A DNA stretch of 64,000 bases from Eubacteriales bacterium (GTDB lineage Bacteria > Bacillota > Clostridia > Oscillospirales > CAG-382), in the NCBI GenBank assembly GCA_028702135.1, contig JAQVPJ010000003.1, positions 1 through 64,000 on the forward strand. The letters are read 5' to 3'. Of the stretch, positions 1 to 64,000 are shown piece after piece. Numbering within the stretch: position 1 is the stretch's first letter; each line of letters opens with the position of its first letter. The notes beneath the pieces are model-generated. The model made no database searches, had not been told where the DNA came from, and saw only the letters and a list, made by a program, of their open reading frames with translations. The position numbers and the translations under genes were made by a program.

Positions 1-86
1 ACCTCGGTTCCGCTATCCGCTATCCCTCAGTCTTTTCCCCGCTCTCGCTCTGACTTCAGCTCTGCCGTCCGCGGGGCAGCTTTATT

Positions 87-115
87 AATATACCATACCA
101 TCTCACCTTTGTCAA
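87..115 (-). promoter_or_regulatory. Sigma-A promoter for a gene beyond the left edge
   Basis: On the minus strand there is a perfect TTGACA (110-115), a 17-base spacer and TATATT (87-92). The transcript would start near position 80 and run off the left edge. Bases 1-80 would then be a GC-rich untranslated leader. I see no start codon with a ribosome site in it, and I cannot identify the downstream gene. Confidence 0.75.
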
Positions 116-160
116 CACCTTTTTTTCGGTTTTTTTCTTTTTTTTTATATGCAAAACCAA

Positions 161-190
161 TAAAAAGCAAACTGTCAAAAGACTGTTTTT
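161..190 (-). terminator. Probable terminator after folC
   Basis: On the minus strand an 8-base stem with one mismatch (181-188 with 169-176) around a TTTT loop is followed by GCTTTTTATT. It lies about 25 bases past the folC stop and before the next minus-strand promoter. Confidence 0.5.
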
Positions 191-213
191 TAAGGTAACC
201 TAAGTACTGGATT

Positions 214-1488
214 TTATCTGGAAATCTGCTTTACCGAAGCCAGAACATCCCTGTACATATAAAGAGAACCGAGCGAAAATATTATTCCTTTCTGTCCCGC
301 ATTTCCTATCGCGGTTTGCACACCCTCCATAACATCGGAGCAAGCGGTAACGGGAAGTCCGTATTTCAACAGACATTCCTTAAGCTTAATAGCGGGCATT
401 GCACGGGGATTATCCGGAGTAACCGCTACAAACGACTCCGCATAGGGGTAAACGATGTCGATCATGGCATCAACATCCTTATCTGCCATTATTCCGAGCA
501 AAAAAACAGCTTTTCTGCCAGGGAGCTGCACTTTAAAGCTCTCTATTGCCGATAATACTCCCTGCGGATTGTGTCCGCCGTCCGAAATGAATAGAGGGTT
601 TTTCATAATAATTTCAAACCTCCCCTGCCATTTCACTTCCGACATTCCCTTATAAACAGCTTCATCCGGTATTTTCCTATCATTTAATATAAGCGTATCC
701 AATGCTTTAAGCGCAAGAGCTGCGTTTTCAAACTGATAAATCCCGACAAGCGGTATCGACACATCAATATATCTTTCATAATCAAAGCACAGCTTTTCAA
801 GTGTTATTTCTTTTTTTATTATTCTGCTGAAATCGGGCAATAATAGCTGGGCGTTTTCTTTTTTACACTTTTCTCTTATGACTTCCTCCGCCACCGGGTT
901 CCCGCCATAAAACACAACTTTACCGCCATTCTTGATAATTCCCGCTTTTGCATATGCAATCTCTTTCATTGTCGAACCTAAAACGTTCATATGGTCATAA
1001 TCTATCGTGGTAATAACGGCAAGCTCCGGAGTATCGATAACATTGGTGGAATCGAGTTCCCCTCCCATTCCGGTTTCCAAAACCACAATGTCACAGCTAT
1101 TGCGGTAAAAATACTCAAATGCTACCGCAGTAATCAATTCAAACTCGGTCGACAGATCCTGCATATTATCTGCATATTGCGAAACGAATGTCGTCAGTTC
1201 AGCAAGTTGGCTGTTTGAAATGGGTATTCCGTTGATACGCATCCTTTCGTTAAAAGAAACTATATACGGGGAGGTATACAGCCCTGTTTTATAGCCTGCT
1301 GCACTTAGTACTGAAGCGATCATCGCCGAAACAGAACCTTTTCCATTTGTTCCGGCTATATGGATAAATCTCAGCTTTTTCTCCGGATTTCCCATATATG
1401 CCAACAGCTCCCGGGTTCTTGTAAGCCCCGGTTTACTGCCCAACCATGATATTTTATGGATATACTTCATCGCTTCTTCGTAGTTCAT
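214..1488 (-). CDS. folC: Bifunctional folylpolyglutamate/dihydrofolate synthase
   Basis: This Mur-ligase-family cytosolic enzyme adds glutamate to dihydropteroate and/or tetrahydrofolates using ATP, which retains folates in the cell. The 424 residues match the family length. The P-loop HIAGTNGKGSVSAM sits near residues 42-55, followed by the folate-loop region (TGLYTSPYIVSFNERMRING). The GGELDSTN and TIDYDHMNVLG motifs, with the Mg-binding His, come later. The ATG overlaps the end of the upstream folT by 4 bases, so the two are co-transcribed. With the THF riboswitch ahead of folT, this reads as a folate uptake-and-retention operon. Confidence 0.95.
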   Translation of the reverse strand: MNYEEAMKYIHKISWLGSKPGLTRTRELLAYMGNPEKKLRFIHIAGTNGKGSVSAMIASVLSAAGYKTGLYTSPYIVSFNERMRINGIPISNSQLAELTTFVSQYADNMQDLSTEFELITAVAFEYFYRNSCDIVVLETGMGGELDSTNVIDTPELAVITTIDYDHMNVLGSTMKEIAYAKAGIIKNGGKVVFYGGNPVAEEVIREKCKKENAQLLLPDFSRIIKKEITLEKLCFDYERYIDVSIPLVGIYQFENAALALKALDTLILNDRKIPDEAVYKGMSEVKWQGRFEIIMKNPLFISDGGHNPQGVLSAIESFKVQLPGRKAVFLLGIMADKDVDAMIDIVYPYAESFVAVTPDNPRAMPAIKLKECLLKYGLPVTACSDVMEGVQTAIGNAGQKGIIFSLGSLYMYRDVLASVKQISR

Positions 1489-2024
1489 TTTTTATCCCAC
1501 TCGCTCATATCTTTTAACAATCTGCTCTCAAGCCCGGTCTTTGAAAGGTAATATATCAATACCGCTTCCAGAGCAGCGATTAAAACATAAACAGGTGCTC
1601 TGATTATCAGCACCGAAACGAATGTAGCTCCGCTCATTTTTGAAAGAGCAAAAGATGAATATGCTATCGTCCCGAATGAATTGGTTACAAATGTGATAAG
1701 AAGCATATTCACTAAGCTTTTTTTCTTCAGAAAAAAACGCTTGATCAGCGCGGGAACCAACCCGACAATAATCGATGTAGGCGCTAACAATGGATTCCAT
1801 CCGAACGGAGACAGATACGTAGCACCGATAAAATCCGATATAAAACCCACAGAAATTCCCGCTATAGGTCCGAACCACAGAGAAGCGAGAATTACAGGGA
1901 CATTGGTAAGGGAAATCCTCAGTGTTGCGGGATCTACCGTTATTGAGAGCAGCCTTGCGAAAACTATGCTCAATGCTGTGAGCATGGACAAGAAAACAAG
2001 AGTTTTTGTGTTTAGCTTTTTCAT
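1485..2024 (-). CDS. folT: Folate-specific ECF transporter substrate-binding (S) component
   Basis: This integral membrane S component captures folate and works with a shared EcfA/EcfA'/EcfT energizing module, which is not in this window. From the ATG at 2024 it is 179 residues, the usual S-component length, with about five or six hydrophobic segments. The N-terminal stretch ending in RISLTNVPVILASLWFGP is typical of the FolT family. I chose this start over a longer reading because GAGAGGTG lies just upstream and family similarity begins at MKKLNTKTLVF. It is followed directly by folC and preceded by a THF riboswitch, which supports folate as substrate. Confidence 0.88.
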   Translation of the reverse strand: MKKLNTKTLVFLSMLTALSIVFARLLSITVDPATLRISLTNVPVILASLWFGPIAGISVGFISDFIGATYLSPFGWNPLLAPTSIIVGLVPALIKRFFLKKKSLVNMLLITFVTNSFGTIAYSSFALSKMSGATFVSVLIIRAPVYVLIAALEAVLIYYLSKTGLESRLLKDMSEWDKK

Positions 2025-2183
2025 AAAAAATACACCTCTCCAATTATTTCGCCACATACAGCAAAATAGCAAGAAAGGCGTTTTTACAAACGCTGATATT
2101 AGCTTGCACAACACAGACTTCCGCAAATCGTATGCTTGCAAATACTTGCAAAGAAATGCATACAGTCAGTATTTTTATAATTG

Positions 2184-2299
2184 CTGCAGCGGGATGCAAA
2201 ACCTGTACCGCAAACCATATGCATATTGCAAATGGTTTTTCGTTTGACCGTCAACTCCCCGTACGGCCAACACTTGACGCACAGATCTTTACTCTGCTG
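2184..2299 (-). promoter_or_regulatory. Tetrahydrofolate (THF) riboswitch upstream of folT
   Basis: Read on the minus strand, the 5' part is GCAGAGTAAAGATC followed by GCGTCAAGTG. The 3' part is GCGGTACAGGTTTTGCATCC followed by CGCTGC. These match the conserved 5' (GAGUA...GCGUUAAGUG) and 3' (GCGGU...UUGCAUCCGCU) blocks of the THF riboswitch class. The outer GCAG/CTGC ends can pair as P1. The element starts at the predicted transcription start and precedes a folate transporter and folC. A stem followed by a T-rich stretch at about 2074-2096 could be the expression platform. Family known; assignment by eye. Confidence 0.82.
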
Positions 2300-2304
2300 T
2301 ATGC

Positions 2305-2333
2305 ATTCTATACGCAAATCATCTGATTGTCAA
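2305..2333 (-). promoter_or_regulatory. Sigma-A promoter of folT-folC
   Basis: TTGACA (2328-2333), a 17-base spacer and TAGAAT (2305-2310) lie on the minus strand. The predicted start at about 2298 coincides with the 5' end of the THF riboswitch. Confidence 0.8.
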
Positions 2334-2370
2334 TATACAGAATGCATAAATTTAACTTCTTTTATGACAT

Positions 2371-2414
2371 AAAAAGTATAAGGTATAGCAAAGGATTTTC
2401 TTTTACTATACCTT
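2371..2414 (-). terminator. Terminator downstream of spoVM
   Basis: On the minus strand a 9-base perfect stem (AAGGTATAG at 2406-2414 with CTATACCTT at 2380-2388) is followed by ATACTTTTTATG. It separates spoVM from the folT promoter. Confidence 0.65.
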
Positions 2415-2448
2415 GACCGTACAACCTTTATTTTGTATTGCCAAAGCG

Positions 2449-2529
2449 TTATTTCTCCTTTTTTTTACCGAACAGTGCCCTGAACAGAGGACGTAAGAAA
2501 CGCGGCGGCTTGATGACATAGATTCTCAT
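2449..2529 (-). CDS. spoVM: Stage V sporulation protein M (SpoVM), 26 residues
   Basis: The 26-residue peptide starts MRIYVIKPPRFLRPLFRALF and ends GKKKEK. It matches Bacillus subtilis SpoVM (also 26 residues, MKFYTIKLPKFL...RAMLG...) at the K/R-x-Y-x-I-K start, at Pro9 and in the RA-x-x-G region. SpoVM is an amphipathic helix that recognises the convex outer forespore membrane and anchors SpoIVA, nucleating the coat basement layer and allowing cortex formation. GGAAAGAG lies about 3 bases before the ATG. A gene for a SipL-type protein, whose C. difficile homologue binds SpoIVA, lies divergently about 450 bases away. Found by reading the sequence; too short for routine ORF calling. Confidence 0.88.
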   Translation of the reverse strand: MRIYVIKPPRFLRPLFRALFGKKKEK

Positions 2530-2631
2530 ATACTCTTTCCCTATTCTCCGACGAAACATATAAATTCAAAAAGAGAGACTTTTCCGCTTATCGTCGGACA
2601 GGCGGTTCTCCCGTATAATTATTCTTTTACT

Positions 2632-2778
2632 CTATTTACAGAACAGAAAAAAACCCGTTGTGACTATAATCGCCGCCTGAACACATACAAGAACACCCGA
2701 CGGCAGTAAGGCGCACAATAAAACTCCCCCACCGAAGGTTAAAGCGGCAACACCTATCGTTTTTCCCGTGCACCTCAT
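2632..2778 (-). CDS. Small hydrophobic membrane protein of unknown function
   Basis: Starting at the ATG at 2778 (AAAGGA about 8 bases upstream) this encodes 48 residues: a short MRCTGKTIG head and then an almost continuous hydrophobic stretch ending at LFCK. It could form one long or two short membrane helices with a Pro-Ser-Gly turn. I do not recognise a named family. It lies about 100 bases upstream of spoVM on the same strand, so a sporulation role is possible but unproven. A longer 65-residue reading from 2829 has no better ribosome site. Confidence 0.55.
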   Translation of the reverse strand: MRCTGKTIGVAALTFGGGVLLCALLPSGVLVCVQAAIIVTTGFFLFCK

Positions 2779-2923
2779 AGCATTATCCTTTTCTCCGGCG
2801 ATATGTAATTTAATTATGTAAAAAAGCAATCGTCGCTCCCCGCCGGCGGAATGACCTTTTTATTACATCAAAATCAGTATAAATTAACGCCTTATGAAAT
2901 CATTGCCTTACAATATAGTTTAT

Positions 2924-2952
2924 TCATATTATCGATTTTGGCTACATATAAA
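2924..2952 (+). promoter_or_regulatory. Sigma-E-type promoter of the SipL-like gene
   Basis: TCATATT (2924-2930) matches the sigma-E -35 consensus KMATATT at every position. A 14-base spacer leads to CATATAAA (2945-2952), 6 of 8 to CATACAMT. This is the geometry expected for mother-cell sigma-E and fits SipL, which is a sigma-E regulon member in C. difficile. Confidence 0.65.
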
Positions 2953-2977
2953 TTAAACAAAAAAGCGAAAGGATGCG

Positions 2978-4525
2978 ATTATAATAAAAACTTCAGTAAG
3001 GGAAATCTATATTCCTAAACGGTTGCTGCACACAACTGTTGACAAGGATTTAGAGCTTGAGAGCTCTCTGCCTGATTATTGTCCCGATATCTCAAGACTT
3101 ATAAGAGTGGATTGTGTGCCGGTTATAGAAAGCAGCGAGATAAACGGTGAAAAATGCGTTGTTGTCGGTAAAATCATTTGCAATATGATATATGAAACCG
3201 ATTACAAGAACAAGGTTAAGAGCGCTGTGTTTGAAAAGGACTTTACTCATAACTTCGATGTCCCGATGCAAAACAGCGTGGACCCCGTTCCGGAGGTGAC
3301 TACACGCTGCGCACATATTTCCTGTAAAATGCTCAGTCCGAGAAAATTCATCATCAAATCAAGGGTAGAACTGAACCTTGATGTATTCGCCAGTACCGTT
3401 ATGAAAACGGCAGACACCGAAAGCGGCGACAACACATTCTACAAGACGGTCGAAATAAGCTATGAAAAAAAGCTTAAACCCTATAACGAAGAATTTGATT
3501 TTGAGGAAGAGATTCCGCTTATGCAGAACGAAAAATCCGTTGGTGAAATCGTTTATGGGAACATCCGGTTGCAGCCTCCTCAGGTAACGGTTACGGGAAA
3601 TGACGCGCATATTAAAACAAATGCGGTTATTAAGCTGCTGTATGAGGCGGAAAATTCCGACAACGAATTGATTATGTCAACTAAAATACTGCCTCTCGTC
3701 ATGACCATGAGCAATCTTGATATCAATGAAGAAAACAGGATTTCCGTTTCGCTCTCGGTTCCAAAGGAAAAACTATCGATCGAGCTGGATACCTATGGCG
3801 AGAACAGAGTAATAAGAGCCGAATTCACGGCATTTGCAAAAGCTGCAATCGCGGAAAAGGTAAATGAAACCGTCGCAACGGATATGTTCTCCTCGGATTG
3901 TTTACATAAAACTGAAAATGCAACAGTTAATCTTTTGATGGCAGCCACAGAATTCGATCGCACATTTGCCATAGATACGGAGATTACGCCTGATAGAACC
4001 ATTATCGCTCCTTTGTTCGACACCGATATAACAATAAATGAATTAAAAGCCGAACAAAGTGAGGGAGGTGTCGTAATCAGCGGTACTTATACGGTCTCGA
4101 TTTTGGGTCTGACGAATGAGGGAGTCGAAAGCTTTGATTTTACGGGTGAGTTCAGTGAATTCATCACAGCTGATTTTCCAATGGGTGTCGGTTCTATCGA
4201 GGTCTCGCTGTATCCGTTTGATTATACCTCGACGATGATGTCAGACGGTAACATTTCACTCAGAATCATCATCAACGCTAAAATTAGAGCATATACAGAA
4301 GAGATGAAAACATTTATCTCGACAATAATAAGTCAAGACCCTCTCGCAAAAGAAAAAGAGAGCTATTCCGTTGTGTATTATTACCCGAGCAAAACCGATT
4401 CTTTATGGACTATTGCGAAAAAGTATTATGTAAACCCAAGCGCCATAAAGGCAGCGAACCCTAACACCTTTGACGAAAACGATATGCCGAAAATCGGCAC
4501 CAGAATGGTTTTAATAAAAAAATAA
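2978..4525 (+). CDS. sipL: SipL-like spore coat morphogenetic protein (SPOCS/DUF3794 + LysM)
   Basis: Family members have SPOCS (DUF3794) domains followed by a LysM domain; in C. difficile SipL binds SpoIVA to assemble the coat. The protein shows repeated SPOCS-like blocks (KDLELESSLPDYCPDISRLI near the start, later blocks around residues 190-260 and 350-430). The C-terminal LysM is YYPSKTDSLWTIAKKYYVNP...IKAANP...IGTRMVLI. The family N-terminus (KTSVREIYIPKRLLHTTVDK) is encoded upstream of the first standard start (TTG 3023, no ribosome site). In that frame only ATT 2978, ATA 2981 or ATA 2984 follow the AAAGGA at 2968-2973, so translation probably uses a non-AUG codon. The ATG at 2973 is out of frame and stops after three codons. 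Length is about 514 residues. Confidence 0.85.
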   Translation: MIIKTSVREIYIPKRLLHTTVDKDLELESSLPDYCPDISRLIRVDCVPVIESSEINGEKCVVVGKIICNMIYETDYKNKVKSAVFEKDFTHNFDVPMQNSVDPVPEVTTRCAHISCKMLSPRKFIIKSRVELNLDVFASTVMKTADTESGDNTFYKTVEISYEKKLKPYNEEFDFEEEIPLMQNEKSVGEIVYGNIRLQPPQVTVTGNDAHIKTNAVIKLLYEAENSDNELIMSTKILPLVMTMSNLDINEENRISVSLSVPKEKLSIELDTYGENRVIRAEFTAFAKAAIAEKVNETVATDMFSSDCLHKTENATVNLLMAATEFDRTFAIDTEITPDRTIIAPLFDTDITINELKAEQSEGGVVISGTYTVSILGLTNEGVESFDFTGEFSEFITADFPMGVGSIEVSLYPFDYTSTMMSDGNISLRIIINAKIRAYTEEMKTFISTIISQDPLAKEKESYSVVYYYPSKTDSLWTIAKKYYVNPSAIKAANPNTFDENDMPKIGTRMVLIKK

Positions 4526-4534
4526 GCTCCGAAT

Positions 4535-4597
4535 AAAAAAACCGTCATTACCCGCCGTTTCTTTTATGAACCGGTATCGGAATGGCGGTTTTTTATT
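4535..4597 (+). terminator. Terminator after the SipL-like gene
   Basis: AAAAAACCGTCATT pairs with AATGGCGGTTTTTT around a 34-base loop, ending in a T run. It lies 10 bases past the stop codon. Confidence 0.8.
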
Positions 4598-4708
4598 ATT
4601 TAAGAGATTAATTAGTTGTTATTTTGTTACCATTAACCGCCCGGTTTAATATACTGTAAATATAAATACTTATCCGAAAGTAAATAACACGGGGGAAATG
4701 AGTCATAT

Positions 4709-5566
4709 ATGTCTGATAATGTAAAAATTTCAATTATAGGAGGAGATTTAAGACAGCTTGTAGCTGCAAGGATGTTTTCCGAAAACGGAATAGAAACAGC
4801 GGTGCATGGATTTGATCTGTATTGCGGTGATTTTTCCGCAGTAACAAAGTGCAGGACACCTGCGGATTGTATACACGGTTCTTCCGCTGTAATACTTCCG
4901 CTACCCTGTTCGGTTGACGATGAAAATGTCAACACGCCGCTGCATGACGAAAAAATCCCGCTCAGTGAGATTTTTTGCCATGTATCCGATGAACAAATAC
5001 TCTGTGGGGGCATGATCAACTTCTGCCGACCGAACAGTTATGATTATTATGAAAGGGAGGAGCTGAAAATCCTAAATGCAATCCCTACCGCGGAGGGAGC
5101 GATAGCGATTGCTCTCGATAAAATGCCGATAACATTGCACGGAGCCAAAGCGGTGATTCTGGGGTACGGTCGTATCGGGAAAGCGCTCGCGGAACGGTTA
5201 AAGGGCTTAGGTTGCCATGTTACCGTTTGCGCAAGAAAGGATAGTGACCTTGCGTTATGCGAATCCTCCTCATACAGAGCGGTACATATGCGTCTTTTAA
5301 GTGAGGTAGTATCGGATGCAAATGTGATTTTCAATACCGTTCCGGCAGTCATTTTAAACGAATCCATTCTCGATTGTGTTGATTTTCGAACTCTGATAAT
5401 AGACCTTGCCGGAAAACCGGGCGGAATTGACTTTTCAGCCGCAGAAAAATGCGGTTTGAATGTCATACAGGCGTTATCGCTGCCCGGAAAAGTTGCGCCC
5501 GAAACGGCGGGTAGTATAATATATAAGACGGTAAATATCATTCTCAAGCAGGAAGGAGTTCTTTGA
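4709..5566 (+). CDS. dpaA: Dipicolinate synthase subunit A
   Basis: With DpaB this makes dipicolinic acid from the lysine-pathway intermediate dihydroxytetrahydrodipicolinate; the product is made in the mother cell and loaded into the forespore. The 285 residues show an N-terminal ISIIGGDLRQLVAARMFSENG segment and a Rossmann motif AVILGYGRIGKALAERLKG near residues 148-166. The end is a DpaA-typical LIIDLAGKPGGIDF...SLPGKVAPETAG. A GGGGG ribosome site lies about 13 bases before the ATG. dpaB starts one base after the stop, so the two are one operon. In spore formers the operon is under mother-cell sigma-K or sigma-E; I could not identify a convincing promoter here. Confidence 0.93.
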   Translation: MSDNVKISIIGGDLRQLVAARMFSENGIETAVHGFDLYCGDFSAVTKCRTPADCIHGSSAVILPLPCSVDDENVNTPLHDEKIPLSEIFCHVSDEQILCGGMINFCRPNSYDYYEREELKILNAIPTAEGAIAIALDKMPITLHGAKAVILGYGRIGKALAERLKGLGCHVTVCARKDSDLALCESSSYRAVHMRLLSEVVSDANVIFNTVPAVILNESILDCVDFRTLIIDLAGKPGGIDFSAAEKCGLNVIQALSLPGKVAPETAGSIIYKTVNIILKQEGVL

Positions 5567-5567
5567 T

Positions 5568-6128
5568 TTGAAGCTGGCTTATGCCATATGCGGGTCATTC
5601 TGCACGCATGACAAAGCGTTGAATGTGCTCGGGCTTCTGGCAGAAAAACATTCTATAACACCTATTTTCTCCGAGATAACGGCGGTGACTGACACCCGCT
5701 TCGGCACAGCGATTGTACTGAGTAGAAAAGTCGGCGAGATTTGCAGGGAGAAAATAATTAGTTCCATAATGGAAGCAGAGGAAAAAATAACAAAAGGTAA
5801 ATATGATGCTTTAATAGTAGCTCCGTGTACCGGAAACACACTTGCTAAAATAGCCAACGGTATAACAGATAGCACGGTTACAATGTGCGTCAAAGCACAG
5901 CTCAGAAACCGCCTTCCGGTTATTATCGGGCTTGCAACCAATGACGGGCTCAGCGCCAACCTATTCAATATTGCGATGACACTTGAAAAGAAAAACATTT
6001 ATTTTGTGCCATTCGGACAGGACAATGCTGTAGAGAAGCCGACGTCTCTTGTTTGCGACTTCGATAAAATAGAGAGCACGTTTGAATCGGCTGTTCAGAG
6101 CAAACAACTGCACCCTTTGTTATCGTAA
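5568..6128 (+). CDS. dpaB: Dipicolinate synthase subunit B (flavoprotein-like)
   Basis: This is the partner of DpaA in dipicolinate synthesis, from the flavoprotein family of phosphopantothenoylcysteine decarboxylase-like proteins. The 186 residues show the family start KLAYAICGSFCTHDKALNVL. The flavin-binding region is YDALIVAPCTGNTLAKIANGITDS, and NDGLSANLFNIA and YFVPFGQDNAV follow. The start codon is TTG at 5568, with GGAAGGAG at 5551-5558 nine bases upstream. B. subtilis SpoVFB is about 200 residues, so this is full length. Confidence 0.93.
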   Translation: MKLAYAICGSFCTHDKALNVLGLLAEKHSITPIFSEITAVTDTRFGTAIVLSRKVGEICREKIISSIMEAEEKITKGKYDALIVAPCTGNTLAKIANGITDSTVTMCVKAQLRNRLPVIIGLATNDGLSANLFNIAMTLEKKNIYFVPFGQDNAVEKPTSLVCDFDKIESTFESAVQSKQLHPLLS

Positions 6129-6136
6129 AACTTAAA

Positions 6137-6176
6137 AAACGCAAAACACCATAAAAAGCGTTTTGCGTTTTTATTA
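6137..6176 (+). terminator. Terminator after dpaAB
   Basis: AACGCAAAAC pairs with GTTTTGCGTT around a 12-base loop and runs into TTTTATTATTT. It overlaps the end of the convergent gene at 6174 and may act in both directions. Confidence 0.8.
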
Positions 6177-7850
6177 TTTCGTGCTGCTTGTTACAACGGG
6201 AAGGAAATTTGAATATTCTTCCGCAAGGTTCGGTGTAGGTTCTCCGGTTTTCGGGTTATATAAGTACTGGTAACAGAAAAAGCAATATCCATCTGCCCAT
6301 TTACTCTCAAAAATATACTCAAATGAGCGTTTAAGCACATCCTTGTTATTTATCCATTCGTATTTTCCCTCAACCGTAACCGCCCATGCGTTTATAACCC
6401 CGTTATATGCGTTAAAAGCGTTTCCGCCTGACAGACCTACATAATACTTTACTTTTGGATTGGTTACCAGCGACGCCCATTCATCAACAGTCTCTGCAAA
6501 CGGGCAGGAGCCATGCAGGAATCCGAAATAAATTTGCGGCAGTATATAATCTATAAATCCGTCCTCACTGCACCATTTGGCGACATCGATAAAATAAGTG
6601 GAACGAAGATAAGTAAGATTGCCCGCAGGTGATACTCCGAAAACCGCGCTTTTATCTGTTGAATGCGTTGTGTTATAAAGACTTTTTACAAGAATATTTA
6701 TATTGTTCTCCCTGAACTCGGAAAGCGAGGTATATCCGCTTTTTGCAAACGCTGCCGAATCGAACGATGCACTCGTGGTCGGGTAGAAATAATCATCTAT
6801 ATGTATTCCGTCAACATCATATTTGTCAAGAATCTCAGCCGCTCCGTTGCATATCAGCCCGATGACTTCCTGATATGCCGGGTTAAGGTATAGTCTGCCT
6901 TCTACCTCTACGATCCTGTCATTTTTTGCGTTATACCATTGTTTTGTAAGATATTTATCGCTTACGGAGTTCATCTCCGTGACTGTTTGCAACCGAAGCG
7001 GGTTTATCCAAGCATGTACCGAAATCCCCGCATATTTCGCTTCTTCTATGTAAATCTTTATCGGATCATAGCTTATCGATGTTCCGCTGCTCCCTTTAAC
7101 GTACAGAGATACGGGAAAAAACTGCGACTCATACATACTGTCTCCGAACGGTCGCATATGCAGAAAAACAGTATTGAAACCATCGTGCTTGATGTTTTGC
7201 AGCATTTTTCTCACAAGTGCGATATAGGAGCTTTTTTCACGTTGAACACCGTTATTTACATACAGTGCGTTCATGTCATACTGCGATATCCAGATGCCCT
7301 TCATATAATCATCTGCAGCCTCCCCGACACGTATTTTTTCTCCCGGAAAGCTCTTTTCAAATACCGTTTTGTATGATCGTGTTATTGTTTCCGAATAGGT
7401 ATAATAAAGCTCTCCCGACAACATATATCCAAGATAAGCCCTCACCGCAAATACCGTATCGACCGAATCAATTGTTATCCCGCTTTTGGTAACGTAATAG
7501 TCTATGTAGGAGTAGCTCGAAAACCCCTTTTTACCCAAGTAATTACTTATTCCCTGAGCGCGTAAATTCTCAATACCCGATTCCAGATTTCCATCGGGCA
7601 TAAACGCAAGCTCGTTATTAAGTGAATCCATCGGACAGATCAATATTCCCATCGAAACGACCGACGAGTCTTCAAGCAGGCGTGAAGAGGTGTACCTTGC
7701 TCCGAAACGCAGCGCTCCCAATTCGGGGTTTATTGTCGCACCCAGCAAGGTCAATGCGTTATTTTCGTCAACAGCTTCGATTTTCGGCACAATTGAAAAA
7801 ACCGATAATATTATAGCAAGCAATAAACATACAGCAACTTTATAACGCAA
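6174..7850 (-). CDS. GHL10-family (DUF187) glycosidase-like secreted protein
   Basis: The 558-residue protein starts at TTG (GGAGG upstream) with a hydrophobic signal segment (VAVCLLLAIILSVFSIVP). It then has about 160 residues of unassigned N-terminal domain. A GHL10 TIM-barrel follows from about residue 180: GIWISQYDMNALY, GFNTVFLHMRPFGDSMYES, ISVHAWINPLR, DGIHIDDYFYPTT and GFIDYILPQIYFGF. GHL10 proteins are predicted glycoside hydrolases acting on wall or extracellular sugars; substrate unknown. The acidic DD in HIDDYFYP and the downstream QIYF are candidate active-site positions by family analogy. Its nearest neighbour is a shorter paralogue of the same barrel. Confidence 0.82.
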   Translation of the reverse strand: MRYKVAVCLLLAIILSVFSIVPKIEAVDENNALTLLGATINPELGALRFGARYTSSRLLEDSSVVSMGILICPMDSLNNELAFMPDGNLESGIENLRAQGISNYLGKKGFSSYSYIDYYVTKSGITIDSVDTVFAVRAYLGYMLSGELYYTYSETITRSYKTVFEKSFPGEKIRVGEAADDYMKGIWISQYDMNALYVNNGVQREKSSYIALVRKMLQNIKHDGFNTVFLHMRPFGDSMYESQFFPVSLYVKGSSGTSISYDPIKIYIEEAKYAGISVHAWINPLRLQTVTEMNSVSDKYLTKQWYNAKNDRIVEVEGRLYLNPAYQEVIGLICNGAAEILDKYDVDGIHIDDYFYPTTSASFDSAAFAKSGYTSLSEFRENNINILVKSLYNTTHSTDKSAVFGVSPAGNLTYLRSTYFIDVAKWCSEDGFIDYILPQIYFGFLHGSCPFAETVDEWASLVTNPKVKYYVGLSGGNAFNAYNGVINAWAVTVEGKYEWINNKDVLKRSFEYIFESKWADGYCFFCYQYLYNPKTGEPTPNLAEEYSNFLPVVTSSTK

Positions 7851-7931
7851 TTATACTCCTCCGCTCAAAATAACAGCAATTTTAAAACTATAAATCTTAT
7901 ATTCATATTCTATATGTCGAAATGCGGCTTG

Positions 7932-9248
7932 TCAATTGTTATTTACAAACAGTTTACCGATATTTTTCCTTTCCTGCGCGAAATCCGGGTTTACCTCACC
8001 GGTAAGTACGTCAAACAGGTAATGATAACAGAAAATACAGTAGCCTGACGCTTTTTTCTCCTCATATATCGCAATAAGGCTTCTTCGTAGAATATCCTTA
8101 TTATTAATCCATTCGTTTTTTCCTTCCTCAGTTCCGGCATAAACATCGATCTCACCCGATACCGCCATAACTGCCTTTGCGGCGGTAAGCCCTATAACAA
8201 GCCTTACCTCCGGCTCGGTAACCGCATCCACCCAGTCGGAAAGGATTATGTCGAACGGACAGCTTTTGTTGAGAAACCCGAAATACAGCTGCGGCATTAT
8301 ATAATCGATATAACCTTTTTGCGAGCACCAAAGATTAACATCAGCGTAATACCCCTCACGCAGGGAATACAGGTTTCCCGCAGGAGCGATTCCGTACCGA
8401 GCGTCGCTGTTTGAGGTCTTTACTGCCTGATAGATACCTTTTACCAAGAGATTTATGTTGTCACGCCTGAAATCTCCCAGCACATCAAATCCGCTCGAAG
8501 CGAATTCAACGGCGTCAAAATCAGCATCGGTTGTCGGATAAAAATAATCATCCATATGGATGCCGTCCATATCGTACCGCTCCATAATTTCCGAAACTCC
8601 GTCTGTAATCAACCCTCTGACCTCCGTATAAGCGGGGTTCAGGTACAAGCGGTCCCCGACTGCAATCACTCTGCCATTTTGCTGTTTATACCACTGCTTT
8701 ATAATAAATCGGTCATCGATCGATTCTATCTCGTTTGTTTTCATAAGCCGTAGGGGATTTATCCAGCCATGAACTGAGATGCCGACCTTATGAGCCAGAT
8801 CCGTAAAAATCCCAACCGCATCATAAAAAAGCTCCTGCCCGTAACTACCGCTAACATATTTTGAAACGGGGAAAATATCGGAAGCATACATGCTGTCCCC
8901 GTTAGGCCGAAGCTGCAAAAACACTGTGTTAAAACCGTTATTCTTAATATTCAAAAGCATTTTACTCACGAGATCCGTATAGCTCTGCTCATTGCGCTGA
9001 ACACCCTTCTCTGTAAAAACAGGCTGCATATCAAACTGCGAAAACCAGATGCCCCTTATAAAATCATAGTTTATTATCTCTGATCCCGTGTTTTTGGATA
9101 TCGCGTCGATGCTTGTACACGAAAGCTCGATTTCAAAGTCATTCACGGTGCCTGTATCCGGTATCGAAACCGGAACAAGAATATCCGCTAAAAGAGCAAG
9201 CGCTGAACATAGAATTATAATGATCAGATGCCATGTGTTCTTTTTCAA
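7932..9248 (-). CDS. GHL10-family (DUF187) glycosidase-like secreted protein, short paralogue
   Basis: From TTG at 9248 (AGGTGA five bases upstream) this encodes 438 residues: a signal/anchor helix (KKNTWHLIIIILCSALALLA), a short linker, and a GHL10 barrel. The barrel is collinear with the upstream gene's: GIWFSQFDMQPVF, GFNTVFLQLRPNGDSMYAS, ISVHGWINPLR, DGIHMDDYFYPTT, YIDYIMPQLYFGF. It lacks the extra N-terminal domain of its neighbour, so the pair looks like a tandem duplication followed by gain or loss of that domain. The longer reading from 9323 lacks a ribosome site. Confidence 0.8.
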   Translation of the reverse strand: MKKNTWHLIIIILCSALALLADILVPVSIPDTGTVNDFEIELSCTSIDAISKNTGSEIINYDFIRGIWFSQFDMQPVFTEKGVQRNEQSYTDLVSKMLLNIKNNGFNTVFLQLRPNGDSMYASDIFPVSKYVSGSYGQELFYDAVGIFTDLAHKVGISVHGWINPLRLMKTNEIESIDDRFIIKQWYKQQNGRVIAVGDRLYLNPAYTEVRGLITDGVSEIMERYDMDGIHMDDYFYPTTDADFDAVEFASSGFDVLGDFRRDNINLLVKGIYQAVKTSNSDARYGIAPAGNLYSLREGYYADVNLWCSQKGYIDYIMPQLYFGFLNKSCPFDIILSDWVDAVTEPEVRLVIGLTAAKAVMAVSGEIDVYAGTEEGKNEWINNKDILRRSLIAIYEEKKASGYCIFCYHYLFDVLTGEVNPDFAQERKNIGKLFVNNN

Positions 9249-9367
9249 AAAAATCACCTGTTGCATTTCTATGTGCTTATCGATCCGATTAATACCGCTG
9301 TACTGAAAAATATCTATTTTCAAATATTACATTTTATGATAGAATGAAAAAAAGGAGGATGCATAAT

Positions 9368-10525
9368 ATGTTCTTGCAGCTTGATCCGGTAACTGATTTT
9401 ATACTTGCCTCTTTAGAAAATTCCGGGTTTTCTTTGTATATTGTAGGCGGTTCACTGCGGAACAGGCTTCTCGGCCTTGACGTTCACGATACCGATTTTA
9501 CAACAAACGCCACTCCCGCACAGGTAAAACAGATTTTTTCCTCATATACCGCCATAGATACAGGAATCCGTCACGGGACAGTTACCCTCGTTATAGATCA
9601 TGTCCCTTATGAGATAACCACCATGCGAACGGAGGGTACGTATTCCGATAACCGCCGTCCCGATTGTGTTTTTTACACAGATTCCATCGAAGAGGATCTT
9701 AAAAGGCGTGACTTTACAGTCAATGCGCTCGCTTATTCGCCAAAAAGCGGTTTAGTTGACCTTTTCGGCGGTCTTTCCGACCTCGAAAACAGAGTGTTAA
9801 GAACGGTTGGTGAACCTGCCGAGCGTTTTTCTGAGGACGCGCTAAGAATAATGCGCGGGCTTCGTTTTTCGTCCGTTTTAGGTTTTGAGATTGAGAACGA
9901 AACAAAATCGGCAATGTTCCATTACTCTCATTTATTGAAAAACATTTCCGTTGAACGGATTTACAATGAGCTGATCAGCATGCTTGACGGCAATAATTTC
10001 GACAAGGTTTTGCGTGATTTTCTACCTGTTTTTAAGCTGATAATGCCCGAAATGCGTTTGCCTGAAGCTAACCTCGGAGAACTGCCAAAGCATCTTTTCA
10101 GGCTTGCCTCACTTTTCGAAGGAGAAACGGAAGCGGAAAATTGCCTTCACAGACTCAAGGCGGACAATTTTACAATAAAAACCGTAAAAGCACTTATCAG
10201 CAGCGAGCCGATACCTTTCGGTGATGTCGAAATAAAGAAATACCTGCGAAAAAACCAGGCAAATACACTCGATATCGCTCTTTTTCGCGAGACTTTTTAC
10301 AAAGAAAAAGGCTCTTTTTCACGTGTAAAGAGCGTTTTGGATAGCGGCGAATGCTATTCGCTTTCTATGCTTGCTGTCAACGGTAACGATATAGCTTCTC
10401 TGGGCTTTTCGAAATCAGAGATTGGAGAAGTGCTTGAAGAGCTGCTCGACAAAGTGATTTCCCGCCGGCTGGATAATAAAAAAGAAGTGCTTATAGAAGC
10501 TGCAAAAATTATTGACAAGCAATAA
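9368..10525 (+). CDS. cca: CCA tRNA nucleotidyltransferase
   Basis: It adds or repairs the CCA end of tRNAs using CTP and ATP. This is a class II nucleotidyltransferase. The nucleotidyltransferase fold shows YIVGGSLRNRLLGLDVHDTDFTTNA, including the catalytic DxD. TTMRTEGTYSDNRRP and the RRDFTVNALAY motif follow, then RFSEDALRIMRGLRF and helical neck/body regions. I chose ATG 9368 because AAAGGAGG at 9351-9358 is correctly spaced for it; the upstream ATG at 9344 has its codons inside that ribosome site. Length is 385 residues. A tRNA gene follows directly downstream, although the tRNA encodes its own CCA. Confidence 0.92.
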   Translation: MFLQLDPVTDFILASLENSGFSLYIVGGSLRNRLLGLDVHDTDFTTNATPAQVKQIFSSYTAIDTGIRHGTVTLVIDHVPYEITTMRTEGTYSDNRRPDCVFYTDSIEEDLKRRDFTVNALAYSPKSGLVDLFGGLSDLENRVLRTVGEPAERFSEDALRIMRGLRFSSVLGFEIENETKSAMFHYSHLLKNISVERIYNELISMLDGNNFDKVLRDFLPVFKLIMPEMRLPEANLGELPKHLFRLASLFEGETEAENCLHRLKADNFTIKTVKALISSEPIPFGDVEIKKYLRKNQANTLDIALFRETFYKEKGSFSRVKSVLDSGECYSLSMLAVNGNDIASLGFSKSEIGEVLEELLDKVISRRLDNKKEVLIEAAKIIDKQ

Positions 10526-10540
10526 TCAATCTGTTATAAT
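10512..10540 (+). promoter_or_regulatory. Sigma-A promoter of the tRNA-Thr gene
   Basis: TTGACA (10512-10517), a 17-base spacer and TATAAT (10535-10540) are both perfect. The -35 lies inside the last codons of cca. The predicted start is about 80 bases before the tRNA. Confidence 0.85.
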
Positions 10541-10628
10541 GCTTGAGGCTATAAGGAAAAGAGCGGGAACTCATATATTATCGCCTGTTTTTGGTTCTTT
10601 TTTAAACGCTTTTTAGTGTTTTTTCCCT

Positions 10629-10703
10629 GCTGGTGTGGCGCAGTGGTAGCGCAATTGATTCGTAATCAATAGGTCGTGGGTTCAAATCCCACCACCAGCT
10701 CCA
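10629..10703 (+). tRNA. tRNA-Thr (anticodon CGT), CCA encoded
   Basis: The cloverleaf is complete. Acceptor GCTGGTG (10629-10635) pairs with CACCAGC (10693-10699). The D stem is GCGC/GCGC. The anticodon stem ATTGA/TCAAT encloses loop TTCGTAA, with anticodon CGT at 10661-10663, reading ACG (Thr). The T stem GTGGG/CCCAC encloses TTCAAAT. The discriminator base is T at 10700, and CCA is genomically encoded at 10701-10703. Confidence 0.96.
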
Positions 10704-10711
10704 TATGTTTG

Positions 10712-10763
10712 ATCCTTGTAAGTGCTTGATATATCAAGTGTTTTCAAGGATTTATTTGTTTTT
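10712..10763 (+). terminator. Terminator after tRNA-Thr
   Basis: ATCCTTG pairs with CAAGGAT, with an inner pairing CTTGATATATCAAG, followed by TTATTTGTTTTTA. It lies about 10 bases past the tRNA. Confidence 0.7.
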
Positions 10764-10947
10764 ACGGAGTTTTTTTATGGCAATAAATAAGCCGTTTGCC
10801 GTATGTATAGAAACAGATCTGTCCAGTTTGTAATTAACAACACCTACGTTCCAGTTCGCTTAATTCCTATATCAATATAAAGTTACTCGTATTCTTGTAG
10901 CAATTCCGACTCGATACGACATATTATGTATCGGGAGGAATATTATC

Positions 10948-11277
10948 ATGTCTGAACAATTTGAAAAACGCAAAAAAGATTTAGTTGTAAATCAGCTTAT
11001 AAAAGCGCAGACACAGGTATGTGTAAAACCCGAGTGCAAGCACGGAGAACCCAAAGTATTTTGTATTGATACAAAGATTAAACCCGGATGTGAGTGCGTT
11101 GATATGAGCGACTACCGTAAAGCCGGTGAAAAGTGCGTGTTTACAATAACACAGCTCTTTTGTGTGGAAGTACCAGTCTCGCTCGATTTTGATATAGATA
11201 TAAACGAGGGCATCGCCTGCTGCGGCAAGCCCGAATTCGGTCCCTGCAAAAAGTGCATCGAAACGGACGAGAAATAA
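10948..11277 (+). CDS. Cysteine-rich protein of unknown function
   Basis: The 109-residue soluble protein has GGGAGG about 11 bases before its ATG and no signal peptide or membrane segment. It holds 11 cysteines, clustered as CVKPEC, CECVD and CCGKPEFGPCKKC. The mixed charge and many Cys would suit metal binding or disulphide cross-linking, as in some spore coat proteins, but I recognise no family. It stands alone between the tRNA-Thr terminator and its own terminator at 11316. Confidence 0.7.
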   Translation: MSEQFEKRKKDLVVNQLIKAQTQVCVKPECKHGEPKVFCIDTKIKPGCECVDMSDYRKAGEKCVFTITQLFCVEVPVSLDFDIDINEGIACCGKPEFGPCKKCIETDEK

Positions 11278-11315
11278 TAAAGGGTCGCTTTCGTCAACAT
11301 TATTTAATTGATAAA

Positions 11316-11350
11316 TACCCCGTTTTCTGTGTGAAATCGGGGTTTTTATT
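11316..11350 (+). terminator. Terminator after the Cys-rich gene
   Basis: CCCCG (11318-11322) pairs with CGGGG (11338-11342), followed by TTTTTATTATC. Confidence 0.75.
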
Positions 11351-11421
11351 ATCATTTTGGTTGTTTTTACAGAAATTATTACCAAGCAGATATCAGATTT
11401 GCCAATATAGACAAAATACTG

Positions 11422-11450
11422 TTGCAAAAATAGTAAAAATGTTATATAAT
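11422..11450 (+). promoter_or_regulatory. Sigma-A promoter of the cmk operon
   Basis: TTGCAA (11422-11427), a 17-base spacer and TATAAT (11445-11450) lie just upstream of cmk and probably drive cmk, plsC and ispH-rpsA. Confidence 0.8.
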
Positions 11451-11488
11451 ATAGTTGATCAAATTTTTGTAGTCAGGTGAATGAGTTT

Positions 11489-12166
11489 ATGAAAAAAACG
11501 ACTGTCAAAATCGCTTTGGACGGACCTTCCGGATCGGGAAAAAGCACAATGGCAAAGCTTCTGGCAAAAGATATGGGTTTTGTATATATAGATACCGGTG
11601 CTCTTTACCGCACGATAGGATTGTATTGTGCCAAAAAAGGAGTAGCAGCCGATGACTTAAATGGAATTATCGCACTTCTGCCCGAAATAAACATTAAAAT
11701 GCAGCTCATCGATGGCGGCGGAGTGGTATATCTTAACGGCCGTAAAATCGGAGATGAGATACGCACGCCCGAGATTACAAAATATGCCTCCGATGTATCA
11801 AAAATTCCCGAGGTTCGCAGCTTTCTTTTGGAGCTGCAGCGTATGATTGCCGACGAGAACAATACAATTATGGACGGCAGGGATATAGGAACCGTTATTC
11901 TACCGGACGCGCAGGTAAAAATTTTCATGTATGCCGATGATAAAACAAGGGCACGCCGACGTTATAACGAGCTTATAGCCAAGGGTTATGATGTAAAATA
12001 TGAGGATGTTCTCTCCGATATGATGAAACGGGACAAAAACGACAGAGAGCGGCAGATCGCGCCGGCAATACCCGCGGACGACGCTATCATACATGACAAT
12101 TCCGGAATGAGTATTGAGGAAAATTTCGAAGCATTAAAGAAAATTATAAACGAAAAGTTGATATAG
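11489..12166 (+). CDS. cmk: Cytidylate kinase
   Basis: It phosphorylates CMP and dCMP with ATP. From ATG 11489 it is 225 residues, the normal length. The P-loop is KIALDGPSGSGKSTMAKLLA, followed by YIDTGALYRTIGL. The GRDIGTVILPDAQVKIFM motif and the lid-like KTRARRRYNELIAKG are also present. AGGTGA lies nine bases before this ATG; a GTG at 11477 overlaps that ribosome site and is rejected. It is followed without gap by plsC and then ispH-rpsA, an order seen in many Clostridia. Confidence 0.95.
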   Translation: MKKTTVKIALDGPSGSGKSTMAKLLAKDMGFVYIDTGALYRTIGLYCAKKGVAADDLNGIIALLPEINIKMQLIDGGGVVYLNGRKIGDEIRTPEITKYASDVSKIPEVRSFLLELQRMIADENNTIMDGRDIGTVILPDAQVKIFMYADDKTRARRRYNELIAKGYDVKYEDVLSDMMKRDKNDRERQIAPAIPADDAIIHDNSGMSIEENFEALKKIINEKLI

Positions 12167-12790
12167 ATGTTTTACAGAGCACTTAAAATATTACTGATAC
12201 CGTTTTTTAAGCTATTGTACAGAATAAAAGTTGTCGGCAGAGAAAACGAGCCTTCGGAGAATTATATCGCCTGTGCTAACCATTCGTCATATATCGATCC
12301 CGTATTGATCGCATACGCTCTTAAGCATACGCAGCGGTTTGTAGCACGCTCATCACTTGTAAGATTCGGTTTTTACCGCTGGTTGTTCCGCCGCGTCAAG
12401 GTTATCACAATTAACAGGGGGAGCACGGACATCTCCTCAATACGGACAATAACGCAGGCTGTCAGCGACGGTGATTGTGTGAGCATATTCCCTCAAGGTA
12501 CCAGAATAAAGGGAGTAATCCCCCGCCCCGAACAAGCTCAGGGCGGTATCGGTTTGTTAGCGGTAAAAACCAATGCACTCATACTCCCGGTTTCGATAAT
12601 CACAAAAAGATTACGCCCCAGATTGTTCAAGAAAACCGTTATTGTTATCGGAAAGGCGATTCCGGCTTCGGAATATCTGAACTGCTGCGAAAATTCCCGA
12701 AGCAAGGATATTGCCGTGTTTTTATTTTCAAGGGTTTGTATCCCTTTTGAAGGAATGAAGTCAGAAAAGAGCGATGTAGAGCATGGCTGA
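12167..12790 (+). CDS. plsC: 1-acyl-sn-glycerol-3-phosphate acyltransferase
   Basis: This membrane-associated enzyme acylates lysophosphatidic acid in phospholipid synthesis. The 207 residues begin with a hydrophobic segment. They show the acyltransferase HX4D box (NHSSYIDP), the block II region INRGSTDISSI and the FPQGTRIKG block III. The ATG follows the cmk stop with no gap. Its end overlaps the next gene by 8 bases, implying translational coupling. The C-terminal tail past residue 170 is poorly conserved. Confidence 0.9.
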   Translation: MFYRALKILLIPFFKLLYRIKVVGRENEPSENYIACANHSSYIDPVLIAYALKHTQRFVARSSLVRFGFYRWLFRRVKVITINRGSTDISSIRTITQAVSDGDCVSIFPQGTRIKGVIPRPEQAQGGIGLLAVKTNALILPVSIITKRLRPRLFKKTVIVIGKAIPASEYLNCCENSRSKDIAVFLFSRVCIPFEGMKSEKSDVEHG

Positions 12791-14981
12791 GATTACACTT
12801 GCAAAAAGCAGCGGTTTCTGTTTTGGGGTTAAGCGTGCCGTTACGCTGCTTGAGGATGAGCTTGGCAAAACGGAAAACGCAAGAAACGTTATTTCAATAG
12901 GCGAAATAATCCACAACAGAACCTTTACCGATTCCATAAAACGCCGTGGTGTAAGGATTATTGACCCGGAAACCATTGAAACGGTTGATTGGGATAAAAA
13001 CTCCGTGGCAATCATAAGGACGCACGGAGTTATTAAACAGGTTTATGAATATCTTGAAACGAATGATGTGTGCTATATCGATGCGACCTGCCCTTATGTG
13101 AAAAAGATATACAAAATAGTCGCAACACAACCTAAGGATTCGCTTATAATCATTATGGGCGATGAGAATCACCCGGAGGTTCAGGGAATCAGGAGCTTTG
13201 CGGAATGCGAAGTTCTTGTATTTTCCGATTTCGAGGAATTACAAAGCGGAATACCGAAAAACCCGCCTGAAGATAAGAATATAATACTTGTCGCACAGAC
13301 GACTTACAATATTAACCAGTGGGAAAAATGCCAAAAATTCATAAAATATCTATATACAAATTCGAGAATATTTGATACAATATGCAGTGTGACCGATGAA
13401 AGACAAAAAGAAATACTGTCCCTGTCGGCAGACAATGACCTTGTCGTTGTTGTCGGAGGAGCCTCCAGCTCTAATACGGCAAAGCTGTATGATATCGCTA
13501 TAAACAACTGTAAAGCAGCAATTCACATTGAAACTGCAGGAGAGCTTTTGGATTATCCCCCGCACTTTTTCAAAAAAGCAAAAAAAATAGCTATAACTGC
13601 GGGAGCTTCAACTCCGGGCAGCATAATACAGGAGGTTATACAAACAATGACAGAAATCACCAATGACGAACTCAGCTTTGCTGAAATGCTCGATCAGTCC
13701 TTTAAAACTTTAAATACAGGGGAAAGGGTAACCGGGGTCATCACATCGGTAAGTCCCTCGGAGATTCATGTAGACTTGGGAATCAAACACACGGGTATAC
13801 TACCATACGATGAGATTACTTCAGAGAGCGGTGTTGACCTTGAGAGGGAATTCCATGTCGGCGACAAGATTGAAGTTGTATGCATAAAATTCAACGACGT
13901 TGAAGGTATCGTCACTCTTTCCAAGAAAAGGCTTGACGCGAGTAAAAACTGGCAGGTCATTCAACAAGCGGCTGAGGAGGGCAGTATACTTTGTGGTACG
14001 GTCAGGGATGTTATCAGGGGCGGGTTGATCGCATATGTGCAATCCGTAAAGGTGTTTATTCCCGCATCACAGTCCGGAGTTCCCAGGGACGGCTCGCTTG
14101 AGTCTCTCAAGGGCCAAAAGGTAAAAATCAAGATCATCGAGATAAACGAGCAACGCAAGCGTGCAGTCGGTTCTATAAGAAACGCGGAGCGTTCGATTCA
14201 TAAAAAGGAGTCAGAAGAATTTTTTGCAACCGCAGAGGTTGGACAGAAGTTCAAAGGAACGGTTCGCTCGATTACGAATTATGGTGTTTTTGTAAATATC
14301 GGACCGGTCGACGGAATGGTTCACATCACCGAGCTTTCGTGGGGCAGACTTAAACCTCCTTCGGAGTTGTTTAACATCGGCGACGAGATTGATGTTTTTA
14401 TCAAGAATATCAACACCGAAAAAAAGCATATCTCACTCGGCTACAAAACCGAAGAGAACAATCCATGGAGAATTTTCGAAAATAAATACAAGGTTGACGA
14501 TATTGTGGACGCGAAGGTTGTAAGCCTTATGCCATTCGGCGCATTCGCAGAGATAATTCCGGGTGTCGACGGTCTTATTCACAATACTCAGATAGCGTTG
14601 AAACCGGTGGGAAATCCCGCTTCGGTTCTCAGAATCGGGGACAGTATAACCGCAAAGATAACTGCAATCGATCTTGAGAAAAACAGAGTAAGCCTTTCCA
14701 TAAAAGCACTGCTTGAGGAGGGAGATACTCCTGCCAGAGAAACCACTCCTGCTGAGGAAACCGCTCCTGCCGAGGAAATCGCTCCTGCCGAGGAAATCGC
14801 TCCTGCTGAGGAAATCGCTCCTGTCGAGGAAATCACTCCTGCCGAGGAAATCGCTCCTGCCGAGGAAAAAGTTCCTGCTGAGGAAATCACTCCTGCCGAG
14901 GAAATCACTTCTGCTGAGGATAATCCTTCATTCGAGAATTCCGAGGAAAACGATGTGGAGAAAGCAACAACCGCCGAATAA
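12783..14981 (+). CDS. ispH: IspH (HMBPP reductase) fused to ribosomal protein S1-like domains
   Basis: Residues 1-285 are IspH, the Fe-S enzyme reducing HMBPP to IPP and DMAPP in the last step of the MEP pathway. The cluster cysteines are at residues 13 (GFCFGVKRAV), 103 (DATCPYVKK) and 201 (FDTICSVTDE). Residues 310-640 hold four S1 RNA-binding domains, for example GVITSVSPSEIHVDLGIKHT and GTVRSITNYGVFVNIGPVDG. IspH-S1 fusions are known across Clostridia. The tail (about 645-732) is odd: a run of near-identical hexapeptides of the PAEEIA/PAEEIT type, acidic and probably disordered. It overlaps plsC by 8 bases. Confidence 0.95.
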   Translation: MAEITLAKSSGFCFGVKRAVTLLEDELGKTENARNVISIGEIIHNRTFTDSIKRRGVRIIDPETIETVDWDKNSVAIIRTHGVIKQVYEYLETNDVCYIDATCPYVKKIYKIVATQPKDSLIIIMGDENHPEVQGIRSFAECEVLVFSDFEELQSGIPKNPPEDKNIILVAQTTYNINQWEKCQKFIKYLYTNSRIFDTICSVTDERQKEILSLSADNDLVVVVGGASSSNTAKLYDIAINNCKAAIHIETAGELLDYPPHFFKKAKKIAITAGASTPGSIIQEVIQTMTEITNDELSFAEMLDQSFKTLNTGERVTGVITSVSPSEIHVDLGIKHTGILPYDEITSESGVDLEREFHVGDKIEVVCIKFNDVEGIVTLSKKRLDASKNWQVIQQAAEEGSILCGTVRDVIRGGLIAYVQSVKVFIPASQSGVPRDGSLESLKGQKVKIKIIEINEQRKRAVGSIRNAERSIHKKESEEFFATAEVGQKFKGTVRSITNYGVFVNIGPVDGMVHITELSWGRLKPPSELFNIGDEIDVFIKNINTEKKHISLGYKTEENNPWRIFENKYKVDDIVDAKVVSLMPFGAFAEIIPGVDGLIHNTQIALKPVGNPASVLRIGDSITAKITAIDLEKNRVSLSIKALLEEGDTPARETTPAEETAPAEEIAPAEEIAPAEEIAPVEEITPAEEIAPAEEKVPAEEITPAEEITSAEDNPSFENSEENDVEKATTAE
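14733..14930 (+). repeat. Tandem 18-bp coding repeats at the 3' end of ispH-rpsA
   Basis: About eleven imperfect 18-base units (consensus GCTCCTGCCGAGGAAATC) encode P-A-E-E-[IT]-[AT]. Copies differ mostly at third positions (GCT/GCC) and between GCT and ACT. Copy number is likely to vary between strains through slippage. There are no spacers, so this is not a CRISPR array. Confidence 0.9.
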
Positions 14982-15002
14982 GGCGTACAGTAAACAAGAA
15001 AT

Positions 15003-15042
15003 ACCGCCGCAAGCTCAAATAAGAGCCTGTGGCGGTTTTTTT
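15003..15042 (+). terminator. Terminator after ispH-rpsA
   Basis: ACCGCC pairs with GGCGGT, with an inner AGCTC/GAGCC pairing, followed by TTTTTTTACC. Confidence 0.85.
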
Positions 15043-15198
15043 ACCGTCATCGATAAATTCAGTTTAAATACAGTCGTATTCCTTTGTTCATACGCTGTCG
15101 AAAAAGGACCGGACGCATATAATGATAACGATGAAGTCAGCAGGCTTTTCGCCTGCCCGATTTTACGATTTTGTATAAAAGGAGATTATATAACATCG

Positions 15199-15417
15199 AT
15201 GGAATTTGAACCTTTAAATGATTTTGTACCAAATGGCGAGTTGATCGAAAATTTGCTGGAGGAACACTCCTTCCCAAGCCGAATTTCGCTCGCAATGGCG
15301 TATGTTCCTTATCAGCCTTTCAATAATCTTTATGATAATGAAACCGGTTTTAGCAGGGGAACAATATTCAAAGCGCTTGATCTGCCTTTTTTAGGCGAAA
15401 AAGGAGCAGGAAAATGA
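15199..15417 (+). CDS. cotJA: Spore coat-associated protein CotJA
   Basis: The 72-residue first gene of the cotJ operon shows the CotJA core SLAMAYVPYQPFNNLYDNE...GTIFKALDLPF. CotJA and CotJC are inner-coat proteins that interact, and CotJC depends on CotJA in B. subtilis. AAAAGGAG lies about 14 bases before the ATG. Its end overlaps the cotJB start (ATGA). I could not find a clear sigma-E promoter in 15043-15198, although sigma-E control is known for this operon in B. subtilis. Confidence 0.88.
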   Translation: MEFEPLNDFVPNGELIENLLEEHSFPSRISLAMAYVPYQPFNNLYDNETGFSRGTIFKALDLPFLGEKGAGK

Positions 15418-15671
15418 ATAACGAAAGAGCACAGGCACTAAAAAAGCTCCAGATAATCTCTTTTGCAGTAAATGAAGCAGCCCTTTATCTTGACGGACAT
15501 CCGACAAATAAAATGGCATTGGCATTTTATGAAAAAGCGGTTAAGGAGCATAAAGATTTATTGGCTAAGTATGAAAAGACCTACGGTCCGATAACTTTTT
15601 TCAGCGCCAGCGGTCCTTCCTGGACCTGGGTACAAGGCCCATGGCCGTGGCAAAATGAAAGAGAGGCGTGA
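15414..15671 (+). CDS. cotJB: Spore coat protein CotJB
   Basis: The 85-residue protein matches CotJB: a helical N-terminus (ALKKLQIISFAVNEAALYLD), a YEKAVKEHKDLLAKYEKTYGP middle and a Trp/Pro-rich end (WTWVQGPWPWQNE). AAGGAG is well placed before the ATG. It sits between cotJA (4-base overlap) and the 5' part of cotJC (3-base gap). Confidence 0.92.
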   Translation: MNNERAQALKKLQIISFAVNEAALYLDGHPTNKMALAFYEKAVKEHKDLLAKYEKTYGPITFFSASGPSWTWVQGPWPWQNEREA

Positions 15672-15674
15672 CCT

Positions 15675-15878
15675 ATGTGGACATATACTAAAGCACTGCA
15701 ATACCCTGTAAACATCAAAAATCCCAACCCCGCAATGGCAAAGGTTATAATTACACAAATAGGAGGACCGGACGGTGAGCTCAGCGCCGGGGTGCGTTAC
15801 CTTTCTCAGCGATACTCAATGCCTTACAACGAGGTTGTTGGCATATTAAATGATGTAGGGACATATGTACCGTACTGA
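15675..15878 (+). CDS. cotJC: CotJC, 5' part (interrupted by the intervening element)
   Basis: Residues 1-63 (MWTYTKALQYPVNIK...RYLSQRYSMP...GILNDVGT) match the N-terminal third of CotJC, a manganese-catalase-family coat protein normally about 190-200 residues. After codon 62 or 63 the sequence leaves the family, adds YVPY and stops. The missing part (EELGHMEMV onward) is intact 8.8 kb downstream at 24674-25088. GAGAGG is spaced 8 bases before the ATG and the operon context is normal, so nothing suggests decay. Joining at the shared GG (15858-15859 with 24672-24673) restores a 199-residue protein in frame. Confidence 0.93.
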   Translation: MWTYTKALQYPVNIKNPNPAMAKVIITQIGGPDGELSAGVRYLSQRYSMPYNEVVGILNDVGTYVPY

Positions 15879-15880
15879 CG
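15837..15880 (+). repeat. attL: left junction of the cotJC-intervening element
   Basis: The host half (ending GATGTA) meets the core GG at 15858-15859. The element half (15860-15880) ends in TACTGACG. The complement of that half matches the other element end 24651-24671 at 13 of 21 positions (CGTCAnTnnGnTACnTnnGTn), forming a dyad centred on GG. Confidence 0.8.
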
Positions 15881-15894
15881 AAATTATAAAGATA

Positions 15895-17007
15895 TCACCG
15901 GTAGATTCTTTCGTGAAGTATTCTTTTGTTTTCATCGAAATTGATTTTTATAATTGACATGCCTCTATAAGTGGCATAGTACCAAGTGTCCTTTGCCGGA
16001 ATTACATCTGTTTCTATATTCGAATTATTCTTATCGAAGAAATCATATGCGAGAGAAATAATTGTACCGGAGCTTAAATTTGTCTTTACAAACCGAATGT
16101 TATCATTAATGAGTGTGACTATGTCTCCTACATTATCGAGTTCAAGCACTTTGTTCATTGCCGCTACAATTATGCGTCTCTGACGCTCCGTCCTTCCCCA
16201 ATCGTCACCGAGCCCTTTGCGTATGCGGGCAAATTCCAAAGCCATTTTGCCGTCAAAACTAACCTCGCCCTCTGTATAGTTTTTACCGTAATTTCTGTTC
16301 ATATAATCAGCTTCTTTTTTCGAAACAAATACCGTTACACCCTCGATTTTATCTATCAGGTTTATAAATCCATTGTAATCAATGCTTATGTAATGCTGGA
16401 TATCCAAGCCGTAAACATCATTGATAGTATTTATCGTAAGACCTGCTCCGCCCCAGGAATAAGAAGCGTTAAGCCTGTTCCATCCATGGTTCTCGATAGG
16501 AACAAGTGAATCCCGAAGTAATGAGTTAATGCTTACCTTACCGGTGTTCTTATTGTATGATAAAACCATCATACTGTCGCTGCGTCCGTTTCCACCCGAC
16601 GAGGAGTATACATCCCTGCCTATGAGCAAAACGTTTATTATAGTTTTATCTATTGGCTCGACGATATATATCGGCGTTTCTTTTGCCACACCGGAACTGC
16701 CCTTGTTCCCTTTGTTGTCATCATTATTGTTCCCGTCATTTTCTGAAGTATCGTCTTCAACCGATACTTCATCTCCCGTCTCGTTCTGCGATTCATCCTC
16801 ATCAACGGAACCCTCTATCGGAATAATCTCGCTCTCGTCCAGCTCCGGCCAGGAATATCCCCCGCTTTTTTCCACATAAGGTATACCCTCGTAAACCTTG
16901 CTGTACATTATTATACCAAAAATCAATACTGTCAGTATCGAGAGCAGCAGAAGCGAAGCGAGGGCAAAAAGACTCCATTTTATTATCTTTTTCGGTTTCT
17001 CCTTCAT
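15895..17007 (-). CDS. LytR-CpsA-Psr (LCP) family wall-polymer ligase
   Basis: LCP proteins transfer undecaprenyl-linked polymers such as teichoic acids or capsule onto peptidoglycan outside the membrane. The 370-residue protein has an N-terminal anchor (SLFALASLLLLSILTVLIFG) and an acidic, Asn/Gly-rich linker of about 50 residues. The LCP domain shows INVLLIGRDVYSSSGGNGRS and DSMMVLSYN, the SLLRDSLVPI Arg motif, and FARIRKGLGDDWGRTERQRR. It lies inside the cotJC element, its stop only 15 bases from the attP arm. It is the last gene of a minus-strand series with sugar-nucleotide genes, suggesting one polymer pathway. Confidence 0.9.
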   Translation of the reverse strand: MKEKPKKIIKWSLFALASLLLLSILTVLIFGIIMYSKVYEGIPYVEKSGGYSWPELDESEIIPIEGSVDEDESQNETGDEVSVEDDTSENDGNNNDDNKGNKGSSGVAKETPIYIVEPIDKTIINVLLIGRDVYSSSGGNGRSDSMMVLSYNKNTGKVSINSLLRDSLVPIENHGWNRLNASYSWGGAGLTINTINDVYGLDIQHYISIDYNGFINLIDKIEGVTVFVSKKEADYMNRNYGKNYTEGEVSFDGKMALEFARIRKGLGDDWGRTERQRRIIVAAMNKVLELDNVGDIVTLINDNIRFVKTNLSSGTIISLAYDFFDKNNSNIETDVIPAKDTWYYATYRGMSIIKINFDENKRILHERIYR

Positions 17008-17088
17008 ATAGCTTTCCCATCTCCGGCGTAAATGCTTTTTTCAGTCAAAATCCGCCGGAAAAATGGCTGAGTTTTATTGGTGTTTGTT

Positions 17089-18966
17089 TTAATTATCTCC
17101 GTTTATTACATATGTCGGCACAATACTTTTTATCTGTTCCTTTATATCGGCAGCTTCCTCATAACAGGATTTGTATAGGACATCCAGTTTTTTAAGAAAC
17201 TCTTCCTCGTCCATTTTAATCGGTCTTCCGATATGAATAAGTCTGTTTTCTGTGTCCTGCAACCCCTCTTCCTTCATCAAAAGCTCCTCATAGAGCTTCT
17301 CTCCAGGACGTAGACCGGTTATCTCGATAGAAATATCCTCGTAAGGCTTATAACCTGATAAACGTATGAGGTTTTCCGCAAGGTCGATAATCTTCATCGG
17401 CTCGCCCATTTCAAGCACGAAAATCTCGCCACCCTTTGCGTACGCGCCTGCCTGTAAAACAAGAGAAACCGCTTCGGGTATTGTCATAAAGTAGCGGATG
17501 ATATCCTTATGTGTGACGGTTACCGGACCTCCCGCGGCTATCTGCTTTTTGAACAGAGGAACCACGCTCCCATTTGAACCGAGAACGTTTCCGAACCTGA
17601 CCGCAACGAATTCCGTTTTTGATTTTTTGTTGTAGGTCTGAATTATCATCTCGCAGATTCGCTTTGACGCACCCATAATATTCGTCGGATTTACCGCTTT
17701 ATCGGTAGAAATCATAACAAATCGTTCCGTACCGTATTTATCAGCGGCAATTACGGTATTCAAAGTGCCGAATACATTGTTTTTTATAGCCTCGTTGGGG
17801 CTTGACTCCATCAGAGGAACATGCTTGTGAGCGGCAGCGTGGTATACGATGTTCGGGCGGTATTCCTCAAATATCTTTTCTATCCTGAGCGAATTGCGAA
17901 CAGATGCGATCAGAGTAACGATATCCAGTCCGCTGTATTTTGCTTTTAACTCCTGTTGAATGTCATAAGCGTTGTTTTCATAAATATCGACGATAATCAG
18001 CTTTTTCGGATCGAAAGAGGCTATCTGCCTGCAAAGCTCGCTGCCGATTGAACCGCCGCCGCCTGTAACCATTACCACCTTATCTTTAACATAGTTCTTA
18101 ATTGAGCATAGCTCAACCTTTATAGGGTCTCTGCCTAACAAATCCTCGATTTCAACGTCTCTGAGCTTGCTTACAAAGACCTCACCATTCATAAGCTGAT
18201 AAATCCCGGGTAGAATCTTCAGCCGGCAATTTGTCACCTTGCAGATCTCTACGATTTCGCTTACAATCTTTCTCGAAACAGAGGGCATCGCTATTATAAT
18301 TTCATTAATCTTATAATATTCTGCCGCTTCTATTATGTTCTCCCTGGTACCGACAACTTCTATTCCCTGTATATATTTACCCTGCTTTTCAGGATTATCG
18401 TCAATTATACACTTTACGACCGTATTCATTATGCGGCTGCTCGATTTTATCTCCTTGATAATAACATTGGTTGCCTCACCGCCGCCAATTATCATAACTC
18501 TTGAATATTTCCCGTTGTTTTTCGGCTTTTTCAATAAGTATCTTAAAAGCCGGTATGCAAATCTGCTTGCCATAACAAGCATTATAAGTACGCCCATAAA
18601 GAGAAAATAATAGCTTCTCGGAACCGGAAATCCCGAAAGTATCATACCTATACAGTTTAAAACGGAAGTGATGACACAAGCGGAAAAAATATTAATTAGC
18701 TCAGTTACTCCCGCAAAAATCCATAGGCTCTGGTACAATCTGAACAGTCGAAAAACCAAAACAGTTACTATTATATTAATCGGCAGGTAGTTCAGCACAG
18801 AACTAACGTATAAGTGAAAAAACGGATTGTCGATGTCAAGATCGAACCTTAGCAACAATCCGAGTAAGCTCGCAGTTATTACAATAACCGAATCCAGCAA
18901 AACCAAAAATATTTTATTCAGTAAAAGCTGATTATCTGATATTTTTTTATGCATTTCCAAAATCAA
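17089..18966 (-). CDS. Membrane-bound UDP-sugar 4,6-dehydratase (PglF/CapD/WbpM family)
   Basis: This long-form polysaccharide biosynthesis protein has 625 residues. Four or so N-terminal membrane helices (residues 15-130) lead to a nucleotide-binding regulatory domain (VMIIGGGEATNVIIKEI). The SDR catalytic domain has VTGGGGSIGSELCRQI, AAAHKHVPLME and STDKAVNPTNIMGASKR. Family members convert UDP-GlcNAc to the 4-keto-6-deoxy sugar. The YxxxK position reads MGASK, as in known 4,6-dehydratases. The start is TTG 18966 or possibly ATG 18954; neither has a strong ribosome site. Being separate from capE, it probably supplies a second deoxy-amino sugar. Confidence 0.88.
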   Translation of the reverse strand: MILEMHKKISDNQLLLNKIFLVLLDSVIVITASLLGLLLRFDLDIDNPFFHLYVSSVLNYLPINIIVTVLVFRLFRLYQSLWIFAGVTELINIFSACVITSVLNCIGMILSGFPVPRSYYFLFMGVLIMLVMASRFAYRLLRYLLKKPKNNGKYSRVMIIGGGEATNVIIKEIKSSSRIMNTVVKCIIDDNPEKQGKYIQGIEVVGTRENIIEAAEYYKINEIIIAMPSVSRKIVSEIVEICKVTNCRLKILPGIYQLMNGEVFVSKLRDVEIEDLLGRDPIKVELCSIKNYVKDKVVMVTGGGGSIGSELCRQIASFDPKKLIIVDIYENNAYDIQQELKAKYSGLDIVTLIASVRNSLRIEKIFEEYRPNIVYHAAAHKHVPLMESSPNEAIKNNVFGTLNTVIAADKYGTERFVMISTDKAVNPTNIMGASKRICEMIIQTYNKKSKTEFVAVRFGNVLGSNGSVVPLFKKQIAAGGPVTVTHKDIIRYFMTIPEAVSLVLQAGAYAKGGEIFVLEMGEPMKIIDLAENLIRLSGYKPYEDISIEITGLRPGEKLYEELLMKEEGLQDTENRLIHIGRPIKMDEEEFLKKLDVLYKSCYEEAADIKEQIKSIVPTYVINGDN

Positions 18967-19077
18967 TCACTTTCTTCGGCTTCATATCGTTAATACCAGG
19001 AAAAGTTTTTTATAAAAAACTCGGCAGTAAAGAATAATGATTTGTAATGTGCGGTAGGCGGGTCTTTATATGACTCA

Positions 19078-20208
19078 TTACTTCTTTCTCCAGACCATAT
19101 GATTCACAACTCCGGTATAGCTCTGTATAAGCTTAACAACCTTCGTGCTTACGTTTGTGTCAGTATAATTCGGAACATCCAGTCCGTGATCCCCGTTTTT
19201 TTGCATTTGTGTCGCAAGTTCAACCGCCTGCAAAACCTGCTCGGTTGTTATGCTTCCTATAATAAAGTTTCCCTTATCGAGCGCTTCGGGACGTTCTGTG
19301 CTGGTTCTTACGCAGACTGCCGGAAAGGAATGAAAAAACGAGCTTTCCTCCGGAAGTGTTCCGCTGTCGGAAACCACGCAGAAAGAATTTATCTGCAGGT
19401 TGTTATAATCGGAAAATCCAAAAGGCGGAAGACTCCTTACATTCTTGTGGAATATAAATCCTCTTGCCTCGATATATTTCTTGCTTCTCGGATGCGTGGA
19501 ATAAATGACCGGCATTCCGTACTTTTCCGCCATGGCGTTGACGGCGTTCATAAGTGCGAAAAAGTTATTCTCGTTGTCAATATTCTCCTCGCGGTGTGCG
19601 GATAACAGGATATATTTACCTTTTTCAAGACCGAGTTTTTCAAGCACCCTGCTGTCTTTTATCTTTTGAATATTTGCGTTCAATACCTCCGCCATGGGAG
19701 AGCCGGTTACATATGTGCGCTCCTTTGCGGTTCCCTCGGCATTAAGATAACGCCTTGCATGCTCGCTGTAACAAAGGTTAACATCCGCTATGTGATCTAC
19801 TATCCTTCTGTTTGTCTCCTCGGGAAGATTCTCATCGAAGCAGCGATTTCCCGCTTCCATATGGAAAATCGGGATTTTCAGTCTTTTTGCCGAAATTGCG
19901 GATAGAGCGGAGTTTGTGTCTCCGAGGATAAGCAGTGCGTCGGGTTTAAGCTCCGACATCAGCTTATAGCTTTTGGCAATGATATTTCCGATTGTCTCCC
20001 CTAAATCCTCTCCAACAGCGTCGAGATAAAAATCCGGTTTACGCAGTCCTAAATCCTCAAAAAATATCTGATTAAGCGTATAATCATAATTCTGTCCGGT
20101 GTGAACAAGCGTATGTTCAAAATACTTATCGCACTTTTTTATAACCTCGGAAAGCCGAATTATCTCCGGTCTTGTTCCAAGAATAGTCATAAGCTTAAGT
20201 TTACTCAT
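19078..20208 (-). CDS. capG: UDP-N-acetylglucosamine 2-epimerase family (CapG/FnlC-like)
   Basis: In the CapE-CapF-CapG (FnlA-FnlB-FnlC) route this enzyme epimerises C2 in the last step to UDP-L-FucNAc. The 376 residues are typical: TILGTRPEIIRLSEVI, VHTGQNYDYTLNQIFFEDLG, ILGDTNSALSA, HMEAGNRCFDENLPEETNRR, LSAHREENID and SDSGTLPEESSF. The family also includes WecB, so specificity comes from context. capF starts two bases upstream and capE precedes it, the exact FucNAc gene order. Confidence 0.9.
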   Translation of the reverse strand: MSKLKLMTILGTRPEIIRLSEVIKKCDKYFEHTLVHTGQNYDYTLNQIFFEDLGLRKPDFYLDAVGEDLGETIGNIIAKSYKLMSELKPDALLILGDTNSALSAISAKRLKIPIFHMEAGNRCFDENLPEETNRRIVDHIADVNLCYSEHARRYLNAEGTAKERTYVTGSPMAEVLNANIQKIKDSRVLEKLGLEKGKYILLSAHREENIDNENNFFALMNAVNAMAEKYGMPVIYSTHPRSKKYIEARGFIFHKNVRSLPPFGFSDYNNLQINSFCVVSDSGTLPEESSFFHSFPAVCVRTSTERPEALDKGNFIIGSITTEQVLQAVELATQMQKNGDHGLDVPNYTDTNVSTKVVKLIQSYTGVVNHMVWRKK

Positions 20209-20209
20209 C

Positions 20210-21322
20210 TCACACCTCTAAAAATATAGTGTCCGGCTTATCGGGGTCGAATGTCTCGCTTGCCCACATAAATGTTACCATATCGTTCTCACCGAGGTTC
20301 TCGATATTGTGTGTGTATCCCGTCGGAATATCAACAACAACGAGTTCTCTTCCGTTAACATAATACTCTAATATTTCCTCGCTGTCAACCCTGCGCAACC
20401 GTATAACTCCCCTGCCGCTAACTACAACAAACTTCTCGTTTTTTGTGTTGTGCCAATGGTTTCCCTTAACTATACCCGGCTTTGAAATGTTGACAGAAAA
20501 CTGACCCCTGTCTGTGGTTTTTATTATCTCGGTAAAACTTCCCCTGTTGTCTTTATTCATTTTCAACGGATAACTAAAGCAGTCCTTTGGCAGATATGAC
20601 AAATATGTAGCATAGAGCTTCCTTGTAAAATCATCAGACAAGTCGGGAACGCTTCTCTCCTCGCGAGATGCTTTAAACGAATATATCAAATCGACTATTT
20701 CACCCAGCGTTTTTGTGTAGAAAACGGGAATGCTGCAATAATTATCCGGGCATATATTTGCTCTCCCCTCAAGAGCGTTTACGAGTTCCTGCACAACATC
20801 ATCAATATACACAAGATTCAAAACAGTGTTGCGGTCGTTTACCATTATCGGAAGACCGCTTGCGATATTATTGCAAAAGGTTGCGACCGCGCTGTTATAG
20901 TTCGGTCTGCACCATTTACCGAAAACATTCGGGAACCGGTAAACGAATACCTTCGCACCCGTTTCTTTGCCGTAGTCAAAAATAAGCTTTTCTCCGGCCT
21001 TTTTGCTCTGTCCGTAAGGGTTGTCATTTGCCGCCTGAGTTGAGGAGGATATCATAATCGGGCATTTATTGTTATTTTTACGCAAAGTATCGAGCAAAAT
21101 CGAAGTAAAACCGAAATTGCCGGTCATATACTCGCTCTGTTCCTTAGGCCGGTTCACTCCGGCAAGATGGAAAACAAAATCAGCTTCCCTGCAAAATGCG
21201 TCGAGAGAGTCTGGATCAGTATCGAGGTCATATTCAAAAATGTCGTTATACTTTCTGCAACAAAGCTCAGCTTTAAGATTCTTACCTATAAAACCCTTTG
21301 CGCCTGTAATAAGTATCTTCAT
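20210..21322 (-). CDS. capF: CapF/FnlB-like bifunctional UDP-sugar epimerase-reductase
   Basis: This is the second enzyme of UDP-L-FucNAc synthesis. The N-terminal SDR domain reduces the 4-keto sugar with NADPH and the C-terminal cupin domain (Zn) epimerises C3. The 370 residues show MKILITGAKGFIGKNL, FHLAGVNRP and SSSTQAANDNPYGQSKKAGE with the catalytic YxxxK. The cupin region is ISKPGIVKGNHWHNTKNEKF with metal-ligand His residues. It lies three bases after capE and one base before capG, tightly co-transcribed. Confidence 0.92.
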   Translation of the reverse strand: MKILITGAKGFIGKNLKAELCCRKYNDIFEYDLDTDPDSLDAFCREADFVFHLAGVNRPKEQSEYMTGNFGFTSILLDTLRKNNNKCPIMISSSTQAANDNPYGQSKKAGEKLIFDYGKETGAKVFVYRFPNVFGKWCRPNYNSAVATFCNNIASGLPIMVNDRNTVLNLVYIDDVVQELVNALEGRANICPDNYCSIPVFYTKTLGEIVDLIYSFKASREERSVPDLSDDFTRKLYATYLSYLPKDCFSYPLKMNKDNRGSFTEIIKTTDRGQFSVNISKPGIVKGNHWHNTKNEKFVVVSGRGVIRLRRVDSEEILEYYVNGRELVVVDIPTGYTHNIENLGENDMVTFMWASETFDPDKPDTIFLEV

Positions 21323-21325
21323 GCC

Positions 21326-22366
21326 TTATCTGTTCTCCCAAGCGGCAATTTCTTCCCTTATAAACGGAAGTGAAAGCAGCTTCTCCTTGACCTGTTCAAT
21401 ACTGAGCATTCTCGTGTTGTTGGAGTTGAATTCGGTTATTTTATTACGCTTTTCATCGCCCTTGATGAAAAACTTATCATAATTCAAATCTCGTTTGTCG
21501 CAGGGAACACGGTAAAAGCCACCCAAATCTACAGCATGAGCGCATTCCTCGTTAGTGAGCAGCGTTTCATACATCTTCTCCCCATGGCGGATACCTATGA
21601 TTCTGGTTTCGGTATCGGCATTGAACAACTCGCAAACCGCCCTTGCCAGCACACCGATTGTACAAGCGGGAGCTTTCTGCACCATAATATCACCGCTTTC
21701 CGCATTCTCAAACGCATATAACACGAGATCCACCGCTTCGTCAAGGCTCATAATAAACCGGGTCATATCTGGATCGGTAACTGTAATGGGCTTTCCCGAC
21801 TTAATCTGTTCGATAAAAAGCGGAACAACACTCCCCCGTGAGCAAAGCACATTACCATAGCGTGTGCAGCATATCTTTGTTTTTTCGGGCTTTACGGTTC
21901 TGCTTTTTGCAACTATGACCTTTTCCATCATCGCTTTTGAAGTGCCCATAGCGTTTACGGGATAAGCCGCCTTGTCAGTTGACAGGCAGATAATGGATTT
22001 TACTCCCTCCTCAATCCCAGCAGTAAGCACATTGTCGGTACCTAAAACGTTGGTCTTCACCGCTTCCATTGGAAAAAACTCACAGGAGGGAACCTGTTTG
22101 AGTGCCGCCGCGTGGAAAACATAATCAACACCGTGCATAGCATTTTTTATGCTTGATATATCGCGGACATTGCCGATATAGAATTTTATTTTATCGCTCA
22201 TCTCAGGCAGCTTTGCTTGATATAGATGACGCATATCATCTTGTTTCTTCTCATCGCGTGAGAAAATTCGTATCTCCCCGATATCGGTATTGAGAAAACG
22301 ATCGAGAACAGCATTACCGAAAGAGCCTGTCCCACCGGTAATCAGAAGGGTTTTGTCCTTAAACAT
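21326..22366 (-). CDS. capE: CapE/FnlA-like UDP-GlcNAc inverting 4,6-dehydratase/5-epimerase
   Basis: This is the first enzyme of UDP-L-FucNAc synthesis, making the UDP-4-keto-6-deoxy sugar and inverting C5. It lacks membrane helices, unlike the 625-residue dehydratase downstream. Motifs are MFKDKTLLITGGTGSFGNAV, AAALKQVPSCEFFPMEAVKTN and STDKAAYPVNAMGTSKAMMEK; the last shows the Met-for-Tyr substitution and AMMEKV typical of CapE. A later block is TRYGNVLCSRGSVVPLF. I chose ATG 22366 because AAGGAGA is spaced seven bases upstream; the TTG at 22387 is inside the leader. It heads the minus-strand operon of the element. Confidence 0.92.
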   Translation of the reverse strand: MFKDKTLLITGGTGSFGNAVLDRFLNTDIGEIRIFSRDEKKQDDMRHLYQAKLPEMSDKIKFYIGNVRDISSIKNAMHGVDYVFHAAALKQVPSCEFFPMEAVKTNVLGTDNVLTAGIEEGVKSIICLSTDKAAYPVNAMGTSKAMMEKVIVAKSRTVKPEKTKICCTRYGNVLCSRGSVVPLFIEQIKSGKPITVTDPDMTRFIMSLDEAVDLVLYAFENAESGDIMVQKAPACTIGVLARAVCELFNADTETRIIGIRHGEKMYETLLTNEECAHAVDLGGFYRVPCDKRDLNYDKFFIKGDEKRNKITEFNSNNTRMLSIEQVKEKLLSLPFIREEIAAWENR

Positions 22367-22387
22367 TTTTATCTTCTCCTTAAGCAA

Positions 22388-22961
22388 TCTTTGCTCAAAT
22401 AAACATTATTTATAAGTGTACTATATACAACAAAATTGAATGTAAGTTTCTCGGTATTTTTCCCGGCACCTTGTCTTATGTAAAATCCGTATCGTTATCC
22501 TCCGCTTTCCAGAAATAACCACAATGCGCTTGATTGATATGGCGGCAGATTCATTCTCCGGATGACACAAATTCAGAGCTTATATAGTTCAAAATGCATC
22601 TGAAAAATACTTACCCATTCCTGTTACCGATGTTCTTATTATACTTAATCTGTTTAGCGTTTCTTGTCTTTTTTACCGTATCTATCATCATTTTATATGA
22701 CACTGTCGTCATAATCAGCCAATCATGTCAATGCTGTAAATCATGGTATATTTCAGATAGTTGCCTGCAAAGATCGGTAATCGGAAAATCATTAACATCA
22801 TACATTATTCATACACTGTAATATTGTTATATTATATCATACGCAAGTAAAAAGTACAATACCGAAAAAAATGTATATGAGATACTGAAAGCAGAGCAGT
22901 GGATATGCAAATTACCGTTTGTTTTCCACCGATATCTACCATACATGGAATGGAGCTTACT
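22388..22961. other. Divergent intergenic region inside the element
   Basis: This 574-base AT-rich gap separates capE from the recombinase unit and must hold both promoters. I see one candidate sigma-E promoter for the recombinase (listed separately) and no convincing sigma-A promoter for capE. A hydrophobic ORF at 22594-22821 has no ribosome site or recognisable similarity and I do not call it. Confidence 0.6.
22789..22817 (+). promoter_or_regulatory. Candidate sigma-E promoter of the recombinase unit
   Basis: CATACACT (22810-22817) matches the sigma-E -10 consensus CATACAMT at all eight positions. TCATTAA (22789-22795) lies 14 bases upstream and matches only the first four positions of the -35. 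Sigma-E control is known for spoIVCA, the B. subtilis skin recombinase. The 140-base leader is long. Confidence 0.4.
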
Positions 22962-23192
22962 ATGGCAAAGAATATTGAATATAAATATATCATAAACCCA
23001 AGTATTGTCGAGTCTGATCACGAAAAGCAAAGCATATTTTCCGATATATTTAAAAAATCTATCATGCTTTCTCTTTTGGACAAGGAAATGCTTACAAAAA
23101 ATCAGTACGAGAAGTGCTTGTATGCGATTATGGATGGAGGTATGTTCCGAAGCGATGAGGATTGCGGTATATTGCAGGGTTTCGACCGATAA
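22962..23192 (+). CDS. Small protein coupled to the recombinase (candidate accessory factor)
   Basis: The 76-residue product starts MAKNIEYKYIINP and has TGGAG six bases before the ATG. The middle (SLLDKEMLTKNQYEKCL) resembles the short helical motif of SHOCT-type proteins. No membrane segment or signal is visible. Its last 38 bases overlap the recombinase start in another frame, so the two are probably translationally coupled. Small ORFs in this position sometimes encode recombination directionality factors; that role is inference, since I cannot see similarity to a characterised one. Confidence 0.65.
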   Translation: MAKNIEYKYIINPSIVESDHEKQSIFSDIFKKSIMLSLLDKEMLTKNQYEKCLYAIMDGGMFRSDEDCGILQGFDR

Positions 23193-24642
23193 GGACGATC
23201 AAATCAATTCGTTAGAAAGCCAAAAGCGGTTTTTCAGGGAATATATCGAGCGTAATCCGTCATGGGAGCTGACGAAGATATACAGCGACGAGGGCATATC
23301 GGGCACAAGCACAAAAAAGAGGCACTCTTTCAACAGAATGATTGATGATGCGTGCGAGCATCGATTTGAATTGATTATCACAAAAGAGATAAGCCGTTTT
23401 GCGAGGAATACGCTTGACAGTATCTATTATACAAGAAAGCTCAAGAATTACGGTGTCGGAGTAATTTTCATGAATGACAACATAAATACTCTCGACCCGG
23501 ACGCAGAGCTTAGACTTACAATAATGTCCTCAATAGCGCAGGAGGAGAGCCGGAAAATTTCGGAAAGGGTGAAATGGGGACAAAAACGGCGTATGGAGCA
23601 GGGTGTTGTTTTCGGAAGAGATATGCTTGGATACGATATCCGCAGCGGAACCCTTTTTATAAACAAGAACGGTGCGGAAACCGTGAAGCTGATATTTCAT
23701 AAGTATCTGAATGAGGGTAAGGGCACTCATAAAATTGCACAGGAGCTTCGTGAGTCGGGAATTCCTACTGCTTCTCATATGAAAAACTGGAACAACACCG
23801 TTATTTCAAGGATTCTGCGAAACGAAAAATACTGCGGGGACCTTATACAAAAAAAGACCTATACGCCAAGCTATCTGAGTCATGAAAAAAAACCCAACCG
23901 CGGTTATGAGGATTTTGTGGTCATTCGCAATCACCATGAACCGATAATAAGCCGTGATTTATTTGAAAAGACTCAGCAAGAGCTGGAAAGACGCTCTGTC
24001 TCAATTGAACGTAGGTCAAGGTATTCCAGCCGTTACTGTCTGTCAGGGAAAATCAAGTGCGGGAACTGCGGTTCTTCGTTCGTGTCACGTTTAAGAAAAA
24101 GAAAAAACGGCGAGCCATATATGTCATGGCGTTGTTATGAGGCGGTGATACACGGTAAAAAGCATTCCGAATCTTCTGGCGATACAAAGGGCTGCGACAA
24201 CAGTACAGTTAGTGACGGTGATATCAAGCAGGTACTGCTTTGTGCCGTACGGGAACTAATTCCATATACAGTAAAGACCACAGAAAAGCTCATAAACACT
24301 ATACAAAGGGTTTTAAACGTTGAACATCAAGAAAATCGATACAAAGACTCCGAGACTTTTAACGATAAAAGGCAGGCGCTTCTTGAATTATACCTGAACA
24401 ATGATATTTCCATCGACGATTTCCGGCTGATGAACAAAAAAATCGTATCAGTAGAACCTGCAATAAAAAAAGAACCGGAAAAGGACTCTTTCAATCCGGT
24501 TAATACGGAGATGCGTGAATATATCAAACTTCTCTCTTCGGGAGAAATATGGGACGATGCCTTCTACAGAAACCTAATAGAAAGCGTTATAGTACATACT
24601 AATAATACCATTGTAGTCCGTATTCGGTTGCAAACTTTATAA
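23155..24642 (+). CDS. Large serine recombinase (SpoIVCA-like site-specific recombinase)
   Basis: From ATG 23155 it is 495 residues. The N-terminal resolvase domain (1-150) opens MRIAVYCRVSTDKDDQ with nucleophile Ser10. YSDEGISGTSTKKRHSFNRM and TKEISRFARNTLDS supply conserved Arg residues. The recombinase domain (about 165-270) includes NNTVISRILRNEKYCGDL. A zinc ribbon follows (GKIKCGNCGSSF, then Cys further on), and a helical, probably coiled-coil, C-terminus. The ORF can be read 50 codons further upstream, but family similarity starts at this ATG. It ends 30 bases before the right core site, the usual position for an integrase next to its att site. Confidence 0.93.
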   Translation: MRIAVYCRVSTDKDDQINSLESQKRFFREYIERNPSWELTKIYSDEGISGTSTKKRHSFNRMIDDACEHRFELIITKEISRFARNTLDSIYYTRKLKNYGVGVIFMNDNINTLDPDAELRLTIMSSIAQEESRKISERVKWGQKRRMEQGVVFGRDMLGYDIRSGTLFINKNGAETVKLIFHKYLNEGKGTHKIAQELRESGIPTASHMKNWNNTVISRILRNEKYCGDLIQKKTYTPSYLSHEKKPNRGYEDFVVIRNHHEPIISRDLFEKTQQELERRSVSIERRSRYSSRYCLSGKIKCGNCGSSFVSRLRKRKNGEPYMSWRCYEAVIHGKKHSESSGDTKGCDNSTVSDGDIKQVLLCAVRELIPYTVKTTEKLINTIQRVLNVEHQENRYKDSETFNDKRQALLELYLNNDISIDDFRLMNKKIVSVEPAIKKEPEKDSFNPVNTEMREYIKLLSSGEIWDDAFYRNLIESVIVHTNNTIVVRIRLQTL

Positions 24643-24650
24643 ATTTTTTC

Positions 24651-24693
24651 CGTCATTTTGATACCTCGGTGGGTACTGAGGAGCTGGGTCATA
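24651..24693 (+). repeat. attR: right junction of the cotJC-intervening element
   Basis: The element half 24651-24671 begins CGTCATTTTGATACC. The core GG is at 24672-24673 and the host half begins TACTGAGGAG. The distance from the outer base of the CGTCA arm to the core (21 bases) equals that on the left side. Host halves from both junctions join as GATGTA-GG-TACTGAG, giving codons for V-G-T-E. Confidence 0.8.
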
Positions 24694-25088
24694 TGGAGAT
24701 GGTAAGCGCAATCGTATATCAGCTTACCAGAAACCTTACAATAGACCAGATAAAGGAAGCTGGTTTTGACACCTATTTTGTAGACCACACTACCGGAATT
24801 TATACTCAGGCAGCTTCGGGTGTTCCCTTTACAGCAAGCTTTTTCCAATCTAAGGGAGACGCGATAACCGACATCAACGAAGACCTTGCCGCGGAGCAGA
24901 AAGCGAGAACAACATATGACAACATATTGCGTCTTTCGGACGATCCCGATGTAAAGGATGTTATCCGCTTTTTACGTGCGCGTGAGATTGTGCATTACCA
25001 GCGCTTCGGTGACGCGCTAAGAATAATACAGGATAATCTTGATTACAAGAACTTCTATGCTTTTAATCCCGCGTTTGATAAGAGATAA
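24674..25088 (+). CDS. cotJC: CotJC, 3' part (reconstituted after excision)
   Basis: It encodes the remaining two thirds of CotJC in the frame of the 5' part: EELGHMEMVSAIVYQL, then AASGVPFTASFFQSKGDAI, DINEDLAAEQKARTTYDNIL and RFLRAREIVHYQRFGDAL. These include the Glu/His ligand motifs of the manganese-catalase fold (ExxGHxEM, EQKAR, REIVHYQRF). There is a GTG at 24669 but no ribosome site before it, so it should not be translated alone. A strong terminator follows. The reading frame has no stops or shifts, which argues for continued selection. Confidence 0.93.
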
Positions 25089-25105
25089 TCGCCAATAAAA
25101 AAGTT

Positions 25106-25145
25106 ATGAGCGGCATAAATTTCTGCATGCCGCTCATTTTTTTAT
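25106..25145 (+). terminator. Terminator of the cotJ operon
   Basis: ATGAGCGGCAT pairs perfectly with ATGCCGCTCAT around a 10-base loop, followed by TTTTTTTATT. Confidence 0.9.
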
Positions 25146-25457
25146 TGTGTGGTTTTACATTTCTAATAATAAACAAGCTGTAAAAATACTTCGAAGAGCG
25201 GTTTGCGTAAATGCGGTTTTTCTTAATAGCGGTAAAATAACTGACGCCGTATTCGCAGAGGTTATAAAAAAGCTGTAGCTCTTCTCCTCTTCTGAGGATT
25301 ATAGGTTTTCTGCTCCAAAGTGCAGAACGGATTGCGTCATTTTATAAGGGTTCCCCGTTCGTACTTCTGCTAAGAAACGATGATTTGAAATACAAAGAAC
25401 TTCTCTCAAAAGCCGTTCCGGTGATTTCGGAACTTATTATCACAATTATTACTGTTT
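25146..25457 (+). pseudogene. Possible degraded coding remnant
   Basis: No open gene spans this gap. Two plus-strand stretches have coding-like composition: 25175-25278 (RRAVCVNAVFLNSGKITDAV, then AEVIKKL and stop) and about 25373-25450 (NDDLKYKELLSKAVPVISEL). They are in different frames with stops between. I cannot name the parent gene. Confidence 0.25.
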
Positions 25458-25931
25458 TTATGACTTGGATGCATCGATTACGCAGTCTATTGCCAAAGCA
25501 CTTGCAACAACAAGGAGCTCGTTATATCCATCGCTGATGTTTATCTCATAACTGTCGCCCCATGTAAACCAAGCCTTTTTAATAGTCGCTATTGGCTCAC
25601 TTCCGTTATAAATGGTATAATTGTGTGCAAAATAATCTCCGTCAACGAGCCAGTCACTCCCCTCCAGGATGTACTCCTGTCTGAAAAGGGTCAGCTTCTT
25701 AACCACGGCTATTTGCAGTACACCGTTTATATAGACCTCATATCGAGGCATCCATGTCATCATCTTCTGCTTAATAAAGGCGACCTCCAGCTTCTGTTCG
25801 TTGTAGACATGCAGCTTATTCCCCCAGCTAAAAACCTCCCCTTCAACATAATAACGATCGTTACCCTGCTCATCCTTTATGGTAAATCTATCTCCCCAGG
25901 AGAATACCTTTTGTTTTATGTATAGTTTCAT
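25458..25931 (-). CDS. LURP-one-related (tubby-like) protein
   Basis: The 157 residues are built of repeating beta strands with the pattern KQKVFSWGDRFTIKDEQGND, GEVFSWGNKLHVYNEQ, KLTLFRQEYIL and KAWFTWGDSYEINI. This is characteristic of the LURP-one/tubby-C-terminal-like fold found in bacteria as YxjI-like proteins. The molecular function of the family is not established. AAGGAG lies eight bases before the ATG. It is monocistronic, with no signal peptide. Confidence 0.8.
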   Translation of the reverse strand: MKLYIKQKVFSWGDRFTIKDEQGNDRYYVEGEVFSWGNKLHVYNEQKLEVAFIKQKMMTWMPRYEVYINGVLQIAVVKKLTLFRQEYILEGSDWLVDGDYFAHNYTIYNGSEPIATIKKAWFTWGDSYEINISDGYNELLVVASALAIDCVIDASKS

Positions 25932-26065
25932 TCATCTGCTCCTTATAAGTATCTGTTGTATTTCATTTTTCACGTGTAAAAATCATCATAGACATTAATA
26001 CGAAGAATTTCATAAAAACAGGTGCTTTTTGCTTTAACAAGACAAAACCCTCCTGTTATGTTATA

Positions 26066-26096
26066 CGTAAAAACCGGAGAAAAACTCCGGTTTTGT
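26066..26096 (-). terminator. Terminator after the M23 peptidase gene
   Basis: AAAACCGGAG pairs with CTCCGGTTTT around a five-base loop, three bases past the stop. It is symmetrical enough to work in both directions. Confidence 0.7.
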
Positions 26097-26098
26097 AA

Positions 26099-27316
26099 TC
26101 ATTTTCGTTTAAGATACAGCAGCGGGTCAACCCTTTTGCCATCCTTTTGAACCTCAAAGTGAAGGTGCGGTCCTGTTACCCTTCCTGTCGCTCCAATCTG
26201 ACCGATGACATCGCTTGTTTTTACAATATCTCCCACCTTAACGCCCATCGCAGATAAGTGACCGTATACTGTTATAAGACCGCTTCCATGATCGATATAA
26301 ATAACTGTACCGAACCCAACTTTTGTACCTGCAAAGCATACAACACCATCGCCGGCGGCGTGAACATCATCACCATAACAGCCTCCGCTAAATGCGACAA
26401 GGTCAAGACCGTAATGGTATCCTAAATCTCTCCATCCGTAATAGGAGCTTATCCGCCCTGTATACGGGTATTCCAATATCCCTATTGTATCTACGCTCTT
26501 ATCTTTTGTCAGCACTCCGCGTTCTATGACCTCGTCAACAGGCTCTGTGATAATATCGGTTGATATATAGTTCGACTGAACCAACTCGCCGTCTATATAA
26601 ACATTTTCGTAGTTTGCAACACCGATACCTACTTTGCCCGTATTGACAACCTTTTCATAACCTGCGGTTTTTAAATCGGTATCCACATATTCCGTATCAT
26701 ATGCAAGATCGACAGTCGTCTGAGAGTCGGATTGAACCATTACCGAAAGCTCTGTATTTACCTTCTCGCCCGAAACGCTTGATAAATTAAATGTATAGGT
26801 ATTTTCGTCAACGATACCCAAAAGATTCATCAATAAGCTGCTTTCAACGATATGATCAGGTGTAAATTCGCTGTTGACAATCTCAATCTCATTCATAAAT
26901 TGCGTGTTTATAATGTTTGAGACTGAAAAAGACGCGGTTTTCGCTTCCAATAACATATTAAGAGAATTATAAATATCATCCTCGCTTACAACAGCGGCAA
27001 TAAAACTCCCATCTATGTACAAGCCATATGCGTTGACGGTTTGGGGTTCTTCGGTAAAAAATGCAACCTGTGCATCCGGCATATCCGCAATTTGAGCGGG
27101 TTCGGAAGGCTCCTCGTTGTCATTTTCAGCAGCAGTATAAACGTCGCTGCCCGTAACGGAAAAAGCAAATATTCCTGATAACATAATCGAAAAAGCCATT
27201 ATTGTAACAATAACATTCCTGTATTTCGGATTTATTATTCTAAATTTGGATTTATTATCATTTATAACGCTTTTCGGCTTAGTCAAGAACACCTGCTTGA
27301 GGCCTGATTTCATCAT
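26099..27316 (-). CDS. M23-family peptidoglycan endopeptidase with G5 domain
   Basis: The 405-residue membrane-anchored protein probably cleaves peptide cross-links in the wall. Residues 28-50 form a membrane segment (NVIVTIMAFSIMLSGIFAF). About 150 residues of extracellular region follow, then a G5 domain (NTGKVGIGVANYENVYIDGE...ITEPVDEVIERG). The M23 domain is GWRDLGYHYGLDLVAFSGGC...GAGDGVVCFAG-like and ends GHLSAMGVKVGD...VTGPHLHFEVQKDG. The Zn ligands (HxxxD, HxH) are present, so it looks active. The SpoIIQ forespore protein shares M23 but lacks G5, making a general wall role more likely. Confidence 0.88.
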   Translation of the reverse strand: MMKSGLKQVFLTKPKSVINDNKSKFRIINPKYRNVIVTIMAFSIMLSGIFAFSVTGSDVYTAAENDNEEPSEPAQIADMPDAQVAFFTEEPQTVNAYGLYIDGSFIAAVVSEDDIYNSLNMLLEAKTASFSVSNIINTQFMNEIEIVNSEFTPDHIVESSLLMNLLGIVDENTYTFNLSSVSGEKVNTELSVMVQSDSQTTVDLAYDTEYVDTDLKTAGYEKVVNTGKVGIGVANYENVYIDGELVQSNYISTDIITEPVDEVIERGVLTKDKSVDTIGILEYPYTGRISSYYGWRDLGYHYGLDLVAFSGGCYGDDVHAAGDGVVCFAGTKVGFGTVIYIDHGSGLITVYGHLSAMGVKVGDIVKTSDVIGQIGATGRVTGPHLHFEVQKDGKRVDPLLYLKRK

Positions 27317-27473
27317 ATTTCCCCTCTCGGATAGTAAATCATCCTATGTATAATAATCGGTAAATATGACGCTGATATGAACAAACGTTAATTTTTAGAA
27401 TAAAATTTGTGTTAGTTATATAGTTTTATTGAGACTATCCGGTTTTTTTTATCTCTTTTTATTAAAAATACGG

Positions 27474-27502
27474 TTGCACTTTAAGGCTTTTTAGATTATA
27501 AT
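27474..27502 (+). promoter_or_regulatory. Sigma-A promoter of ilvE
   Basis: TTGCAC (27474-27479), a 17-base spacer and TATAAT (27497-27502) lie 38 bases before the ilvE start. Confidence 0.8.
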
Positions 27503-27540
27503 AATTTTATTATATATTTTTCGGAAAGGTAAGAGTAAAA

Positions 27541-28605
27541 ATGAGGATAACAGTAGACAAAATCAAGAATCCGAAGAAAAAGCCCGATATGAATGCCCTC
27601 GGTTTCGGCAGATTTTTTACAGATCACATGTTTATGATGAACTATTCCGCCGAAGAAGGATGGCATAACGCGCGAATCGTTCCTTTTGGCGATATTTCGC
27701 TTTCGCCTGCGACTATGGTTTTCCATTATGCTCAGGAGATGTTTGAGGGCTTAAAGGCATACAGCGCCGTCGACGGCAGCATACGCCTGTTCAGACCCGA
27801 CAAAAACATTGAGAGGATGAACAACACAAACGAAAGATTGTGTATTCCCAAGGTAAATCCCGATGATGTTATGCAGGCTATTGAGGAGCTTGTTAAGATA
27901 GATAAAGACTGGATACCCACTCTGCCCGGCACTTCGCTTTATATAAGACCTTTCATAATCGCTACCGACCCGTTTCTCGGTGTTCACCCCTCAAGCACAT
28001 ATCTGTTTATGATAATTCTATCACCCGTCGGTTCATATTATGCAGCCGGACTTAATCCTGTGAAGATATGTGTTGAGGATGAATATGTACGCGCAGTTAA
28101 GGGCGGAACAGGCCATGCCAAGGTCGGCGGAAATTACGCCTCCTCTTTAATCTGTCAGAAAAAAGCTGAGGAAAAGGGGTATGCTCAGGTTTTATGGCTT
28201 GATGGAATTGAGCATAAGTATATCGACGAGGTCGGTGCGATGAATGTTTTCTTTGTTATTGACGGAGAGATAATCACCCCAGCTCTTGAGGGAAATATTC
28301 TGCCTGGCGTAACGAGAGATTCCTGTATCCGCTTTTTAAGAGCAAAGGGATATAAGGTGACGGAACGGAAAATCAGTATCGATGAGGTTTTTGACGCATC
28401 GGAGAACGGGAAGCTTGATGAAGTTTTCGGAACCGGTACCGCCGCTGTCATTTCACCTGTCGGAGAGCTTAACCGCCATGGCAGGATAGCCGTTATAAAC
28501 GGCGGAAAAATCGGTAAAATTTCGCAGTTTCTTTATGATAACCTGACGGGTATCCAATACGGTACCATCAAGGACGAATTCGGTTGGTCAAGAGAGGTAA
28601 AATAG
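27541..28605 (+). CDS. ilvE: Branched-chain amino acid aminotransferase
   Basis: This PLP fold-type IV enzyme transaminates Leu, Ile and Val with 2-oxoglutarate. The 354 residues match the eukaryotic/Firmicute-type BCAT. LSPATMVFHYAQEMFEGLKAY is near the start, TSLYIRPFIIATDP in the middle and GGTGHAKVGGNYASSL around the PLP lysine (Lys194). VGAMNVFFVI and LPGVTRDSCIRFL follow. AAAGGT precedes the ATG. The TAG stop overlaps the GTG start of the next gene by one base (TAGTG), so they are coupled. Confidence 0.94.
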   Translation: MRITVDKIKNPKKKPDMNALGFGRFFTDHMFMMNYSAEEGWHNARIVPFGDISLSPATMVFHYAQEMFEGLKAYSAVDGSIRLFRPDKNIERMNNTNERLCIPKVNPDDVMQAIEELVKIDKDWIPTLPGTSLYIRPFIIATDPFLGVHPSSTYLFMIILSPVGSYYAAGLNPVKICVEDEYVRAVKGGTGHAKVGGNYASSLICQKKAEEKGYAQVLWLDGIEHKYIDEVGAMNVFFVIDGEIITPALEGNILPGVTRDSCIRFLRAKGYKVTERKISIDEVFDASENGKLDEVFGTGTAAVISPVGELNRHGRIAVINGGKIGKISQFLYDNLTGIQYGTIKDEFGWSREVK

Positions 28606-29819
28606 TGTCCGGTGAGAACAATGAAGTTACAGTAAATGCCGTAGATGAGAACGATAACACGGTAAAAGTTGATATTGCGGATGACAGCGTACCTGCAGAA
28701 GAGCTAACCTTTAAGAACAAGCTCAGGCAGCGTGGTTTGTTTTCGCACTACTTTGTCGCCTGCGTGTTTATTTTCGTTTTTTCGTTGATTGTATATGTAA
28801 TGGCAAGGCTTTCACCCGCATTTGCAGAGTTCTGGTCAAGGTATCCCGCATACTGGATTAAACTGGTCTTGTCGAAAATTACAGGAATTTTCAGCTTTTC
28901 CGTTGCAGAGCTGCTGTTAATTTCTATGCCTGTTCTCATGATTTATTATCTTGTGGCATCGTTGCGTGCTTCAAATAATGAAAAAGAACCATACATTTTT
29001 TATAAGTGGCTTCTTCCGTTGGTATGCGTGGTGCTGATAATCCTTTCCTGCTTTTTTTCCGCGTTCAGTCCGGGATATTTTCGTTACGGGCTTGATAAAA
29101 ACCTCTCCATAATACGGGAAGAAGTTTCGGGCAGAGAGCTTTTTGACACAGCAGTAAGGATTTCCGACGAGATGGAGGCCCTTATCGACGACGTGAATTT
29201 CGGATACGGTCAATCCTCGGTTATGCCTTATGATTACAACGAGCTATCGGATAAAATCAACGCCGCATTTAAAAAATATGCTGAAAAAACCGACTACATC
29301 GACAGCTTTGCATCCAATCCCAAACCGATTGCTTTATCGGAATTATTCACTTATACTCATATTTCAGGTGTTTATACCTTTATGACAAGTGAAGCGAATA
29401 TAAATATCAATTACCCCGACTTCATTATCCCATACACAATGGCTCACGAGATGGCGCATCAGCGCGGTATTGCAAGGGAGGACGAGGCTAACTTTGTCGC
29501 TTTTCTTGTATGCATGGAGAGTGACGACGCTTATATCCGATACTCCGGATACAGTAATATGCTGGATTACCTTACAGACGCTCTTTACAGCGCAGACAGG
29601 GAGCTTTATTCTGAATTTAACTCCAATCACTACCCGAAAGAGATGAGAAGTGAGTTTTCCGCTTATTCGGCTTTCTTTAAAAAGTACAGCAACAGCAAAG
29701 CTTCTGCCGTGACAAAAACCGTCAATGATGCTTTTTTAAAGTCTCAACAGCAAAAAGCGGGGACAAAGAGCTACGGTTTGGTTGTAGATCTTACCGTCGC
29801 CTATTATAAAAACAGATAG
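28605..29819 (+). CDS. DUF3810-family membrane protein with HExxH metalloprotease motif
   Basis: The 404-residue protein starts at GTG 28605 (AGAGAGG about seven bases upstream) overlapping the ilvE stop. It has an acidic cytoplasmic N-terminus and three membrane helices: FVACVFIFVFSLIVYVMARL, the LLLISMPVLMIYYLV region, and LVCVVLIILSCFFSAF. The outer domain contains HEMAHQRGIAREDEANFVAF, an HExxH-type Zn site with a downstream Glu as third ligand. DUF3810 proteins are predicted membrane metalloproteases; substrates unknown. Linkage to ilvE has no obvious functional meaning. Confidence 0.82.
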   Translation: MSGENNEVTVNAVDENDNTVKVDIADDSVPAEELTFKNKLRQRGLFSHYFVACVFIFVFSLIVYVMARLSPAFAEFWSRYPAYWIKLVLSKITGIFSFSVAELLLISMPVLMIYYLVASLRASNNEKEPYIFYKWLLPLVCVVLIILSCFFSAFSPGYFRYGLDKNLSIIREEVSGRELFDTAVRISDEMEALIDDVNFGYGQSSVMPYDYNELSDKINAAFKKYAEKTDYIDSFASNPKPIALSELFTYTHISGVYTFMTSEANININYPDFIIPYTMAHEMAHQRGIAREDEANFVAFLVCMESDDAYIRYSGYSNMLDYLTDALYSADRELYSEFNSNHYPKEMRSEFSAYSAFFKKYSNSKASAVTKTVNDAFLKSQQQKAGTKSYGLVVDLTVAYYKNR

Positions 29820-29919
29820 GCTGTATTTTACGTACAATTATAGTCGCTGTTTATCCAACGACAAACAGCGGATATACTTATTAATAAAACACTTTATTCG
29901 TTGGAGAAAAGGAATATAT

Positions 29920-32900
29920 ATGAGAAAAATTGCATTGCTGCTTGTTATCGTTATGTTTGCTGCCACAATCTCTGGTTGCTTCGGTGATCAAGGCACCTCC
30001 GACACATCGGGGGACTCCAGCACCGATAACTCAACCAACGATCTCACACCAATATCCCATTCCACCCCCGTGAGCATCGGGAAGAAATATACCGTTTCAA
30101 TACCCGCCAGCGAGCAGTACGAGGATTCATATCTGAGTGAGCTTACCGACAATATTTTTCTTGAGGGCGATACTCCGTCCTACGGTGACGCCAAGCTAAG
30201 CGGATACAACAGCGATACAACCGTTATTATTGATTTGGGAGATGACAGAAGCAGACTTTATCAATTTGAGGTCAGCTATTTAAGCACTATGGTAGCCGGA
30301 ATAGCGCCGCTGAACAGGTGTAGAATATCATATTCCGACACGAACGATAAAGAAACAAAATGGACCGCTGCGGGCAACGTTGTAAAACCTGATTATATTG
30401 AAAATTCAATGCAAAAGGCGACTCTAACGCTTGAGGAGCCTATCGATGCAAGATATGTCAGATTCCAGCTTTATAAATCGAGCGCATGGCTGTTCCTTGA
30501 CGAGCTTACCGTTATCTCCGATACAATGGGTACAAGCGCTGAAGTTGAGTACCTGAAGCTGCTTGACGAGGCATACGAGAACGACAATCTTACAAACCAG
30601 GATAAGCTTTCTGCTCTGCAAAGCGTTATCGGAGATGAAATCGACCGTTCCAAGCCGGCAGTTTTGTACTCAAAGGGCTGCTCTTTTAACAGCTCATATC
30701 CTGCCGTAACGGAAAACCATACAAATGACGGGAAGAAGCTCACTAACGGCAGTGATACCGGCTCATCATTTGAAAGCGGTGCATGGGTAGGATATGAGTG
30801 CGGCGCACAGCTTGATATTACCGTCGTCCTAAAGCAGGAACGTAGCGATCTTGCTGACTTTTCGCTATCAATGTTTAATCGTCCCTCAACAGGTATTATG
30901 CTCCCGGCTTATGTTGACGTTTCCGTTTCCCAGGATAATAAGACTTATACGCTTATCGGGCGTATTTATGCCACTTCTGATATAGAACAAAGCAATTATT
31001 CCTTCAGACTTGCATTGAAGCAGGGAGTAAAAGGTAAATATGTTCGCTTTACTCTGGCACAGACAGAAGGCAGCTTATTCCTTATTGAAGAAGCGGCGGT
31101 ATATGTCTACACCGACGAACCGATTATGATAGGAAAGACGCTGTATCCCAAAGTCGAATTCCCTGCCGTAAGTGAAAGCACATACTGGCCTGCAAATACG
31201 GCGGATTATAAAAAGAATACAAACCTTATCTCCAAAATGAGCTATCAGATTGCAGCGGGAGTTTCGCTCAGTTTTTCCGAGGAATCCCAGTATAACTTTC
31301 CTATAACAAATATGATTCTTACCGACGGAGTAATAAGCCCTGACTTTAATTATAGTAACGGTAAGTGGTTCAAAACTCATCAGGGCTTTGCAAGAAGCAT
31401 ATACTTTGATCTTACCAACAACTCCACCGTAACGGAATTCTCGGTGAACTTTTTGCAGTATAAAACTGTCGGAATAAGCGTACCCGGACTTGTTACGCTA
31501 TCCCTTTCGGACGACGGTATAAGCTGGTATGTGGTAAAAAGCGTACCGGTACCGAAAACACAAACCGATCCCGGCATCTCTAATGTCAAGGTAAAACTGG
31601 ACAGACCTGTTCAAGCACGCTTTGTTCGTTTCACATTTGATGTAGGTGTGCATGTTTTCCTCGACGAGATACAGCTCTTCGGAACGAAATATGTCGCTCA
31701 GGGGACACCTAAACCTCACGAGCTTGGAATCAAGGACGAGCTTTCGGGAAATATGCTTGCACCGAGCGAGGATATTTTAGGCGGTGTTACTGATGTGATG
31801 CTTGCTTATCACACTAACGAAATACTTACAAAGGATGTCTTTCTTTCGTATGTCGCATACCTTGACAGCGAGAGAAATATTAAGGATACGATGTTTGACG
31901 GCTATCTGTTTTTACCTTCGACCGGAGCATTTCCCTCGGGTGGACATCCTTTCAAGAATTCCAAAAAATCCGACTGGGATTATGTGCTTGAGAGCGTTTT
32001 TAAAAAGGATTTAAATCTGGACGCTCTTAACAAAGCGGTTACGGAGGTTAAAACAGCTCTGAATATGCCTGATTATAAGGTCAAGGTATATTATACGCTT
32101 TTATATCCCTCCATGTCAGCTACTGATTTCGGAGATGTAGACGGCGACGGTGTCAGCGAAGACTTCTCCAAGCTCGAGGACAGGCTAAAAGCAGAGGAAT
32201 GGTATATGAATGAATTCCTTTCACGTTTTGAGGCGGCTGATTATGAAAACCTTACCTTCAGCGGGTTCTACTGGTTCCATGAGACAATAAATTCGGATGA
32301 GGACGACTTGAACACCTTAAGCGGTGTAAGCGATATCGTACATGAGAAGAATACACAATTTTTCTGGATACCTTATTATTCTGCTAAGGGTTATAATCAA
32401 TGGACTTCTTACGGATTCGATGCCGTTTGCCTTCAGCCGAATTATGTATTCAGCGAAGATGCTATCTATAGCAGAATAAGTGATGCTGCTACCCTTATCA
32501 AGCTTTTAAACATGTGTATTGAAATAGAGTTCAACAACGAAGCATTCAACAACGATCAATACTATAACAGATACATGGATTATTTGAAGGGCGGCGTGCA
32601 CTACGGGTATATGACAGGCAGTATACATATGTATTATCAGGGTGTCGACGATTTTCACAGGGCGAGCATTTCGAAGAACGCAAAGATAAGGACAATCTAC
32701 GACAACACCTATCAGTTTATAAAAGGAACTCTCAATATTTATCCTGATAAGCTTGAAGATACGACTTTCACCACACAGGCTGAAACCGTTTATGATGGAG
32801 TGCTTTTAGAGAAATCCGAATTAACAAAAGTAAAACTGTCCGTATCTGCTTCCAACGGAATTGTTGCTATAAATAGTGACGGGACATTCCGCTATTACCC

Positions 32901-32997
32901 TGACAAAGGCTTTACAGGTACCGATACCTTCACCTTCAAAATATCTAACGGGCTTGACTGGTCGGAGGATACTTTGGTTACAGTAAACGTACAGTAG
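29920..32997 (+). CDS. Large surface lipoprotein with DUF4855 and discoidin-like domains
   Basis: The 1025-residue protein has a lipoprotein signal with Cys after ISG (TISGCFGDQG). A Ser/Thr/Asp-rich linker and two or three F5/8-type (discoidin-like) beta domains follow, with recurring RYVRFQLYKSSAWLFLDEL and KYVRFTLAQTEGSLFLIEEA-type strands. A DUF4855 domain spans about residues 610-940 (VTDVMLAYHTNE, GYLFLPSTGAFPSGGHPF, YWFHETINSDEDD, WIPYYSAKGY, CLQPNYVF). The C-terminal Ig/cadherin-like unit is GTFRYYPDKGFTGTDTFTF. Such architecture suggests a surface carbohydrate-binding or processing protein. A ribosome site GGAGAAAAGGA precedes the ATG. Confidence 0.85.
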   Translation: MRKIALLLVIVMFAATISGCFGDQGTSDTSGDSSTDNSTNDLTPISHSTPVSIGKKYTVSIPASEQYEDSYLSELTDNIFLEGDTPSYGDAKLSGYNSDTTVIIDLGDDRSRLYQFEVSYLSTMVAGIAPLNRCRISYSDTNDKETKWTAAGNVVKPDYIENSMQKATLTLEEPIDARYVRFQLYKSSAWLFLDELTVISDTMGTSAEVEYLKLLDEAYENDNLTNQDKLSALQSVIGDEIDRSKPAVLYSKGCSFNSSYPAVTENHTNDGKKLTNGSDTGSSFESGAWVGYECGAQLDITVVLKQERSDLADFSLSMFNRPSTGIMLPAYVDVSVSQDNKTYTLIGRIYATSDIEQSNYSFRLALKQGVKGKYVRFTLAQTEGSLFLIEEAAVYVYTDEPIMIGKTLYPKVEFPAVSESTYWPANTADYKKNTNLISKMSYQIAAGVSLSFSEESQYNFPITNMILTDGVISPDFNYSNGKWFKTHQGFARSIYFDLTNNSTVTEFSVNFLQYKTVGISVPGLVTLSLSDDGISWYVVKSVPVPKTQTDPGISNVKVKLDRPVQARFVRFTFDVGVHVFLDEIQLFGTKYVAQGTPKPHELGIKDELSGNMLAPSEDILGGVTDVMLAYHTNEILTKDVFLSYVAYLDSERNIKDTMFDGYLFLPSTGAFPSGGHPFKNSKKSDWDYVLESVFKKDLNLDALNKAVTEVKTALNMPDYKVKVYYTLLYPSMSATDFGDVDGDGVSEDFSKLEDRLKAEEWYMNEFLSRFEAADYENLTFSGFYWFHETINSDEDDLNTLSGVSDIVHEKNTQFFWIPYYSAKGYNQWTSYGFDAVCLQPNYVFSEDAIYSRISDAATLIKLLNMCIEIEFNNEAFNNDQYYNRYMDYLKGGVHYGYMTGSIHMYYQGVDDFHRASISKNAKIRTIYDNTYQFIKGTLNIYPDKLEDTTFTTQAETVYDGVLLEKSELTKVKLSVSASNGIVAINSDGTFRYYPDKGFTGTDTFTFKISNGLDWSEDTLVTVNVQ

Positions 32998-33008
32998 GAT
33001 AAAAAATA

Positions 33009-33050
33009 ACAGCCATATGCGAATTACACGTATATGGCTGTCTTATTTTA
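33009..33050 (+). terminator. Terminator after the DUF4855 lipoprotein gene
   Basis: ACAGCCATAT pairs with ATATGGCTGT around a 13-base loop, followed by CTTATTTTA. Confidence 0.75.
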
Positions 33051-33055
33051 GTTTA

Positions 33056-33092
33056 ATGAAAAAAGGATACCGCATTTGCGATACCCTTTTTT
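33056..33092 (-). terminator. Terminator of the S10-spc-alpha superoperon
   Basis: On the minus strand a 13-base stem (AAAAGGGTATCGC with GCGGTATCCTTTT, two wobble pairs) around AAAT lies just past the rplQ stop and ends in a T run. Confidence 0.8.
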
Positions 33093-33103
33093 TGCATTTT
33101 TTG

Positions 33104-33865
33104 TTATTCGTATTTATCTGTTTCCGCTGAAGAATCCGTTTCGGGCTTTTCTGCCTTTTTTGCCGTAGTTTTCTTCGGAGCCGCTTTATCTGCCGTTGTT
33201 TTCTTGGGAGCTGCTTTGGCTGCTGTTGTTTTCTTGGGAGCTGCTTTTTCTGTCGTTGTTTTCTTGGGAGTCGCTTTTTTTGCGGTTGTCTCCTTTTTTT
33301 CAGCCGTCTCTGCGGTCTTTTTTACCGCAGTCTTCTTGGGAGCCGCTTTGTCTATTGTACTCTTTGCAGCGGGCTTCTTTTCCACCGTTTTACCCTCGGT
33401 CTTAACCTCAGTGGCTTTTTCTGTTTTTTCAACCTTTTCAGTCTTTTGAGTCTTTTCAGCTTTCTCAGCTTTCTCGGCTTTCTTTGCAGCCTTTTTGTCA
33501 AGCGGAGCGTAAACAGACTCTGCGCCTACCATTACGACTACAGACATCTCAGCGCCGTCTCCGCGTCTCGGACCTGTCTTGAGTACGCTTGTATAGCCGC
33601 CGTTGCGGTCTTCGTAAACAGGTGCGATAACAGAGAACAGCTTCGCCACTACACTTTCCTTTTTCAGGAATGCCATTGCCTGTCTTCTTGCGGCGAGTGT
33701 ATTCGCCTTGCCTAATGTAATCATTTTATCTGCAAGCGCGCTAACTTCCTTAGCACGATAAACGGTTGTTTCGATTTTACCCTTTTCCAAAAGAAAAGTA
33801 ACCATACCTTTGAGCATGGACATTCTATGGTCAGTTTTTCTGCCTAATTTTCTTGTTCCGGGCAT
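33104..33865 (-). CDS. rplQ: 50S ribosomal protein L17 with long Lys/Ala-rich tail
   Basis: Residues 1-125 are a normal L17 (MPGTRKLGRKTDHRMSMLKG, then YRAKEVSALADKMITLGK and the RRGDGAEM region near residue 100). The remaining 128 residues are low-complexity: KAEKAEKTQKTEK repeats and then several copies of KAAPKKTT. This resembles histone H1-like or nucleoid-binding tails. Typical bacterial L17 is 115-130 residues, so the tail nearly doubles it. It is probably disordered and nucleic-acid binding. It is the last gene of the alpha operon. Confidence 0.94.
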   Translation of the reverse strand: MPGTRKLGRKTDHRMSMLKGMVTFLLEKGKIETTVYRAKEVSALADKMITLGKANTLAARRQAMAFLKKESVVAKLFSVIAPVYEDRNGGYTSVLKTGPRRGDGAEMSVVVMVGAESVYAPLDKKAAKKAEKAEKAEKTQKTEKVEKTEKATEVKTEGKTVEKKPAAKSTIDKAAPKKTAVKKTAETAEKKETTAKKATPKKTTTEKAAPKKTTAAKAAPKKTTADKAAPKKTTAKKAEKPETDSSAETDKYE

Positions 33866-33937
33866 TTAACATTGCCTCCTTCGTTAGAATTTGCCCCAAC
33901 TGAATTTTGAGTTGGTTTTCATTTGCGAGTAGCTTTT

Positions 33938-34888
33938 TTAGTCATCAGATTTTCTTAGAGAGAGACCTAAGGATTGAAGTTTCTGTATAACCTCTTCGAG
34001 CGATTTTTTACCAAGGTTTCTGACCTTGATCATATCTTCCTCAGTGCGGTTAATGAGATCCTCAACCGTGTCGATACCCGCCCGCTTCAAGCAGTTGAAG
34101 CTCCTAACAGACATATCGAGCTCCTCGATGGTCATTTCGAGCACCTTTTCCTTTATGGTCTCTTCTCTGTCGACCATAATTTCGGCGTTCTTCGCTTCGG
34201 CAGAAAGCTCTATAAAGAGATTTATATGCTCGCTTAAGATTTTTGCAGCGAGTGAAATTGCCTCTTTTGCGTTGATTGTGCCGTTTGTAGCGACCTCAAG
34301 GGTCAGCTTGTCAAAATCGGTTATATTGGCGACTCTCGTGTTTGAAACGTCATAATTTACTTTATAAACAGGAGTAAAAATCGAATCTGTATATATCACA
34401 CCGATTACAGGGTTTTCTACAGATTGTTTGTTCTTCTCTGAAGAAACATACCCTCTGCCGTGCTCAAAGGTGATTTCCATAAAAAACGGATACCCGTCGT
34501 CAACCGTAGCGATATGATGATCTGGATTGAGAATCTCTATATCCGAATCTACTTGAATGTCGCTTGCAGTAACCTCCCCGCCTCTGACATCGATTATACA
34601 GGTCTTGGGGTTCTGAGTATACAGCTTTGCTACAACACCCTTTACATTCAGGACTATCTCAGGAACATCTTCTTTTACACCCGGAACAGTTGATATTTCG
34701 TGCAAAACGCCATCAATCTTAATGCTTGTTGCGGCAACACCCGGAAGTGAGCTTAAAAGCACCCTCCTTAAAGAATTGCCAAGCGTTATTCCGTAACCAC
34801 GCTCAAGGGGTTCAATTACAAAAGTTCCGTGATTTCCGTCTTCACTGAGTTCGGCGGTGATGATATTCGGTCTTTCGATTTCGATCAT
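33938..34888 (-). CDS. rpoA: RNA polymerase alpha subunit
   Basis: It nucleates RNA polymerase assembly and contacts UP elements and activators. The 316 residues contain the N-terminal domain ([28 protein letters not shown]) and the C-terminal domain ([23 protein letters not shown]...[17 protein letters not shown]). Length and order are normal. It lies between rpsD and rplQ, as in most Firmicutes. Confidence 0.97.
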
Positions 34889-34934
34889 TAATGTAACCTC
34901 CTTCTTGGTTGGTCGGCTCTGTTAAAAGAGCTTA

Positions 34935-35567
34935 TTATTTCGAGTACAACTCGACGATTAAATGCTCCTCGAATTGGAAATCGACATCCGCTCTTGTTGG
35001 TAGAGCCGTTATCGTTGCAACGATATTCTCCTTGTCGATACTCATCCAAGCAGGTACTGTCCTTGCGGTGATATTCTCGATAAGCATTTTAATTTTCTCA
35101 GATTTACGGCTTTTTTCCTTGAGTGAGATTACATCGTCTTTCTTAACAAGGAATGACGGTATATTTACCTTCCTGCCGTTTACCCTGAAATGACCGTGAA
35201 TGACGAGCTGACGAGCTTCCTTTCGGCTCTCTGCCATGCCCATACGGTAAACTACGTTGTCAAGACGCCTTTCTATCATTATCAGAAGGTTTTCGCCTGT
35301 TTGACCTTCTTGTTTTTCCGCTTTGACAAAATAGTTCTTAAACTGTTTTTCCAGAATGCCATAATACCTCTTGGCCTTTTGCTTTTCGCGGAGCTGCAAT
35401 CCGTACTCTTTTACTCTTCTTCTTGCGTTGCCCGCACCGTGCTGTCCGGGAGCTTTACCTCTGCGGGAAACCGAGCACTTATCGGAAAAGCATCTCTCGC
35501 CCTTTAAAAAGAGCTTGCAACCTTCTCTGCGGCACTGTCTGCATGATGCATCTATATATCTTGCCAT
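34935..35567 (-). CDS. rpsD: 30S ribosomal protein S4
   Basis: This primary 16S rRNA-binding protein initiates small-subunit assembly. It is 210 residues. The N-terminus [20 protein letters not shown] carries a C-x2-C...C zinc-type pattern, followed by [13 protein letters not shown]. The S4 RNA-binding region is [35 protein letters not shown]. It lies in the alpha operon after rpsK. Confidence 0.96.
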
Positions 35568-35591
35568 TTAATAACCTCCATTCATAATAAA

Positions 35592-35990
35592 CTATACGCG
35601 TCTTCTCTTAGGCGGTCTGCAACCGTTGTGAGGAATCGGGGTGACATCCTTAATCAGACTTATTTCCAGACCGGCTACTTGCAAAGCTCTTATCGCTGCC
35701 TCTCTGCCCTGACCGGGTCCCTTAACATATACATCAACCGTCTTGAGACCATGCTCCATAGCTGCTTTTGCTGCGGTTTCCGCCGCCATCTGCGCAGCAT
35801 ATGGGGTGGATTTACGTGAACCTCTGTATCCGAGTTCGCCTGCCGAAGCCCATGAGAGCGCGTTTCCGTTTATGTCGGTAATGGTTACGATCGTGTTGTT
35901 AAAGCTCGAACGAATGTGCGCCGCACCGCGCTCTATATTCTTGCGTTCGCGCTTTCTTTTAGTAATAGTTTTTTTCTGTGCCGTTGCCAT
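35592..35990 (-). CDS. rpsK: 30S ribosomal protein S11
   Basis: This platform protein contacts the Shine-Dalgarno helix region. The 132 residues show [28 protein letters not shown] and [15 protein letters not shown]. The ending [18 protein letters not shown] is fully conserved in the family. Spacing to rpsM (19 bases) and rpsD (24 bases) is tight. Confidence 0.97.
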
Positions 35991-36009
35991 CTATTGTTTT
36001 TTCCCTCCC

Positions 36010-36378
36010 TTACTTCTTCTTATTTGCAATAGTCTTTACTGGACCTTTTCTTGTTCTTGCGTTTGTTTTTGTCCTCTGTCCTCTGACCGGAAGACCTTTT
36101 CTGTGTCTTACACCGCGGTAGCAATCGATTTCGACCATGTTTTTTATGTTGAGCGCAACATCGCGTCTCAGGTCGCCTTCAACCATATAGTTGTTCTCAA
36201 TAGCCTCACGCAGTTTTGCTACATCGTCCTCAGTCAAATCCTTTACGCGTGTGTCGGGATTTATACCTGTCTTTTTCAATATTTCGTTAGAGCGGCTTCT
36301 GCCTATACCATAAATATAGCAGAGTCCGATCTCAATACGCTTTGCGTTCGGAATATCTACACCGGAAATACGAGCCAT
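36010..36378 (-). CDS. rpsM: 30S ribosomal protein S13
   Basis: This head protein forms bridges to the 50S subunit and contacts the P-site tRNA through its basic tail. The 122 residues start [26 protein letters not shown]. They include [27 protein letters not shown] and end in a Lys-rich tail (TIANKKK). Normal length. Confidence 0.97.
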
Positions 36379-36393
36379 TATTACACCTCTTTC

Positions 36394-36507
36394 CTATCCT
36401 TGCTTCTGCTTATGCTTTGGGTTTTCGCAAATGACCATTACTTTGCCCTTGCGCTTGATAATCTTACACTTCTCGCATATTTTTTTAACGGAAGGTTTTA
36501 CTTTCAT
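36394..36507 (-). CDS. rpmJ: 50S ribosomal protein L36
   Basis: The 37-residue protein starts [20 protein letters not shown] and ends NPKHKQKQG, with a TAG stop. The zinc-binding C-x2-C and C/H residues (CEKC, ICENPKH) are all present, making this the C+ form. It sits between infA and rpsM, its standard place. Found by translating the gap between those genes. Confidence 0.95.
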
Positions 36508-36556
36508 TATTATACCTCCAATAACGATATAATTTCAGGTACAACTAATACATACC

Positions 36557-36775
36557 CTATTTGGAACGGAATGTTATCCTGCCCTGGTTCAAATCGTATA
36601 CCGATACTTCTACCGTGACCTTGTCGCCGGGTAGTATTCTGATATAATGCATACGCATTTTCCCCGAAATATGAGCGGTAACAATATGACCGTTTGATAA
36701 ACGGACCTTAAAAACGGTGTTGGGTAACACCTCGGTAACTACACCTTCAAATTCTATAACATCGTCTTTAGCCAG
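36557..36775 (-). CDS. infA: Translation initiation factor IF-1 (CTG start)
   Basis: IF-1 binds the ribosomal A site during initiation. The 72 residues ([52 protein letters not shown]) are the exact family length. No ATG, GTG or TTG lies at the N-terminus. The codon in the Met position is CTG at 36775, with GGAGG seven bases upstream, so initiation is probably at CTG. It ends in TAG and lies between the KOW protein and rpmJ. Confidence 0.92.
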
Positions 36776-36795
36776 AACTATTCCTCCTTAAAACA

Positions 36796-37071
36796 TTAAA
36801 CCGTGTTGCCGAGCGCGTTCTCAAGCTCGTTAATGCGTTCCCTGATCAGCTTGTTTGTAAGCTTATCAGGCTCGAGTCTTGAAAGTGATTCTTCCACGCC
36901 GGTAATTATTCTTATATGCTTTAATTTCTTTTTCTTGGGGGTTTCGGTTTTGCGGGATCTTCCGTCTGCGATAAAAACATGGTTTTCATCAAAGACTTCG
37001 ACCACCGCCGCCAATCTGCCTTTATCCCGCCCCGCAACAGAAATTATCATAAGACCTAAATAATTATCCAT
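36796..37071 (-). CDS. KOW-domain RNA-binding protein (L14e-like)
   Basis: The 91-residue protein begins YLGLMIISVAGRDKGRLAAVVEVFDENHVF, a KOW motif as in archaeal/eukaryotic L14e. It continues with a basic RSRKTETPKKKKLKHIRI segment. Proteins of this kind lie between map and infA in many Clostridia and Bacilli and are thought to associate with the ribosome. The exact role is not established. Confidence 0.88.
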   Translation of the reverse strand: MDNYLGLMIISVAGRDKGRLAAVVEVFDENHVFIADGRSRKTETPKKKKLKHIRIITGVEESLSRLEPDKLTNKLIRERINELENALGNTV

Positions 37072-37093
37072 TCACCATTCAATCCATTCCCTT

Positions 37094-37843
37094 TCAGGTT
37101 GGGTCGGTCAGTATCAGGACACCATTTTCGGTGATGGCAACAGTATTCTCATAATGTGCAGAGAGCTTGCCGTCACCGGTAACAACAGTCCATTTGTTTT
37201 CTAACACCCTGACCTGCCAGGTACCGACATTTATCATAGGCTCAATCGCCAAAGTCATACCTGTTTGTAATCTCGGTCCTCTGCCCGCAGGTCCGTAGTT
37301 TGGAACATCCGGTCCCTCGTGAAGATCTCTCCCCACACCGTGCCCGATAAAATCACGAACAACGTCAAAACCGTTATCGGAGGCATGCCTGTATATAGCG
37401 TTGGAAATATCTCCCACTCTGCCGCCGGGTCTGATTGCTGCAATACCCTTGTAAAAGCACTGCTCAGTAACCTCAATCAACTTTTTTGCCTTGTCGCTGA
37501 TCTCTCCTACCGCAAAGGTTGCGGCACAATCGCCGTGGTATCCCTTATAATAGGCACCGACATCCACCTTGACGATATCGCCGTTCCTTAACACGCGGTC
37601 TGACGGAAATCCGTGTATAACCTCATCGTTGACGCTTATACAAGTAGAAGCCGGAAATCCGCAATAACCGAGGAACGATGGCTTTGCACCATGCGAAAGA
37701 ATACATGCTTTCACCTTGGAGTCTACAAATCGGGTCGTCACACCCTCTTTTATATGCTGTCCGGCAACCTCTCGCGCTAATGCCGTTATTTTGCCTGCCT
37801 CGCGCATAATTGCGATTTCGGCATCACTCTTAATAGTAATCAT
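37094..37843 (-). CDS. map: Methionine aminopeptidase, type I
   Basis: It removes N-terminal Met co-translationally. From ATG 37843 it is 249 residues. Metal ligands appear in DIVKVDVGAYYKGYHGDCAATF (two Asp), FIGHGVGRDLHEGPDVPNYG (His), TLAIEPMINVG (Glu) and the final SAHYENTVAIT (Glu). The start ATGATTAC overlaps the adk stop (ATATGATATG), so translation is coupled. A longer reading inside adk is rejected because family similarity begins at MITIKSD. Confidence 0.95.
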   Translation of the reverse strand: MITIKSDAEIAIMREAGKITALAREVAGQHIKEGVTTRFVDSKVKACILSHGAKPSFLGYCGFPASTCISVNDEVIHGFPSDRVLRNGDIVKVDVGAYYKGYHGDCAATFAVGEISDKAKKLIEVTEQCFYKGIAAIRPGGRVGDISNAIYRHASDNGFDVVRDFIGHGVGRDLHEGPDVPNYGPAGRGPRLQTGMTLAIEPMINVGTWQVRVLENKWTVVTGDGKLSAHYENTVAITENGVLILTDPT

Positions 37844-37844
37844 A

Positions 37845-38477
37845 TCATATGCCCAGAGCTGCCCATACCAGAGCGGTTGTATCCTCAATCTTATCCTGAC
37901 CGATTATAGTCCTTAAAATGCCCTTTTCGGTATAATAGTCCTTTAACGGTTCGGTTTCCCTATGATAGGTGTCGAGTCTGTTTTTTACAACCCCGGGAGC
38001 GTCGTCCGCTCTCATTGAAAGCTCGGTTCCGCATTTGTCGCAGGTCTTGTTGTCGCTGCTCGGATTAAAAACGGTATGGTATGTCGCACCGCAGGCAGCA
38101 CAGGTTCTTCTGCTGCTCATACGCTTGATAATTGTCTCTTCCGAAACCTCAAGGGACAGTACCGCATCTATTTTTATCCCGAGTGAGTAAAGCGCTTCTG
38201 CTTGCGGGATTGTTCTCGGGTAACCATCGAGAATAAAGCCCTTTTTACAATCGGGTTCGGCAAGTCTGTCCTTAATAATCCCGATTACGATATCATCGGA
38301 AACCAACGCACCCGAATCGATCGCACTTCTTGCCGCCAAACCCCTTTTAGTGCCGTTCTTAATTGCAGCTCTTATTATCACACCGGTAGAGATTGTCGGG
38401 ATATTCATTTTCCCGCTTATTATCTCAGCCTGAGTGCCTTTGCCGGCACCGGGGGGACCGAATAAAATAATATTCAT
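37845..38477 (-). CDS. adk: Adenylate kinase
   Basis: It interconverts ATP + AMP and 2 ADP. The 210 residues have the P-loop MNIILFGPPGAGKGTQAE and GFILDGYPRTIPQAEAL. The lid carries two Cys pairs (CAACGATYH...CDKCGTE), the zinc-stabilised lid typical of Gram-positive long-form enzymes. DAPGVVKNRLDTYHRETEPL follows. It lies between secY and map. Confidence 0.96.
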   Translation of the reverse strand: MNIILFGPPGAGKGTQAEIISGKMNIPTISTGVIIRAAIKNGTKRGLAARSAIDSGALVSDDIVIGIIKDRLAEPDCKKGFILDGYPRTIPQAEALYSLGIKIDAVLSLEVSEETIIKRMSSRRTCAACGATYHTVFNPSSDNKTCDKCGTELSMRADDAPGVVKNRLDTYHRETEPLKDYYTEKGILRTIIGQDKIEDTTALVWAALGI

Positions 38478-38515
38478 ATAATCACCATCCCTTAATGAGC
38501 TTTTATCGGGTTTTA

Positions 38516-39793
38516 TTATAAAAAGCCCTTATAATGGCGCATTGTTATCTCGCTTTCAAGGTCTCTTGTCGTATCCAAAGCGACTCCGACTATAATAATA
38601 ATCGTTGTACCGCCGAAAATCAGCGTTCTGAAGCTGCCATAATTGGTCCAGGACATCAGAATCGGGAATATTGCCATAAAAGAAAGGAAGAACGCTCCGA
38701 TTAGGGTTATTCTGTTAAGCACCTTCTGGATATAATCAGCCGTGGGTTTTCCCGGTCTGTATCCGAGTATCGTGCCCCCGTTCTTCTTAAGGTTGTTGGC
38801 AACCTCGACAGGATTAAAGGAGATGCTGATATAGAAATAAGCGAATGCGATTATCAGCAGGAAGTTTACCAAAACATAAATCCAGCCCCACTTCGGAGAG
38901 CTTGGCGAAAAATATGTCTTTACCGCATTCTCCCAGCTTGGAAATATAAGTGAAAGCGTATTGGGAAGGCTTGTAAATGCGTTAGCAAATATAATAGGCA
39001 TAACTCCGCTCATTAAAACCTTGATGGGCAGGTTCGTGTTCATACCGCCGTACATCTTTCTGCCGACCTGTCGCTTTGCATACTGCACTGGCAATCTTCT
39101 CTCGGATTTTGAGAAAAATACGACCAGAGCCGTTATTCCAACCATCATGAGAAGAGATGCGACAACAGCGACCGGTTCCTTTGAAATAAACTCGAATATT
39201 GCTACCATATTAAACGCCAGTCCTGCGACGATGTTTGCAAAAAGAATGATGGAAATGCCGTTTCCGATGCCTTTTTCGTCGATCTTTTCGCCTATCCACA
39301 TAACCAAGCAGGATCCTGCCGTATACGAAGCTATAATAACTATTAAGGTGAACCAGTTGTCCTCGAAGAGTGCGTTCTTGCTCTTAACCGTCGCATAATA
39401 TCCGTATGCAGTGACCAACGAAAGAATAACTGTTACCCAGCGTGTAATCTTTTGGATTTTCGCCTGACCCTCAGGACCGCTTTTCTGTAATTTTTCAAAG
39501 TATGGAATCGCAATCGTCAAGAGCTGCATAACGATAGAAGAAGTGATATATGGGTTTATACCCAATGCAAATAATGTTGCACTAGCAAACGCATTACCGG
39601 ATAATAAGTTAAAATATCCGAGAAGAGAGCCTGTTACCGATTCCTCTTTAAACCAAGCTTTTATAGCTTCGCTATCAATAAAGGGAACAGGTATGGCACA
39701 GCCTATTCTGAAAAGTATGATGATAAAAAGAGTAAACTTCATTTTCTTTCTTAAATCATCGATACTCCAAGCGTTCTTGTATGTTTGCCACAT
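38516..39793 (-). CDS. secY: Protein translocase subunit SecY
   Basis: This is the ten-helix pore of the Sec translocon. The 425 residues begin NAWSIDDLRKKMKFTLFIIILFRIG, with the plug region GSLLGYFNLLSGNAFASATLFALG. The cytoplasmic loops contain RRLPVQYAKRQVGRKMYGG, and the conserved FNPVEVANNLKKNGGTILGYRPGKPTADYI lies before helix 9. The start abuts the rplO stop. Normal length. Confidence 0.97.
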   Translation of the reverse strand: MWQTYKNAWSIDDLRKKMKFTLFIIILFRIGCAIPVPFIDSEAIKAWFKEESVTGSLLGYFNLLSGNAFASATLFALGINPYITSSIVMQLLTIAIPYFEKLQKSGPEGQAKIQKITRWVTVILSLVTAYGYYATVKSKNALFEDNWFTLIVIIASYTAGSCLVMWIGEKIDEKGIGNGISIILFANIVAGLAFNMVAIFEFISKEPVAVVASLLMMVGITALVVFFSKSERRLPVQYAKRQVGRKMYGGMNTNLPIKVLMSGVMPIIFANAFTSLPNTLSLIFPSWENAVKTYFSPSSPKWGWIYVLVNFLLIIAFAYFYISISFNPVEVANNLKKNGGTILGYRPGKPTADYIQKVLNRITLIGAFFLSFMAIFPILMSWTNYGSFRTLIFGGTTIIIIVGVALDTTRDLESEITMRHYKGFL

Positions 39794-40234
39794 TTATACC
39801 ACCTCAGCCTTTCCGCCTGCGGCCTCAATCTTTTCTTTTGCTGTTGCTGAAAAAATAGCAGCTTTGACGGTCAGTGCTTTGGTAATTTCTCCGTTTCCGA
39901 GAACCTTAAGTCCGTCGAAGACGTTCTTTATTATGCCATTCTCGAGCAGCGTCTGCAAATCAATAACAGAGCCCGCATCAAAGGTATCGAGCATAGATAT
40001 ATTTATAATCGAATATTTCTTTGCAAAATGGTTTTTAAAACCTCTCTTGGGAAGTTTCCTGTATAACGGAAGCTGTCCACCCTCAAAGCCCGGTCTGACA
40101 CCGCCGCCCGAACGCGCTTTTTGTCCCTTGTGTCCGCGACCGCTCGTTTTGCCGTTGCCGCTTCCTATGCCTCTGCCCTTACGAAAATTGCTTTTAGTAG
40201 AGCCCGATGCCGGAGAAAGCTCGTGAAGCTTCAT
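39794..40234 (-). CDS. rplO: 50S ribosomal protein L15
   Basis: The 146-residue late-assembly protein has a Gly/Arg-rich N-terminal extension ([28 protein letters not shown]) that threads into 23S rRNA. The globular part ends [20 protein letters not shown]. It is followed directly by secY and lies in the spc operon. Confidence 0.97.
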
Positions 40235-40272
40235 AAATTTTTCCTCCTGTTCAAAAATTCGTTCTCAGATTA

Positions 40273-40452
40273 TTATGCTTCTTCAACGCTGATAAGATGA
40301 GAAATAACATTGATTTTTCCTTCGGTAGGTGCGTCTTTATCAACAACCTTGAAGTCACCTATTTTTCTCAATCCGAGTGATTCCGCAGTAAGGATCTGAC
40401 TCTTTTTGCATCCTATTAGACTTTTAATAAGAGTAAGCTTTACTTTTGCCAT
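40273..40452 (-). CDS. rpmD: 50S ribosomal protein L30
   Basis: The 59-residue protein starts MAKVKLTLIKSLIGCKKSQI and continues with AESLGLRKIGDFKVVDKDAP. This is the normal bacterial L30 length with the conserved TLxxSxIG and LGLRK motifs. GGAGGAGGC lies upstream of the ATG. It is in its standard place between rpsE and rplO. Found by translating that gap. Confidence 0.95.
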   Translation of the reverse strand: MAKVKLTLIKSLIGCKKSQILTAESLGLRKIGDFKVVDKDAPTEGKINVISHLISVEEA

Positions 40453-40467
40453 GACTGCCGCCTCCTC

Positions 40468-40980
40468 CTAATTATTAACAGTAGCGCCTGTAACGGCCTC
40501 TACAGCTATTCCGCGTATCTGCGCAACCTGCTCTGCAGTGCGAAGCTCCTTCAGAGCTTCGAATGTAGCTTTTACTACGTTTGTCGGATTGCTTGAGCGC
40601 AGTGATTTCGCATGAATATCGCGCACGCCTGCCATTTCAAGCACGGCACGCATTTTTCCGCCCGCTATGATACCTGTACCGGGAGCTGCCGGCTTAAGAA
40701 GAACTCTTCCGGCGCCGAATTTACCGATGATTTCGTGAGGAATTGTCGTCCCCTTAAGAGAAACCTCAATGACATTTTTCTTAGCCGCTTCAATTGCTTT
40801 TCTGATTGCGTCCGGAACCTCAGCAGCTTTACCGAGTCCGTAACCGACATGACCGGCACCGTCGCCCACCACTACCAGTGCGGAAAACCTTGAGATACGT
40901 CCGCCCTTAACGGTCTTGGATACGCGTTTCGTGTCTATAAGATTTTCTTTTAAGTCTAAAGTTGAGTAATCAATCTTCAT
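40468..40980 (-). CDS. rpsE: 30S ribosomal protein S5
   Basis: This protein of the mRNA entry channel affects decoding fidelity. The 170 residues show [20 protein letters not shown], then [21 protein letters not shown] with the fidelity-related loop. The later [21 protein letters not shown] and [16 protein letters not shown] are also conserved. Normal length. Confidence 0.97.
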
Positions 40981-40989
40981 GTTTTCCTC

Positions 40990-41349
40990 CTAAAAGTTTA
41001 ATCCGGCTTCGCGAGCACCGTCAGCGAGCTCCTTGACACGTCCGTGATAAAGGTAGCCGCCTCTGTCGAATATTACTGAGGTGATATTCTGTTCTAATGC
41101 TCTCTTTGCGGCAAGCTCTCCGACTTTTTTTGCCAAAACCTTGTTTCCGCCCTCTTTGCCGAATTCCGGTTCTACACTGGAGGCTGATACTAAAGTTTTC
41201 CCGACAGTATCATCGATAATCTGAACATAGATATTATCGTTTGAGCGATAAACGCAAAGACGCGGCCTTTCTGAAGTACCGAATACCTTTGCTCTGACTC
41301 TTTTGTGACGCTTTAAGCGTTTTTTATTTCTGTCAATGCGATTAACCAT
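40990..41349 (-). CDS. rplR: 50S ribosomal protein L18
   Basis: This 5S rRNA-binding protein works with L5 and L25. The 119 residues show the basic N-terminus [40 protein letters not shown], and the end [26 protein letters not shown]. Normal length and position in the spc operon. Confidence 0.97.
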
Positions 41350-41369
41350 AATATTAACTCTCCTTTCTA

Positions 41370-41909
41370 TTACTTACCGGCTTTACCGGTCTTACGCCTT
41401 ATTCTCTCGTTCGCATACTTGACACCCTTGCCGAGGTAAGGCTCAGGAGGTCTCTTGTTTCTTATCTCTGCACTGACCTGTCCGACCTTTTGCTTATCAG
41501 CGCCGCTTATCACTATAATGTTCGGCTGTGGTACCTCAAGCGTAATTCCTTCAGGTTCTTCAAATACTACATTGTGTGAAAAACCGAGGTTCATCACGAG
41601 TTGTTTGCCCTGTTTTGCTGCTTTAAATCCCACACCGCTTATTTCAAGCTGCTTTTTATAGCCTTCGGTCACACCGATAACCATATTTTTCAAAAGCGAT
41701 CTTGTAAGACCGTGAAGCGCTTTGTGCTCCTTATCATCCGTAGGGCGTTTCACGGATACAACGCTGCTTTCCTGTTCGATAACCATATCCTGGTGGAGCT
41801 TTTCGGTCAACGTTCCTTTGGGTCCCTTTACCGTAACAAGGTTTCCCTCGCCGACAGTAACGGTTACGCCCGCCGGAACTGTAATGGGCATTCTGCCAAT
41901 TCTCGACAT
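41370..41909 (-). CDS. rplF: 50S ribosomal protein L6
   Basis: This protein near the factor-binding site holds the sarcin-ricin loop. It is 179 residues. Two homologous domains are visible: [20 protein letters not shown]...[12 protein letters not shown] at the N-terminus and [29 protein letters not shown] near the C-terminus. The [13 protein letters not shown] end is typical. Confidence 0.97.
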
Positions 41910-41924
41910 ATTATTCTCCTCCCT

Positions 41925-42323
41925 TTACCATACAAAGGCGAGAACTTCGCCGCCGACATTTTCTTTGCGAGCCTGCTTATCTGTCATTATACCCTTGGAT
42001 GTCGAAACTATTGCGATACCAAGTCCGTTTCTGACCTTGGGAAGATCCTCGCTTGCAGCGAAAATCCTCAGACCGGGCTTTGATACCCTGCGAAGACCCT
42101 GTATGATCCTTGTTTTACCCTCACCGTATTTAAGCGTTATGGTAATAATACCCTGCTTATTGTCTTCCGTAACCGTGAAGTTTTTGATATATCCCTCATC
42201 GAGCAGAATCTGAGCGATTGCCCTCTTCAAATTGGAAGCAGGAATCTCAACCGTCTCATGCTTTGCCGAATTGGCATTGCGGATTCTTGTGAGCATATCC
42301 GCTATTACATCTGTAACTTGCAT
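41925..42323 (-). CDS. rpsH: 30S ribosomal protein S8
   Basis: This primary 16S-binding protein is 132 residues. It starts [30 protein letters not shown]. The conserved end [36 protein letters not shown] contains the S-T-S-K-G-x-M-T-D RNA-contact motif. Normal length. Confidence 0.97.
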
Positions 42324-42335
42324 TTCGTATCCTCC

Positions 42336-42521
42336 TTACCAACTTGCTTTTTTTACGCCGGGGATCTGTCCGGCATGGGACAAATTTCTGAAGCAGATAC
42401 GGCAAATGCCGTACTTGCGCAGATAACCGTGAGGTCTGCCGCAAATCTTACACCTGTTATAGGTGCGGGTAGAATACTTCGGCGTTTTCTGCTGTTTTAA
42501 AACCATTGCTTTCTTTGCCAT
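42336..42521 (-). CDS. rpsN: 30S ribosomal protein S14, zinc type
   Basis: The 61-residue C+ (zinc) form has ligands in [25 protein letters not shown] (two C-x2-C pairs) and the end [11 protein letters not shown]. This short form is usual in Gram-positive anaerobes; a longer non-zinc paralogue is not seen here. It lies between rplE and rpsH. Confidence 0.97.
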
Positions 42522-42535
42522 CTGTACTTACCTCC

Positions 42536-43078
42536 TTATACTTTCCGAAACGGTGCGCCCATGAGCGAAAGAAGCTCTCTTGCCTCTTCATCGTTCTGCG
42601 CTGTCGTAACAAAAACAATATCCATGCCTCTTATTTTGTCAACCTTATCGTACTCAACCTCGGGGAATATCAGCTGCTCTTTCAGGCCTACGGAATAGTT
42701 TCCTCTGCCATCGAAGGAGTTGGGATTAATCCCCTTGAAGTCACGAACTCTCGGGAGTGCGATGTTGAAAAACTTATCGACGAACTAATACATCCTCTCA
42801 GAGCGTAAAGTGACCTTGGCGCCTATTTTAACACCCGCACGGAGCTTAAAGTTTGAAACAGACTTTTTTGCCGTTGTAGAAACAGCTTTCTGTCCGGTTA
42901 TTAATGTAAGGTCTGCGATTATGCTGTCGATAACCTTTGCGTTTTCCTTTGCGTCGCCTGCACCTATATTGATAACAACCTTTTCAAGTTTAGGTATCTG
43001 CATCGGGCTCTTGTAGTTGTACTTCTTCATTAGAGCGGGAGCGACATCACTTTTATAGTATTCTTTTAATCTTGACAT
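42536..43078 (-). CDS. rplE: 50S ribosomal protein L5 with an in-frame amber codon
   Basis: L5 binds 5S rRNA and contacts the P-site tRNA. Codons 1-97 ([20 protein letters not shown] through LRSERMY) and 99-180 ([60 protein letters not shown]) form one continuous frame of normal length. Codon 98 is TAG (42785-42787) where the family has Glu (MYEFLDKL). No frameshift exists and there is no suitable restart after the stop. TAG ends rpmJ, infA and cmk here, so it is not globally recoded. A GAG-to-TAG sequencing or assembly error is the simplest explanation; a real nonsense mutation needing suppression is the alternative. Confidence 0.9.
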
Positions 43079-43095
43079 AATTATCCTCCCCCGAC

Positions 43096-43434
43096 TTATA
43101 TTGTCTCGCCGCAGTGAACGCAGGACCTTATTTTTTCGCCGTTCGCGGTAACTTTATTTCTGATTCTTACGCCCTTCTGGCATTTCGGGCAATAAAGCTG
43201 AACTTTAGAAGCATAAATTGCGCTTTCAGCCTCGATTTTTCCTCCGGCCTCGCCCTGTTTTTTGGGTTTGACATGCTTTGTAACTATACATGCCTTTTCA
43301 ACTATTACCTTGCCCTCATCGGGAGAAACCTGTAAAACCTTACCGATTGTCGGTTCTTTTCCGCTCGCATACTTGCCGGAAATAATAATGACAGTATCGC
43401 CGGTTTTTACATGCACTTTGTTTTTCTTGTTCAT
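43096..43434 (-). CDS. rplX: 50S ribosomal protein L24
   Basis: This assembly initiator of the 50S subunit is 112 residues. The KOW motif is [20 protein letters not shown]. The C-terminus carries two Cys pairs ([15 protein letters not shown] and SCVHCGETI) that probably bind zinc, as in other Firmicute L24 proteins. It lies between rplN and rplE. Confidence 0.96.
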
Positions 43435-43449
43435 TATTATCTACCTCCC

Positions 43450-43818
43450 TTAAACAACTTCGGGGGCCAAGGAGAGTATTTTCATATAATCCTTCTCACG
43501 AAGCTCACGGGCAACCGGCCCAAAGATACGGGTTCCTCTGGGATTCTTATCCTCTTTTATTAAAACAGCCGCATTATCGTCAAACCTGATATACGAACCG
43601 TCTGCTCTGCGAGTTCCCTGCACCGTTCTGACGATAACGGCACGAACAACCTCGCCCTTTTTAACAACTCCTCCGGGAGCCGCTTTTTTAACCGAACAGA
43701 CAACTACATCACCGATACCGGCATAACGCCTGCCTGTGCCGCCAAGTACTCGGATGCACATAAGCTCTTTTGCGCCGGTGTTATCGGCAACTTTCATAAA
43801 TGATTGTTGCTGTATCAT
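43450..43818 (-). CDS. rplN: 50S ribosomal protein L14
   Basis: The 122-residue intersubunit-bridge protein shows the fully conserved start [50 protein letters not shown] and [20 protein letters not shown] follow. Normal length and position. Confidence 0.97.
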
Positions 43819-43831
43819 TGTGTACCTCCTA

Positions 43832-44089
43832 TTACTTAGCTTTCTCTAATATTTCCGTAAGGCGCCATCTCTTGTCCTTAGAAAGCGGGCGGGTTTCCAT
43901 AATCATAACCTTATCGCCGATATTGCATTCGTTCTTCTCGTCATGCGCCTTGAACTTAACCGTTCTTTTGATGATTTTTTTATAAAGCGGATGCTGTACT
44001 CTGTCCTCTATGGCAACAACGATTGTTTTATCCATCTTGTTGCTGACGACCTTGCCAACCCTTGTTTTTCTTAAAGCTCTTTCTTCCAT
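43832..44089 (-). CDS. rpsQ: 30S ribosomal protein S17
   Basis: This primary 16S-binding OB-fold protein is 85 residues: [39 protein letters not shown], and [20 protein letters not shown]. Normal length. It follows rpmC in the spc region. Confidence 0.97.
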
Positions 44090-44105
44090 TTCAGCTTACT
44101 CCTTT

Positions 44106-44312
44106 CTACGCCTGTGCTTTGTCAGCGATTTCTTTTTCGCGGAGCACGGTGAGCAGTCTTGCAATAGTCTTCTTTGTTTCGACTATCTTCATCGGATTGT
44201 CGAGCTGATTTATCGAATGTTGAAAACGAAGGTTGAAAAGCTCTTCCTTTTGCTCCAAAAGATTCTTTTGAAGCTCAGCGGCGCTCATCTCTTTTATTTC
44301 TTTAATGTTCAT
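44106..44312 (-). CDS. rpmC: 50S ribosomal protein L29
   Basis: The 68-residue two-helix protein near the exit tunnel shows the [20 protein letters not shown] start and [19 protein letters not shown] with the conserved [16 protein letters not shown] follows. It is located after rplP, as usual. Confidence 0.96.
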
Positions 44313-44327
44313 GATGTTACCCCCCTG

Positions 44328-44744
44328 TTATTCGAGGTCGGCTTTGGTAGCGAATTTGCATTTGATGGGAAGCTTATGGGCGGCAAGACGTATAGCCTCA
44401 CGTGCGTCCTCCTCCGGGATTCCTTCCATCTCAAACATAACTCTACCAGGCTTAACCACAGCAACCCAATACTCCGGAGAACCTTTACCTGAACCCATTC
44501 GGGTTTCGGCGGGTTTCTCGGTTACGGGCTTGTCGGGAAATATCTTGATCCAGACCTTGCCGCCTCTTTTTATATAACGCGTCATAGCGATACGGGCTGC
44601 TTCAATCTGATTACTTGTAATCCATCCCGGTTCGGTAGCAACGAGTCCGAAAGTACCGTAAGTGATCTTGTTGCCCCTATATGCCCTGCCGGTCATACGA
44701 CCCCTGTGAACGCGCCTGTATTTTACTCTTTTAGGCATTAACAT
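44328..44744 (-). CDS. rplP: 50S ribosomal protein L16
   Basis: This protein near the A-site tRNA elbow is 138 residues from ATG 44744. It starts [20 protein letters not shown] and continues with [41 protein letters not shown] and [10 protein letters not shown]. The ATG overlaps the rpsC stop (TAATG) and has GGAGG nine bases upstream. A longer reading within rpsC is rejected. Confidence 0.97.
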
Positions 44745-45424
44745 TATTTTCTGCCTCCTTCGTTCGCCAAGCTGCGCTTTACTTCGGGAAGAACCTCTCC
44801 CTTGTAAATCCAAACCTTTATACCAATTTTTCCATAAGTTGTGTTCGCTTCGAAAAAGCCGTAATCGATATCAGCACGTAATGTCTGAAGCGGAATAGTA
44901 CCCTCATGGTAGTGCTCGCTCCTTGCGATTTCCGCACCGCCGAGACGCCCCGAAACAGCGATTTTTATACCCTTTGCATTGAGCTTCATCGTCCTGCCTA
45001 TGCACTGCTTCATAGCGCGGCGGAAAGAAATTCTTCTCTCAAGCTGCCCTGCTATATTCTCAGCGACAAGCTGAGCGTTAAGATCGGGCTGTTTAATCTC
45101 GATAACTTTTACATCCACCTGTACACTTGCCGGAACTTTTAAGAATCTGGCGATATCGCCCTTGAGCTTATCAATCTCCACGCCGCCCCTACCGATGATA
45201 ATACCCGGCTTTGCACAGTGAATCATAATTCTGATACGTGAATTATCCCTCTCTATCTCTATCCTCGGAACACCCGCAAGCTGTAGCTTCTTTTTGAGAT
45301 AAGTTCTAAGCTTATAGTCGGAAACCAAGGTGTCGCCAAAAACTTCGTCTTTAACGAACCAGCGGGAATCCCAGTCTTTTATTATGCCCACACGTAAACC
45401 GTGCGGATTAACCTTCTGACCCAT
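44744..45424 (-). CDS. rpsC: 30S ribosomal protein S3
   Basis: This mRNA entry-channel protein has a KH domain. The 226 residues start [20 protein letters not shown]. The KH motif is [18 protein letters not shown], followed by [18 protein letters not shown] and [15 protein letters not shown]. The tail is [18 protein letters not shown]. Normal length; overlaps rplP by one base. Confidence 0.97.
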
Positions 45425-45438
45425 TTTTTGTCTCCTCC

Positions 45439-45789
45439 TTAATCTCTTTCTTTAAGCGCTATCGTGATGTGCGAAGTGCGCTTTATGATTCGGAATGCTC
45501 TGCCTTGCGCGCGGGGCCTAACCCTCTTCATATTCTTTAAAATGCCGGGAGTGACATAGCACTCTGCAACATACAGCTTCTCGACGTCCATCTCGTAGTT
45601 GTGTTCGGCATTGGCAACAGCCGATTTAAGGAGCTTTTCTATACTCTCACATGCGATTTTATTTGTGTTCTTCAATATAGCGGCTGCTTGAGCCACATCT
45701 TTGTTTCTTATCAAATCAAGAACGATTTTTACCTTTCTCGGTGACATTCGCAGTTGCTTTAGATAAGCTTTTGCTACCTTTGTTTCCAC
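45439..45789 (-). CDS. rplV: 50S ribosomal protein L22
   Basis: This exit-tunnel protein is 116 residues from GTG 45789, with AAAGGAGG ten bases upstream. The TTG at 45810 overlaps that ribosome site and is rejected. Motifs are [27 protein letters not shown] and the [22 protein letters not shown] end with the tunnel-lining hairpin. Normal length. Confidence 0.96.
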
Positions 45790-45817
45790 AGTAATTGTGC
45801 CTCCTTTCAATCAGCCG

Positions 45818-46096
45818 TTACTTAGAATTTGATATCTTGGAACCGGAGTGTCCTCTGAACATTCTGGTTGGTGCAAACTCTCCGAGTTTGTGACCGACCA
45901 TATCCTCAACTATATAAACCGGAACATGCTTTTTTCCGTCATGTACTGCTATTGTATGACCTACAAACTCAGGAAAAATCGTGGAAGATCTCGACCACGT
46001 TTTCAGAACTCTCTTCTCTCCGTTTTTGTTCATATCCGCAATACGTTTGTATAATTTAGCCTCAACATACGGGCCCTTTTTAATGCTTCTGCTCAC
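45818..46096 (-). CDS. rpsS: 30S ribosomal protein S19
   Basis: This head protein forms a pair with S13. The 92 residues start [20 protein letters not shown] and include [49 protein letters not shown] follows. Normal length and position. Confidence 0.97.
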
Positions 46097-46117
46097 TGTT
46101 ATATTCCTCCTTTACGC

Positions 46118-46951
46118 CTATTTGTCGTTCCTGCGTTTGACAATAAACTTGTTGGTGCGAGCCTTCTTTTTTCTTGTCTTGTAGCCGTGAGTGGGTTTGC
46201 CCCAAGGAGTAACCGGAGAAGGCTTTCCTATCGGGGATTTACCTTCACCGCCGCCGTGCGGGTGATCGTTGGGGTTCATAACAGATCCGCGGACTGTCGG
46301 CCGTATGCCGCGATGCCTTGTCTTTCCGGCCTTTCCAAGCTTGATGTTCTCATGCTCAAGGTTTCCGACCTGTCCGATAGTCGCGTTGCAGTCAAGGCGG
46401 ACAAGTCTAACCTCACCTGAGGGGAGTCTGACCTGCGCCATTCCGTTTTCCTTAGCCATAAGCTGTGCCGAAGCACCTGCGGAACGGACGAGCTGCGCTC
46501 CTTTTCCGGGATAAAGCTCGATACCGCAAATAACCGTACCGACCGGTATTTTTTCGATTGGAAGCACGTTGCCCGGCTTGATATCGGCGTTTTCACCGCT
46601 GTAAACCATATCGCCGGCTCTTAATCCTTCGGGAGCTATAACATATCTCTTTTTTCCGTTCTGATCCTGTAAAAGTGCTATATATGCCGTTCGGTTGGGA
46701 TCATATTCGATACCCAAAACGGTTGAACCGCTATCTTGCGCGATGCGTTTGAAATCTATAATCCTGTACTTTTTCTTTGTGCCGCCGCCATGATGACGGA
46801 CGGTAATCTTACCTGTATTGTTACGTCCTGCTTTGTTTTTAAGCACTGTAACGAGACTCTTCTCCGGAAACTTCTTTGTCAACTCTTCAAACGAGGGAGT
46901 AGCCATATTTCTTGTGGATGGAGTCGATGCCTTATATTTTTTAATCGCCAT
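46118..46951 (-). CDS. rplB: 50S ribosomal protein L2
   Basis: This protein is required for subunit association and peptidyl transfer. It is 277 residues. [20 protein letters not shown] is near the start and [17 protein letters not shown] follows. The catalytic-centre loop is [33 protein letters not shown] with the conserved His. Normal length. Confidence 0.97.
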
Positions 46952-46969
46952 TATTTTAACTCCTTTCGC

Positions 46970-47263
46970 TTACATCAGACTATCGAAGAACTCAATAGTC
47001 TTTGAAGCGGGTGTAAGCTTTACGATCGCCTTTTTCCATTCGCTCGTAGAGCCTTTATGATACCCCATTCTCTTAGGCTTGCTCTTGACGCTTATGGTAG
47101 TGACCTTATCGACCTCTACCTTGAAGATTTCCTCAACCGCTTTTTTTATCTCAATCTTATTGGCATCGGAAGCAACTTTGAAAGTGTACTTTTTCTGCTG
47201 CATATTTTCGATTGCTGCCTCGCTGATGACGGGCTTTAAGATAATATCGTATGCTGATTTCAT
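46970..47263 (-). CDS. rplW: 50S ribosomal protein L23
   Basis: This docking site for trigger factor and SRP at the tunnel exit is 97 residues: YDIILKPVISEAAIENMQQK, YTFKVASDANKIEIKKAVEE, and VDKVTTISVKSKPKRMGYHKGSTSEWKKAIV. It overlaps the rplD stop region by one base. Confidence 0.97.
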   Translation of the reverse strand: MKSAYDIILKPVISEAAIENMQQKKYTFKVASDANKIEIKKAVEEIFKVEVDKVTTISVKSKPKRMGYHKGSTSEWKKAIVKLTPASKTIEFFDSLM

Positions 47264-47886
47264 TACGCATATACCTCCTCTAACTTAGCCACCGCATCCT
47301 TAGCTATAACAAACTTGTCATACTTCAAAACATCATAGACATTAAGAGCGTTGACAGGTGCGGTAACTACACCCGGAATATTGGCAGCCGATTTTACGAC
47401 GACCTTATTGGCTTCAGGTAATACAATAAGAGCCTTTTTGTCCGCACCCAGCGCGGAGAGCATCGAGACTATCTTCTTTGTCTTGTACTCGTCAAGAGCG
47501 ATATTGTCAACAACAATCAACTCTCCTGCCGCGACTTTTGAAGAAAGCGCCGAAATCATGGCTATTCTTTTTACCTTTTTATTAATCGTGATTCTGTAGC
47601 TTCTCGGTTTCGGTCCTAAGGCGATACCACCGTGCGTCCACTGTGGCGAACGGATAGAACCATGTCTTGCCCTGCCGGTGCCTTTTTGCTTCCACGGTTT
47701 TCTGCCACCGCCTGCAACCTCAGCTCTTGTAAGTGTGGACTGCGTTCCCTGTCTCTGGTTTAGCAGATATGCTCTGACAACCGAATGCAAAACAGTTTTA
47801 TTTATCTCTGCCGCAAAAATCTTGTCGGAAAGAGTGATATCGCCGCACACTTGACCTTCCATATTATATACATTTAATGTTGGCAT
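47263..47886 (-). CDS. rplD: 50S ribosomal protein L4
   Basis: L4 lines the exit tunnel and represses the S10 operon in some bacteria. The 207 residues contain [40 protein letters not shown], the extended loop reaching the tunnel, and a Rossmann-like C-terminal region. Normal length. Confidence 0.97.
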
Positions 47887-47907
47887 CGTTTATTCCTCCT
47901 CTTTCGC

Positions 47908-48537
47908 TTATTTCACGGTGTCGCGTACAAATACTATACCGCCGCGTGAACCGGGAACCGCGCCTTTTACGGCTATAAGGTTCTTGTCCGAATCAATCTT
48001 GATCACCTCAAGATTGAGCATTGTTACGCACTCGTTTCCGTATTGACCCGCCATTTTTTTGTTCTTGAAAACTCTTGACGGGCTGCTGTTCGCACCCATC
48101 GAACCGACCTGACGGTGTACAGGACCCGTACCGTGCGACATTCTGAGGTGGTGCTGACCCCATCTTTTTATAACACCGGAAAAACCGCGACCCTTGGTAA
48201 GTCCGGTTACATCGACCCTCTCACCTGCTTTAAAGGTATCTGCGGTGATTATATCTCCGACATTCATCGAAGCAGCGTCATCAAGTCTGAATTCCTTTAA
48301 ATGTTTTTTAAAAGAAACATTAGCTTTAAGAAAGTGTCCTTTTTCGGGTTTGTTTAGCTTTCTGTCCTCGATATCCGAAAAACCGAGCTGAACTGCGTCA
48401 TAACCGTCCTTTTCCGCTGTTTTCTTCTGTGCTACTACACAGGGACCCGCGTTGATGACAGTTACGGGTATTACGTTTCCTTTTTCATCGAAAATCTGCG
48501 TCATTCCGAGCTTTCTTCCGATAATGCCTTTTTTCAT
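47908..48537 (-). CDS. rplC: 50S ribosomal protein L3
   Basis: This early-assembly protein near the peptidyl transferase centre is 209 residues. It starts [20 protein letters not shown]. The conserved loop is [37 protein letters not shown], including the Gln/His region near the active centre. Normal length. Confidence 0.97.
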
Positions 48538-48621
48538 TTATATATTCCTCCTTGGTTATTGGTTAACCGCAAGCTTCGCGATTAACTTGACCTGAATTTG
48601 AAAAGCTTTCGGTAGTTTTCC

Positions 48622-48933
48622 TTATAACTCTACGTTAAAATCAACGCCAGCGGGAAGGTCTATGCTCATAAGGGCGTCGACCGCTGCTTTTGAGGGCTTG
48701 ATTATATCGATAAGGCGTTTATGTGTTCTGTACTCAAACTGCTCTCTCGAATCCTTGTACTTAAAGACCGCACGAAGAACCGTTGTGATCTCTTTTTCGG
48801 TTGGAAGCGGAATTGGTCCGGATACCGAAGCACCGCTGCGCTTTGCCGTTTCGACGATCTTTTCGGCTGCCTGATCAATAAGCGTGTGGTCATAAGACTT
48901 AAGTCTTATCCTGATTCTTTCCTTCTTTGCCAT
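48622..48933 (-). CDS. rpsJ: 30S ribosomal protein S10
   Basis: S10 is also the NusE antitermination factor. From ATG 48933 it is 103 residues: [66 protein letters not shown] lies 10-12 bases upstream. The frame stays open a further 88 codons upstream, but that region is leader without family similarity. It is the first gene of the superoperon in this window; fusA/tuf are not adjacent. Confidence 0.96.
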
Positions 48934-49120
48934 GTGTTTGTTTGCCTCCTTAAAATAAATAGATGTTTTTAGTGGCAAAGCTTTGAACACTATGTCGGGC
49001 GTTTCGTCATCGCCCTTTAAAAAATGCTCATCACTCTCGCCCGATTGTCGGACATACTCCACGGAAGTTACCTGCTTTTTAGCAGCAATCTCCCGTCTCA
49101 TCGCACACCAAGCGACGTTT
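48934..49120 (-). promoter_or_regulatory. Untranslated leader of the S10 superoperon
   Basis: About 187 bases lie between the predicted transcription start and rpsJ. They contain short inverted repeats (GGGCGATGACGAAACGCCC, and TGCTAAAAAGCA) that could form hairpins. Long leaders of ribosomal operons often bind a product protein; I do not recognise a known leader motif here. Confidence 0.5.
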
Positions 49121-49149
49121 ATTGTATCATAACGATATATCCATTGCAA
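49121..49149 (-). promoter_or_regulatory. Sigma-A promoter of the S10-spc-alpha superoperon
   Basis: TTGCAA (49144-49149), a 17-base spacer and TACAAT (49121-49126) lie on the minus strand, with TATGA before the -10. It is the only strong promoter seen upstream of rpsJ. Confidence 0.8.
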
Positions 49150-49243
49150 TAGCTTATTACAAATCCGAATGTAAATAATATGTGAACGATACTCCATATA
49201 TACTTTATTCAGGAATAAATAATAAAAATATTTTATTTATATA

Positions 49244-49272
49244 TTGACAAATAATTAAACTTGTGTTATAAT
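49244..49272 (+). promoter_or_regulatory. Sigma-A promoter of the secreted-protein/ABC operon
   Basis: Perfect TTGACA (49244-49249), a 17-base spacer and perfect TATAAT (49267-49272). A consensus promoter suggests strong expression unless repressed. Confidence 0.88.
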
Positions 49273-49279
49273 TAAAATC

Positions 49280-49291
49280 AACAGTACTGTT
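49280..49291 (+). promoter_or_regulatory. Palindromic candidate operator at the transcription start
   Basis: AACAGTACTGTT is a perfect 12-base palindrome located 8 bases past the -10, overlapping the predicted start of transcription. Such a position suits a repressor site; no regulator gene is adjacent. Confidence 0.45.
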
Positions 49292-49323
49292 AATAAAAAA
49301 AACTGAAAAACTGGAGGTAAAAA

Positions 49324-49737
49324 ATGAAAAAAATAGTTATTGTACTATCAGTTGTATTATTGTTTTCTGCATTAGTTGTATCAAGCTCGGCTCTTACTGA
49401 CTTGAGAGTAGGTAGAGATTTAGAAGAGGATCAGTACTTTAATTTGGATACAGCAATACATTGTTATTATGATTGCGGATGGTGGTTTGGGAACGGTTGG
49501 AGCTCTACAGAATGTGAAACATCATCGGATATGTTTTGCTATGCATGGGTATTCAACATAGATCGTAATAATGTTGAGGTATTTTTTGATGATTATGGGT
49601 ATGTATCCAATAGGTTGGTTCTACCGGCAATCTCTGTATCATCAACAAGATATGCGAAAGAGACATGGCATGGTGCATATAGAACTAAAAACGGTGTAAG
49701 AAATCTAGATGCACGGGTCGAAATATACAACGGGTAA
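49324..49737 (+). CDS. Small secreted Cys-containing protein of unknown function
   Basis: The 137 residues have a clear Sec signal peptide (KKIVIVLSVVLLFSALVVSSSA). The mature part of about 113 residues has four Cys (47, 51, 64, 72) in a Trp/Tyr-rich region (HCYYDCGWWFGNGWSSTEC) and a beta-rich end. TGGAGG is well placed. It heads an operon with two permeases and an ATPase, an arrangement seen for secreted peptides with dedicated ABC export or immunity systems. I recognise no bacteriocin family, so function is open. The operon is visibly more AT-rich than its neighbours, suggesting transfer. Confidence 0.75.
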   Translation: MKKIVIVLSVVLLFSALVVSSSALTDLRVGRDLEEDQYFNLDTAIHCYYDCGWWFGNGWSSTECETSSDMFCYAWVFNIDRNNVEVFFDDYGYVSNRLVLPAISVSSTRYAKETWHGAYRTKNGVRNLDARVEIYNG

Positions 49738-49743
49738 AATGTT

Positions 49744-49779
49744 TTAATAAGGAGGCTTTTTTATAAAAGCCTCCTTGGA
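49744..49779 (+). promoter_or_regulatory. Intergenic hairpin between the secreted-protein gene and the ABC genes
   Basis: AAGGAGGCTTTT pairs perfectly with AAAAGCCTCCTT around TTAT. There is no T run after it, so it is a weak terminator at most. It could stabilise the first gene's mRNA or lower read-through so that the secreted protein is made in excess over the transporter. Confidence 0.6.
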
Positions 49780-49790
49780 ATAAGGAATAT

Positions 49791-50918
49791 ATGAAAATAT
49801 TATTTTTGATATTTAAAAACATAAAATATTATATTAAATTCAATAAAGCTGTTTTTTTGCTATTTACTACCGGCATCCTAAGCAGTACTCTGGCTTTAAT
49901 ATTTTTTTATGGGAACATTAATCCTATAAAGACAGAATATATAAATGATGATTTATATTCACGTCAATATCAGTTCAGTTTTTTTCCGGCAATAAATGAA
50001 ATAAACATAAATGACATGTTTGACAAATATTTTGAACCGGAATATTCATTGTTTATTTCTAAGATAGATAATCGAAAAATCAAGAATACTCTTAGTGAAA
50101 AAGAATTAACAGGCAGAGAATTTACAGTAGGATATATATATGATAATTTAGATAGAGTCGGTATAAAACTAAAAGGGCGGAATAAATTTTTAGAATCTGA
50201 GATAACTAATTCAGAGAACACTATAATTGTTTCGAAATACACAGAATATTATCTCGATGTAAATATAAATCCCGGTTTAGATAAAATTACTATAAACGAT
50301 ATCGAGTATACCATTGTTGGCGTGGCGCAAATGGACAGCGATTTTTTACTACCAAGCACAACATATATAAAAAACGGTTTTGAAACAAATGAGATGATTG
50401 TTGTAGCAAAAGAAAAGCCGTCTTATTATGATAATATTGAAATTTTAAGACTGGTAAGGGATAAATACCCAAATTTAGAAACCATTTCAACGCATCCATA
50501 TAGGTATTATGATAAGATTCAAAAGGAAACGCCGATTATTCTTTTTTTATTGGCGATTGTTTTTACTGCAATGTCGATAGCCTTTATGTTTCTCTTAAAA
50601 TACCTTGCCGACAACACTAATTATGTTAGTGTAATCCACACCATATGTGGAGCTTCAAAAGAAACGGTCATATTTATCAAGTTAATGGCTGTATTTTTAA
50701 CAACTCTTGCTATAAGCATCACGGGAGCATTATTGCATATGATGCTTTATGACGTTCTTTTTCAAAAGCTTAATATTGTGGATAATCTTACATATAATTT
50801 TAAAGATTATTTACTTATTGTATCCGTCGCATGTATAGCATCAGTTATAATATCTATACCTTTTATTGTTTCATTTTCTAAAAATTCGACAATAACAAAT
50901 AAAATTAAGTTTTGCTAA
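49791..50918 (+). CDS. ABC transporter permease, FtsX/MacB-like (first)
   Basis: The 375-residue membrane protein has one N-terminal helix (about residues 20-40) and an extracytoplasmic domain of about 200 residues (YIVGVAQMDS-like, MacB-PCD fold expected). Three C-terminal helices follow (about 250-270, 295-315, 340-365). This is the four-helix layout of FtsX/MacB permeases. Sequence is diverged and AT-rich. The next gene is a second permease of the same layout, so the transporter is probably a heterodimer. Confidence 0.75.
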   Translation: MKILFLIFKNIKYYIKFNKAVFLLFTTGILSSTLALIFFYGNINPIKTEYINDDLYSRQYQFSFFPAINEININDMFDKYFEPEYSLFISKIDNRKIKNTLSEKELTGREFTVGYIYDNLDRVGIKLKGRNKFLESEITNSENTIIVSKYTEYYLDVNINPGLDKITINDIEYTIVGVAQMDSDFLLPSTTYIKNGFETNEMIVVAKEKPSYYDNIEILRLVRDKYPNLETISTHPYRYYDKIQKETPIILFLLAIVFTAMSIAFMFLLKYLADNTNYVSVIHTICGASKETVIFIKLMAVFLTTLAISITGALLHMMLYDVLFQKLNIVDNLTYNFKDYLLIVSVACIASVIISIPFIVSFSKNSTITNKIKFC

Positions 50919-50929
50919 GGAAGAATTAA

Positions 50930-52144
50930 ATGAAAAAAATTAAACTGTTTTTTATCGGTTTAAAAGGATATATGTTATCTTTGATAACTCTTTTTTTCGT
51001 TATGATTGCGGTATTATTGGTTTTGAATTATTCATTTTCACAATATCTTTTCATTAATCGTTCCGGGGAGCTATTCGGTAATGGACATTTTGACAACGGT
51101 TTGTATTTTCAAAACATTACCCCATACGATCAGGATTCTCAGATAAGATTGGATGAGAGTTTAAAATCACTTGAGGGTAATCCATGCGTAAAAAAAGTTA
51201 CACACAATATAAATGCAAGTGTCCATATTAACAATGAGAATTACCAGCTGGAGCTATATGATCAAGAAATTTATCCTGATATGTACGGTACTCTTCCTAT
51301 CGGAGATTGGAAGAGTATGGAAGACGGTAAATACTGCGTTGTAATAGGCGGTGTTATTCCTAAGGATGTTCCGGTCGGGGAGACGGTTGTTCTAAAAAGC
51401 ATAATCCCCAACAACAGTACGGAGCTGGAAGTAAAAATATCGGGTGCACTTGCTTATCCGCCGATGATACTTAAGTTCGGTTATTATTCATCCGACAAAA
51501 AGGCTAACACTGCTGATAAGTTTTACATACATGACAAAGTACTCTACCTACCAAAGAATGATACTACTCTTAAAATAGTAACCGAGTTTTGTGATGGCAA
51601 CACAGCGCCTATAACATCAGGTGTTGTAAAATATATCGACAGTGCTACAGAAAAACAGAAAGAAGAAGTTAAAAATATTATTTCTGAAAATGCAGCAGTT
51701 CTCTATACCGATACTATACTTGAAAGCACAAAAAGCTATGTTTCGGATAGCTTGAGGAAAATCCTGCCAACGCCGAGTTTTCTGCTCTTGGTTTCGGCAC
51801 TTTCTTATATTAGCATTGCAGTCTTGAGTATATATAAAAAGAAAGCAGATTATACAATATATTATATTACAGGCTGTAACAAACAAACAATGCATATTCT
51901 TGCGTCTCTGCAGGTGAATATTACGCTTCTTATTACTACCATAACAACATGCGTAGGTATCCTTATTTTAAAGAACATGGCTGCAAAAGGTATGTATTCG
52001 CTTCCATGTCTGATTTTTGGGTGGCAGAATGTTGTACTTACCTGCTCAGTTGCATTAGTTATATTCTTAATTGTTGTTTTTGTTTCTTCTTTGATGTTAA
52101 GGAGATTTTCACCTGTTGAACAACTTAAACTAACAAAGGAATAG
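50930..52144 (+). CDS. ABC transporter permease, FtsX/MacB-like (second)
   Basis: The 404 residues have an N-terminal helix (MLSLITLFFVMIAVLLVLNY), an extracytoplasmic domain of about 240 residues and three C-terminal helices (about 285-305, 325-350, 370-395). The final cytoplasmic motif RRFSPVEQLKL is typical of FtsX-like permeases. It starts 11 bases after the first permease and ends 9 bases before the ATPase gene. The two permeases share topology but little visible sequence. Confidence 0.78.
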   Translation: MKKIKLFFIGLKGYMLSLITLFFVMIAVLLVLNYSFSQYLFINRSGELFGNGHFDNGLYFQNITPYDQDSQIRLDESLKSLEGNPCVKKVTHNINASVHINNENYQLELYDQEIYPDMYGTLPIGDWKSMEDGKYCVVIGGVIPKDVPVGETVVLKSIIPNNSTELEVKISGALAYPPMILKFGYYSSDKKANTADKFYIHDKVLYLPKNDTTLKIVTEFCDGNTAPITSGVVKYIDSATEKQKEEVKNIISENAAVLYTDTILESTKSYVSDSLRKILPTPSFLLLVSALSYISIAVLSIYKKKADYTIYYITGCNKQTMHILASLQVNITLLITTITTCVGILILKNMAAKGMYSLPCLIFGWQNVVLTCSVALVIFLIVVFVSSLMLRRFSPVEQLKLTKE

Positions 52145-52153
52145 GAGCGTTTT

Positions 52154-52828
52154 ATGATTAAGCTTAATAATATTAATAAATACTATAAAATAGGCAAAAA
52201 TAGATTTCATGCACTTAAAAATGTAAGTCTTGAAATCAAAGACGGCGAATTCGTCTCTATTGAGGGTAAATCGGGCGCAGGAAAATCTACTCTAGTGCAC
52301 ATTATCGGGTGTTTAGATAATTTTGATTCCGGCAGCTATATTTTAGACGGTGTTTCTGTTGGTGATATGAAAGAGAGTGCTCTATCAGCGACAAGAAATA
52401 GTAAAATCGGCTTTGTGATGCAGGATTTTGCTCTTATTTCACACGAATCTGTTATTTTTAATGTTATGCTACCTTTATATTTCTCGAAGATAAAATATAA
52501 TATGAAAAGTCGTGCCTATGATATGCTCGAACAGGTTGGAATTGCAGATCAAGCATTAAAATCAGTAAACCAGCTATCCGGAGGGCAAAAGCAAAGAGTC
52601 GCCATTGCAAGGGCATTAATAACAGGTTGCAGTATAATTGTTGCGGACGAGCCGACGGGAGCGCTAGATACAAAGACAAGTGAAGAAATAATGGATTTAC
52701 TTATTAATATTAACCAAAGCGCCGGAACGACCGTTATAGTTGTAACGCACGACCCTACAGTATCTGCCGCTGCAGAACGTAAGATTATAATTTCCGATGG
52801 AATTATTAAAAAAGATATAATGAGTTAA
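52154..52828 (+). CDS. ABC transporter ATP-binding protein (LolD/MacB type)
   Basis: The 224-residue ATPase powers the two preceding permeases. Walker A is SIEGKSGAGKSTLVHIIG, the Q-loop GFVMQDFALI, the signature LSGGQKQRVAIARAL, Walker B IIVADEPTGALD and the H-loop VVTHDP. This subfamily serves MacB-, LolCDE- and bacitracin-resistance-type systems, which move or resist peptides and lipoproteins rather than importing nutrients. Confidence 0.92.
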   Translation: MIKLNNINKYYKIGKNRFHALKNVSLEIKDGEFVSIEGKSGAGKSTLVHIIGCLDNFDSGSYILDGVSVGDMKESALSATRNSKIGFVMQDFALISHESVIFNVMLPLYFSKIKYNMKSRAYDMLEQVGIADQALKSVNQLSGGQKQRVAIARALITGCSIIVADEPTGALDTKTSEEIMDLLININQSAGTTVIVVTHDPTVSAAAERKIIISDGIIKKDIMS

Positions 52829-53077
52829 TTTTTTTTATTTCTTTAACAGTATAAAACGGTAAATGTCAAGAAATTTATCCGGACGAATAGAACGGACGGT
52901 TGGCGGACAACGATAAAGTCAGTCGCTAAAAGGGAGTATCGCAGTTCTGCGGAGCTGTTACTCCCTCTCTATATATACTAATATTAACTTCTTCCGTGAT
53001 AAAAACAGTATGGATTTTTGCAACCACATATGCTACAATAAGTAAATGAATAATAATATACATAAATAAGGCGGATT
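52829..53077 (+). other. Intergenic region with a hairpin
   Basis: A stem GGGAGTA/TACTCCC (about 52931-52966) with an inner CGCAG/CTGCG pairing lies in this gap but lacks a clear T run. A weak TTGCAA...TACAAT pair upstream of 53078 has too short a spacer for a confident promoter call. Confidence 0.4.
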
Positions 53078-53344
53078 ATGAAAAGAACATATATATTATC
53101 GGGAGTGTGCTCTCACTCCGTACACTTCGAAATCGATGAAAACCGAATAGTAAGCGGCATATCCTTCACCGGTGGCTGCAACGGCAATTTAAAAGCTGTT
53201 TCCGCTTTGTGTGACGGAATGGAAGCGTCCGAAATCATAAGCAGGCTCAAAGGAATCCGATGCGGTTTTAAATCGACCTCCTGTCCCGATCAGTTTTCGC
53301 GAATTTTACAGGAAGTTTTGGATGAAGGGAAAGACAGAGAATGA
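53078..53344 (+). CDS. TSCPD-domain protein (TIGR03905 family)
   Basis: The 88-residue protein shows YILSGVCSHSVHFEIDE, FTGGCNGNLKAVSALCDGM and STSCPDQFSRIL, the motif that names the family. The TSCPD domain is also found at the end of some ribonucleotide reductases, where its Cys residues bind metal. A stand-alone function has not been established. It overlaps the phosphoglucomutase start by 4 bases. Confidence 0.88.
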   Translation: MKRTYILSGVCSHSVHFEIDENRIVSGISFTGGCNGNLKAVSALCDGMEASEIISRLKGIRCGFKSTSCPDQFSRILQEVLDEGKDRE

Positions 53345-55068
53345 ACACGGAATATTGTCGCTGGATTAATAGCGAAAAGGTAGACGCACAGACAAAACTG
53401 GAACTTGCGGCTATAAAAGATGATGAGATTGCGATAAAGGAACGCTTTGAACGGCCTATGCAGTTCGGCACTGCCGGTCTGCGCAGTATTATGTCCGCAG
53501 GTATATCAAGAATGAACGTATATACCGTGGCACATACCACAAGGGGGCTTGCGGAGCTTATTATGAAAAGCGATGCTGTAAACAGAGGTGTCGCCATCGC
53601 TTATGACAGCCGTAAAAATTCTGAGCTTTTTGCAAGAACAGCAGCACGGGTGCTTGCTGCATATAATATAAAGGTATATTTTTTTGATTCCCTGCGTCCG
53701 ACGCCAGAGCTTTCCTTCGCCGTACTGGAATACGACTGTATCGCCGGCATAAATATAACGGCATCCCATAACCCCAAGGAATACAACGGTTATAAAGTGT
53801 ATTGGGAGAACGGTGCGCAGCTTCCACCGGAGCATGCTGAAACTGTATCGGAAGCGATCGCAAAAACCGATATTTTCGAGGATGTGCGTTATGCTGATTT
53901 TGATACGGCAGTTAAAGACCGAATAATAAACATCATCGGTAAAGAAACCGATGAAAAATTCATCAAGGCTGTTCTCGGTTGTCGAATCTGCCCGGAAATG
54001 ACAGAGCGGCACGGTAATGACCTGAATTTAATATATACCCCTCTCCATGGCGCGGGCTATCGGCTTGTTCCCGAGGTATTGAAACGTGCGGGACTAGCTA
54101 ATCTTAAAACAGTCGAAAGCCAGATGACACCGGACGGAAGTTTCCCGACGGTAGACTCGCCAAATCCGGAAAACAAAGAGTGCTTTGAGCTTGCAATAAC
54201 TTTGGCTCACGATTTGAACTCCGACTGCGAACTTATCATTGGTACCGACCCGGACGGTGACCGCCTCGGCGTTGTTATAAAAGACGATAAGAATAATTAT
54301 CTCGTCCTTAACGGAAATCAGATAGGTGCGTTGCTTATCGATTATATAATAAAAGGCAAAGTGTTGCATAACAATATGCCCGAAAACGCCTGTGCGATAA
54401 AGAGCATCGTATCGGGAAATCTTTTCGATGCAATTTGTGAAAAAGCGAATGTTCATCACCAAAACGTGCTTACCGGTTTTAAATATATCGGTGAGAAAAT
54501 CGAGGAGTTTGAAAAAAGCAAGTCGCATACCTTCATTTTCGGTTACGAGGAAAGCCAGGGTTATTTATCCGGCGGTTATGTGCGGGATAAGGATGCCGTC
54601 GCCGCGTCCCTGCTGATTACAGAAGCGGCTTCCTTTTATAAAAGTCAGGGGAAAACCCTTTATTGTGTATTACAGGAGCTATATTCCGAACACGGGTACT
54701 ACAAGGAAGCGGTTTTAAATAATATCGTAAGCGGTATTGACCCTATGTCCGCCATGACCGATATAATGCGTTCGCTGCGTGACTGCGGGTTGTCCGTTAT
54801 CGGCGGTGTGGATGTGGTTGCTATAAGAGATTACAAAAGCGGAATCAGAAAGGATCTCAGAACAGGGCAGAGCCAGCCGACAGGTCTGCCTGAGAGCGAT
54901 ATGCTGTATTATGAGCTTGCCGACCGCAGCAATTTGATAATCCGTCCCTCCGGCACAGAGCCCAAAATTAAAGTCTATATTCTGACCTCGGCGGCAACCG
55001 AGCGGGAATGCGATCTGTTGATTGAGAAATATAAAAACGCATTCAACCAAATTATCAGTAAACGATAA
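53341..55068 (+). CDS. pgcA: Alpha-phosphoglucomutase / phosphomannomutase
   Basis: It interconverts hexose 1- and 6-phosphates, feeding sugar-nucleotide and glycolipid synthesis. The 575 residues match the Firmicute PgcA type. Substrate entry is MQFGTAGLRSIMSAGISRMN. The phosphoserine loop is GINITASHNPKEYNGYKVYW. The Mg loop is IIGTDPDGDRLGVV, the sugar-binding FGYEESQGYLSGGYVRDKD, and the phosphate-binding LIIRPSGTEPKIKVYI. All catalytic motifs are intact. It could supply precursors for the element's polysaccharide genes, but that link is inference. Confidence 0.95.
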   Translation: MNTEYCRWINSEKVDAQTKLELAAIKDDEIAIKERFERPMQFGTAGLRSIMSAGISRMNVYTVAHTTRGLAELIMKSDAVNRGVAIAYDSRKNSELFARTAARVLAAYNIKVYFFDSLRPTPELSFAVLEYDCIAGINITASHNPKEYNGYKVYWENGAQLPPEHAETVSEAIAKTDIFEDVRYADFDTAVKDRIINIIGKETDEKFIKAVLGCRICPEMTERHGNDLNLIYTPLHGAGYRLVPEVLKRAGLANLKTVESQMTPDGSFPTVDSPNPENKECFELAITLAHDLNSDCELIIGTDPDGDRLGVVIKDDKNNYLVLNGNQIGALLIDYIIKGKVLHNNMPENACAIKSIVSGNLFDAICEKANVHHQNVLTGFKYIGEKIEEFEKSKSHTFIFGYEESQGYLSGGYVRDKDAVAASLLITEAASFYKSQGKTLYCVLQELYSEHGYYKEAVLNNIVSGIDPMSAMTDIMRSLRDCGLSVIGGVDVVAIRDYKSGIRKDLRTGQSQPTGLPESDMLYYELADRSNLIIRPSGTEPKIKVYILTSAATERECDLLIEKYKNAFNQIISKR

Positions 55069-55080
55069 CCCATTAAAAAT

Positions 55081-55117
55081 CCGATGTGTTCGGTACAAAC
55101 ACATCGGCTTTTTGTTT
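55081..55117 (+). terminator. Terminator after pgcA
   Basis: CCGATGTGTT pairs with AACACATCGG around CGGTACA, followed by CTTTTTGTTTT. It separates pgcA from a convergent gene. Confidence 0.88.
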
Positions 55118-55124
55118 TATATGT

Positions 55125-56114
55125 TTACAATAAAAGCTTTGTTAGAATTAAATATACAAGATAAATGGCTATACCGCATAATATTACTTTCGGAATGAAC
55201 CATTTTTTTAAGCTCTCTTTTTTTCTCTCTAACTCCGCGACATTCTTCATCGCAAGCTCGTAAGCCTTAACCTTTTTCTTTATATCCGCCTCATTTTGCA
55301 AGTATTTATCCTGCCTGTATTCCGATTTGTCGTCTTTAAAATACGATTTTTCCTCTTCTCTCAATTTTTTGACAGAAGCTTCAAGCCTTTCCTTTTCGAT
55401 ATTCTCAAGCTGCCAATCGCGTTCACGCTGGCACAGCTCGCATTTTTCAAAATCGTTTATGTTCTTATGACCGCAACAGCAGAGCCAGGCATACTCGCCC
55501 TGTTGAGGCATAACCCGCACTGGAAACAATTCCTCCGCCGCTGTGTAGATATTTATTCTATAATACAGGAACTTTTCATCATCATCGAGCTCATTAAAAC
55601 GTGTAAATGATCTGCCTGCGATTATATTAATAGGCATGTATGTGCCGTCGGAATATTTAACTCCTAATATTTCAAGCTCAAATTTGGAAACAAAATCCTC
55701 CGGTATCGGGATGTATACCGTCTCACCGAAGCTCTCGCACGGAGAAATATCCGGATTTACCAATATTCTCTTATCACGGATACGCTTGCCTTCTATTCGC
55801 CTTGTACCGAGAGTGTAGCTCTCGTTGGAATATGTAAACGGAATTTTAAGGACCGAATAGTTTAGCTTCTGATGACAGATAAGTTGTATATCCAGTGATC
55901 TGATCCTTTTTTTAGAAACATTACGGAATACAAAGGATGCGAATATCTCGTAATTATCGACATCGCAAATCGTATATCCCTCGGTTATCTCTACCGGGCA
56001 ATTCTCAAATACAGCACTGTAATCAAGGTATTCCACGACGCGGAAAATGCGCATTCTGTCTTTTCTCTGTTGCCTTTTAAGCTGCTTGAGGATGCTTGTA
56101 TCAGTCGCCATCAC
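55125..56114 (-). CDS. Zinc-ribbon, coiled-coil, tail-anchored protein of unknown function
   Basis: The 329 residues form three parts: an N-terminal beta-rich domain of about 200 residues with YTICDVDNYEIFASFVFRNV, a zinc ribbon (WLCCCGHKNINDFEKCELCQ), and a charged helix of about 70 residues (LEASVKKLREEEKSYFKDDK). A single C-terminal membrane helix (IPKVILCGIAIYLVYLI) follows. The layout suggests a cytoplasmic sensor or scaffold anchored by its tail. I do not recognise the family. The start is GTG 56114 or ATG 56111. Confidence 0.7.
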   Translation of the reverse strand: MMATDTSILKQLKRQQRKDRMRIFRVVEYLDYSAVFENCPVEITEGYTICDVDNYEIFASFVFRNVSKKRIRSLDIQLICHQKLNYSVLKIPFTYSNESYTLGTRRIEGKRIRDKRILVNPDISPCESFGETVYIPIPEDFVSKFELEILGVKYSDGTYMPINIIAGRSFTRFNELDDDEKFLYYRINIYTAAEELFPVRVMPQQGEYAWLCCCGHKNINDFEKCELCQRERDWQLENIEKERLEASVKKLREEEKSYFKDDKSEYRQDKYLQNEADIKKKVKAYELAMKNVAELERKKESLKKWFIPKVILCGIAIYLVYLILTKLLL

Positions 56115-56157
56115 ATAACCGTCCCTTCATTATTATCACTCTGATTGTTTTATACGG

Positions 56158-56964
56158 TTAAAATTCAAAAATATGCTCGGGCTTCATTATTAAACCTTTT
56201 CTTGTATATGCATCGGTACGCTCAAATAAGTTGTTGTTTATATCTCTGTATGTGCATCCCTGAGCATATTCTATACGCTTGTATCTGACCTCATATTCGA
56301 AAGGTTCCCCAACCGTATATGGCTTCATCTTATCCGCTTCTGCAGCGGCTTTTTTTACGCCCTCGTAGATCTCCTCACAGCATTTAATCGGATGTTTGCT
56401 TATACAGCTGTTCCATGCCAACGCTTTTTTTGTCTCCACGGTCACAATGCCGTCAAAGCTCTCCTTTGCCTGTGCTACGCAGTAATTATCGCCGGCACAG
56501 AATATGGGCGGAACGCCATACCTTCCTGCAATGAGCGCGTCTACCTGCATCTCTCCGACATCCTTTCCGTTTATCTTTTGATATTGGAAAGTAGCCGAGG
56601 AATATACATGTGCAAGGGTCGCTTCTGATGTATCATATGCGTGGTATCCGAGAAAAACGATTCCGCCAAAGCTCTCGTCTATATCCGGAAAACGTTTTCT
56701 CATACCCGATCCCATTACAATAGAGCAGCGTTTATCAAGCTTGTCATAATCGAGATTGACACCCATTGCGTGACAGTCCCAGACATAAACCTCATCCGCA
56801 CCTGAGTCGAAAAGAGCGGTGGCGGCAGCGTTAGCCTCTCTTGTTCCCTGCAAGCAGGCAAACTGATAATTTGGTGTATCGGGAGATAACCCTTTTCCGT
56901 ACGCTCCCACAACGCATGCCATCCCCTCAAGGTCAACGCTTATGTAAAACTTTTTGCGTGTCAT
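56158..56964 (-). CDS. M55-family D-aminopeptidase (DppA-like)
   Basis: Family member DppA of B. subtilis is a self-compartmentalising zinc D-aminopeptidase made early in sporulation or starvation. From ATG 56964 (AAAGGA eight bases upstream) it is 268 residues. The metal site shows in FYISVDLEGMACVVG (D, E), CHAMGVNLDYDKLDKRC and FLGYHAYDTS (His). IFCAGDNYCVAQAKE is also conserved. No peptide transporter genes are nearby. The ATG at 56973 lies inside the ribosome site. Confidence 0.88.
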   Translation of the reverse strand: MTRKKFYISVDLEGMACVVGAYGKGLSPDTPNYQFACLQGTREANAAATALFDSGADEVYVWDCHAMGVNLDYDKLDKRCSIVMGSGMRKRFPDIDESFGGIVFLGYHAYDTSEATLAHVYSSATFQYQKINGKDVGEMQVDALIAGRYGVPPIFCAGDNYCVAQAKESFDGIVTVETKKALAWNSCISKHPIKCCEEIYEGVKKAAAEADKMKPYTVGEPFEYEVRYKRIEYAQGCTYRDINNNLFERTDAYTRKGLIMKPEHIFEF

Positions 56965-57153
56965 ATGCAACATCCTTTCATAAATATACTGCAAATATTT
57001 TAATAGTTTAATAATACATCATATAGCCATTAAATACAATAGTATTTTTATTCTTCCTAAAAAACTTTATATGGCAGATTTCAAAACAAAATAAATATTT
57101 TTGTTATTATAGAACAGAATAATAGCTGAATATAAAAAAAGGAATAGTGTTGT

Positions 57154-58113
57154 ATGGATAATTATTACAGGAAAAGAACAGATCTGGCACTTGAAGCTCA
57201 TGAAATAAACAGCGAAAGGGGACGCGACGACGGTGTAATCGTTGATGAAAAGGAAATAGACGGCGTAAAGGTGACAGTAGCGGAGGTAAAAGAAGGAGAG
57301 GGCGAAAACCTTACCGGAAAGCCTGCCGGAGTATATACCACTGTCGACATAGGCAAGGTATGGCAGTATGACAGCGAACGGTTTAATAAAACCGCGCGGG
57401 TGCTTTCGGATATAATCAACCAGCTGCTGCCTGAGCATGACGACGAAAAATGCGTACTTGTCGCCGGGCTTGGAAATGTGGAAATCACCCCGGATTCAAT
57501 CGGTCCCAAAGTTGTTTCGAAAATCATCGTTACAAGGCATATACGCACGCTTAACAAAGAGCTTTACGAAAATGTCGGCTTCGGAAATCTTGCGGCTATC
57601 AGCCCCGGTGTTTTAGGTCAGACAGGAATAGAAAGTGCGGAGATAATCAAAAGTGTTATTGACAAGGTGTCTCCCTTTTGTGTGATTCTTATAGATGCAT
57701 TGGCATCGAGAAAGCTCTCAAGACTCGCGACGACGGTTCAACTCTGCGACACAGGTTTGCGTCCGGGAGCGGGCGTCGCAAACAACCGCATTGAGATGAA
57801 TTCAAAGAGTTTCGGCATACCCGTTGTTTCAATCGGTGTACCGACCGTTGTCGATGCGGCAACGCTTGCTTATGATCTTCTTGAGGAGCTTGTTTCGAGT
57901 TCAGATACAAATGCCGGCAATAATAACAACTTTGAGGAGCAATACGATAAAATAATCGACAAACTGATGTCCGGCAGCGGGAGGAGTATGTTTATTTCAC
58001 CAAAGGAGAGCGATGTTATCACTAGGGAAACGGCAAGACTCATTTCCACCTCGATAAACCTTTCTCTGCATAAGGGAATCGATATAATGGATATGGGTGA
58101 ATATCTGACTTAA
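57154..58113 (+). CDS. gpr: Germination protease (GPR)
   Basis: GPR degrades the small acid-soluble proteins that coat spore DNA during germination; it is made in the forespore as a zymogen. The 319 residues begin with the conserved YRKRTDLALEAHEINS region containing the propeptide. The core shows VLVAGLGNVEITPDSIGPKV and VILIDALASRKLSRL. GAGVANNRIEMNSKSFGIPVVSIGVPTVVDA follows. AAAAAGGAA precedes the ATG. It is followed by spoIIP, the same order as in B. subtilis. Confidence 0.95.
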   Translation: MDNYYRKRTDLALEAHEINSERGRDDGVIVDEKEIDGVKVTVAEVKEGEGENLTGKPAGVYTTVDIGKVWQYDSERFNKTARVLSDIINQLLPEHDDEKCVLVAGLGNVEITPDSIGPKVVSKIIVTRHIRTLNKELYENVGFGNLAAISPGVLGQTGIESAEIIKSVIDKVSPFCVILIDALASRKLSRLATTVQLCDTGLRPGAGVANNRIEMNSKSFGIPVVSIGVPTVVDAATLAYDLLEELVSSSDTNAGNNNNFEEQYDKIIDKLMSGSGRSMFISPKESDVITRETARLISTSINLSLHKGIDIMDMGEYLT

Positions 58114-58230
58114 CAAATAAAAAATTCCTATTTTTTCAGTGCGGTTAGGCATAAATTTCGTTTATCGTGAATATATTTTACAAAAACGGATCGTTAAACA
58201 AAAAGGACTGCACAAAAAGGAGTTTTTATT

Positions 58231-59301
58231 ATGGAACACCGACTTACCCACCGCCAGAAATTCTTGATAAGAAAATTCTGTCTGTTGCTTTTATCCGCAG
58301 CGATTATAGTATCGGTTTTTTTGTCGATACCGTATATAGCACGGGCACTTCCGGTTTCGCTTGCGGGTATACTTACCGAACAATCTGAGACTGCAATCAG
58401 TTCCGCAGAAAGCTCGGGCGAGCAGCCACTCTCTCCCATTATGGGCGAATCCTTTTCAGCAATAATAGGTTTTGATTATGAGAGCGAGCCATCAATACCT
58501 TTAGTCGAAAACCCCTCGGGAGCTTTGTATGTCAACGCGGTCAGCTTATGCTGGTATACCCAGGATGAAATTCCGAACCTGTATCTGCTCAACCGCACGG
58601 ACTTTGATATTAACATCAATAATTACTCAGGGCTGCCCTTCCCGATTAACAATATAATAAGCACCGACCCGATGGTTCTTATTATACATACACACGGAAC
58701 TGAGAGCTATCTTCCCACGGGAGTTGACTATTATATGGCAGACGAGAACTTCCGCTCGGAAATCGAGGCTGAAAGCATCGTTGCTGTCGGAACGGTGCTT
58801 GCTAACGCACTTAACAGCAAGGGAATCGTTACCCTTCATGACACTACAATGTATGACAAAGAGGATTTCAGCAGTGCTTACAGCAATACGAAAGAAGCAG
58901 TGGCAAGGACGCTTGCGAGCTACCCTTCTATAAAATATGTAATAGACCTGCACAGAGATGCGGTTTTCACCTCGGAGGGGGTAAATCAAAAGCCGGTAAC
59001 AACCATTAACGGGAAGCAGGCAGCGCAGGCGATGTTGGTTATGGGGACCAATCAGGGAGGTGCGAACCACCCAAACTGGGAACAGAATCTTACTGTGGCG
59101 GTAGCCCTGCAAAATATCATTAACAATGATTATCCGACATTGATGCGCCCGATATGTCTGAGATCCGCGAGCTTTAATCAACAACTTACCACAGGCAGCA
59201 TGCTCCTTGAAATCGGTTCATGCGGCAATACGTTAGAGGAGGCAAAATATACCGCAGAGCTGATAGCCTCGGCAATCACAAAAATGATATACTCGAATTA
59301 A
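58231..59301 (+). CDS. spoIIP: Stage II sporulation protein P (SpoIIP)
   Basis: This amidase/endopeptidase works in the SpoIID-SpoIIP-SpoIIM engulfment machine to thin septal peptidoglycan. The 356 residues have an N-terminal membrane anchor (LCLLLLSAAIIVSVFLSIP region) and the catalytic domain: MVLIIHTHGTESYLPTG (Zn ligands), VIDLHRDAV, MLVMGTNQGGANHPNWEQNL, and LLEIGSCGNTLEEA (catalytic Glu). AAAAAGGAG precedes the ATG. The promoter is probably that of gpr, 118 bases upstream of this start. Confidence 0.95.
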   Translation: MEHRLTHRQKFLIRKFCLLLLSAAIIVSVFLSIPYIARALPVSLAGILTEQSETAISSAESSGEQPLSPIMGESFSAIIGFDYESEPSIPLVENPSGALYVNAVSLCWYTQDEIPNLYLLNRTDFDININNYSGLPFPINNIISTDPMVLIIHTHGTESYLPTGVDYYMADENFRSEIEAESIVAVGTVLANALNSKGIVTLHDTTMYDKEDFSSAYSNTKEAVARTLASYPSIKYVIDLHRDAVFTSEGVNQKPVTTINGKQAAQAMLVMGTNQGGANHPNWEQNLTVAVALQNIINNDYPTLMRPICLRSASFNQQLTTGSMLLEIGSCGNTLEEAKYTAELIASAITKMIYSN

Positions 59302-59318
59302 AATCTATATTCAAAGCA

Positions 59319-59365
59319 AAACGGGGATTGAGTCCTTAAAAAAGATTCAATCCCCGTTTTTTTGT
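59319..59365 (+). terminator. Terminator after gpr-spoIIP
   Basis: AACGGGGATTGA pairs with TCAATCCCCGTT around a 15-base loop, followed by TTTTTTGTTTT. Confidence 0.9.
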
Positions 59366-59382
59366 TTTATCTTTTACTTATA

Positions 59383-60102
59383 TTAAATCAGCTCTGCAGC
59401 TTCTTTATCAACATAGATCGTAACATCCGGATGGAGCTGGAGCACAGAGGCAGGTACGTTTGGGGTGATCTCTCCTTTTATGGTATCACGGATAATCTGA
59501 GCCTTACTTGCACCGAGAGCAATGAGTATTATACTACGAGCGTTCATAACCGTTTTTATACCCATTGTTACCGCTTTGGTGGGAACTTCGTCAATGGATG
59601 AAAAGAAGCGGGAATTTACCTCACGGGTGTTCTGAGTAAGCTCTACAACATGCGTAACGCTTCCGAACGGAGTTCCCGGCTCATTAAAGCCGATATGCCC
59701 GTTACAGCCGATTCCGAGCAACTGAAGGTCAATACCGCCTGCAGCCTCGATATCCTTATCATACTGTGCGGCTGTCTCATTATTTGTGATAAGTCCGCTG
59801 GGTACAAAGGTTCTCTCCTTACGGACATCTATATGATTAAAAAGATTCTGGTTCATAAAATAACGGTAGCTCTGGTCGTGTGTCGGTTCTAATCCCACAT
59901 ATTCATCAAGATTGAAGGTGGTAACATCCTTAAAAGTAATCTTACCTTCCTTATTCAAATGCGCAAGCTCCGTATACAGTCCAAGCGGAGTTGAGCCTGT
60001 GGCACAACCGAGAACAGCGTTCGGCTTCCTTTTTAGAAGCTGTGCATATTGCTGTGCGGCAAGCTTTGCAATGTTTTCTTTTGTTTCGATAACGATCTTC
60101 AT
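59383..60102 (-). CDS. nagB: Glucosamine-6-phosphate deaminase
   Basis: It converts glucosamine-6-phosphate to fructose-6-phosphate and ammonia in amino-sugar catabolism. The 239 residues are the short Gram-positive form. Motifs are LGCATGSTPLGLY, FNLDEYVGLEPTHDQSYRYFM with the catalytic Asp, and LLGIGCNGHIGFNEPGTPF with the catalytic His/Glu region. KAVTMGIKTVMNARSIIL follows. It stands alone; nagA is not in the window. GGAGGATAAAAAT precedes the ATG. Confidence 0.95.
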   Translation of the reverse strand: MKIVIETKENIAKLAAQQYAQLLKRKPNAVLGCATGSTPLGLYTELAHLNKEGKITFKDVTTFNLDEYVGLEPTHDQSYRYFMNQNLFNHIDVRKERTFVPSGLITNNETAAQYDKDIEAAGGIDLQLLGIGCNGHIGFNEPGTPFGSVTHVVELTQNTREVNSRFFSSIDEVPTKAVTMGIKTVMNARSIILIALGASKAQIIRDTIKGEITPNVPASVLQLHPDVTIYVDKEAAELI

Positions 60103-60369
60103 ATTTTTATCCTCCGGTTATATTTTACTCAAAATAAAGAATACCACTTACAACCAATGCTGTCAAGGGATTAGATAAATTTGCAGATGTTACCGTTTTT
60201 AAGAGCGTCAAGGTCGGGTATATTTTGCAAAATATAGATTTTAATAATTACGCTTTTATAAGTAATGCTTTTACCGCTGTTTTGTTTTGTATTTATTTTG
60301 ATACAAGAAAGCTGCGCGGAAATTGTCCGCACAGCTCTTTATATCAGCTATTCTATTAACTGAATTATA
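60103..60369. other. Intergenic region between nagB and spo0A
   Basis: The region is AT-rich. A stem GCTGCGCGGA/TCCGCACAGC (60310-60336) followed on the plus strand by TCTTTATAT could be an orphan terminator. I see no gene and no confident nagB promoter. Confidence 0.4.
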
Positions 60370-60415
60370 TCAAAAACCATAGAGCGCCGCAGAAGAAATT
60401 CCCGCAGCGCTCTAT
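60370..60415 (-). terminator. Terminator after spo0A
   Basis: On the minus strand ATAGAGCGCTGC pairs with GCGGCGCTCTAT (one mismatch) around a 13-base loop, followed by GGTTTTTGAT. Confidence 0.8.
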
Positions 60416-60429
60416 AAATATTTTTCCAT

Positions 60430-61215
60430 TTATACCGCAAGTGCTTTATTTTTAAGTCGCAGATTATCAGCAATCATTGCAATAAATTCGCTGTTCGTCG
60501 GTTTTCCGCGCTGGTTCTGTACGGTATAGCCGAAAAATGAATTTAGTACGTCAAGGTCACCCCTGTCCCACGCAACCTCGATGGCGTGTCTTATGGCTCT
60601 TTCGACTCTTGATGAGGTTGTCCCGTATTGTTTTGCAACTGACGGGTATAAAATCTTCGTTACGGAATTAATAATGTCATTGTTACTAATAGTCATTATG
60701 ATGGCTGTTCTTAAGTACTGGTATCCCTTTATATGCGCAGGTACACCTATCTGGTGTATAATTTTTGTTACCTGTGCTTCGAGATCGGCTTCATCCCTTG
60801 ACGGAATCTGCGCCAGTCCCCTTCGCCTGCTCCTGTCGGCAAGCTTATTCACCCTTTCCGCCAAGGCGACGAAATCAAGGGGTTTCAACATACAATAAGC
60901 TGCGCCAGCTTCACAGCACTCTTCAAATAGATTCTGGCTGTTAAACGATGCGAGCATAACAAATGCCGGAAAGCATTCACCGAGCTGTTTTTTAGCTTCC
61001 CGAATAAGACCAACGCCGTCAATTTTTCCTAAGTAAAGGTCGGAGATAACTATGTTAGGTTTTAGTCTTGCCATTTTGGCAAACGCTTCCTGACCGTCAG
61101 ATGCCTCCGCAACTATTTCAATCCCCTGTCTTTTTAAATTTTGCGCGCATTGCGTGCGAAAATCGTTGTTGCAGTCAGCAATTAAGACTCTTGCTTTAAT
61201 TTGACCTTTTTCCAT
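60430..61215 (-). CDS. spo0A: Sporulation master regulator Spo0A
   Basis: This response regulator commits cells to sporulation. From ATG 61215 (AAAGGA nine bases upstream) it is 261 residues. The receiver domain has the phospho-acceptor Asp59 ([10 protein letters not shown]) and Lys111 (MLKPLDF). The second acidic pocket residue is Cys15 (LIADCNND, usually DD) and the usual Thr is Ala89 (VMLASFNS, usually MLTAF). The DNA-binding domain is normal: [42 protein letters not shown] and [21 protein letters not shown]. It lies downstream of spoIVB, as in other spore formers. Confidence 0.95.
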
Positions 61216-61414
61216 CTTTGCAAATCCTTTCAAAATTTCGTTTTCAAATAGTGAGGTTAATTCTGGACAAATTGTTACCTTCACTTATGAATTTGCCATA
61301 TTTTACCATATTTGTCAATTAATATCAATAGATATTTGGAAATATTTTCCATTCCTTCAAGCTTTTGCATTACCTTTTTCGTCAATTTATGACATTATTC
61401 ACGGATTAAAGACT

Positions 61415-61470
61415 AAAAACGCAGTTTTTAATCTTTCTACGCCGAAGTCGAGCTTTTCCGACTTCAGCGT
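61415..61470 (-). terminator. Terminator after spoIVB
   Basis: On the minus strand ACGCTGAAGTCG pairs with CGACTTCGGCGT around a loop of eight, followed 10 bases later by a second AAAAACTGCGTTTTT hairpin. It implies spo0A has its own promoter in 61216-61410, but I could not identify it with confidence. Confidence 0.75.
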
Positions 61471-61480
61471 ATTAAATAAT

Positions 61481-62536
61481 TTACCCTCTTAAACCTTCAA
61501 TCATATTCTCTATACATATTCCGTAACCCCTTGTGGAGTCATCAACCAATACATGAGTCACTGCTCCTATCAACCTACCGTTCTGAATTATGGGACTTCC
61601 GCTCATTCCCTGAATGATGCCGCCTGTTTTTGTCAAAAGATTGGAATCTGTAACTTTTATCAGAAAATTCTTAATAGAACCCGAATCGCTGAAGATTTTC
61701 TCTATTTCTATCTCATATCGTCCGGGCTTCCCCGTATCAAGTGTCGTAAGGATATATGCTTTTCCGATTTTCAATTCATCCCGGTATCCTATCGGTATAG
61801 ATTTCGCCATATTCTCGGGGATTTTATCAAATTTACCGAATATGCCCACCTCGCTGTTAATGCTCAGCTCACCTTTCCGGTAGTTGGCAAATTTTCCCTT
61901 CAACTCACCGGGAGAATTCTTTTTTCCCGCAACTATACCGTTAATGACGACATCGACGATTATTCCCTTGTCAAGAGGCATCAGAACGCCGGTATCGGAA
62001 TCACTAATACCGTGTCCGAGAGCTCCGAATTCTCCGGTAGACGGATCTATGAATGTTATCGTGCCGATGCCTGCTGTCGAATCCCGAACCCAGATACCTA
62101 ATTTATAAGTGTTGTCGCCCTTATCCACAACCGGCGATATTGTCAGGCTGTTCTCGGCACCGTCGCGCAAAAATTTTAATTCTATCCCGCTGCCGCCGCT
62201 GCCTGCAACCGTTTTTTGAAAATCCTCTGCGCTTTTTATATCCTTTCCGCCGACAGTTGTTATAATATCTTTCACCTGCAAGCCGGAATCCCTTGCCGGT
62301 GCTCTAAGTCCCTCCGCTGTTTCTACGTCTGTCAGTCCCACAACCAACACACCCTTGGTGAAGTATTTTACTCCGAAAGCTTCTCCGCCCGGCGATAGAG
62401 TGATTCTGCCGGAGTTTCTATTCGCCATTGTTGTAATCGATAATAAATTATGATTACCCGGATTGAAAATTGCCGCACCAATTAAGACGGAAAGGGTTAT
62501 TACTGCAAAAATTAAAGACTTTACCTTGTTCTTCAT
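61481..62536 (-). CDS. spoIVB: SpoIVB serine peptidase
   Basis: SpoIVB is made in the forespore, secreted into the intermembrane space and cleaves SpoIVFA, triggering pro-sigma-K processing in the mother cell. The 351 residues have a signal/anchor (LIFAVITLSVLIGAAIF) and a PDZ domain (residues about 60-135: LRAPARDSGLQVKDIITTVG). The S55 peptidase domain has His175 (FGALGHGISD) and the catalytic Ser in GIIQGMSGSPIIQNGRLIGA (about 310-315). Its presence suggests that sigma-K signalling exists in this organism; sigK itself is not in the window. Confidence 0.95.
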   Translation of the reverse strand: MKNKVKSLIFAVITLSVLIGAAIFNPGNHNLLSITTMANRNSGRITLSPGGEAFGVKYFTKGVLVVGLTDVETAEGLRAPARDSGLQVKDIITTVGGKDIKSAEDFQKTVAGSGGSGIELKFLRDGAENSLTISPVVDKGDNTYKLGIWVRDSTAGIGTITFIDPSTGEFGALGHGISDSDTGVLMPLDKGIIVDVVINGIVAGKKNSPGELKGKFANYRKGELSINSEVGIFGKFDKIPENMAKSIPIGYRDELKIGKAYILTTLDTGKPGRYEIEIEKIFSDSGSIKNFLIKVTDSNLLTKTGGIIQGMSGSPIIQNGRLIGAVTHVLVDDSTRGYGICIENMIEGLRG

Positions 62537-63472
62537 TCCCTTTACCTACCTCATTTTTTGATTTTTGCATCAATTCTAATTTGCACAAACCACCAAAAAA
62601 TATGTGAGGTAAAGTTTATAAGAACATTTAAATTTTCGAAAACAGCATATAATATCTGTATATGTTTTCGATATAAAATCTTACCTTTGTTGCCGTTTTT
62701 TCTCTTTTAATTGTTTTGATTTTTCCACAAGAGGCTTTTATAAATGACTTTTTTTATATATTCGCTCGCCGTGATTTAGCGGTAAAACCAGGTAATCCAT
62801 CAAAAGGATTTATCTCTATGTAAAATATACAGGTCGAAGCAGTTGTGGCAGTTGTTAAAAATCATGTACCTGCTCGGGATTTAAGTTGTTTATTTTAAGA
62901 TACAGTACGAGCTCGATCAAACCGTCAAGAGTGCTCTTCCAATCGTGCTGTGGAATTACTGCGATTGAAAATCCCTTTGCTTCAAGGACTCTGCCGATTA
63001 TTGCTGAACAGAAAGACAGATAACCATATGAGCATCTTCCGTTATTAAGAAGAAGTCAGCTGTACTTTGACCTTTTTCATATAATTCTTCAAATGCTATA
63101 GGTAAAAAGCTATTATAAATCCGTTTTTCAAACTGTGTTATTTTTTATATGATTAAATCCTGTTAACTATTTTTCAATAAAAAAGCCCTGGGATATATCC
63201 ATACGGATAATGCAGGGTCGGTTGCTCTATATACTAAAAACGCTGCAAGTGCCCAATTAAGCAGCATCCCTCATCGTATCCCTTTTCATCATACATATAA
63301 ATGATATCAAATATTTGTTTTTTTGTCAAGAATTTTTTGTATTTTTTTCAAAAACTATAAAAATAATGTTCTTTTTGTATATATCGGTCTCTTTTATCGA
63401 AAATGAAACAAAGCATTTTTAACTTTATTTTTTTAAGTAACACAATAAAAACAATATTATCAGAGAAAAGCG
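62537..63472. other. Long intergenic region between spoIVB and the perR-like gene
   Basis: About 940 bases without an intact gene. It contains a ygiQ remnant (62855-63100), a weak hairpin CCCTG/CAGGG near 63186-63217, and very AT-rich flanks (63290-63470). No RNA gene is recognised; a GATTTAGCGGTAAAACCAGG stretch at 62770 superficially resembles part of a tRNA D-arm but has no partner arms. Confidence 0.5.
62855..63100 (-). pseudogene. Remnant of a YgiQ-family radical SAM protein gene
   Basis: One minus-strand frame reads TADFFLITEDAH, matching the N-terminal VTGDAY region of YgiQ. A shift then gives IIGRVLEAKGFSIAVIPQHDW, the next conserved block. This runs straight into DGLIELVLYLKINNLNPEQV and HDF-stop, which resembles a block near the C-terminus of the 600-700 residue protein. 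The central radical SAM domain is missing, so this is an internally deleted, frameshifted relic. Confidence 0.7.
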
Positions 63473-63501
63473 TTGACAAAAAAAACAGATTATGGTATAA
63501 T
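63473..63501 (+). promoter_or_regulatory. Sigma-A promoter of the perR-like/rubrerythrin operon
   Basis: Perfect TTGACA (63473-63478), a 17-base spacer and perfect TATAAT (63496-63501), 37 bases before the start codon. The flanking AT-rich sequence could hold a PerR box for autoregulation, but I see no clear one. Confidence 0.88.
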
Positions 63502-63537
63502 CAAATTAGCAATTAATACTATTAAGAGGTGTATCGT

Positions 63538-63924
63538 TTGAACAAAAGAAACACAAGACAAAAGAATCTTATTCTCAAAGCGGTCCAAAGTTCAATGATA
63601 CACCCTACGGCAGAGGATGTATATAAAACTGTGATGCGCGAGTTGCCCAATATCAGTCTTACAACCGTGTATCGAAACCTTAACCAACTCGCTGCCGACG
63701 GTGTTATAAAAAGGCTTCAGGTGCCGAATAAGAGCGACCGTTTTGAAAAAAATCCCGATAAGCATTATCATGTATGCTGCGATATATGCGGAAAATTTGA
63801 GGATTTATCCGAACCGGGTTATAATTATAATCTTGATAATATAGAATGTCCGGATAACGGTTTTTTGATAAAAAGCCACGATATAATTTTTAACGGGCTG
63901 TGCGCTCGGTGCAAAAATCAATAA
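63538..63924 (+). CDS. perR: Fur-family transcriptional regulator, PerR-like
   Basis: This metal-dependent repressor probably senses peroxide. From TTG 63538 (AGAGGTG six bases upstream) it is 128 residues: RQKNLILKAVQSSMIHPTAE, the winged-helix LPNISLTTVYRNLNQLAADG, and a dimerisation domain with the regulatory HYHVCCDICGKFEDL. The structural zinc pairs are CDIC and CARC. Lack of a His-rich Fur signature and the downstream rubrerythrin favour PerR over Fur or Zur. A GTG at 63529 overlaps the ribosome site. Confidence 0.88.
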   Translation: MNKRNTRQKNLILKAVQSSMIHPTAEDVYKTVMRELPNISLTTVYRNLNQLAADGVIKRLQVPNKSDRFEKNPDKHYHVCCDICGKFEDLSEPGYNYNLDNIECPDNGFLIKSHDIIFNGLCARCKNQ

Positions 63925-63949
63925 AAAATAAAATATAAGGAGATTTGAT

Positions 63950-64000
63950 ATGGATTACAAGGTTGAGAATTTAAAGGGTACAAAAACTGAGGCTAATCTA
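63950..64000 (+). CDS. rbr: Rubrerythrin, N-terminal fragment (runs off the window)
   Basis: Only 17 codons are visible: MDYKVENLKGTKTEANL. The LKGTKTEANL start is typical of rubrerythrin, a di-iron peroxidase of anaerobes. AAGGAG lies about six bases before the ATG. It follows the perR-like gene by 25 bases, the classical oxidative-stress pair in Clostridia. Confidence 0.75.
   Translation, partial: MDYKVENLKGTKTEANL

Follow-up and report, generated by a model that had tools for sequence, protein, structure and literature searches.

An intervening element in the sporulation gene cotJC and a small protein, paired with its large serine recombinase, as candidate directionality factor

Known genes that are rebuilt by excision in spore-formers are few and mostly single examples, i.e., sigK, spsM, spoVFB, spoVR, gerE, kamA and yabG, and further split sporulation genes were reportedly described by Abe et al. 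in 2013 (Mol Microbiol). In the skin element of Bacillus subtilis, the 64-codon skr gene, which encodes a recombination directionality factor (RDF), is located immediately upstream of the recombinase gene spoIVCA and overlaps it by 101 nt (PMC6957869). Small RDFs of elements of this kind include Skr, CD1234, SprB and GirX (PMC6957869, PMC5025042, PMC5595907). The locus analyzed here lies within a 64,000-nucleotide stretch of DNA from a Eubacteriales bacterium (the window). As in skin, a sporulation gene is divided in two, a large serine recombinase is encoded inside the element, and a small ORF (ORF76) lies directly upstream of the recombinase and overlaps it in another frame; the corresponding skin genes are read from a sigma-E promoter (PMC6957869). 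The proven skr-spoIVCA pair is the closest precedent for ORF76 and its recombinase, although the target is cotJC instead of sigK and the element comprises 8.8 kb without phage genes, in contrast to the 48 kb of skin.

Other described systems share some of these features. SPbeta in spsM (SprA/YokA, SprB/YotN) has an integrase of the same broad family, a small RDF and a sporulation gene as its target; however, SPbeta is an active phage whose int and rdf genes are located at its two opposite ends, and SprB shows no significant similarity to the ORF76 family. For skinCd of Clostridioides difficile (CD1231, CD1234) we list as likenesses a 72-aa RDF, CD1234, sigma-E control and excision in the mother cell (PMC5025042), whereas its RDF gene is apart from the recombinase gene and its target is sigK. 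The gin element in Bacillus cereus gerE (GirC, GirX) is likewise a non-phage element with a recombinase and an RDF (PMC5595907), but it spans 28.6 kb, encodes three recombinases and is inserted in gerE. The yin element splits a clostridial coat-related gene, yabG of Clostridium botulinum, and carries a recombinase and a predicted 53-aa RDF (PMC10747680); it is a single known case, in contrast to dozens of cotJC cases.

The host cotJ operon begins with cotJA (15199..15417, plus strand), an ORF assigned by its translated sequence and its position ahead of cotJB (15414..15671, plus strand; Pfam CotJB, E = 8e-26). The third gene, cotJC, is split, which the initial annotation had not mentioned. Its 5' part is an ORF at 15675..15878 on the plus strand, with true coding sequence at 15675-15859 followed by read-through into the element, and matches Pfam Mn_catalase positions 1-64 (E = 5e-16). 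The 3' part (24672..25088, plus strand) matches positions 63-197 (E = 5e-32) and joins the 5' part in frame. These two pieces are the sole Mn_catalase (PF05067) matches in the whole genome, indicating a single copy of cotJC. The element separating them comprises about 8.8 kb (about 15.86-24.67 kb), and in silico joining at the crossover yields a 199-residue CotJC reading frame, similar to the intact copies of about 200 codons that occur in many genomes of the window's family. The locus, with a sporulation gene that is split and becomes in frame on precise excision (joined in silico), meets the membership criterion for skin-, SPbeta- and gin-type elements. Just 5' of the cotJ operon, inspection by eye revealed an IspH-ribosomal protein S1-like fusion whose tail is a low-complexity PAEEI repeat (12783-14981).

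The crossover was placed by aligning about 60 attL and 24 attR junctions. The attL site (15858..15883, plus strand) consists of the crossover GG at 15858-15859 and an element arm extending to TGACG, while attR (24648..24673, plus strand; unique in the window) consists of the element arm TTCCGTCATTTTGATACCTCGGTG and the crossover GG at 24672-24673. In the largest group of loci the attP arms form an inverted repeat around GG, GGAACATTTCcGATGCTTCTnnn-GG-nnnAGAAGCnnCnGAAATGTTCC; the arms in the window read CGTCA-16 nt-GG-16 nt-TGACG. The rebuilt window attP has 15 of 24 palindromic positions, and not one of the 2548 sites in the window that are centred on GG attains this value. The junction alignment and the attP palindrome thus both place the crossover at 15858-15859 and 24672-24673, and the split gene, the att sites and the in-frame product are shown by these comparisons. 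In a conserved CotJC stretch, D-[IV]-G-T-E-E-L (ND-V-GTEEL), the Gly codon begins with the central GG.

The large serine recombinase (23155..24642, plus strand; 495 aa) contains Resolvase, Recombinase and Zn_ribbon_recom domains and resembles the SPbeta YokA/SprA structures 9dxd/9dxh. It ends at 24642 and the attR core begins at 24672, so that the membership criterion of an element-encoded recombinase adjoining an att site is also met. In addition to ORF76 and the recombinase, the element contains five sugar-nucleotide and glycopolymer genes, all on the minus strand: an LCP-family glycopolymer transferase (15895..17007), a CapD/PglF-type nucleotide-sugar 4,6-dehydratase (17089..18966; Polysacc_synt_2, E = 3e-124), a WecB-type UDP-GlcNAc 2-epimerase (19078..20208; above the NCBIfam wecB cut-off), a WbcJ/CapF-like reductase (20210..21322; 405 bits, under the NCBIfam equivalog cut-off of 500) and a FnlA/CapE-like dehydratase/epimerase (21326..22387; 520 bits, under the NCBIfam equivalog cut-off of 730). 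The last three together (19078-22387) suggest a UDP-N-acetyl-L-fucosamine pathway, and it is possible that the cargo, including the LCP transferase, is linked to a spore or capsule polysaccharide. The base composition of the element does not stand out.

ORF76 (22962..23192, plus strand) comprises 76 codons and starts with ATG. The initial annotation had given it a ribosome site of its own and a 38-base overlap with the recombinase start in another frame. Both were confirmed: GGAG is present at 22952..22955 (plus strand), 6 nt ahead of the ATG, and the overlap is 38 nt when counted from the recombinase ATG at 23155; from an alternative in-frame ATG at 23134 it would be 59 nt. Of the SHOCT-like motif described there, the sequence stood and the label did not: LLDKEMLTKNQYEK is found in ORF76, but in the profile search that had been proposed neither ORF76 nor 19 relatives matched SHOCT (PF09851) at E<=1, and a SHOCT identity was rejected as none of the 20 family members matches. 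Searches of Pfam/NCBIfam gave no convincing family among these 20 members, and no match to ORF76 was found in PHROG or in the phage collection searched. To our knowledge, known RDFs are not alike in sequence. SprB, the sole known RDF compared, had no significant sequence similarity to the ORF76 family (2.2 bits), and membership of ORF76 in the SprB family was rejected on this score.

A search with the recombinase yielded 80 loci from Clostridia with 50-62% identity; Roseburia sp. 1XD42-69, Dorea sp. 5-2 and Parablautia muri are examples of cultured relatives that have this system. In 76 of the 80, a cotJC piece was present within the fetched stretch, usually directly at the 3' end of the recombinase, and the family profile detected the small ORF in 76/80; in the four loci without it, either no more than about 200 nt separate the recombinase from the contig end or the recombinase is truncated. 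The small ORF is retained even where it is displaced from the recombinase or located at the far element end (L016, L022, L032, L067, L070), with a group II intron protein gene inserted between the two in L070 and the small ORF at the far end in L032. In an unbiased search, the small-protein profile alone was run against 291 genomes of the class and gave 17 matches, including that of the window itself. Every one of them lies immediately ahead of a related recombinase (45-63% identical outside the window), and a cotJC piece lies no more than 5 kb away in 13 of the 16 loci other than the window. The conserved pairing of the small protein with the recombinase and with cotJC is shown by these comparisons, and the membership criterion for an RDF, a small element-encoded protein paired with the integrase, is met. 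Lack of conservation beside related recombinases had been named in the initial annotation as a result that would refute the idea, which survived this comparison. Small-protein and recombinase distances are correlated (Mantel r = 0.84; 34 non-redundant loci), although such correlated divergence is also expected from linkage alone.

The orientation of the recombinase varies among these loci. It is co-oriented with cotJC and beside the 3' part in six (the window, L007, L008, L010, L066 and L078), and reversed and beside the 5' part in most of 63 other loci; the tree requires at least four orientation changes, and the flip in att polarity is without explanation. Two very small relatives of the element, L032 (428-3270) and L037 (8621-11695), measure about 3 kb and contain little beyond the recombinase, its small ORF and two further small genes, which in L037 look ParD/ParE-like by eye. 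A human fecal record named 'Bacteriophage sp.' (L136, MT839280) holds cotJB, the cotJC 5' part, a related recombinase and its small ORF; it was rejected as a free circle, being a piece of chromosomal cotJC.

Based on these data, we consider it likely that ORF76 is the RDF of a skin/SPbeta-like element that splits cotJC and is excised in sporulation, with excision, ORF76-recombinase binding and mother-cell timing in the source organism being inferred only. An excision factor is to be expected for an element that interrupts a sporulation gene. During vegetative growth the element would stay integrated, with cotJC off. ORF76 and the recombinase would be produced together once the mother cell sporulates, and binding of ORF76 to the recombinase would allow attL to be synapsed with attR; the recombinase would cut at the GG dinucleotide and free the element as a circle, and cotJC would be rejoined into a 199-codon gene for a Mn-catalase coat protein. 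The spore chromosome would retain the element, which would therefore be inherited. Although there are no recombination data, the directionality-factor reading of the initial annotation is well supported by the comparison, i.e., by the 76/80 and 17/17 pairing, the split cotJC and the skr-spoIVCA-like layout. Counted against it are the lack of SprB similarity, the lack of a clear sigma-E promoter in the window and the source assembly, in which neither a rejoined cotJC nor a free circle was seen. Viral contigs scanned for joined attP, as free circles would have, gave none. As ORF76 and the recombinase share one operon, the integrase would never be produced without the factor, which leaves integration in the absence of the factor unexplained; the same holds for B. 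subtilis skin.

The sigma-E regulon of B. subtilis includes cotJB and cotJC (PMC3416734). The 160 bp ahead of the small-ORF start were scanned with a hand-made sigma-E pattern (ATA-N17-CATAYANT) against dinucleotide shuffles. In the relatives, sigma-E-like patterns are enriched immediately ahead of the small ORF (20 of 39 non-redundant upstream regions at p of about 0.05 or less), with the -10 typically ending 17-30 nt ahead of the small-ORF start. The combined p of about 1e-16 overstates the strength of this enrichment, as the upstream regions are partly related. For excision in the mother cell, this enrichment and the purifying selection on the cotJC halves are indirect indications only. In the window, the scan of the 160 bp before ORF76 was not above the shuffles (p = 0.72); the best candidate there is a weak putative promoter, TCATTAA-N14-CATACACT (22789..22817, plus strand), about 145 nt upstream of ORF76.

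Strict linkage and co-divergence with the recombinase are silent on what ORF76 does. Its AlphaFold2 model is a confidently predicted helical hairpin (residues 20-40 and 46-57, core pLDDT near 96), and a structure search with this model returned helical-hairpin matches only and was uninformative. The linkage and the plain fold leave room for ORF76 to regulate the recombinase or to serve as its accessory subunit, for instance as a stabiliser, promoter repressor or translational coupler, without setting direction, in an element that is still excised in sporulation. We regard this as unlikely, as large serine recombinases of such elements generally require an RDF for attL x attR recombination (PMC5025042, PMC5595907, PMC6957869). 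Furthermore, in small relatives of approximately 3 kb such as L032 and L037 the other genes resemble cargo of unrelated kinds, so that no RDF candidate but the small ORF is shared.

That the excised form was not seen in the assembly would also fit a dead insertion, with cotJC permanently broken and ORF76 and the recombinase either relics or serving only transfer to other cells. Loss of a CotJC-type catalase is tolerable in some species, as C. difficile mutants showed no significant coat defect (PMC11222575). The state of the gene itself makes this explanation quite improbable. Compared with two other genomes of its genus, the cotJC 5' part of the window has a dN of 0.12-0.13 and a dS that is saturated or nearly so (about 2). 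The low dN indicates that the protein is under selection, even though the gene appears interrupted in all three genomes: in G002 a distant recombinase (39%) adjoins the cotJC 5' part, and in G001 the break falls a few codons later and the two halves of cotJC are on different contigs, so that a contig break is not excluded as part of this pattern. Both halves retain open frames with low dN/dS within the genus and, judged by their substitutions, are under purifying selection. In addition, neither the recombinase nor ORF76 is disrupted, the att palindrome has been kept, and the arrangement recurs in many Clostridia.

ORF76 is matched at E = 1.9e-8 in the sequence tested by a profile for which 14 small ORFs from other loci, but not the window, were used; it is thus a genuine member of a conserved family, as opposed to a frame open by chance. 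In relatives, eight of nine usable comparisons of small-ORF pairs gave dN/dS of about 0.05-0.13, the exception being the close pair L012/L016 (0.77); on codon-level evidence alone, the small ORF is under purifying selection. A chance ORF or short leader over the recombinase start, for which its shortness and lack of a match in protein family libraries might speak, is very unlikely given this conservation, and together with the confident modelled helical core we give it practically no weight.

The larger finding is that the intervening elements in cotJC form a widespread family, many of them with a dedicated pair of recombinase and small protein. We found no report of cotJC interruption in the open-access literature, although earlier mention is not excluded. 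In a survey of 61 genomes of the window's family and 196 of the class, cotJC was intact in most, with breaks at profile positions of about 62-66 (the window site), 28-33, 43 and 147-152. A 3' Mn_catalase fragment starting at positions 55-65 was present in at least 28 of the 132 Mn_catalase-bearing class genomes, some of which may be explained by contig breaks. In three loci, cotJC is in three pieces (L035, 3543-8181; L042, 11728-15272; L083, 14289-17603), in the order residues 1-31, an element of a second type, residues about 28-66, a window-type element and the 3' part. The second element carries a second, different large serine recombinase. We lean towards the view that cotJC is a general hotspot in Clostridia, entered by at least three recombinase types at four positions, with some doubly split genes rejoined by two systems per sporulating mother cell and the ORF76 family as the RDF of the commonest type. 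The dozens of natural att sites with matched integrase-RDF pairs would allow testing of how directionality is set, and these systems are possible tools for genome engineering. They also raise the question as to why a catalase-like coat gene is so favoured as a target.

Breaks at about residues 43 and 147-152 were observed in L127, L129 and L131 and in genomes G003, G008, G024, G036 and G031; in L127 and L129, the recombinase beside the cotJC break is only 28% identical to that of the window. In a genome of the window's family, a very distant large serine recombinase (L122, 7068-8663; 531 aa, 22% identity in part) belongs to an element inserted almost at the cotJC position of the window (GTEEC junction).
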